IMG/VR virus record: IMGVR_UViG_3300045049_000074
Coordinates: 1-25,675 of that record
DNA: 25,675 nt
Source: a virus
Strand: one strand, 5' to 3'
The notes beneath the pieces are model-generated. The model saw only the letters and a list, made by a program, of their open reading frames with translations, did not search any database and was not told the origin of the DNA. This document shows positions 1 to 25,675 of this stretch, piece by piece. Every line of letters starts with the position of its first letter. The stretch's first letter is position 1. A program made the position numbers and the translations under genes.

Positions 1-3000
1 TCGTACAGCACCTTGCCGTCCAGCTTGATGATGATCGGCTGACCTCCCCCGCCCGAGCCGCCCGCCATCTGCGTGGACGCCATGGCGAAGATGGAGCGCC
101 ACTGAGACTCCGTCAGCACCGCCTCGGGGCGGTGCGTTCCGTTGGCGTAGCCGCCCAGGCCGGGCATCATCCAGCCACCGCTGTCGTACCCGCTGTACGC
201 GCCGCCGTGGATGCCTGGGATGTTGCCCGGAGATCCGTAGCGAGCAGCGATGTAACGGGAGCTGGCGGCCGAGTTGTCGATCGGGTTCAGGATGTTGCCG
301 TGCCCCGGCACCATGTAGGCGCGGAACGTGGACGGCAGCATCTGGAGCAGGCCGGTGGCATGCTCGCTGCCCACCGGGGTGGAGTTGACGGCGTTCGGGT
401 TGCCGCCCGACTCCTTGCTCACCAGGACCAGCATGTCGCTCAGCCAGCCGCCCGGCTCACCCGCCGCCGCCAGACCGGCCGCCACCCACTGGGCGACGGT
501 GCCGGGCAGATTGACCGCGAACCCGGCGGTCGCCGCCGTCTTGATGGCAGCCAGCGCCGAGTTGACCTGGTTGGCCTCCGCCTTCATGAACAGCCGGTAG
601 TCAACGTCGTCCATCAGGCCGTAGTTGAACGCCCCCTGGCCGAAGTTGCCCGCCACGCCGCCGTTGGCGTACCCGCTGGCGTTGATGTGGCTGAGCAGCG
701 CGTAGTGCTTGGCTGCCGCCTTCGCGTTGACCACGAACTCGCCGTGGCTCAGCCACGCCGGGATCGAGTCGGAGGTCCCGGTGCCCGGACCGATCACCGG
801 GCCGCCGGAGGCGAACCGGGAACCAGCCACCGTGCCGGTCGGCGACGTCTTCTGGATCTCGGCCGAGATGTTCTTCTGCGCCTGCGCCAGCGTGTTCTGG
901 AACTGGAGGGAGCCGATGGCCACCGCGTGGTCCGCCTGCGCCTGCATGGCCTGCACCGAGTTCCCGTACTGGCCAGCGATCTCCTGCCCCGACTTGACGA
1001 TGGCAGCCTTCGCGGAGGAGGTCACCGGGTTGTTCGTGGTGGTCTGCCACTGGGAGGCGACATCCTTGCCCATCTGCTGGAGGTCACGCTGGGCGGCGGT
1101 CGTGTCGCCCTTCGCGGCGTCCTGCATGAACTGTGCGATATCCCGGCCCAGCTTGGCGTTCAGCTTGTTGCTGGTGTCGATCAGGCCGTTGTTCGCGTCG
1201 TTCATGTACTTCTCGATGGCCTGCATCAGGGTCTGGCTGTCCGCCTGCGCCTTCTGCTGCCGCCCGTGCTTGAGGTCGTCCTCGTACTGCTGCATGGCCG
1301 TCTGGAGGCCCTGGTAGTCGGACTTCGAGGTCGCCTCGATCTTCTGGAAGGCGTCGGCCGCCGCCTTGTTGTTGGCGTTCTTGAGCCCGTTCCAGTAGCC
1401 GGGCATCGACTGCCCCCACTGGGTGAACACCTGGTTGAGGGTGGTCTGGAGCTGCTGGTCCAGGGTATGGCCGGAGGAGACGATGCTCTGCGCCATCTTG
1501 GCCACGTCGCCGTGCATCTGCGCCACGAACAGCAGCGCCGTCTGGCCGAACTGGGTCCGGCCCGCGTCCATGACGTTGCGGATGTCCTGGTTGTTCTTGG
1601 AGAACGACTGGCCGAAGACGGTGAATCGCTGGCTGGTCAACTGGCCGTTGCGATCGACAATCTGGGCCGTCTGCACGCTGGAGGCGCCCACCCGGTTGGC
1701 CAGGTTCTGGAACGCGCCCGACACGTGCACCCCGGCCACGGAGGAGGCGGCGGTGAACCGGCCGTCGGCGCCCCGAATGATCCCGGCCGCCGCGTCCGCC
1801 TTCTTCTGGATATCGGTGGCCATCTGGGTGATGGCGAGGCCGATGGCCGCTGCGGCTGCCGCGACGCCGAGCATGGCGACGCCGCCCGCGCCCCCCACCA
1901 TCCCCTGGACGCCCAGCTTGAGCTTGGTGCCTGGCCCGCCGAAGGCGTAGGCGGCATCCAGGCGCGCCTGCGCCGCCGCGTCCGAGGTCGCCGCAGCCGC
2001 GTCCGACGCCTCCGCGACCGCGTCTGCGCGCTCGGCCGCCGCGTGCGCCGTGGTGGCCGCCGTTCCGATACCCATCGCCTTGGACAGGCCGCCCACCGCC
2101 GTCAGCACCGGCCTCATGGCCAGTGCCAGACGGCCCAGCAGGATCAGCCACGCCGCCCCCTGGATGAGGAAGCGGCCCAGGGCGTTGTTCGCCAGGTCGT
2201 TGAGGACCATCGTCAGGTCGCGCAGCATGAGCAGCGGCAGCGGATTGGAGAACGCCGACCAGAGGTTGGCCACCAGGGTCACCAGCTCGTGCAGCGCCTG
2301 CCCGGCCGGTCCGGCGTCGCGCCGCACCGCCTGCATGAAGTCCTGGAGATCCTTCATCCCCTTCGGAGTGGTGGCCCACTGGGCGAAGTTGGCGGTGATG
2401 GCGTCCATCCACTGAATGAACGGCCCGTACATCGGCTGGAGCGCCTGCCAGATGCGCATGAGGCCGAGCGCAATGTTGCCGATGGCGGTGCCGAAGCCGA
2501 CGATGGAGGCGCGCGTCTGCCCAGCCATCTGCTGGACGAAGGTGTTCCACGTCGAGGACTTGACGAAGGAGTCCAGCTTGGTGAACAGGTCGGTCCAGCC
2601 GAGCGCCGCCTGGTGGATCACCGGCTCCATCGTCTTGAAGGCGTCGGTGAAGGTGTTGATGGCCACCGTGGCGGTGTTCAGGATGGCGGAGTCGCCCGTC
2701 CCGAAGGAGTCGATGGTCGCCTTCATGCGGGTCAGCGCGTCCGCCGCCCGGATCTGCGTCGGCAGCAGCCCGTTGTAGGCGGTCTGCTCCGACAGCAGCG
2801 CGTTCACCTGGTCCTGCTGAGACTTCGTCAACGCCTTGTAGGCGGCGGCGTTGTTGCGGAGCTGGATGATCCCCTGCTGCTGGGTGTAGGTCAGGTCGCC
2901 CCAGGTGACGTTCTGCTGGGTCAGTACCTCCAGGCCCTGCTGCATCGCCGGGTTCACCGAGTGCAGCAGCGCCTGGTAGCCAGCCATGTTCTGGCTGGAG

Positions 3001-3665
3001 GCGCCCAGGTAGCGGACCGTCTGCTGCTGCGCCGCGTTGTACTTGTTGGTGGCGGTCTCCAGGGTGTTCGCCGCGCCGGAGACCTCCTTCATCTGGTCGC
3101 CGAGCAGCTTGTACAGGGCGATGGAGCCGACCGCGCCCGGTAGCAGCGCGCCCGCCCCCGCGACCGCCATGCCGCCGATGCCGTTGACGGCCGGGACGCC
3201 CGCGAGGATGCCGCCCGCGACGGCGGCGATCGGCCAGCCGCCGCCCCTCTTGTCACCGGCGGTGACGAACTTCTGCCAGAAGGACTTCCCCGCGTCGTCG
3301 CCCGCCTTGCCCGCGTCGGACGCCATGCGGCGGAAGCCGCGCTGCGCGTCCTGCGCCGCCTGGTCGGAGTAGCGGCGCACGTCCCGGCTGGCCGAGTCGA
3401 ACGCCTTCTGGTGGTCGCCCATGAAGCCGGACAGCCAGCGCCGGAAGGAGCCAGCGTTCTGGTCCGCCTGCCGCCCCACGCGCGCGAGGTCGCCCTCCAG
3501 CTTGCGCGCGTCCTGGTCCATGCGGGACAGGTCGCTCTGCCGGACCCGAACGGTGACGTCCTTGTTGTGCAGCTCGTCCAGCTTGAGCTTGAGCCTGTCG
3601 ATCGCCTCGATGGCCTTGGCCACGTCGGCGGTGAAGAGGATATCGATGCGCTCGTCGGCGGCCAC
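1..3665 (-). CDS. Tape measure protein with C-terminal lytic transglycosylase-like domain (3' end outside window)
   Basis: Sets tail length and guides DNA entry. It is read leftwards from a GTG at 3665, preceded by a G-rich Shine-Dalgarno run and 8 nt after the stop of the gp10-like gene. About 1221 codons are visible and the frame is still open at base 1. The N-terminal ~120 residues are charged and coiled-coil-like. Hydrophobic Ala/Gly-rich segments lie near residues 144-188, 497-525 and 594-616, typical of tape measures. An Ala-rich helical stretch lies near 530-575. Near residue 990 is the PGTGTSDSIPAWLSHGEFV type motif common before the C-terminal domain of actinophage tape measures. Around residues 1075-1150 the sequence KESGGNPNAVN followed by ATGLLQMLPSTF resembles goose-lysozyme/SLT transglycosylases, with the Glu of KESGG as the likely catalytic acid. 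That domain would open peptidoglycan during DNA injection. Length, position after the chaperones and domain order make the call firm. Confidence 0.93.
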   Translation of the reverse strand, partial: MAADERIDILFTADVAKAIEAIDRLKLKLDELHNKDVTVRVRQSDLSRMDQDARKLEGDLARVGRQADQNAGSFRRWLSGFMGDHQKAFDSASRDVRRYSDQAAQDAQRGFRRMASDAGKAGDDAGKSFWQKFVTAGDKRGGGWPIAAVAGGILAGVPAVNGIGGMAVAGAGALLPGAVGSIALYKLLGDQMKEVSGAANTLETATNKYNAAQQQTVRYLGASSQNMAGYQALLHSVNPAMQQGLEVLTQQNVTWGDLTYTQQQGIIQLRNNAAAYKALTKSQQDQVNALLSEQTAYNGLLPTQIRAADALTRMKATIDSFGTGDSAILNTATVAINTFTDAFKTMEPVIHQAALGWTDLFTKLDSFVKSSTWNTFVQQMAGQTRASIVGFGTAIGNIALGLMRIWQALQPMYGPFIQWMDAITANFAQWATTPKGMKDLQDFMQAVRRDAGPAGQALHELVTLVANLWSAFSNPLPLLMLRDLTMVLNDLANNALGRFLIQGAAWLILLGRLALAMRPVLTAVGGLSKAMGIGTAATTAHAAAERADAVAEASDAAAATSDAAAQARLDAAYAFGGPGTKLKLGVQGMVGGAGGVAMLGVAAAAAAIGLAITQMATDIQKKADAAAGIIRGADGRFTAASSVAGVHVSGAFQNLANRVGASSVQTAQIVDRNGQLTSQRFTVFGQSFSKNNQDIRNVMDAGRTQFGQTALLFVAQMHGDVAKMAQSIVSSGHTLDQQLQTTLNQVFTQWGQSMPGYWNGLKNANNKAAADAFQKIEATSKSDYQGLQTAMQQYEDDLKHGRQQKAQADSQTLMQAIEKYMNDANNGLIDTSNKLNAKLGRDIAQFMQDAAKGDTTAAQRDLQQMGKDVASQWQTTTNNPVTSSAKAAIVKSGQEIAGQYGNSVQAMQAQADHAVAIGSLQFQNTLAQAQKNISAEIQKTSPTGTVAGSRFASGGPVIGPGTGTSDSIPAWLSHGEFVVNAKAAAKHYALLSHINASGYANGGVAGNFGQGAFNYGLMDDVDYRLFMKAEANQVNSALAAIKTAATAGFAVNLPGTVAQWVAAGLAAAGEPGGWLSDMLVLVSKESGGNPNAVNSTPVGSEHATGLLQMLPSTFRAYMVPGHGNILNPIDNSAASSRYIAARYGSPGNIPGIHGGAYSGYDSGGWMMPGLGGYANGTHRPEAVLTESQWRSIFAMASTQMAGGSGGGGQPIIIKLDGKVLY

Positions 3666-3673
3666 TGCCCCCC

Positions 3674-4168
3674 CTAGCGTTTACTGTCGAGCCAGGCGTT
3701 GTGGACGGCCTCGGTGAAGGCGACGCGCCCCTGCAAAACGGTGATCACGTTGTCGGCCGCCCACGCCAGGTAGGGGCGGGGAGGGAGGGCTGTCCGGTGC
3801 CCTCGGCCGGACAGCCCTCCCAGCTCTTGGATGCGCGAGTACACCAGCGAGGAGCCGACGCTGGCCGTCCAGCGGTCGGTCCCGTCGGGTACCGCGTCAT
3901 GCCTGCGCAGCGAGAGGGCGAGGGTGGGCGGCTCCCCGTGGGCGGGCGGGAATCCCGGCGGCGCCGGGGAGGGCCCGTGCCGCCGCCCGCGCGGGCGCGG
4001 GTTGGACAGTCGCATGAGTAGCCGGTACGCCTCGCCCTGGACGTCGTTGGCGTAGACGTCCAGGGCGTCCGGGATCTGGTGGCGTAGCTCGTCCTCGAAG
4101 CGCGCCAGGCGGTTCTTCACCTTCTGGTTGCCGACGATCCTCGCCTTGATCTTCCCATCGTCAGGCAT
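3674..4168 (-). CDS. HK97 gp10-like tail/head-tail joining protein
   Basis: 164 aa. The middle and C-terminal part follow the HK97-gp10-like pattern: a Pro/Gly segment (PPGFPPAHGEPP), a short basic stretch, then SVGSSLVYSRIQELGG and a closing RPYLAWA before a terminal helix. Family members act in head-tail joining or tail completion. The ATG at 4168 has a GAGAGG ribosome site and overlaps the stop of the frameshifted chaperone product by 8 nt, suggesting coupled translation. Its place here, after the chaperones and before the tape measure, is unusual, since gp10-like genes usually precede the tail tube gene. The coding sequence contains a perfect 15-bp inverted repeat at 3783-3821. Family assignment is by motif pattern only. 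Confidence 0.65.
   Translation of the reverse strand: MPDDGKIKARIVGNQKVKNRLARFEDELRHQIPDALDVYANDVQGEAYRLLMRLSNPRPRGRRHGPSPAPPGFPPAHGEPPTLALSLRRHDAVPDGTDRWTASVGSSLVYSRIQELGGLSGRGHRTALPPRPYLAWAADNVITVLQGRVAFTEAVHNAWLDSKR
3783..3821. other. Perfect 15-bp inverted repeat inside the gp10-like gene
   Basis: The arms are 3783-3797 (GGGAGGGCTGTCCGG) and 3807-3821, its exact reverse complement, separated by 9 nt. It lies wholly inside coding sequence for the ELGGLSGRGHRTALPP region. Such a stem would be very stable in mRNA from either strand. There is no following U-tract, so it is not a classical terminator. Its role is unknown. Confidence 0.75.
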
Positions 4169-4786
4169 TGCGCTTCCTCTCGATGATCTCCACCACTTCG
4201 AGGAAGTAGGGGGCGACGTCGGCGGGGATCTCCTCGTCCACCTGGCGCGGCGTCCACTTGAACTTGAGGGCGTACACCGCGTACATGGCCGCCCGCTGGA
4301 CCTGGCGCGGGACGTGCTGGCCTCGGTCCTTCGAGAGTTTCCTCTCGAATCGCCTCAGCCCCTGGTAGGGGAGTCCGGGTCGTCCGACTCGTCCAGATCG
4401 GGCGTGAGGAACGGCACATACTCCTTGGCGATGACCGCCGCCAGCTTCACGTACGCCTTCGGCGGCAGCGAGTCGATCCATCCCAGGTTGCGCCTGGACG
4501 GGACGATGGGCTTGCCGTGCCGGGTGGAGCAGTGCAGCACCTTGACCACGGTCGGCATGAGCGCCTCGCCGAATCCCATGTAGGAGCCTGACTCCAGGAC
4601 GCGCATGGCGGCCCGGATGTCACCGGCCGACAGCTCCTCCGGGTGGCGCAGGATGGCGAAGTCGCCGCCGCCCAGGTCCACCCGCTCGTGGAACTCCAGC
4701 TCCTCCGGCTCGACGTCGTCGTGCACGGAGACGGGTTCCTTCGCGGATTCCTGGGCGGCTGCGAGCAGTTCCTCGGGAGTGGACAT
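4161..4786 (-). CDS. Tail assembly chaperone, long form made by predicted -1 frameshift (gpGT-like)
   Basis: The long form would read the 143-aa short chaperone from 4786 and slip back one base close to its stop. It would then continue in the overlapping frame to a TGA at 4163-4161, giving roughly 208 aa. The extension has normal protein character (KFKWTPRQVDEEIPADVAPYFLEVVEIIERKRNA) and no good start of its own with a ribosome site. Its frame lies -1 relative to the short gene, the usual direction for lambda gpG/gpGT-type pairs. It sits between the tail tube and tape measure genes, where this frameshift is very widely conserved. A perfect hairpin lies just after the short-form stop. The exact slip codons are uncertain because no textbook X XXY YYZ heptamer is present. 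Confidence 0.7.
4330..4372 (-). promoter_or_regulatory. Predicted -1 frameshift region with stimulatory hairpin
   Basis: Read on the minus strand, the last codons of the short chaperone are TCC CCT ACC AGG GGC TGA (about 4372-4355). The C-run and G-run there are the slip candidates. After the TGA and 5 further bases comes a perfect 8-bp stem, TTCGAGAG-GAAA-CTCTCGAA (4349-4330), closed by a GNRA tetraloop. If GGC is the A-site codon the spacer to the stem is 8 nt, within the usual 5-9 nt range. The stem also lies inside the frameshifted reading frame, encoding FERKLSK. Confidence 0.6.
4355..4786 (-). CDS. Tail assembly chaperone, short form (gpG-like)
   Basis: 143 aa, acidic at both ends, with a helical middle (PEELSAGDIRAAMRVLES, LPPKAYVKLAAVIAKEYVPFL). 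Chaperones of this class coat the tape measure protein during tail assembly and are not part of the finished virion. Identification rests on position (tail tube upstream, tape measure downstream), length, and the overlapping -1 frame extension. The ATG at 4786 has an AAAGGA about 10 nt upstream. An out-of-frame ATG at 4794 is closer to that site but opens a low-quality frame. The C-terminal tail DLDESDDPDSPTRG is disordered, as is common where the slip occurs. Confidence 0.75.
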   Translation of the reverse strand: MSTPEELLAAAQESAKEPVSVHDDVEPEELEFHERVDLGGGDFAILRHPEELSAGDIRAAMRVLESGSYMGFGEALMPTVVKVLHCSTRHGKPIVPSRRNLGWIDSLPPKAYVKLAAVIAKEYVPFLTPDLDESDDPDSPTRG

Positions 4787-4806
4787 GAGGGCATTGTCCT
4801 TTCGGA

Positions 4807-5802
4807 TCAGTAGTTGGTGCCGGAGTTGGAGTTGGTGACGGTCACCTTGACGGGCGAGAACCCGCCCGACGCCCCGACGTTGGTGGTGTTGGCGACCGCG
4901 ACGAAGTCGACGTCGAACTCGACCGCCTCCTTGCCACGGTTGATGGCGGAGGTCTTGTAGTAGACCTGCTGCATGTCGATCTGGACGATGTTCGTGGTGC
5001 CCGCGTTCAGCAGGAACTGGAGCTGCGGCTGCACGTTCGTCAGATAGTTGGTCAGCGGGGTCTCGTCGGCCGCCAGGAAGGTGAGCTTCCCGGTGACGCC
5101 GAGGGTGCCCTGTCGGATGATGTACGGCTGCTGGGAGCCCTGGAGCGACGGGTACGCCTGCACCTTGCGCGCGATGGAGACGCTGGCCGAGACCACGTTG
5201 TTGAACAGGGTGCCGCCGGAGGCGGGGCCGCCGATGCCGACGCCGCAGATGTAACCGGCGGTGGGCAGCACCGAGGAGGCGGACACGGCGGGCGTGGAGG
5301 CGTCCGCGCTGGAACCCCAGGCGGTGCCCTTGACGGCTGCGGTGACCAGCTTGTCCGGGTCGATGGCGAAGTCCAGGCTGGACATCATGAAGCCGGGGTA
5401 CTGCCGGGCGCCGGTGGAGGCGGTGACGCCCTGCCAGTCCGTGACGGTCAGCGAGGCGTTCTGCGCCGGGGCTGCATTCTGGAGCGAGACCGCGTGCACG
5501 TAGGGGCCGGTGCCGGTGGTGGTGCGGTCGCCCAGGATGTTGCCGAGGAACAGCGGCAGCACGTCCGGGCGCAGGTCGAAGTCGAGGCCGACGTCGGAGA
5601 CGCGCGTCCCCGGCACCCCTGCGTACACCTCGGCCATGGCCTGCCGCTTGCCGACGTCGTCAAGGTAGTTGACGGTGTCCTTGACGTCCGGCTCCTTGTT
5701 GACGAGGAGCGTGAAGGTGGGCGCCACCGCAGTGCCCTGCGTGGTCTCCTTGGCGATGCCCACAAAGGTAAGATCGCTTGCGTACGTGGTAGGAGTGGGC
5801 AT
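4807..5802 (-). CDS. Major tail (tube) protein
   Basis: 331 aa. It starts MPTPTTYASDLTFVGIAKETTQGTAVAPTFTLLV, typical of siphovirus tail tube proteins: an N-terminal strand, then a G-T-A-V-A-P loop. It continues with alternating beta segments (VSDVGLDFDLRPDVLPLFLGNILGD; MSSLDFAIDPDKLVTAAVKGTAWGS; EAVEFDVDFVAVANTTN). It polymerises into rings forming the tail tube. It has a GGGGAG ribosome site before ATG 5802, and the following gene is the tail chaperone pair, the standard order. No C-terminal Ig-like domain is evident; the end is a Gly/Ser/Asn-rich tail. Confidence 0.85.
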   Translation of the reverse strand: MPTPTTYASDLTFVGIAKETTQGTAVAPTFTLLVNKEPDVKDTVNYLDDVGKRQAMAEVYAGVPGTRVSDVGLDFDLRPDVLPLFLGNILGDRTTTGTGPYVHAVSLQNAAPAQNASLTVTDWQGVTASTGARQYPGFMMSSLDFAIDPDKLVTAAVKGTAWGSSADASTPAVSASSVLPTAGYICGVGIGGPASGGTLFNNVVSASVSIARKVQAYPSLQGSQQPYIIRQGTLGVTGKLTFLAADETPLTNYLTNVQPQLQFLLNAGTTNIVQIDMQQVYYKTSAINRGKEAVEFDVDFVAVANTTNVGASGGFSPVKVTVTNSNSGTNY

Positions 5803-5805
5803 CCC

Positions 5806-6000
5806 TTACTCCCCTGCGGCCTTGGCCGCGACGGGCGCCGACTTCGGCGCGGGCTTGACTTCCGGCTGCCAGCAGCCGTCTTCGGGTACCTCGTCCAGAT
5901 CGACCACGTCGCCGGGGCCTACCACGAGGGGCTTCACGGCGCCGTCTCGGCGCGCCTTGGGGTAGACGCGCTCGTCCGTGCCGATGTAGCGGACCAGCAT
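5806..6000 (-). CDS. Small protein upstream of the tail tube gene, unknown function
   Basis: 64 aa: MLVRYIGTDERVYPKARRDG, then VVGPGDVVDLDEVPEDGCW and a Lys/Pro/Ala tail. The first ~45 residues look like a compact beta domain, and the last ~18 residues are a flexible charged tail. Similar short proteins often sit beside connector or tail tube genes in actinophages, but no family can be named with confidence. The start is well supported by GAGGAGG five bases upstream of ATG 6000. It lies 3 nt upstream of the tail tube ATG and is almost certainly cotranslated with it. Confidence 0.7.
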   Translation of the reverse strand: MLVRYIGTDERVYPKARRDGAVKPLVVGPGDVVDLDEVPEDGCWQPEVKPAPKSAPVAAKAAGE

Positions 6001-6009
6001 GTGTCCTCC

Positions 6010-7071
6010 TCAGCCGCGCCTGCGGCGGCGGGAATGGGTGACGCGGCGCGCGTGGTGCCGCTTGGAGTGCAGTGACTTGGCGGAGCCGTGGCCGCCGCCC
6101 AGCCGGTGCGGACGGTGCCGGTGGGTGCCCAGCGACCTGCCGTGGTGCGCCTCGTGGTGGCTCTGGCGCCGCGTGTGCAGGTGCCGCAGCCGGTGGTGGT
6201 GGTGCGCCAGCGCCTTGGCCGCCTTGTGCCGCTGGTGGACGTGCGCGGCGTGGTGCACGCGGGCGTGGATCTTGCGTGCCACCTTGCGGTGCGGGTGCAC
6301 CGCCTGGTGCTGGTGGTGGTGCGCCGACAGCGCCTTGTGGATGGCGTGCCGGGCGTGCGACGACAGGTGCCGGGCCAGGTGGTGCGCGGAGGCGCGGCGC
6401 GCGTGCGGCGTCAGGTGCGTGCGGTGGTGGTGGCCGCGCAGCGCGGCGCTGATGCGGTGCCGGGTGGTCGCGGACAGCTTGTGGCCACGGTGGTGGTGCG
6501 CCCCGGAGTGATGGAAGTGGCGCCCGCGCAGTTTCGCGCTGATCTTCGCTCGGGTCGCCGCCGACAGGTGGTGCCCGTGGCGGCTGTGGGCGACGTGGTG
6601 TCTCCCCTTGAGCTTGGCGCTGATCTTGGCGCGGGTCGCGGCCGACATGGGGTGGCCACGATGGTGGTGGTGCCTGCCGCGCAGCCGGGCGCTGATCTTC
6701 GCGCGGGTGGCGGCCGACAGCCGGTGCCCGCGATGCCGGTGGTGGTGGCCTCTGAGCTTCGCGCTGATCTTGGCGCGGGCCGCCGCGCTCAGGTGGTGGT
6801 GCCTGCCGCGCAGCTTCGCCGAGATCCGGGCGCGCGTCGCGGGCGACAGATGGTGGTGGCGCCCCTTCATCTTCGCGCTGATCTTGGCTCGCGCCGCCGC
6901 GCTCAGGTGGTGGTGTCTCCCCTTGAGCTTGGCGCTGATCTTCCGCTTGGTGGCGGCCGACAGGTGGTGGCCCTTGCGGGACGGCCAGCCAGGCTTGCGC
7001 TTCCCGCCTGGGTTCGCCGGGGAGGGAGTGTAGGGGCTGGGCGAGCCGGGCGGGTTCGCCGGGGAGGACAT
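6010..7071 (-). CDS. Arg/His-rich protein of tandem NUMOD3-like motifs
   Basis: 353 aa, extremely basic. After a Pro/Ser N-terminal leader (MSSPANPPGSPSPYTPSPAN) come eight clear copies of a ~20-30 residue unit with core LSAATRAKISAKLKGRHH. This matches the NUMOD3 DNA-binding motif found in GIY-YIG and HNH homing endonucleases. Spacers are His/Arg-rich and vary in length. After about residue 215 the motif decays into a long His/Arg/Ala region ending RRRRRG. No GIY-YIG, HNH or other nuclease domain is present. The start is set at ATG 7071 because it forms a TGATG junction with the upstream stop and has GAGGTG before it; an earlier in-frame codon at 7092 lies inside the upstream gene. Likely a nucleic-acid-binding protein; its role in the tail region is unknown. 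Confidence 0.8.
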   Translation of the reverse strand: MSSPANPPGSPSPYTPSPANPGGKRKPGWPSRKGHHLSAATKRKISAKLKGRHHHLSAAARAKISAKMKGRHHHLSPATRARISAKLRGRHHHLSAAARAKISAKLRGHHHRHRGHRLSAATRAKISARLRGRHHHHRGHPMSAATRAKISAKLKGRHHVAHSRHGHHLSAATRAKISAKLRGRHFHHSGAHHHRGHKLSATTRHRISAALRGHHHRTHLTPHARRASAHHLARHLSSHARHAIHKALSAHHHQHQAVHPHRKVARKIHARVHHAAHVHQRHKAAKALAHHHHRLRHLHTRRQSHHEAHHGRSLGTHRHRPHRLGGGHGSAKSLHSKRHHARRVTHSRRRRRG

Positions 7072-7610
7072 CAGCCCACCTCGAAGGCGCACACGCTGAA
7101 TAGCACGTGTGCTATCTGCTCCCTGCCCATGTCGCTCGCGACCGCGTCGCCGTACATCACCCGGATGCCGGAGCGCCCCTCACCGGCCGAGTGGAACAGC
7201 GGCTGCTGCGACTGCCCGTGGCCGGTGCCCAGCGTCGGGTCGTACTTGATGGCGGCGCGGATGCCGCCCACCACGTTCTGCTTGAAGTCCAGCTCCCCCG
7301 CCAGCCACCCCTCCTTGGTGTTGTCCTGCCAGCAGTGCCACAGCTCGATGGTCACCGGGAAGGTCTCCTCGCGGATTCCCTTGCCCGGCTGCCATCCCTG
7401 CACCCACGGGTTGGAGGCGGGGCCTGAGCGGCGCACGTCCGTGGAGGAGGACACCTCCACGATGGCCTGGCAGCGGCCGGTGCCGGAGCCGAACTCGTTC
7501 CAGTTGGGGCCGGTCTCGTTGGGGCGCCCCGGCCACACCTTGTCCAGGGACTGGACGCCCGCTGCGGTCAGCCAGTTGGCGACGTAGGTCTGGACGGTGT
7601 ACTCGTCCAT
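7071..7610 (-). CDS. Probable tail terminator/tail completion protein
   Basis: 179 aa: MDEYTVQTYVANWLTAAGVQSLDKVWPGRPNE, then a mixed alpha/beta body (CQAIVEVSSSTDVRR; EETFPVTIELWHCWQ; GIRVMYGDAVASDMGREQIAHVLFSVCAFEV). An N-terminal helix that begins at the protein start and a beta-rich body, placed between the connector and tail tube genes, fit tail terminator or tail completion proteins, which cap the tail tube at the head-proximal end. No signature motif proves this. The ATG at 7610 has an AGGGGG ribosome site, and its stop shares one base with the ATG of the NUMOD3-like gene (TGATG). Confidence 0.5.
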   Translation of the reverse strand: MDEYTVQTYVANWLTAAGVQSLDKVWPGRPNETGPNWNEFGSGTGRCQAIVEVSSSTDVRRSGPASNPWVQGWQPGKGIREETFPVTIELWHCWQDNTKEGWLAGELDFKQNVVGGIRAAIKYDPTLGTGHGQSQQPLFHSAGEGRSGIRVMYGDAVASDMGREQIAHVLFSVCAFEVG

Positions 7611-7618
7611 GAGCCCCC

Positions 7619-8515
7619 TTACCGCAGCGTGCGTTCCTGCACGAAGTCGGAGAGCAGGTCGAAGCCTTCGGCCATGTTCGCCGACCCGTCGTCAGGCTCG
7701 GCGCCCCGCTTGGCCGGGCCGGAGACCTGGTCGGCCGCGCGCCTCTTGAGCATGCCGGTGATGATCTCCACGGCGGCCGAGTAGATGTCCTCGTGCAGCG
7801 CGTCGCACTGGTCGCCCTGCTGGTGGTTGTACTGCAAGGTGGCGGCGGTGACGGAGGTCGAGGTGACGGCGGTGGGGATGAACGACTCGTCCTGGCCGAA
7901 CGGGGAGCGGATCGTCAGGGTGGTGGCGCCCGCGTAGATGCCGGTGGTGTCGCCCACCGGGATGACGACGTTGTTCCCGGCGGCGACGTTCGCGGTCAGC
8001 GAGGTCAGCGGCCAGCCGTTGACGTAGCTGTACTGCGTCCAGTACCTGCCGTCCGGGCCGCTGATCCGGCCGAACTGGAGCGGCCCCTGCGAGGACTGGC
8101 CGGTGAACGGGTAGGCGAGCACCTTGATCTCGTGCTGCTTGACCTTCACCTGCGAGAAGTCGGTCTGGGTGGACATGTAGGACGGGTCGGAGCCGTACGA
8201 CAGGGCGGTGAGCGCGAGCACGGGGGTGAACGACGGGGTGAGCGTGAGCTGCCCGTAGTGGTCCATCCGTACGTCGTACGCCTCCGTATCGACGGTGGCG
8301 TGCAGCACCCCGCCGGAGGCGCCGTAGCAGAAGCTGTTCATCTCGGCGCTGGCGCGCTGGATGATCCGCCGCAGTTCGTTCTCCTGCGCCAGCGGGGAGC
8401 CGCCGGAGACCAGGTTGTCCACCGGGGTCCCCATCGGTTCCTGCTTGTATAGGCCGGGCGTGATGAAGGGGCGCGTCGGATGGATCGTGGTGACGCCGAC
8501 AGCCGGGGTCGTCAT
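7619..8515 (-). CDS. Probable head-tail connector (adaptor) protein
   Basis: 298 aa. The N-terminal helix (PLAQENELRRIIQRASAEMNSFC) and the C-terminal helices (DALHEDIYSAAVEIITGMLKRRAADQ; MAEGFDLLSDFVQERTLR) resemble gp6/gp15-like adaptors that sit under the portal. Between them is a long beta-rich insertion (roughly residues 65-230) that is larger than in the minimal family. Its position after the head genes and before the tail completion gene agrees. ATG 8515 overlaps the upstream stop as ATGA. An in-frame upstream extension is not needed. Confidence 0.55.
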   Translation of the reverse strand: MTTPAVGVTTIHPTRPFITPGLYKQEPMGTPVDNLVSGGSPLAQENELRRIIQRASAEMNSFCYGASGGVLHATVDTEAYDVRMDHYGQLTLTPSFTPVLALTALSYGSDPSYMSTQTDFSQVKVKQHEIKVLAYPFTGQSSQGPLQFGRISGPDGRYWTQYSYVNGWPLTSLTANVAAGNNVVIPVGDTTGIYAGATTLTIRSPFGQDESFIPTAVTSTSVTAATLQYNHQQGDQCDALHEDIYSAAVEIITGMLKRRAADQVSGPAKRGAEPDDGSANMAEGFDLLSDFVQERTLR

Positions 8516-8826
8516 GTGATCTCCAGGAGGTCAACGCAGCGGACGATGGTCTCCGAGGAGTCCACGATCTTGACCCAGACGTAGTATTGGCCCACCGTCA
8601 GCGCTCCGAAGGCGGACGCCGGGCCGATCTGGAAGGAGACGTAGTTGGCACCCGCCACGGAGGTGAACCAGGTGGCGGCGTGCCAGTCGGACGGGCCGGG
8701 GTTGGCCGTGGACGACATGATCGCCACGAACGCCGAGTCGCCGGTCGGGTTGCCGATCCCGGTGGTGGCCTGCTGGCTCACCGGGTACAGCAGCAGCGGC
8801 GAGGACAGCGAGGACTCGTAGCGCAT
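8512..8826 (-). CDS. Small beta-rich structural protein
   Basis: 104 aa: MRYESSLSSPLLLYPVSQQATTG, then ATWFTSVAGANYVSFQIGPASAFGALTVGQYYVWVKIVDSSETIVRCVDLLEI in short strands. The ending looks like one Ig-like beta sandwich, a fold phages use for surface decoration or fibre contacts. ATG 8826 has GGAGG at ideal spacing. It is the last member of the accessory block before the connector and overlaps that gene by 4 nt. No family recognised. Confidence 0.65.
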   Translation of the reverse strand: MRYESSLSSPLLLYPVSQQATTGIGNPTGDSAFVAIMSSTANPGPSDWHAATWFTSVAGANYVSFQIGPASAFGALTVGQYYVWVKIVDSSETIVRCVDLLEIT

Positions 8827-8837
8827 CGGACCTCCGA

Positions 8838-10697
8838 TCAGGGCCTGGGCCCGAAGATGAAGCGGGACACGGCCCCGCCGATCCGGCCGGACGGCATGGG
8901 CCCGATGCCGCCGATCGCCCGCAGCAGCCGGACGACCGAGGCGGAGCCGCCGATCGTCACCACCGCCAGCACCGTGCGCTCCACGGTGCGGCCAAGGCTG
9001 CCCGCCGCGCCCACCGTGGCGCTCAGGGCGCGGGAGAGTAGGCGCCCGAAGGGCGCGCCCACCTGGACCCGCGCGGCCAGCGTGCGCGCCAGCGAGCGGC
9101 CCAGCGAGCCTGCGGCGGCCACGGTGGCGGACAGTGCGCGGGACAGGCTGCGGCCCACGGAGCCGCCTGCGGTCACGACCGCGACGAACGCCTTGGTGTA
9201 GAAGTGGGTCACGATCGCCGTGGAGGCGGCGGCCACCCGCGCCGCGAACGCCCTGGAGAGCGCCCGCTGGGTGGCTGCGGACGCCTGGAGGGTTGCCAGC
9301 AGCGTGCGGCCGACCGCCCCGGAGCGAGCGGAGGCAGCCGCGACGGCGGCGGACAGCGCGCGGGACGCCTGACGTACCAAAGACGCCCCGGCGCCCACCT
9401 GGCTGAGCAGGATTCGGGTCAGGGCGCGGCCCGCAGAGGCCCCTGAGACGACCCGAGCGGCCCAGGTGCGGGTGAGTCCCCGGCCGTGGGTCGCGGAGGC
9501 CGCCACGGTGGCGCTGAGGGCCCTCGCGAGGCCCCTGGAGAGGGTCGCCGAGGCGGAGACGGGGGCGATGAGCGTCTTCTGGGCCCGGTTCGCGGAGGAA
9601 GCGGCCGCCTGGACGCTGGCCAGAAGGCTGCGGGTGGCCGAACGGGCGTACGAGGACCCGGCGGAGACCTGGGCGGACAGCGTGCGGGACGCCGCGCGGA
9701 CCACCGAGGCTCTGGCGGAGACCGAAGCCAGGATCACCTTGGTGTAGAAGTGCTGCACCTGGGCGAAGGCGGCTGCCGCGACGCTGGCCAGCAGCTTGCG
9801 TGCCACCTGGCGCGCCACCAGGCCGCCCGCAGTGACTTGCGCTGCCAGCGGGCGGCCCAGCGAGCGCCCTATCGCCGCCGCAGTGGCCACCTGCACGACG
9901 ATCGTGCGGGTCAAGCCCCGGACAACCCCGCCCACCGTGTTGACAGTGGCGAGGACCGTGTGGCCCAGCGCCCGCACCGGACTTGCCGCCACGGAGACGG
10001 CAGCGGTCAGGATCTTGGAGACCTGCCCCGAACGCGCCGTGCTCGCGGTGACCTGGGTCAGAAGCGTCCGGGACAGGCCGCGCAGCACACTACCAGACGC
10101 GGACACCTGCGCGAGGAAGACGCGGGGCGGCAGCACGCGGGTGAACAGCCCACCGGCCGTCACCCGCGCCAGGATCGGCCTCTGCACCGTTCTGGTGATT
10201 GCAGAGGCCGCGCTTACTGCGGCCAGTACCGCGCGTCCCAGGCTGCGGGTGACGGCCCCGCCAGCGCTCACGCTGGCCGCCCTCGCCGCCTGCACCTGCC
10301 TGACGACGCTGCCAGCGGCAGCCACGGAAGCCAGGAAGGTACGGGAGTAGAGCTTGACGACCGCCGCCGAGGCGGCCGCTGACACGCTGGCCGCCTTGGC
10401 CACCGCCAGGGCGCGCACGACGAGCGCGACGGCTGCCACGGACGCCAGCTTGACCACCGCCAGCGTCCGGCCCACCGCTCCACCGGCCGCCACGGAGGCG
10501 AGCAGCGGGCGGTTCAGGACCCGTACGACCGCCCCTGCGGCGGTCACGAGCGCCGCCTGGGCCTTCTGACCCTGGCGGACGAACGCGCCGCCCGAGGTGA
10601 CGCTGGCGGCGATGGTCTGCTGCCGCTGCGTGCGGATGACCCGGAAGTAGTCGCCCTCGCGCGGCTTGATGATGAACGCCGGGGGGCGGCGGGCCAT
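8838..10697 (-). CDS. Giant 18-residue-repeat protein, probable virion accessory
   Basis: 619 aa. After a short leader (MARRPPAFIIKPREGDYFRVIRT) almost the whole chain is about 31 imperfect copies of an 18-residue unit. The approximate consensus is L-A-x-V-x-A-x-G/A-S-x-x-R-x-x-x-R-x-L, for example LASVAAAGSVVRQVQAAR and SATVAAAGSLGRSLARTL. Three copies are 20 residues long with an aromatic insert (KLYSRTF, HFYTKVI, HFYTKAF). The chain ends in a Gly/Arg tail. Composition is mostly Ala, Ser, Val, Arg, Gly and Leu. Units differ enough in DNA that this is an old, selected repeat, not a recent tandem duplication. ATG 10697 follows the upstream stop directly, with GGAGGAG. No known family is recognised. 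Location suggests a head or tail appendage or a membrane-active component. Confidence 0.8.
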   Translation of the reverse strand: MARRPPAFIIKPREGDYFRVIRTQRQQTIAASVTSGGAFVRQGQKAQAALVTAAGAVVRVLNRPLLASVAAGGAVGRTLAVVKLASVAAVALVVRALAVAKAASVSAAASAAVVKLYSRTFLASVAAAGSVVRQVQAARAASVSAGGAVTRSLGRAVLAAVSAASAITRTVQRPILARVTAGGLFTRVLPPRVFLAQVSASGSVLRGLSRTLLTQVTASTARSGQVSKILTAAVSVAASPVRALGHTVLATVNTVGGVVRGLTRTIVVQVATAAAIGRSLGRPLAAQVTAGGLVARQVARKLLASVAAAAFAQVQHFYTKVILASVSARASVVRAASRTLSAQVSAGSSYARSATRSLLASVQAAASSANRAQKTLIAPVSASATLSRGLARALSATVAASATHGRGLTRTWAARVVSGASAGRALTRILLSQVGAGASLVRQASRALSAAVAAASARSGAVGRTLLATLQASAATQRALSRAFAARVAAASTAIVTHFYTKAFVAVVTAGGSVGRSLSRALSATVAAAGSLGRSLARTLAARVQVGAPFGRLLSRALSATVGAAGSLGRTVERTVLAVVTIGGSASVVRLLRAIGGIGPMPSGRIGGAVSRFIFGPRP

Positions 10698-11165
10698 CTA
10701 CTCCTCCCACTCCACCGCGATCAGGTAGGCCATGCCGGTGGGGAGCGCGTTGGTGCGGTTGATGAAGCAGAGCCCGTTGGCGGTGCCCAAGGAGCAGACG
10801 AACTCCTCCATGTAGTCCCACGGGAGGTCGACCCCCGACTGGGAGTTGAAGGAGAACTGGAAGTCGTCGTTGGTGGACAGCGTCGGCGGCGTGGCGTACG
10901 CCGAGTTCCACACCGCCCCGGCCGCCGCCGAGTTGGGGTCGAGCTTGGCCGGTGTCATGCCAGCCGTGGGCGTGGTCCCGGCGGTGGTCACCCGGTTGAT
11001 GCCGACAATGAGCTGCTGCGAGGTCGGCGCCGAGGTACCGGCCGTGGTGCCGATGGTGACCCGCCGCAGCTTGTAGCCGTTGTTCGCGGACGCCATCAGC
11101 CAGCCGAAGCCGGTGTTCGCGGCCAGGGCGGTGGCCGAGGTGAGCTGCACGTGGTAGCGCGCCAT
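10698..11165 (-). CDS. Virion-associated protein, beta-rich, unknown
   Basis: 155 aa: MARYHVQLTSATALAANTGFGWLMASANNGYKLRRVTIGT, then a body of short strands and Ser/Thr/Gly loops ending MAYLIAVEWEE. It has no signal peptide and no membrane segment. The pattern fits a small capsid or tail decoration protein of about one beta-barrel domain. ATG 11165 has AAGGAG five bases upstream. It is placed directly before the 18-residue-repeat gene with no gap, so the two products may work together. Function is not assignable from sequence alone. Confidence 0.65.
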   Translation of the reverse strand: MARYHVQLTSATALAANTGFGWLMASANNGYKLRRVTIGTTAGTSAPTSQQLIVGINRVTTAGTTPTAGMTPAKLDPNSAAAGAVWNSAYATPPTLSTNDDFQFSFNSQSGVDLPWDYMEEFVCSLGTANGLCFINRTNALPTGMAYLIAVEWEE

Positions 11166-11174
11166 CGAGACTCC

Positions 11175-11864
11175 TTACCAGCGACCCTGGTACTGGGAGA
11201 TGAAGGGGGGGACGAGGCTGGTCCCGGTGGGTGCCGCCTCGATCGCGTACGAGGCGATGTTCCAGTACGCGGTCGAGAGGGACGAAGTGAACGTGGCTCC
11301 CGACTGGGAGCCGGTGGCGTAGGAGTTGCCCTGGAACTTGGGGCCGCCCGACTCGTTGGTGTTGTCGATCGTCGTCCAGGGCGAGCCGGGCATCGTCACC
11401 GTGAAGCTGGTGGAACCGGCGTCGTCGCCCATCTGCCCGCAGACCACGGTCAGGTCGGTGGACTGCACGCCGGTCAGCGCCGTCGAGGTGAACGAGGCGC
11501 CCGTGGCACCCTTATGGTCGATGCGCGAAGTCCTGATCGGCGTGGAGGTGTTGGCGCCGGAGAAGTTGAGCAGAGTGGCGACGCCGTCGGCGGCCGAGGT
11601 GGTCCAGGAGATGGTGTAGCTCGCTGGCTCCGAGCCGCCCGCGATCTTGTAGAAGGTGGCACCCGCGCTGTCGTTGGAGTCGGTCCAGGACGAGATCATC
11701 GTCGTCCAGCCCGACATGGTGAACGCGGACGAGGCGGAGCTGGTGTTGACCGAGCACACCAGCAGCGAGCCGGACACCACACTGGACGGCTTGTTGATCG
11801 AGATCGAGGTGACGCTGTTGAAGCCGGAGTTCAGGAACGTCCCGGACACGTACGCGACCGCCAT
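11175..11864 (-). CDS. Beta-sandwich structural protein (fibre/adhesin-like)
   Basis: 229 aa, rich in Ser, Thr, Gly and Ala with very few charges. It shows a repeating strand pattern: SGSLLVCSVNTSSASSAFTMSGWTTM, then ATFYKIAGGSEPASYTISWTT, then VATLLNFSGANTSTP, and later LTVVCGQMGDDAGSTSFTVT. The pair of phrases about a value with 'GW-T' and 'Y-K-AG-SEPASYTISW' recurs in beta-sandwich proteins of actinobacterial phages and resembles lectin-like folds. A tail-fibre, head-fibre or receptor-binding role is possible. ATG 11864 has GGAGG four bases upstream. It is the first gene after the hairpin terminator following the GH16 gene. Confidence 0.65.
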   Translation of the reverse strand: MAVAYVSGTFLNSGFNSVTSISINKPSSVVSGSLLVCSVNTSSASSAFTMSGWTTMISSWTDSNDSAGATFYKIAGGSEPASYTISWTTSAADGVATLLNFSGANTSTPIRTSRIDHKGATGASFTSTALTGVQSTDLTVVCGQMGDDAGSTSFTVTMPGSPWTTIDNTNESGGPKFQGNSYATGSQSGATFTSSLSTAYWNIASYAIEAAPTGTSLVPPFISQYQGRW

Positions 11865-11881
11865 GCCGCCTCCACGACGAA

Positions 11882-11901
11882 GGCCCCGCCGAAGCGGGGC
11901 C
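11882..11901 (-). terminator. Hairpin with UUCG tetraloop after the GH16 gene
   Basis: On the minus strand the sequence is GGCCCCGC-TTCG-GCGGGGCC, an 8-bp all-GC-pair stem with the very stable C(UUCG)G loop. It lies between the GH16 stop (11917) and the next ATG (11864). The following bases are TTCGTCG, only weakly U-rich. That is typical of high-GC actinobacterial terminators or partial terminators, which often lack a U-run. Confidence 0.65.
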
Positions 11902-11916
11902 CCTCATCGGATGGCG

Positions 11917-12978
11917 TCACTTCCAGACGCGCACCCAGTCAACCTTCATCGTCACCGGCCCGGACGGCACGTGCGAGTCCTGGCCCATGGTGAAGTCGAG
12001 CACCAGGTACTCGGGGTAGGCGGGCGGGAACTGCGCCGACCACACCAGCCTGCCGTCCCAGTAGAACTGCGTGAACTGCGTCGCCGCGTCCCACTTCACG
12101 CCGTAGGTGTGCCAGCCCGTCATGCCCGTCGGGGCGGTCCAGCCACGGTCGTTGTTGTTGTCGTAGTGGACGTGCGCCGCCGTCTCCGGGGAGCCGGACA
12201 GCCCCTCCACCACGTCAATCTCGCCATGCTGCGGCCACGGCACGTTGTCCGGCCCGTTCAGCCACCAGGCGGGCCACGCCACCGCGTTGCCGTGCCCGTC
12301 GTCCGGCAGGAACACCCGCGCCTCGAAGGAGCCGCCGGTCTGCGCGAACTTGCCGATGCTGTCCACGGCCGCGCCCGTGTACGGCTTGCCGCAGGTGTTG
12401 TCGTGGGTCAGCAGCAGGTTGAGCGTGCCGCCGGACACGGTGACGTGGCTGTGCCCGTAGCAGGCCAGCTCGTCGCTGTTGATCGGCTGCGTGCCGCCGA
12501 ACCAGCCGTTCTCCCACTTGCTGGTGTCCAGCGAGGTGCCGCTGAACTCGTCATCGAACGTCAGCTTCGCGGTGCCGCTCGGGGCCCAGCTCGGCTGCAA
12601 GCCGCCGGAGGGCGGTGTGGTGGTCGCAGACGGGGTCGGCGTCGAGGAGCTGGAGGAAGCGCTCGGCTTCGGCGTAGGAGAGGCCGTAGGCGGCGCCGAC
12701 GAGCCTGCGGTCGGCGTTGCGGAGGGCGTCCGAGACGGTGACACCGTCGGGTGCGGCTTCGGGTGGCACCTGTGCCTCTTCTTCGGCTTCGGCTTCGGAT
12801 GGTGGGCGACGGCCAGCAGCGTGGGCGCGGCCGTGGGTGTCGGAGTCGGCGTTACCGCCGGGGACTGGGAGGCGGTCGCCACCGAGTAGGCGCCGCCCCC
12901 AGCCGCCAGGCAGCTCGCCGCGACCAGGGCGACGACCGCGTTGCGACGCCGCCGGTCGGGGGATCTGCGATGCTTCAT
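11917..12978 (-). CDS. Glycoside hydrolase family 16 beta-glucanase-like enzyme with N-terminal export signal
   Basis: 353 aa. Residues 1-37 look like a Sec signal or signal anchor: basic MKHRRSPDRRRR, then hydrophobic NAVVALVAASCLAAGGGA. Residues 40-125 are a Pro/Thr/Ser/Lys-rich low-complexity linker. Residues ~135-353 form a GH16 domain, with FDDEFSGTSLDTSKWENGW at its start, the active site HGEIDVVEG at 251-259 (E253 nucleophile, D255, E258 acid/base), and a terminal VDWVRVWK strand. GH16 enzymes cleave beta-1,3/1,4-glucans, agar-like or related glycans; the substrate cannot be read here. The gene lies inside the phage structural operon, with only a weak ribosome site before ATG 12978. 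Likely a depolymerase made during infection or attached to virions. The family call is strong, the role is inferred. Confidence 0.9.
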   Translation of the reverse strand: MKHRRSPDRRRRNAVVALVAASCLAAGGGAYSVATASQSPAVTPTPTPTAAPTLLAVAHHPKPKPKKRHRCHPKPHPTVSPSRTPSATPTAGSSAPPTASPTPKPSASSSSSTPTPSATTTPPSGGLQPSWAPSGTAKLTFDDEFSGTSLDTSKWENGWFGGTQPINSDELACYGHSHVTVSGGTLNLLLTHDNTCGKPYTGAAVDSIGKFAQTGGSFEARVFLPDDGHGNAVAWPAWWLNGPDNVPWPQHGEIDVVEGLSGSPETAAHVHYDNNNDRGWTAPTGMTGWHTYGVKWDAATQFTQFYWDGRLVWSAQFPPAYPEYLVLDFTMGQDSHVPSGPVTMKVDWVRVWK

Positions 12979-12990
12979 CCCGCCAGGCTA

Positions 12991-13647
12991 TCAGGACGCG
13001 GTGAACTGCACCTGGAAGGTGGTCTGGAGGGAGTCTCCGGAGTTCAGCGCCAGGGAGGTGAACGAGGCGTGCGCGAACAGGTCGCCGTTGGAGACGGCGG
13101 TGACGCCGGGCGGGTTGCCGCCGGTCACCGTGTCGTTCTGGGCGATGGTGGAGATCGCGGACGTGCCGTTCTGGGCGCGGGTCACGGTCAGCGTATTGGT
13201 GCTGATGCTCGTGATCTTCATGACCTCGGAGCGGATCTGGATGTACTCGTTGGCGGCGAAGTTGGCGCCTGACGCCACGATCACCGTGGTGCCCGAGGTC
13301 GAGCCGATGACACCCGAGGAAGCCTGCACCGAGTCCACGGCGGTCGGCTTCGTGGTCTGCGGCACCATGAACACCTCGCCGATGTTGCGCGCGGCGGAGG
13401 CGGTGATGGTGAACACCGTCTGGTAGGTGTCGTTCGTGGTGGTGGTCGTCACGATCGAGGAGGTGCCCGACACGCGCGCCTCCGGCGCCTCGGTGAACGG
13501 CGCCACGTCGGTGACGGCGGCGGACACGGCAGCCGGGTTGGTGCCCCAGCCGCCCACCTTCGGTTCGTTGAGCGAGCCCGCGTTCGCACCCAGCCGGTTG
13601 CTGATGTACTCCAGGCCCTTGTAAGAGACGTGACCGGTTCCGGCCAT
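12991..13647 (-). CDS. Structural protein downstream of capsid genes, unknown
   Basis: 218 aa: MAGTGHVSYKGLEYISNRLGANAGSLNEPKVGGWGTNP, then beta-rich Thr/Ser/Val segments (TTTTTNDTYQTVFTITASAARNIGEVFMV; GTTVIVASGANFAANEYIQIRSEVMKITSISTNTLTVTRAQNGT) and a final strand SGDSLQTTFQVQFTAS. The phrase 'YIQI-SEVM-ITSI--NTLTV-RAQ-GT' occurs in many phage virion proteins with a small barrel subdomain. A head decoration or fibre role is plausible. ATG 13647 has AGGAG with good spacing, 3 nt after the upstream stop. Confidence 0.65.
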   Translation of the reverse strand: MAGTGHVSYKGLEYISNRLGANAGSLNEPKVGGWGTNPAAVSAAVTDVAPFTEAPEARVSGTSSIVTTTTTNDTYQTVFTITASAARNIGEVFMVPQTTKPTAVDSVQASSGVIGSTSGTTVIVASGANFAANEYIQIRSEVMKITSISTNTLTVTRAQNGTSAISTIAQNDTVTGGNPPGVTAVSNGDLFAHASFTSLALNSGDSLQTTFQVQFTAS

Positions 13648-13650
13648 GCG

Positions 13651-13848
13651 CTACTCCTGTACCGCGCGGTTCGCCGCGCGGATGCGTCGGGCGGCCAGCC
13701 TGGAACCGATCCAGCGCCACCAGTGGTTCTTGAGAGGGTTGTGGTAGTGGGCCGCTACCACTCCCAGGTCGTGCTCGCTGCCATCGGCGCGGATCGCCTT
13801 GAGCCGCACCTCGGTGTTGTGCGGGAGGTTGATGGGAAGCTCACTCAT
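13651..13848 (-). CDS. Small basic protein, unknown
   Basis: 65 aa from the ATG at 13848 (MSELPINLPHNTEVRLKAIRADGSEHDLGVVAAHYHN, then a Trp/Arg-rich tail WWRWIGSRLAARRIRAANRAVQE). A longer form from 13878 would lie inside the upstream gene. The 13848 start has GGGAGGG upstream and overlaps the previous stop by 8 nt, so it is preferred. The N-terminal part looks like a beta hairpin domain; the C-terminal helix is amphipathic and basic with three Trp. No family recognised. Confidence 0.6.
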   Translation of the reverse strand: MSELPINLPHNTEVRLKAIRADGSEHDLGVVAAHYHNPLKNHWWRWIGSRLAARRIRAANRAVQE

Positions 13849-14107
13849 CGCCGCCCTCCCGCCCGCACGCGCCGCCACACCGGCCGCACGTCTTGAAGTA
13901 GGAGCCGTAGCCGCAGTCCGCGCACCGGAAGCCGATGTCCCGGCGGGTGGTTCCGGCCATCGACGGGTAGAACCCGCCCCCCTTGGCCATGACGGCGGCG
14001 TCCGACTCCGTCATGTGGAAGATGCCGCCCTTGTCACGCTTGTAGGTGATGCCGGACGGCCCCGTGCACTCGGCGACGTTCTCGCCCTGCGCGCAGACCT
14101 TGACCAT
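13841..14107 (-). CDS. Cys-rich, probably zinc-binding head-region protein
   Basis: 88 aa. Cys residues at 5, 14, 62, 65, 74, 77 and 81 include two CxxC pairs (CADC and CGRC) spaced like a zinc ribbon near the C-terminus. The centre is GGIFHMTESDAAVMAKGGGFYPSM. Proteins of this type commonly follow the capsid gene in actinophages, but no role is established from sequence. ATG 14107 has AGGAG eight bases upstream and lies 3 nt after the previous stop. Confidence 0.7.
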   Translation of the reverse strand: MVKVCAQGENVAECTGPSGITYKRDKGGIFHMTESDAAVMAKGGGFYPSMAGTTRRDIGFRCADCGYGSYFKTCGRCGGACGREGGDE

Positions 14108-14110
14108 GGA

Positions 14111-14374
14111 TCAGGCTCCTGTGAGATAGGTGACCGTTCCCCGCCCGTGCGGCGAGATGGCGTACAGGGTGGCCGGGGTGGCGCCGATCGTGAGGACGAA
14201 CCCCTGCCCAGGCTTGAGATAGGCCCCCGTGGCGGGGGTGACACCGGAGGCACCCAGGTAGATGTCGGTGTAGCCGCCGTTGGAGACGTAGACGGAGGAC
14301 GAGGCGGCCGGGGTGACCACGGCCACAGCCGTGGAGCCCGAGACGGACACCTGTCCGGAGGAGAAGGTAGCCAT
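14111..14374 (-). CDS. Possible head decoration protein
   Basis: 87 aa, almost all beta by eye: MATFSSGQVSVSGSTAVAVVTPAASSSVYVSNGG, then TDIYLGASGVTPATGAYLKPGQGFVLTIGATPATLYAISPHGRGTVTYLTGA. Small beta-barrel proteins of this size immediately after the capsid gene are often decoration proteins that stabilise the shell. The phrase 'VYVSNGG-DIYLG--GVTP-TG--L-PG' is a recurring phage pattern. ATG 14374 has GGAGG at 4 nt. It is separated from the capsid stop by a perfect 12-bp hairpin, which may set the ratio between the two. Confidence 0.6.
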   Translation of the reverse strand: MATFSSGQVSVSGSTAVAVVTPAASSSVYVSNGGYTDIYLGASGVTPATGAYLKPGQGFVLTIGATPATLYAISPHGRGTVTYLTGA

Positions 14375-14389
14375 GTGGCCTCCGGGGAG

Positions 14390-14421
14390 GGCCCCGCCCC
14401 CGGAGTAGTGGGGGCGGGGCC
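14390..14421 (-). terminator. Perfect 12-bp hairpin after the major capsid gene
   Basis: The arms are 14390-14401 (GGCCCCGCCCCC) and 14410-14421 (exact reverse complement), with an 8-nt loop. It sits 8 nt past the capsid stop and before the ribosome site of the next gene. There is no U-run on the minus strand. It is most likely a partial terminator or an mRNA-stabilising 3' hairpin for the abundant capsid message. Confidence 0.7.
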
Positions 14422-14429
14422 GCCAGGGA

Positions 14430-16136
14430 TCAGGTCGCGGAGACCGTCACGCCGGTGAAGATGCCGTTCCACGCCGGGGCGTAGTGGATCATCGTGCCGA
14501 ACTCGTACGTGGACGAGTCGCGGGTGAGCTGGATGTGCGGCCAGTCGATGACCAGCAGCCCCTGCACCATCCGCAGCTCGGCCGTGTGCGTCACGCCGTT
14601 CGCCGGGAAGGGGAGGTGCGGGCTGCGGAGCAGCACGACGCCCTTCGGCATGAACGGGTGCACCCGGAACCGCACCATCTCGTCGTTCGGGGACGAGAGG
14701 TTCTGGATGCCGGTCACGGCGGTGCCGATGACACCGTCGGTCTGGGACATCTGGATGCGGTAGGCGAGGCTGTTGCCCGACTTCTGGAGCGCGGTGCCCA
14801 GGCCGACCTTGACCGTGACGTCCATCCAGATTTCGGACGGCGTGGCGAAGTTGTTCAGCCACATCGACTGGAAGGCGGTCTGGAGTTCGTTGCCGGGGTT
14901 GGACGAGCCGGTCCAGGTGGTGCCGGTGGTGTTGACGTACCCGCCGTTGGCCAGGGTGTTCGGGATGAGCCCGTCGAAGCCGTTGGCGTCGAAGGAGCCG
15001 TCCGAGGACGGGGCGGCGGCGCCCGTGGTGCTGTACGTCGTCAGGGTGTAGCCGGTGGTGCTGGACGTCGAGGACGGCAGCACCTGCTGCTGGAAGGTCT
15101 CGCCGCCGGAGGCGGTGCCCACGTAGATGTTGTAGGCGACCGCGCCGGTGACGGCCGGGAACTTCACCGTGATGGTGTTGGTCGAGCCGGTCAGCGCGCC
15201 GGTGTTCACCTCGGTGGACGGGGCGGACTCGCCGAACCCGGCCACGGCGGTCACCTTGATGTAGTAGGTGGCCGCCCCGATGCTGCCTCCGCTGGAGGAG
15301 CTGGACGGGGTGACGGTGCCCATGGCGCCGACGGAGCCGAGGTAGCCGTTGCCGGTGCCGCCGCGCGCGTACAGGACCGCCCGCTCCTTGGAGAGCAGGT
15401 GGGTCCAGCTCAGCGCGTGGCGGGAGAGCTGGAGGATGTTGGCGAAGCCCTGGCCAGCGTACTGCGCGACGTCGGCCACCAGGTCCGACCGGCCCCATTC
15501 CACGTAGGACGCGGTGTGGTCGCTGGTCGAGTAGGTGATCTTCGCCGGGCGGCGCAGGCTCAGCGAACCGAAGTTGTTCGTGGTGCTCTGCGAGGAGAAG
15601 AACGGGCTGTTGGGCGCCAGGTAGTTGCTGTTGCCCGAGTTGAACGCACCCTCCAGCGCGTCCAACTGCTTCCAGTGGGTCGCCAGACCCTCGCCCTGGT
15701 CAACCGACGGAAGGTCGTTGAGCAGGGGGGTGTGCAGCGGCACCAGCTCCTTGAGCGGAGTCTGGAGGTCGTAGGGCACCGGCTGGGCGGACGGGTTCGG
15801 CGACACGGAGCCGATGCCGACCTGCCAGTCCTTGGCCACGTCCACGAGCTGCTTGAGGACGGCCGCGTCCTCCTCGGAGCCCTTGGTGACGACGGTGGAC
15901 AGCCGCTCCATCATGGCGTCCACGTCGGCCTTGGCCGGACCCGCCTTAGCCATCCGCACGGCGCTCTTGTGGCCCTCGACGCCCTTGAGCACATACTGGC
16001 CCGACTGCGCCTTGTCGATGGACGCCTGGAGGGCGTCCTTGTAGTTCTCGAACTTCTCGGCAGCGGCGGCCTTGTTGAACCGCTCACCCTCTTCGAGGTC
16101 GCCGCCGAACAGCTCCTTGAGCATGTCCTTGGACAT
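14430..16136 (-). CDS. Major capsid protein with Ig/FN3-like insertion
   Basis: 568 aa from ATG 16136 (MSKDMLKELFGG), preceded by AGGAG seven bases upstream; an in-frame codon at 16193 lacks support and overlaps the upstream gene. Residues 1-110 are mainly helical and may be a scaffolding-like delta domain. Residues ~120-270 and ~380-568 have capsid character (SYVEWGRSDLVADVAQYAGQGFANILQLSRHALSWTHLLSKERAVLY; ELQTAFQSMWLNNFATPSEIWMDVTVKVGL). Residues ~274-379 are a Ser/Thr-rich insertion resembling a fibronectin III/Ig-like domain (ATYYIKVTAVAGFGESAPSTEV; VTGAVAYNIYVGTASGGETF). HK97-fold assignment follows from context and the neighbouring protease and scaffold genes. Size and insertion are larger than the minimal ~300-400 aa capsid protein. 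Confidence 0.85.
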   Translation of the reverse strand: MSKDMLKELFGGDLEEGERFNKAAAAEKFENYKDALQASIDKAQSGQYVLKGVEGHKSAVRMAKAGPAKADVDAMMERLSTVVTKGSEEDAAVLKQLVDVAKDWQVGIGSVSPNPSAQPVPYDLQTPLKELVPLHTPLLNDLPSVDQGEGLATHWKQLDALEGAFNSGNSNYLAPNSPFFSSQSTTNNFGSLSLRRPAKITYSTSDHTASYVEWGRSDLVADVAQYAGQGFANILQLSRHALSWTHLLSKERAVLYARGGTGNGYLGSVGAMGTVTPSSSSSGGSIGAATYYIKVTAVAGFGESAPSTEVNTGALTGSTNTITVKFPAVTGAVAYNIYVGTASGGETFQQQVLPSSTSSTTGYTLTTYSTTGAAAPSSDGSFDANGFDGLIPNTLANGGYVNTTGTTWTGSSNPGNELQTAFQSMWLNNFATPSEIWMDVTVKVGLGTALQKSGNSLAYRIQMSQTDGVIGTAVTGIQNLSSPNDEMVRFRVHPFMPKGVVLLRSPHLPFPANGVTHTAELRMVQGLLVIDWPHIQLTRDSSTYEFGTMIHYAPAWNGIFTGVTVSAT

Positions 16137-16159
16137 GAGGTTTCTCCTGACGGGGGTCG

Positions 16160-17068
16160 TTACGACTCGCCCCGGTCGTTCTCGCGCAGCCATGCGCGGT
16201 AGTAGCTCCGCAGGTCGGAGGAGATGTTGGGGTCCTCCGCCATCTTGCGGAAGCGGGCCGCCTTCACGGCGCGGTCGTCCTTCGGGGCGCCGGGCTGCGG
16301 GTTCGCGCCCAGCATCACAGGTCCACCAGGGACCGGGGTCGCCTTGACCTTCGCCAGCTCGGCTTCCAGCGCCTCGATGCGCTCTCCGTCGGCCTTCCTG
16401 ACCTCTGCCACGGCGTCGGAGACCATCTTCTGGATGGCCTCGGTGTCGATCGCCGACTTGTGCATGCCGCCCATGTCGGCGCTGCCGTCGCCCTGCCCCC
16501 AGGACTTCGGCAGCATGTTCTTGAGCCCGAGGCGCTTGGCCTGGGCCACGATGTGGTCGTGGATCTCGGCGTGCGAGTGGCGCGAGCCGCGCCCGATGGC
16601 GTGGATCGCGTTGTGCAGGTCGCCCGCGTTCTCGATCGGGTAGGAGCCGTCCGGCAGCGCGTGGCCAGCCTGGGCCGCCCTGCGCCGCTCCTCGGCGGTG
16701 AACGTCCGCTTGGTGATGAGCGCGGCGATCTCCGGCTCCGGGACGACGGTCCCCTCGGCGCGGTACTCGAAGACGTCGGCCGCGCCCTTGACCAGGTCGG
16801 AGATGAAGGAGCGCAGCTCGTCGTCCTCGGCGCCCTTCTTGGCGTCGGCGCCGCGCGCGTCCTCGTCGTCCTCCTCGTCCTTCTCCTGGTCCTCCTGCTC
16901 CTCCTCGACGGCCGCCTTGAGCAGCGCCTCGACGTCCTCCTTGGAGAACATCCCGCCGTCGGCGGACTTCATGAGGATGAAGCCGGTGCCGTTCGCCGCC
17001 TCGGCGACGGCGTCCACGCGCTCCACGATGAGGTCGGTCAGCTCAGTGAACTCGGTCTGCTCGCCCAT
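16160..17068 (-). CDS. Probable scaffolding/capsid assembly protein
   Basis: 302 aa. An acidic stretch lies at residues 54-70 (EEEQEDQEKDEEDDED). It is followed by FTAEERRRAAQAGHALPDGSYPIENAGDLHNAIHAIGRG at ~122-161, the LPDGSYPI..DL.NAI motif of a small domain (DUF6582-like) common in actinophage head-assembly proteins and some host proteins. A coiled coil lies at 207-243 (AIQKMVSDAVAEVRKADGERIEALEAELAKVKA), then a basic C-terminal helix. Acidic, helical, and placed between protease and capsid genes, it fits a scaffold. ATG 17068 has AAGGAG at ideal spacing. Confidence 0.65.
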   Translation of the reverse strand: MGEQTEFTELTDLIVERVDAVAEAANGTGFILMKSADGGMFSKEDVEALLKAAVEEEQEDQEKDEEDDEDARGADAKKGAEDDELRSFISDLVKGAADVFEYRAEGTVVPEPEIAALITKRTFTAEERRRAAQAGHALPDGSYPIENAGDLHNAIHAIGRGSRHSHAEIHDHIVAQAKRLGLKNMLPKSWGQGDGSADMGGMHKSAIDTEAIQKMVSDAVAEVRKADGERIEALEAELAKVKATPVPGGPVMLGANPQPGAPKDDRAVKAARFRKMAEDPNISSDLRSYYRAWLRENDRGES

Positions 17069-17071
17069 GCG

Positions 17072-17437
17072 TTACTCCTTGGGGGCGTGCAGCTTCGCAC
17101 GGCCCTGCGGGGACCAGCCCTTGAGCTTCCCCTCCTTGACCAGCTCCCAGGTGGGCTCGTCGAAGACGGCCCCCACCAGCCAGTCGCCGGACTTGATGAC
17201 CGTGTTCTCGCTGACCTGCCAGTCGGGGCCACGGTAGATGTAGGACTCGACCACGTCGATGTGTCCTTCGGTGCCGTCCACGTGGAGGAGGCCGCTCTCG
17301 CGCGACTTGATGAAGCGCCAGGCCGCCTTCTCCAGCTCGGGGGCGGAGATGAAGTCACGCCGTCCGTCGAGACCCTTGTGGATCTTCTCGTCGGGGCCTG
17401 CCTGGTAGGCGAGCCCCAGTGCGTACCGCTGCTCCAC
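17072..17437 (-). CDS. XkdF-like putative capsid maturation serine protease
   Basis: 121 aa. Its pattern matches the XkdF family: H52 in LLHVDG, H59 with GHIDVVESYIYRG, GDWLVGAVFDEPTWELVKEGKLKGWSPQG, with Ser109 in the GWSxxG motif as the likely nucleophile. Such proteases cut the scaffold and capsid precursor during head maturation. The start is a GTG at 17437 with GGAG about 10 nt upstream, 3 nt after the portal stop. It is shorter than many XkdF proteins because it lacks extensions at both ends. Order portal, protease, scaffold, capsid is standard. Confidence 0.75.
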   Translation of the reverse strand: MEQRYALGLAYQAGPDEKIHKGLDGRRDFISAPELEKAAWRFIKSRESGLLHVDGTEGHIDVVESYIYRGPDWQVSENTVIKSGDWLVGAVFDEPTWELVKEGKLKGWSPQGRAKLHAPKE

Positions 17438-17440
17438 TGG

Positions 17441-19306
17441 TCAACTCCAATCGCAGCGCGGGTCGTCGGCCAGCTCGGGAGCGTCGGCCGGTGTCAGGTG
17501 CTCGAAGTGGAAGCGCCTGGAGGGATTCGGGTGCTTGGCCGCCCACTTGGCAAAGGCGACCGCTTCGGCCGCCTTCTGGGTGGTGCTACTAGATTGGGAG
17601 GAAGTAGTAGTTGGCTGGGACTTGGGCTTGGTCCCAGCACCCCCAGGCTTCGCGCCGCCGCCGTTGGGCGCCCCGGTCTGCATCGGCTGGCCGGGCTGTT
17701 GCGGCTGGTACTCGGCCGGTTCGACCATGACGCCGCTGGGCGCCAGCTTGGAGGAGCCGTTGAGGAACACCACGCCGCGCGTGGTCTCCAGCATCGCCAT
17801 GTCGGCCTCGGGGAACTGGTACAGCGGCAGGTTGTTGCGCGCCCTGTCCTCGTTCAGCGTGGCGCGGCCGGACCGCACCCGGTTCTCCCACACCTGGTCC
17901 TGCGCCGCCTCGTCCTGGGAGTCCAGGCCGAGGAACTTGTGCACGACCTCGGGGCGGATGTTGAGCTGCTCGTGGCTGATGCGGGACACCTGCTGGGAGA
18001 ACCACTCGGTGTCCGGCCGGGTGGCCTGGCGCTCGTAGTTGTCGGCGCTCGCCTCGTGCCAGCCGGAGTCGCCCAGCCCCTTGGCCTCGGTGAAGCCGAG
18101 CTTGCCGATGGGGATATCGAAGTGCATGGCCAGCAGCTTGATCAGGAACAGGTCGTAGTCGGGCTTGTACCGCTCGTCCACGTTGCCCGTCTCGACCGCC
18201 TTCTGGCCGGGCGCCAGGACCGTCAGGCGCTGGCGGGCGACGGTGTCACCGGCCAGTTCCGCGTTCAGCGCATCCTGCCACATGCGGCGCTGCTGGGCCG
18301 TCATCTCGCCGTAGTCACCCTGGGTGAGCTGCGACTCGATCCACGCCCTGGGGATGACTCCGTCGTCGTACTCGGCGAGCATCCACCCCTGGCGCTTGAG
18401 GTAGAGCTTGGCGGAGATCAGCGCCTGCTCGACCGGCGACATGCCGAACGGCGACTGGACCTTGTCGCCGCCGCGCGTGAAGTAGTACATCTCACCGGCG
18501 CGGTAGGCGTTGGGGATCGCTGGCTTGCCGTCGATGTCGATCGTGGTGGCCAGGTACTCGCCGCGCGGGAAGCCGTACAGGATCTGCTGGAAGGCCGGGT
18601 AAGGGGCCTGCGGCTTGCCGCCCCTTACGTCGCGCAGCGGCTTGATGGTGGCGCCGTCGATCAGGTCGAGGGAGTACAGCTCGCCGCCGTAGGTGCGCTG
18701 CGGGTACACCACCCAGGCGTCGATGACCAGGTACTGCTCCAGCGCCTGGTAGCACCAGTCCTCCCAGATGAAGTCCTGGTTCTTGCCGGGGAAGCGCCAG
18801 AAGGCGTTCGCCTTCTCGATGTCGGCCGCGTACTCCTTGGCGAGCTGCGCCTCGATGTCCTGCTTCGGCTTGTTGGAGCGGGCCGCCTCGCGGTTGACCG
18901 CCCAGGGGGCGACGGTGAAGGTCCAGTCGCGGGCGGCGATCTCCTTCTTGCGCAGCTCGATGCAGCGCCGCACCAGGTCGATCTTGGTGGACGCCTCGCG
19001 CAGGTCGTGGAAGGCGATCCTGGGCGAGACCGTCGGGTCGATGTTCCAGGTGACCGGGTACTCGGTGTACCGGGGGTCCACCACGCCGTCCGGGCGCGGC
19101 TGGTCCAGCCCGACGGGCGTGAACGGCACGTTCGGGCCGAACAGGTTCATCCACGACGGGTCGCGCGGCAGCATCCTGCCCGGCTCGTAGCCGGAGCCGT
19201 CGGACGCGGTCAGCATGTTGACGACCATGTCCATCGGGAGCTGCTGGACCTTGGCCGGGGACAGGGACTGGGCGGGGGCACGCCGGAAGGGGTTACGCAG
19301 TGCCAC
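17441..19306 (-). CDS. Portal protein
   Basis: 621 aa. It forms the dodecameric channel at the capsid vertex through which DNA is packaged. Portal-like features include ASTKIDLVRRCIELRKKEIAARDW near residues 104-129, FIWEDWCYQALEQYLVIDAWVVYPQR, the GMSPVEQALISAKLYLKRQGWMLAEYDDGVIPRAWIES region, and the long helix region with AMHFDIPIGKLGFTEAKG. The C-terminus carries a Gly/Pro/Gln/Ser/Thr linker (~540-580) and a short extension AVAFAKWAAKHPNPSRRFHFEHLTPADAPEL that recurs at the ends of actinophage portals. The start is GTG 19306 with AGGAGGAGG upstream, and it overlaps the terminase stop by 14 nt. Confidence 0.92.
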   Translation of the reverse strand: MALRNPFRRAPAQSLSPAKVQQLPMDMVVNMLTASDGSGYEPGRMLPRDPSWMNLFGPNVPFTPVGLDQPRPDGVVDPRYTEYPVTWNIDPTVSPRIAFHDLREASTKIDLVRRCIELRKKEIAARDWTFTVAPWAVNREAARSNKPKQDIEAQLAKEYAADIEKANAFWRFPGKNQDFIWEDWCYQALEQYLVIDAWVVYPQRTYGGELYSLDLIDGATIKPLRDVRGGKPQAPYPAFQQILYGFPRGEYLATTIDIDGKPAIPNAYRAGEMYYFTRGGDKVQSPFGMSPVEQALISAKLYLKRQGWMLAEYDDGVIPRAWIESQLTQGDYGEMTAQQRRMWQDALNAELAGDTVARQRLTVLAPGQKAVETGNVDERYKPDYDLFLIKLLAMHFDIPIGKLGFTEAKGLGDSGWHEASADNYERQATRPDTEWFSQQVSRISHEQLNIRPEVVHKFLGLDSQDEAAQDQVWENRVRSGRATLNEDRARNNLPLYQFPEADMAMLETTRGVVFLNGSSKLAPSGVMVEPAEYQPQQPGQPMQTGAPNGGGAKPGGAGTKPKSQPTTTSSQSSSTTQKAAEAVAFAKWAAKHPNPSRRFHFEHLTPADAPELADDPRCDWS

Positions 19307-20840
19307 GTTCGTCCTCCTCCTGCGGCCGGTGGTCGTTCAGCAGGGTCACGCCCCGCTCCCGGAGCAGGGAATCCATGAAGGTGTAGACGCCGGAGCCTTC
19401 GAGCAGCAGGCGGGTGGCGGCCTGCGTGAAGGCGTCCACCATGTCGTCGTGCGCGGCGTTGGGGAAGGCTGCGGCCTCGTCAACGAAGTCTTCGACGTCG
19501 AAGCCGAGATGCTCGGCGCAGCGGGCGGAGGGCAGCCACACGTTGCGCGCTTCGCAGAAGGGGGCCACCGCGTAGGCACGAGCCTGCTTGGAGTCCCTGG
19601 GGGTGTAGGGGACGATGCCTGGGATCTCCTTGCGCAGCTTGGAGATGACGGCCGGTCCGTTCGCCTTGTCCTCGATCAGCTTGAGCGAGGACTGGGGCCA
19701 CTTGTAGGTCATGGCGCAGACCGCCTCGACGGTGGCGGTGAAGTCCATGCGCCTGCGCACCATGTCGAGGAGGTACATGTCGGCGCCCTGCTTGAGCCAC
19801 ACCTGGCCGACGACGTAGTCGGAGCCGTCGGTGTCCTTGAAGGACATGTCCCAGGACTGGATCATGCGCCCCTGGGAGTGGCACTTCATGATCCCGCTGC
19901 CTGGGCTCGCCTCGAAGGCGCGCGGGATGTCGTAGCGCTGCCACCACTCACGGCGCAGGATGTTGCCCTCGGCGGGCGCTGGCCGCTGCTGGTACAGGGC
20001 GGCCCAGTCGCGGCTGCCGACGCGCCGCTTGATCTTCTCCCACTCGAACTCGCGCCCCTCGCGGGCGGAGATCATGTACTCGCCCTCGGCGCGCCCCAGG
20101 ATGTCGGTCGCCGGGTTCTCGCACTGGGCGGGAATGACGATCTGCTCCCACTGGTCAACAGTGGGATCGAGTTCCGCCTGTTCGAGCAACTGGCCCGCCA
20201 GGTCCGCCTCGTGCCAGCGGGTCAGCACCATCACGACGGGGGCGCCTGGCGCCAGACGGGTCGTGACGGTTCCCGTCCACCAGTCCCAAGCGATCTGCTG
20301 GAGACGCTCGGACTCTGTCTGGGTCCTGCCCTTGACCGGGTCATCGATGATGACCAGGTCGGCCGGACGTCCAGTCAGGGCGCCACCCGTACCGGCACAG
20401 AAGATGCCGCCGCGCGCTCCCTCGATCGACCAGTTACCGGCGGCCTTGTTGCCTCGGCGGGGCCGTATACCGAGGTCGAGGAGTCCCTCCTGGCCCTGGA
20501 AGGTCTCCACGTCCTGGCGGATCACCCGGCCCCAGCGCCGGGCGGTCTCCAGGTCGTACGAGGCGATCACGATCCGCAGGTCCGGGTCGCGGAGCAGCAT
20601 CCACAGCGGGAAGTAGTGGCTGATCCGCTCCGACTTCCCCTCCTGCGGTGGCATGCAGACCAGGAGCCTCTTGATCCTGCCCTCGGCGACCCCAACGAGG
20701 GACTCGTCTATCTTCGTCAGGGCCGGGGTGTCCACCGTCCCGTGGTACAGCGCCTTGGCTAGGTCGCCCGGCCTTGCGAACTGCGGCGCGGAGGCGAGCG
20801 CGTCGGCTGCCGTAGACCAGAAGTCGTCGTTTCTCCCCAC
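19293..20840 (-). CDS. terL: Terminase large subunit
   Basis: 515 aa packaging motor. The ATPase domain has a deviant Walker A PPQEGKS (64-70), Walker B DLVIIDD (161-167) and the coupling region VLTRWHEADLAG (205-215). The C-terminal RNase H-like nuclease has acidic residues in SWDMSFKDTDGSD (D331), LIEDKANG (E390/D391) and NAAHDDMVDAF (D465/D466). It pumps DNA into the prohead through the portal encoded next, and cuts it. The start is GTG 20840 with AGGAGGGGGG nine bases upstream. A terminase small subunit is not visible next to it, although it is commonly adjacent. Confidence 0.96.
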   Translation of the reverse strand: MGRNDDFWSTAADALASAPQFARPGDLAKALYHGTVDTPALTKIDESLVGVAEGRIKRLLVCMPPQEGKSERISHYFPLWMLLRDPDLRIVIASYDLETARRWGRVIRQDVETFQGQEGLLDLGIRPRRGNKAAGNWSIEGARGGIFCAGTGGALTGRPADLVIIDDPVKGRTQTESERLQQIAWDWWTGTVTTRLAPGAPVVMVLTRWHEADLAGQLLEQAELDPTVDQWEQIVIPAQCENPATDILGRAEGEYMISAREGREFEWEKIKRRVGSRDWAALYQQRPAPAEGNILRREWWQRYDIPRAFEASPGSGIMKCHSQGRMIQSWDMSFKDTDGSDYVVGQVWLKQGADMYLLDMVRRRMDFTATVEAVCAMTYKWPQSSLKLIEDKANGPAVISKLRKEIPGIVPYTPRDSKQARAYAVAPFCEARNVWLPSARCAEHLGFDVEDFVDEAAAFPNAAHDDMVDAFTQAATRLLLEGSGVYTFMDSLLRERGVTLLNDHRPQEEDERGTA

Positions 20841-20928
20841 GCTTTCGCCCCCCTCCTGTCACTACCACCAGCAGCAGCACGAAGAAGATGATCAGGAAGG
20901 GGGTGAAGGCGAGGGCGTCAAGCCCCAC
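20434..20928 (-). CDS. Possible small membrane protein (second holin-like) overlapping terminase start; 3' end uncertain
   Basis: Between the lysin stop and the terminase start the minus strand encodes, from a GTG at 20928 sharing one base with the lysin TAG, VGLDALAFTPFLIIFFVLLLVVV followed by GGGRKRGEKRR. This is an 18-residue hydrophobic helix with a basic tail. The first ~20 codons nearly all end in G or C, as in real genes here, and the signal fades at the terminase ribosome site. The frame stays open to 20434 only by running antisense-quality sequence through terminase, so the true end is doubtful. A lysis-block membrane peptide is plausible. No strong ribosome site is seen. Confidence 0.35.
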   Translation of the reverse strand: MGLDALAFTPFLIIFFVLLLVVVTGGGRKRGEKRRLLVYGSRRARLRAAVRKAGRPSQGAVPRDGGHPGPDEDRRVPRWGRRGQDQEAPGLHATAGGEVGADQPLLPAVDAAPRPGPADRDRLVRPGDRPALGPGDPPGRGDLPGPGGTPRPRYTAPPRQQGRR

Positions 20929-22001
20929 TAGAGCCCGCAGCCGAAGGCGGCGTTCGTGGTCCAGGCGCTCGGCCCCTGCGCGGCCAGGATCTTGAGCGAG
21001 ACGGCGTACTGCTCGGCCAGGGTCGCCTCGTAGGGCCGGGCGGCGTACTGCTGGCCGCCGTAGGCGTCCCAGGTGGCCTGCTGGATCTGGAAGTAGCCGG
21101 TCGAAGTTGAGTCGCCGTAGCTCAGGTTCTGTCCGCCCGACTCGTGCTGCACGATGCACTGCCACGCGGCCGACAGGTCGGACACGCTCGCCGGGCCGCC
21201 GGGGGCGGAGACGGTTACCGCGCGCGGGGCGGGGGAAGGCTGATGGTGATGCACCGGGCCGGGCGCCGGGGACGAGGGAGCGGCCCCTCCGGCGTCCGGC
21301 CGCACCGCGCCGAGGATGTGCCAGCCGCTGCCGCCGACCGGCGCACGGCTGGACAGCGGCTCCTCCGCCACCCCGCCGTTGGCGTGCCGGGTCGCGGTGT
21401 CGATGAGCATCCCGCCGCCCACGTACAGGCCGACGTGGTCCGCGTAGGAGGCGCTGTAGCCGAAGGCGATGATGTCACCCGGCTGGAGTGCGCCCAGCGA
21501 GACGTGGTGCAGGGAGTGCCACTGCTCGTCGGCGGTCCGTGGGATGCTCACTCCGGCGCGCAGCCACGCCTGGGAGGTGAGGCCGGAGCAGTCGATGCCG
21601 CCTGGGCCGTCGCCGCCGTACAGGTAGGGGGTGCCGATCATGGACTTGGCCCAGGCGACGGCGGTCTGCGCGGCGGCCGAGCCGCCCGCGTGCGCGCCGG
21701 AGGACTGCTGGCCGACGTGGGCGATGTGCGCGGCGTGCAGCTCGTGCTGGGAGTGCACGGTGACGCCCTGCGGGCTGCTGGGGGCGCGGCGGCGGCCGGT
21801 GCCGGGGTGGATGGCCAGCACCTGGCCTGGGTAGATCAGGTTCGGGTTGTCGCCGACGACGCCGACGTTGTCCTGGTACAGCTCGGGCCAGCTCTCGTCG
21901 TACTGGGGGGCGATGGAGGACAGCATGTCGCCCGGCTTGACGGTGTAGTGCTGCCCGGTGTCGATGACCGGGATGCTGCCCGTGTCCACGATGGCGCTCA
22001 T
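20928..22001 (-). CDS. Endolysin: LysM, NlpC/P60 peptidase and transglycosylase-like domains
   Basis: 357 aa from ATG 22001 with GAGGAG six bases upstream; a longer frame from 22076 has no support. Domains in order: LysM peptidoglycan-binding (~18-67, HYTVKPGDMLSSIAPQYDE to NLIYPGQVLAIHPG); NlpC/P60 endopeptidase (~110-235) with Cys138 in GGIDCSGL and His189 in ADHVGLYVG; a Pro/His linker; and a transglycosylase-like/resuscitation-promoting-factor-like domain (~275-357) with Glu287 in CIVQHESGG and TGYFQIQQATWDAYGG. It would cut both the peptide stem and the glycan of the cell wall. No signal peptide is seen, so it probably depends on a holin. It could instead be a virion-associated lysin. 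Confidence 0.92.
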   Translation of the reverse strand: MSAIVDTGSIPVIDTGQHYTVKPGDMLSSIAPQYDESWPELYQDNVGVVGDNPNLIYPGQVLAIHPGTGRRRAPSSPQGVTVHSQHELHAAHIAHVGQQSSGAHAGGSAAAQTAVAWAKSMIGTPYLYGGDGPGGIDCSGLTSQAWLRAGVSIPRTADEQWHSLHHVSLGALQPGDIIAFGYSASYADHVGLYVGGGMLIDTATRHANGGVAEEPLSSRAPVGGSGWHILGAVRPDAGGAAPSSPAPGPVHHHQPSPAPRAVTVSAPGGPASVSDLSAAWQCIVQHESGGQNLSYGDSTSTGYFQIQQATWDAYGGQQYAARPYEATLAEQYAVSLKILAAQGPSAWTTNAAFGCGL

Positions 22002-22002
22002 G

Positions 22003-22155
22003 TCACTCCTCGGGGGGAAGTCTCTTGATCGCTGCCTCGGCGATCTTGTGTTCGTAGGTCTGTGCCAGCTTCTCACAGTCGCTACATAGCCTAGGTAGGC
22101 CCTCTGGGGTCCAGACGCACTGCTTGCATGCGCTCTGCTCGTGGTAGAAGCTCAC
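22003..22155 (-). CDS. 50-aa Cys-rich (zinc-knuckle-like) peptide
   Basis: A tiny gene starting at GTG 22155 and ending TGA 22003. The peptide has paired cysteines CKQC (10-13) and CSDC (24-27), an arrangement that can bind one zinc ion, followed by a charged helix EKLAQTYEHKIAEAAIKRL. The start shares a GTGA overlap with the stop of the upstream membrane gene, and the stop lies 1 nt from the lysin ATG, strong signs of real coupled translation. Similar small Cys4 proteins are common in actinophages. Function unknown. Confidence 0.7.
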   Translation of the reverse strand: MSFYHEQSACKQCVWTPEGLPRLCSDCEKLAQTYEHKIAEAAIKRLPPEE

Positions 22156-22427
22156 TCGCGGCTCTCCAGCAGGTCATCGATGCGCCGTTCGAGCGTGAGG
22201 ATGGCGTCCACGGCGACCTGGAGCCGGTCCACGTCCTTGCCGTTGACGTAGGCGAGCACCGGCTGGGTGATCGCGGAGTACCAGGTGAGCCAGTAGAGGA
22301 ACTGGAAGCCGCCCTTGTCCAGGTGGGGGAAGAGGTGCTCGGCGATGGCGACCAGGTTGACCAGCACGAAGGTCTGGATGACACCCGCCGGGGAGCCGAA
22401 CCACTCCCCGAATCGCTTAAGAATCAT
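22152..22427 (-). CDS. Two-helix membrane protein, probable holin
   Basis: 91 aa from ATG 22427, chosen because AGGGGG lies six bases upstream; an upstream GTG at 22445 would overlap that ribosome site and the promoter. Two hydrophobic segments (SPAGVIQTFVLVNLVAIAEHLF and FQFLYWLTWYSAITQPVLAYV) are followed by a coiled-coil tail DVDRLQVAVDAILTLERRIDDLL. The topology resembles small 'low-affinity iron permease-like' membrane proteins, which in phages are found beside lysins. A holin that releases the lysin is the best guess from context. It is the first gene of the leftward block. Confidence 0.65.
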   Translation of the reverse strand: MILKRFGEWFGSPAGVIQTFVLVNLVAIAEHLFPHLDKGGFQFLYWLTWYSAITQPVLAYVNGKDVDRLQVAVDAILTLERRIDDLLESRE

Positions 22428-22438
22428 GAATTGCCCCC

Positions 22439-22467
22439 TTGACACCCCCCAGAGGGCATTTTACGGT
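22439..22467 (+). promoter_or_regulatory. Sigma70-like promoter for the rightward small-gene operon (leaderless)
   Basis: A perfect -35 TTGACA (22439-22444), a 17-nt spacer and a -10 TACGGT (22462-22467, fitting TAnnnT used in actinobacteria). Transcription starting 7 nt after the -10 would begin on the A of ATG 22474, with no room for a ribosome site. The same intergenic gap contains TAAAAT on the minus strand (22463-22458), a weak candidate for a divergent promoter of the leftward operon. Confidence 0.75.
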
Positions 22468-22473
22468 CTTTAC

Positions 22474-22707
22474 ATGGCCACTAAGCACGAGTTCGAGGTC
22501 CAGGACACCCGAGGCGCCCCCGTCAGGGGCGAGCTGACGGTCTCCGAGGCCACCGGAGAGACCGTGATGCGCCTCAAGGGGCACCACGGGCGCGAGTTGA
22601 GCCTCAAGGAGGCCAAGAACCTCGCCAACGACATCCTCGGCCTCATCAGGCGCGAGGAAGCAGCCCAAAAGTACAGGCCGATCAAGGGCCAGGAGGCAGC
22701 GTTCTGA
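22474..22707 (+). CDS. Small early-type protein, unknown (leaderless)
   Basis: 77 aa: MATKHEFEVQDTRGAPVRGELTVSEATGETVMRLKGHHGRELSLKEAKNLANDIL, then a basic tail. The front looks like a beta sheet and the rear like a helix, a compact single domain. There is no Shine-Dalgarno sequence in reach of ATG 22474; the promoter position implies translation of a leaderless message. It is the first gene of a rightward run transcribed away from the late genes. Such genes often make host-takeover or regulatory proteins, but nothing here proves that. Confidence 0.75.
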   Translation: MATKHEFEVQDTRGAPVRGELTVSEATGETVMRLKGHHGRELSLKEAKNLANDILGLIRREEAAQKYRPIKGQEAAF

Positions 22708-23048
22708 TGACACCCGACGAAGTCCTGGAGCAGGCGGCCGACGATATCTCGCTGCCCGGCCACTGGAAGAAGGGGGGCATCGGCCGCTACTGGGAGCCGG
22801 ACGCACCCGTGTGCGCCCTGGGGGCGATCCACCGCGCGTGTGGCCGCGACCACCTCTACGCGCAGGGTCTCATCGACACCGCCGTGGACGCCGCCGGGAA
22901 GGCCGCCACCGAGAGGGCCGACTGGTCGTTGTGCCCCTCTCGGCGAGAGGCGATCATGGCCTACAACGACTACGTGGCCCAGTCCCCCGGCGAGGTCGCG
23001 GACCTGCTGCGCACCGCCGCCAAGAACTACCGCGAGGAGCACTCATGA
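22707..23048 (+). CDS. DUF6197-like protein
   Basis: 113 aa. The pattern (DEVLEQAADDISLPGHWKKGGIGRYWEPDAPVCALGAIHRACG ... AIMAYNDYVAQSPGEVADLLRTAAKNY) matches the DUF6197 family, with its central C-x-L-G-A-I and late YND motifs. The family is frequent in actinophages and actinobacteria; its function is unknown. It is joined to the previous gene by TGATG. Confidence 0.7.
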   Translation: MTPDEVLEQAADDISLPGHWKKGGIGRYWEPDAPVCALGAIHRACGRDHLYAQGLIDTAVDAAGKAATERADWSLCPSRREAIMAYNDYVAQSPGEVADLLRTAAKNYREEHS

Positions 23049-23389
23049 TGGACGAGATCCCCACCCTGAAAGAGCGCGTGGACGGGCTGCTGGCCAAGCT
23101 GGGCGAGACGCCCGGCGAGGTCGTGGACAACCTGCGTTCCATGGGCATCAAGGGCACGAGGGGGGACGGCGAGTCCTGCCTCATCGCCAACTACCTGCGG
23201 CGCGAGATCGGGCCGGAGGCGGACGAGAAGCACCTCTCGGTCGGCAACATGTACACGGTGACCCAAGTGCCCGAAGCGGCGAACCCGGAGGCGCGGATCG
23301 TGCGCGCCCTCGCCGAGAATCCGCCGCCGGTGACTCAGGTCATCAGGGCGTTCGACCAGGGCGTGTTCCCGGACCTGGAGGAGTCGTGA
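23045..23389 (+). CDS. Small soluble protein, unknown
   Basis: 114 aa: MMDEIPTLKERVDGLLAKLGETPGEVVDNLRSMGIKGTRGDGESCLIANYLRREIG, then an Ala/Pro-rich helical tail ending FPDLEES. The segment 'VVDNLRSMGIKG-RGDGESCLIANYLRR' is a recurrent actinophage motif, sometimes found near DUF6197-like genes; no function is known. ATG 23045 has GAGGAG at 6 nt and overlaps the previous stop as ATGA; a second ATG follows at once. Confidence 0.7.
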   Translation: MMDEIPTLKERVDGLLAKLGETPGEVVDNLRSMGIKGTRGDGESCLIANYLRREIGPEADEKHLSVGNMYTVTQVPEAANPEARIVRALAENPPPVTQVIRAFDQGVFPDLEES

Positions 23390-23568
23390 GAGGGCCGCTG
23401 CCCGGCCTCGGGCTGCTGTTCGTCCTCGCCATGGGGATGCTGCTGGCCGCCGCCCCCTGGATGTGGCTGTTCGGCGCCCGCACCGTCCTGGGACACCTGC
23501 TCGGCCTGCTGCTGGCGGGCGTCGAGCTGACCATCGTGGGCGCATGCCTGGGAAGGAAGTACCGATGA
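23386..23568 (+). CDS. Small two-helix membrane protein
   Basis: 60 aa from GTG 23386, overlapping the previous stop as GTGA with GGAGGAG just upstream. Two hydrophobic segments (LGLLFVLAMGMLLAAAPWMWLF and LLGLLLAGVELTIVGACL) leave short charged ends (GRKYR). It has no Cys motif and no signal-cleavage look. It may act at the host membrane, for example in exclusion or as an accessory lysis factor, but this is a guess. Confidence 0.65.
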   Translation: MRGPLPGLGLLFVLAMGMLLAAAPWMWLFGARTVLGHLLGLLLAGVELTIVGACLGRKYR

Positions 23569-23894
23569 AGCAGTACCGCACCTACGTCCAGTGCAAGGGC
23601 AGCCCGGAGGTGCACGGCGCCACCGAGTGGAAGCCGGTCCCGGAGGACGGCCGCTTCACCGCCTGCTGCCCCTCCTGCATCGTGGAGATGCGCGAGAAGC
23701 CGCCGGAGTGGGAGGTGGGCAAGACCTACGTCCCGGCGACGGATGGGAAGGCGGCTGCCGCGTACACGGCCACCTTCACCGTCCACTACGTGCACGACAA
23801 CGGCGACGCCTTCGGCACCGCGACCCACGACAGCGACTCCTGGTCCGTGGCGCGCCTGGCTTCCCAGCGCCGCTTCTTCGAGGAGGCGCCGTGA
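23565..23894 (+). CDS. Cys-containing small protein, unknown
   Basis: 109 aa. Cysteines at 10 and at 34, 35 and 38 (TACCPSCIVEM) could bind a metal. The rest is beta-rich (TYVPATDGKAAAAYTATFTVHYVHDNGDAFGTATHDSDSWSV) with a basic C-terminal end. ATG 23565 overlaps the previous stop as ATGA. No family recognised. Confidence 0.65.
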   Translation: MKQYRTYVQCKGSPEVHGATEWKPVPEDGRFTACCPSCIVEMREKPPEWEVGKTYVPATDGKAAAAYTATFTVHYVHDNGDAFGTATHDSDSWSVARLASQRRFFEEAP

Positions 23895-24079
23895 CCCCCG
23901 CGCAGGAGATCAGGGCGGCGGCGCTGCTCGCGCTGGGGGGCGTGCTCGACCGGCGTGAGCTGGCGGGGGCGCTCGTCGGAGCAAGGCTCGGCGAGGAGGG
24001 GCCGGAGACGCTCCTCTTGTACGCCACGGAGGACTACATCAGGCACGGAGGGGAGAGGGATGTACCGCAATCCGCCTGA
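23891..24079 (+). CDS. Small helical protein, unknown
   Basis: 62 aa from GTG 23891 (GTGA overlap with the previous stop, GAGGAGG five bases upstream): TPAQEIRAAALLALGGVLDRRELAGALVGARLGEEGPETLLLYATEDYIRHGGE. Mostly helical and soluble, with charges spaced between Ala/Leu. It overlaps the next gene by 20 nt. No function assignable. Confidence 0.6.
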   Translation: MTPAQEIRAAALLALGGVLDRRELAGALVGARLGEEGPETLLLYATEDYIRHGGERDVPQSA

Positions 24080-24695
24080 GGCGGTGGCGTGGGCGGAGGA
24101 CGAAGCGAACTGGCCGGAGGAGGTGCAGTGGGCCCACGCCCAGGCGGGCGGCCACTTCTTCGGCTTCCGGGGCACCCACTGCGGGCAGCTTCCGGAGGCG
24201 GTGGACGAGCCGTGCGACTGCGACATCCGGCTGCGCGGCACGATCCATCCGCAGACGCACACGATCCCGTGGATGCAGGAGGACGAGGAGGCGTACTGGG
24301 ACTACGCGCGCTGCGGGGAGCCGGAGAGCCCGGACTGCGACTGCGCCGAGCTGAACCCCCAGGAGTTCATCGGCGGCGAGACGGCGCGGGCGGAGTGGCT
24401 CCGGCGGAGGGAGACCGCCTGGACCATCCCGGTGTCCCTGGTCAAGCATCGGCTCGTGACCACCTACGTGGAGGTCAAGAAGGAGGAGCAGGAGGCGGTG
24501 AAGTCCGTCGTGGCGGACCTCATGACGGACGCCCTGGCGCAGTGGGGCGTGGTGCTGGACGGCAGCTCGCGCGTGGCGACCGCCCTCCTGCGGCCCATCA
24601 CCCCGCTCGTCCCCCTGCCGCCGCCCTCTCCGCCGCCGGGCGAGTGGGTGGACCTGGGCAACGGAAGATCCGTCTACCGGCCGAGGACACCATGA
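24060..24695 (+). CDS. Unknown 211-aa protein, largest of the rightward operon
   Basis: The N-terminal half is acidic and rich in Trp, His and Cys (EPCDCDIRLRGTIHPQTHTIPW; CGEPESPDCDCAEL). The two CDC motifs, at about residues 52-54 and 93-95, could help bind metal. A helical middle (KHRLVTTYVEVKKEEQEAVKSVVADLMTDALAQW) leads to a Pro-rich linker (PLVPLPPPSPPPGEW) and a short end VDLGNGRSVYRPRTP. ATG 24060 has GGAGGGGAG upstream. The third-position GC is high throughout, supporting coding. Confidence 0.7.
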   Translation: MYRNPPEAVAWAEDEANWPEEVQWAHAQAGGHFFGFRGTHCGQLPEAVDEPCDCDIRLRGTIHPQTHTIPWMQEDEEAYWDYARCGEPESPDCDCAELNPQEFIGGETARAEWLRRRETAWTIPVSLVKHRLVTTYVEVKKEEQEAVKSVVADLMTDALAQWGVVLDGSSRVATALLRPITPLVPLPPPSPPPGEWVDLGNGRSVYRPRTP

Positions 24696-24790
24696 TCCGC
24701 CGCCTCATCGCTGAATGCCTCTTCTGGGGCACCGGCGCCGCCCTCGTGCTCGCCGCGACGCTGATCTTCCAGCACCTGCGCTGGCTCTGA
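24692..24790 (+). CDS. 32-aa single-pass membrane peptide
   Basis: MIRRLIAECLFWGTGAALVLAATLIFQHLRWL: one hydrophobic helix between basic ends. ATG 24692 overlaps the previous stop as ATGA. Short, but hydrophobic profile and coupling favour a real gene. Confidence 0.55.
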   Translation: MIRRLIAECLFWGTGAALVLAATLIFQHLRWL

Positions 24791-24839
24791 GCCGCCCCAC
24801 TGACCACCCGGAGCCGATCGGCTGCCGGGAGAGGACACC

Positions 24840-24998
24840 ATGAAGCCCAAGATCCGCAAGTTGACCGAGGAGGAGATCGCCTCCGGCCGCTACGCCTCCA
24901 CCAGGGGGGGGCAGTTGCCCGTGGGAGCTGAGCGGGCTGGGCGGCCCCTGCTACCACTCCACCTGGGAGGCGGCCCTCACCTGCCTCGCGCTGAGTAG
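24840..24998 (+). CDS. Small protein, probably frameshifted at a G8 run
   Basis: As written the frame gives 52 aa: MKPKIRKLTEEEIASGRYASTRGG, then a low-quality tail to TAG 24998. GAGAGG precedes ATG 24840. If one G is removed from the run of eight at 24904-24911 the frame continues as SCPWELSGLGGPCYHSTWEAALTCLALSSRPVFRQLWYPY and beyond, to TAA 25051-25053 (about 70 aa), a far more protein-like tail. So the written ORF is likely a broken or mis-sequenced form of a 24840-25053 gene. Confidence 0.5.
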   Translation: MKPKIRKLTEEEIASGRYASTRGGQLPVGAERAGRPLLPLHLGGGPHLPRAE

Positions 24999-25088
24999 TC
25001 GCCCGGTCTTCCGGCAGCTCTGGTACCCGTATCCGGCCGGTGGGACGAGGTAAGATTGATCAAGGAAATCAGATAAAGGTACCAGCTC

Positions 25089-25120
25089 AGGCCCCTAGTC
25101 ACTCACCGTGACGGGGGCCT
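25089..25120. terminator. Bidirectional hairpin terminator
   Basis: Arms AGGCCCC (25089-25095) and GGGGCCT (25114-25120), with an inner stem GTCAC/GTGAC (25098-25102, 25108-25112) and loop TCACC. Nearly all pairs hold. It lies just after the last rightward gene, 35 nt beyond the TAA at 25053. No U-run is present. A minus-strand ORF, if real, would end inside its loop. Confidence 0.7.
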
Positions 25121-25522
25121 TCCGCTTGCCCGGAAGCTCCACACGCCCAGCGCGACCGCCACGGCGGTGTACGCCCCAATGATCCACCACATGAAGATCC
25201 AAAACCCCCAGACGGCCCACAGAGGCCCCGAAAATCCTACCCAAGGCAACCACCCCACCCCACACCCCACAAGCCGCCACAGGCCCCCCCAGGGCCCGTA
25301 GAGGAGGCAAAGCAGACCAGAGAGCAGGATTCGTACGGGGATCAGCGCCCCCGGCCCCTGTGATGGGACCCGTTGGGGGCGGTCCTGGGGTGGCTGGGGG
25401 GTGGCGGGCGCCGGTCGGGAGGGATACCTCCGGCTGCTCCCGCTGCCGGTGGAGGGTGGCTGTGTGCCCGCTGGCGGGCCGCCCGCTGGCAGGCGGGCAG
25501 GGGTGGGCAGACCCGTCCCCAC
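25103..25522 (-). CDS. Doubtful membrane-protein ORF at right end
   Basis: Up to 139 aa from a GTG at 25522, without a ribosome site. The first ~60 residues are Pro/Gly/Ser-rich and look non-coding. The rest is strongly hydrophobic and Trp-rich (WAVWGFWIFMWWIIGAYTAVAVALGVW, then SFRASGRPPSR). The last ~25 codons mostly end in G or C, as in true genes here. The upstream part lies in a low-complexity G/C-skewed stretch, which makes Gly and Trp codons by chance. The true start may be internal. Confidence 0.3.
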   Translation of the reverse strand: MGTGLPTPARLPAGGPPAGTQPPSTGSGSSRRYPSRPAPATPQPPQDRPQRVPSQGPGALIPVRILLSGLLCLLYGPWGGLWRLVGCGVGWLPWVGFSGPLWAVWGFWIFMWWIIGAYTAVAVALGVWSFRASGRPPSR

Positions 25523-25675
25523 CAGGGCCTGAGGCAGGCGGGCAGGCCATGCCGTGGCACTGCCGGTGGGCAGGCACAGGTAGGCCGCTGACCTTGATTC
25601 GGCGCAGCGGCTGGGGGCAGGCTGGTGGTGGGGTGGGGGTGGTTGGTGGCTGGCCTGGGCTTGTGTGTGGGCATG
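25121..25675. other. Mostly non-coding right-end region with strand skew
   Basis: Apart from the doubtful minus ORF, no gene with a ribosome site is seen. Bases ~25195-25290 are C/A-rich on the plus strand and ~25370-25675 are strongly G-rich, ending in GGTGGGGTGGGGGTGG-like runs. It carries the 14-bp direct repeat. It may be near a genome end or a recognition site for packaging, but no cos or pac feature can be identified. Confidence 0.5.
25488..25546. repeat. 14-bp direct repeat in right-end skewed region
   Basis: GGCAGGCGGGCAGG occurs at 25488-25501 and 25533-25546, 45 bp apart. Shorter relatives (GGGCAGGC) occur at about 25566 and 25616. Confidence 0.6.

Follow-up and report, generated by a model that had tools for sequence, protein, structure and literature searches.

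Background

In the fibre shaft of adenovirus, a triple beta-spiral, residues 61-392 comprise 22 repeats of about 15 residues each (PMC8869412), and crAss-like phages carry tandem repeats of the BACON domain (PMC6949934). Right-handed parallel beta-helices or solenoids are exemplified by tailspikes, TPS domains and Ag43, and the subunit CsgA of curli, a secreted bacterial and non-viral fibre, consists of strand-arch-strand repeats stacked as a beta-solenoid. The left-handed beta-helices of LpxA and GlmU have 18 residues per turn, and a BACON domain measures about 90 residues. Here we analyse a 25,675-base stretch of DNA with 69% G+C (the window), which is one complete IMG/VR record (IMGVR_UViG_3300045049_000074) from a tailed, uncultured phage and encodes a protein built largely of short tandem units. 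Like the BACON proteins of crAss-like phages it carries tandem repeats within a phage protein, but its unit is of 18 residues rather than a whole domain, and a Pfam scan of the window gave no BACON match. Pieces of the 18-residue repeat are already present, nameless and labelled 'unknown function', in phage family collections as PHROG 18536 and PHROG 26712. These match the repeat arrays of relatives (E 2e-9 to 2e-7 for the former and down to 8e-11 for the latter), but they are short profiles of 83-141 positions that carry no functional description and miss the window protein. A search of open-access papers found no published description of the family, nor of a defined function for any member.

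The repeat gene and its genomic setting

The recognised genes of the window all lie on the minus strand. Their order runs from a peptidase/transglycosylase with LysM through terminase, portal, head maturation protease and capsid into a block of unusual genes, after which follow the head-tail adaptor, a gene with NUMOD3 motifs, the tail tube and the tape measure. The repeat gene lies in the block bounded by capsid and adaptor (Table 1). The host is perhaps an actinobacterium, to judge from the likeness of the terminase to that of Arthrobacter phage Sonali (E 2e-136). The adaptor also matches the 'head-tail adaptor' of MMB025 (phmmer E 7e-12). Among cultured phages with related portal or capsid proteins, namely Thermoanaerobacterium THSA-485A, Alicyclobacillus MMB025, Brevundimonas Polewnik and Arthrobacter Sonali, the annotation includes no comparable gene, and the capsid gene almost adjoins the adaptor. 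The two small genes that flank the repeat gene in the window have no family match in Pfam or PHROGs; the product of the Ser/Thr-rich one resembles, as judged by eye only, proteins that adjoin the repeat gene in one related locus (L034).

Two further genes of the window deserve mention in their own right. Within the block of the repeat gene, between the capsid and adaptor genes, lies a GH16-family (laminarinase-like) protein (11917-12978, minus strand; Pfam E 4e-8), a polysaccharide hydrolase. Between the neck and tail-tube genes, a 353-residue, His-rich and extremely basic protein (6010-7071, minus strand; 82 K/R, 1 D/E) contains about ten NUMOD3-type repeats of ~19 residues (HHLSAATRAKISAKLKGRHHH; Pfam NUMOD3 E 5e-14). 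The NUMOD3 motif normally binds DNA in homing endonucleases; no nuclease domain was found in this protein.

Table 1. Coordinates of the repeat protein, its internal features and neighbouring genes in the window
Feature	Position	Strand	Basis
18-residue repeat protein, 619 aa, ATG start	8838..10697	-	ORF, unit parse, profile and pairwise homology
Array of 31 repeat units	8910..10610	-	Spacings 18 (25x), 20 (4x), 19 (1x)
Aromatic stretch LYSRTF, unit 5, first 20-residue step	10335..10352	-	Unit parse
Aromatic stretch HFYTK, unit 16, second 20-residue step	9738..9752	-	Unit parse
Aromatic stretch HFYTK, unit 26, third 20-residue step	9192..9206	-	Unit parse
Head-tail adaptor	7619..8515	-	phmmer E 6e-12 to Sonali 'head-to-tail adaptor'
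Small Ig-like-looking gene	8512..8826	-	ORF; directly downstream of repeat gene, before head-tail adaptor
Small Ser/Thr-rich gene	10698..11165	-	Directly upstream of repeat gene
Separate gene for beta-rich domain D	11175..11864	-	Domain-D profile 26.2 bits, full length
Divergent N1 homologue (PHROG 5417) with inserted segment	12991..13647	-	N1 profile 28.3 bits
Major capsid protein	14430..16193	-	phrog_13692 E 5e-60; homologous to annotated major head proteins
Portal protein	17441..19306	-	phrog_2662, portal family present at other repeat loci too

The open reading frame of the repeat protein has a GC3 of 0.90, like the other genes of the phage, whereas an overlapping frame on the opposite strand lacks the codon-position G+C pattern of phage genes. 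An earlier note on this DNA, made from the letters without database searches, had described about 31 tandem 18-residue repeats, and a dynamic-programming parse confirms this count, with 25 of the 30 spacings at exactly 18 residues. The period stands about 15 standard deviations above shuffles (lag-18 identity 30%, z about 15 against 300 shuffles; lag-36 identity 28%, z 12). The units occupy residues 30-596, preceded by an N-terminal segment of residues 1-29 and followed by a short C-terminal tail. Their consensus is L-A-[ST]-V-[AST]-A-[AG]-[GA]-[SA]-V-[VG]-R-x-L-[SG]-R-[TA]-L, and the paired Arg residues noted before at positions 12 and 16 are borne out, in 25 of 31 units at the former and in 20 of 31, plus three with Lys, at the latter. 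The three aromatic inserts also stand, but the distances between them are 11 and 10 units rather than the 9 and 11 given earlier. Each accompanies a unit that is longer by exactly two residues, and the fourth 20-residue step falls at a degenerate C-terminal unit.

A virus-borne family of 18- or 20-residue repeats

Direct searches with the window protein gave no match in Pfam, PHROGs, NCBIfam, PDB sequences, tblastn of phages or pattern scans of viral contigs, in part because of low-complexity masking of the Ala-rich query, and designed consensus queries likewise found no relatives. The family was reached through a DNA pattern for a similar motif, AGTLTP[AST]G, which returned 59 loci when scanned over viral contigs. 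A six-frame periodicity scan detected a strong 18-residue period in about 15 of these 59, a 56-residue super-period (18+18+20) being frequent among them, and an alignment built from the periodic loci led to 39 loci. A profile made from relatives only gives the window protein 57.5 bits (E 2.9e-17), as against 25.2 bits for the best of 200 phase-permuted controls, in which composition and the 18-residue period are kept and positions within the unit are permuted; shuffled copies of the protein were not reported at all. Its best pairwise relative is L069 (phmmer E 3.7e-25). By sequence homology, membership of the window protein in the 18/20-residue viral family is established, and no named family for this repeat was matched in Pfam, NCBIfam or PDB.

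Two candidates were rejected as members: Phage C48C1, whose repeat has a period of 12 residues, and a Clostridiales locus (L107) whose membrane protein matches the motif only once. The C48C1 protein is a chain of 3,348 residues (L066:8813-18856) with the 12-residue repeat TYDGTYSRTRxS, encoded near tail-fibre genes.

The family unit follows the pattern K-x-L-x-G-x-L-x-P-x-G-x-L-x-K-x-x-x, with 2.3 Gly per unit and Pro in 69% of the units of relatives. Most units of the window protein instead have Ala at positions 5 and 9 and Gly or Ala at 11, in contrast to the canonical G5, P9 and G11; the protein is an Ala-rich subtype of the 18/20 family, not of its PAG subtype. Across 85 distinct family proteins, 1,200 of 1,242 spacings (96.6%) are of 18 or 20 residues, 931 being of 18 and 269 of 20, as compared to 21 of 19, 8 of 21 and 13 longer ones, spacings from 15 to 24 residues being counted. 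Homologues with random unit lengths, which the earlier note had named as grounds against its prediction of a rod or fibre, did not occur among these relatives, and a rod or fibre is the best-supported reading of the fixed-length repeat. The proteins contain 5-43 units (median 14), some of them being truncated at contig ends. Across the family, aromatics (0.72 versus 0.29 per link) and hydrophobic residues (43% versus 31%) are more frequent in the 20-residue than in the 18-residue links. The aromatic inserts of the window protein, which the earlier note had seen as perhaps dividing the rod into segments, are therefore its version of a family-wide feature. The long unit recurs at every third step in some relatives and after 10-11 units in the window.

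Such regularity bears on whether the array is merely a low-complexity, disordered Ala-rich linker, its repeat devoid of structural meaning. Ala makes up 23% of the residues of the window protein, and AF2 confidence in its fold is only moderate, both of which would suit a linker. However, disordered repeats would be expected to drift in length, the Gly, Pro, Leu and Lys positions are conserved across divergent viruses, and the array is tightly linked to the partner gene N1 described below; we regard a linker as very unlikely.

Several relatives show additional repeat architectures. A repeat protein of ~2,000 residues (L087 and L011) combines several 18/20 arrays with Gly-rich and lectin-like domains, and the C-terminal tails of many relatives (among them L078, L083, L073, L076 and L100) bear a second repeat of ~10 residues (e.g. 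...ALSDSAVNLATLSDSAVYAASL...) after the 18/20 array.

Structure of the repeat unit

The earlier note had offered two models, an alpha-helix of five turns per unit with the Arg residues along one face, and a three-sided beta-helix. The former, whether as a single very long helix or as a coiled coil, draws on the Ala/Arg/Leu-rich composition of the window copy and on the equivalence of 18 residues to five helical turns. It is contradicted by the relatives, given the Gly and Pro content of their units and the negative autocorrelation at lags 3, 7 and 11 (z -26, -17 and -22 in the pooled family). Further, a two-residue insert would break the phase by rotating the helix through 200 degrees, and helix is absent from both repeat arrays modelled with AF2, so that we consider a helical rod extremely improbable. 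In the pooled family all odd lags from 3 to 23 are strongly negative (-17 to -26) and the even lags are not; when the 18 columns were randomly reordered 20,000 times, an alternation as strong arose in only 5 cases. This rhythm, together with the conservation of Gly and Pro and the change of step by two residues, leads us to prefer beta structure over helix. In the window protein alone the alternation is weak, being reached by 45 of 1,000 permutations, and for this Ala-rich copy the case for beta structure consequently rests on homology. A left-handed beta-helix, with its hexad [LIV]-[GAED]-x2-[STAV]-x, would bring a strong 6-residue periodicity; the relatives show a positive lag 6 (z 25), the window protein shows none (z -0.3), and there is no Pfam match.

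Structure prediction, which had been proposed as a check, returned all-beta, solenoid-like models at moderate confidence (pLDDT 68-69). For 240 residues of the window protein aligned with 38 further rows, AF2 gave a pLDDT of 67.6 and a pTM of 0.57, the five models of the segment disagreeing among themselves (pLDDT 38-68). For a relative (L062; pLDDT 69.3) the model is all-beta across the repeats, each unit having about 13 strand residues and a five-residue TPAGA turn. Both models resemble right-handed parallel beta-helices or solenoids: VIA re-alignment of the Foldseek hits led to parallel beta-helix proteins, several right-handed ones at Z 14-17 and an rmsd of about 3 A. They differ in that Foldseek found nothing at E <= 0.001 for either model and Pfam found no match. 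Left-handed beta-helix hits align poorly (rmsd 11-12 A), even though LpxA and GlmU share with the repeat family a step of 18 residues. VIA ranks CsgA first for the relative's model (Z 15.3), but with an rmsd of 9.8 A, which is not a real fit, and no Pfam curlin match was found. The first VIA row for the window model, 6x62_AX of the Legionella T4SS (26% identity), was not taken as kin; the match presumably reflects a chain built as poly-alanine set against an Ala-rich query.

AF2 is known to over-predict beta-solenoids for repeats with false confidence (PMC11795689). Because of this bias, beta structure is likely for the repeat array on the joint evidence of sequence and models, but 'solenoid' is less firm: a single-chain solenoid, close to the three-sided beta-helix proposed earlier, is favoured by the models but not proven. 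The principal structural alternative is an intertwined trimeric beta-fibre with a strand-turn-strand in each unit, as in the adenovirus triple beta-spiral, in place of a single-chain solenoid. The unit is nearly symmetric about its Pro-Ala-Gly turn (K1-L3-G5-L7-P9-G11-L13-K15), lengthening by exactly two residues fits a hairpin extended by one residue per arm, and phage appendage fibres are usually trimers. The adenovirus shaft is likewise viral, with short tandem beta repeats, Gly/Pro turns, alternating hydrophobics, a variable number of repeats and a rod shape, which for the present repeats is a prediction. Against this, its repeat measures about 15 residues (PMC8869412) rather than 18 or 20, no sequence match connects the two, and the AF2 models are solenoid-like, albeit as predictions for a monomer. 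Mutual information between unit positions gave no separation of antiparallel hairpin from parallel solenoid. The readings differ in the rod length that they predict: 31 units of 0.48 nm would make a monomeric solenoid about 15 nm long, a trimeric fibre would reach about 34 nm if scaled simply from the ~20 nm rods of a 22-repeat adenovirus shaft (PMC8869412), and 619 residues as one helix would span about 93 nm. We regard the trimeric fibre as a substantial minority possibility.

Partner genes, domain fusions and distribution

Of 40 distinct repeat loci, 37 have close to the repeat gene a second gene of unknown function, which we term N1 (PHROG match 5417); since 21 of these loci served to train the N1 profile, the count is descriptive. 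The reverse direction makes for a cleaner test: N1 alone retrieved 80 loci, of which 62 contain the repeat. Judged by contig name, 18 of these 80 belonged to the repeat set beforehand; among the remaining 62 loci, the repeat occurs in 45. The repeat-negative loci are mostly short contigs, in which its absence could reflect a truncated view. The divergent N1 homologue of the window scores far above its controls (best of 500 shuffles 3.3 bits; best of 331 unrelated phage ORFs 6.1), and the same holds for its domain-D gene (best of 500 shuffles 4.1 bits). Domain D, a separate gene in the window, is fused N-terminally to the repeats in at least seven relatives, and in L050 a LamG domain is fused at the same position. 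Within 10 kb of the repeat gene, the large neighbours in 14 loci mostly gave matches to head and packaging families, namely minor head, head morphogenesis, protease, portal and terminase. The family thus sits in head and packaging modules beside a conserved partner.

This location, together with charge, could point inwards. The window array has 65 K+R versus 1 D+E and the family averages 2.15 basic versus 0.48 acidic residues per unit, as might suit an internal head protein whose basic repeat rod binds the packaged genome. This is the main functional alternative to a rod on the virion surface. Yet the LamG and domain-D fusions, and the GH16 neighbour in the window, are typical of external parts, and beta-structured DNA-condensing rods of such a kind are, to our knowledge, without precedent; we hold an internal role to be unlikely.

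In 85,000 bacterial and archaeal genomes only one true case was recovered, on a 3.3 kb contig of a Saccharibacteria MAG (L106) that has N1 adjoining and is probably viral; as the scan patterns were strict, rarity in cellular genomes is indicated rather than proven. Among 50,697 phage records the repeat was found only in MW202615, itself an environmental assembly, and the search of these records recovered no named isolate carrying the gene pair. In MW202615 the repeat lies on the strand opposite the annotated genes, and the N1 homologue is annotated as 'tail collar fiber protein'. The repeat frame in that record (L065:4710-7709 in MW202615.1, plus strand) is open for 1000 residues and encodes about 30 repeat units along with domain D and an Ig-like domain; over most of it GenBank lists only opposite-strand ORFs (e.g. 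UOF79353.1), and the gene appears to have been missed in annotation. The family is widespread in uncultured viral contigs, essentially virus-only and apparently undescribed.

Functional implications

We consider it rather probable that these proteins, as an undescribed and essentially virus-only family, are beta-structured basic rods carried on the virion, in the head or neck region, in association with N1 and domain D. Each unit would be a short beta stretch that alternates in/out, turns tightly at Pro/Ala-Gly and has a basic residue at either end, and such units could stack into a straight, stiff, basic rod. If one unit is one structural step, its length of 18 residues would be locked, and a change by two residues only would keep the in/out alternation of side chains, the longer units bringing additional hydrophobic or aromatic residues. 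The rod may project from the virion head or neck together with N1, a candidate anchor or cap, and with the beta-sandwich domain D, a candidate tip or base; the length of the array, at 5-43 units, would then set its reach. Contact of the assembly with the cell surface is suggested by its lectin-like and glycosidase neighbours; there it could help to hold the virion, its basic faces putatively binding acidic envelope polymers. The place of the rod on the virion, its oligomeric state and its ligand are to be read in the same conditional sense. More tentatively, and with a confidence that falls somewhat short of even, one may envisage a two-component appendage widespread among uncultured phages, in which N1 is the anchor and the repeats form a new 18/20-step beta-repeat fold, so that the head and not the tail bears a long basic host-contact fibre of variable length.

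Any proposed fold must account for the 18-or-20 rule, which constrains structure sharply and brings the fold within reach of a test on one short recombinant construct. The gene pair is common to about a hundred uncultured viral contigs, yet it is nameless in Pfam, NCBIfam and PDB. If the rod indeed stands on virion heads, protein engineering would gain a new beta repeat that is stiff and stackable, and the rod would represent a common, overlooked route by which environmental phages reach their hosts.
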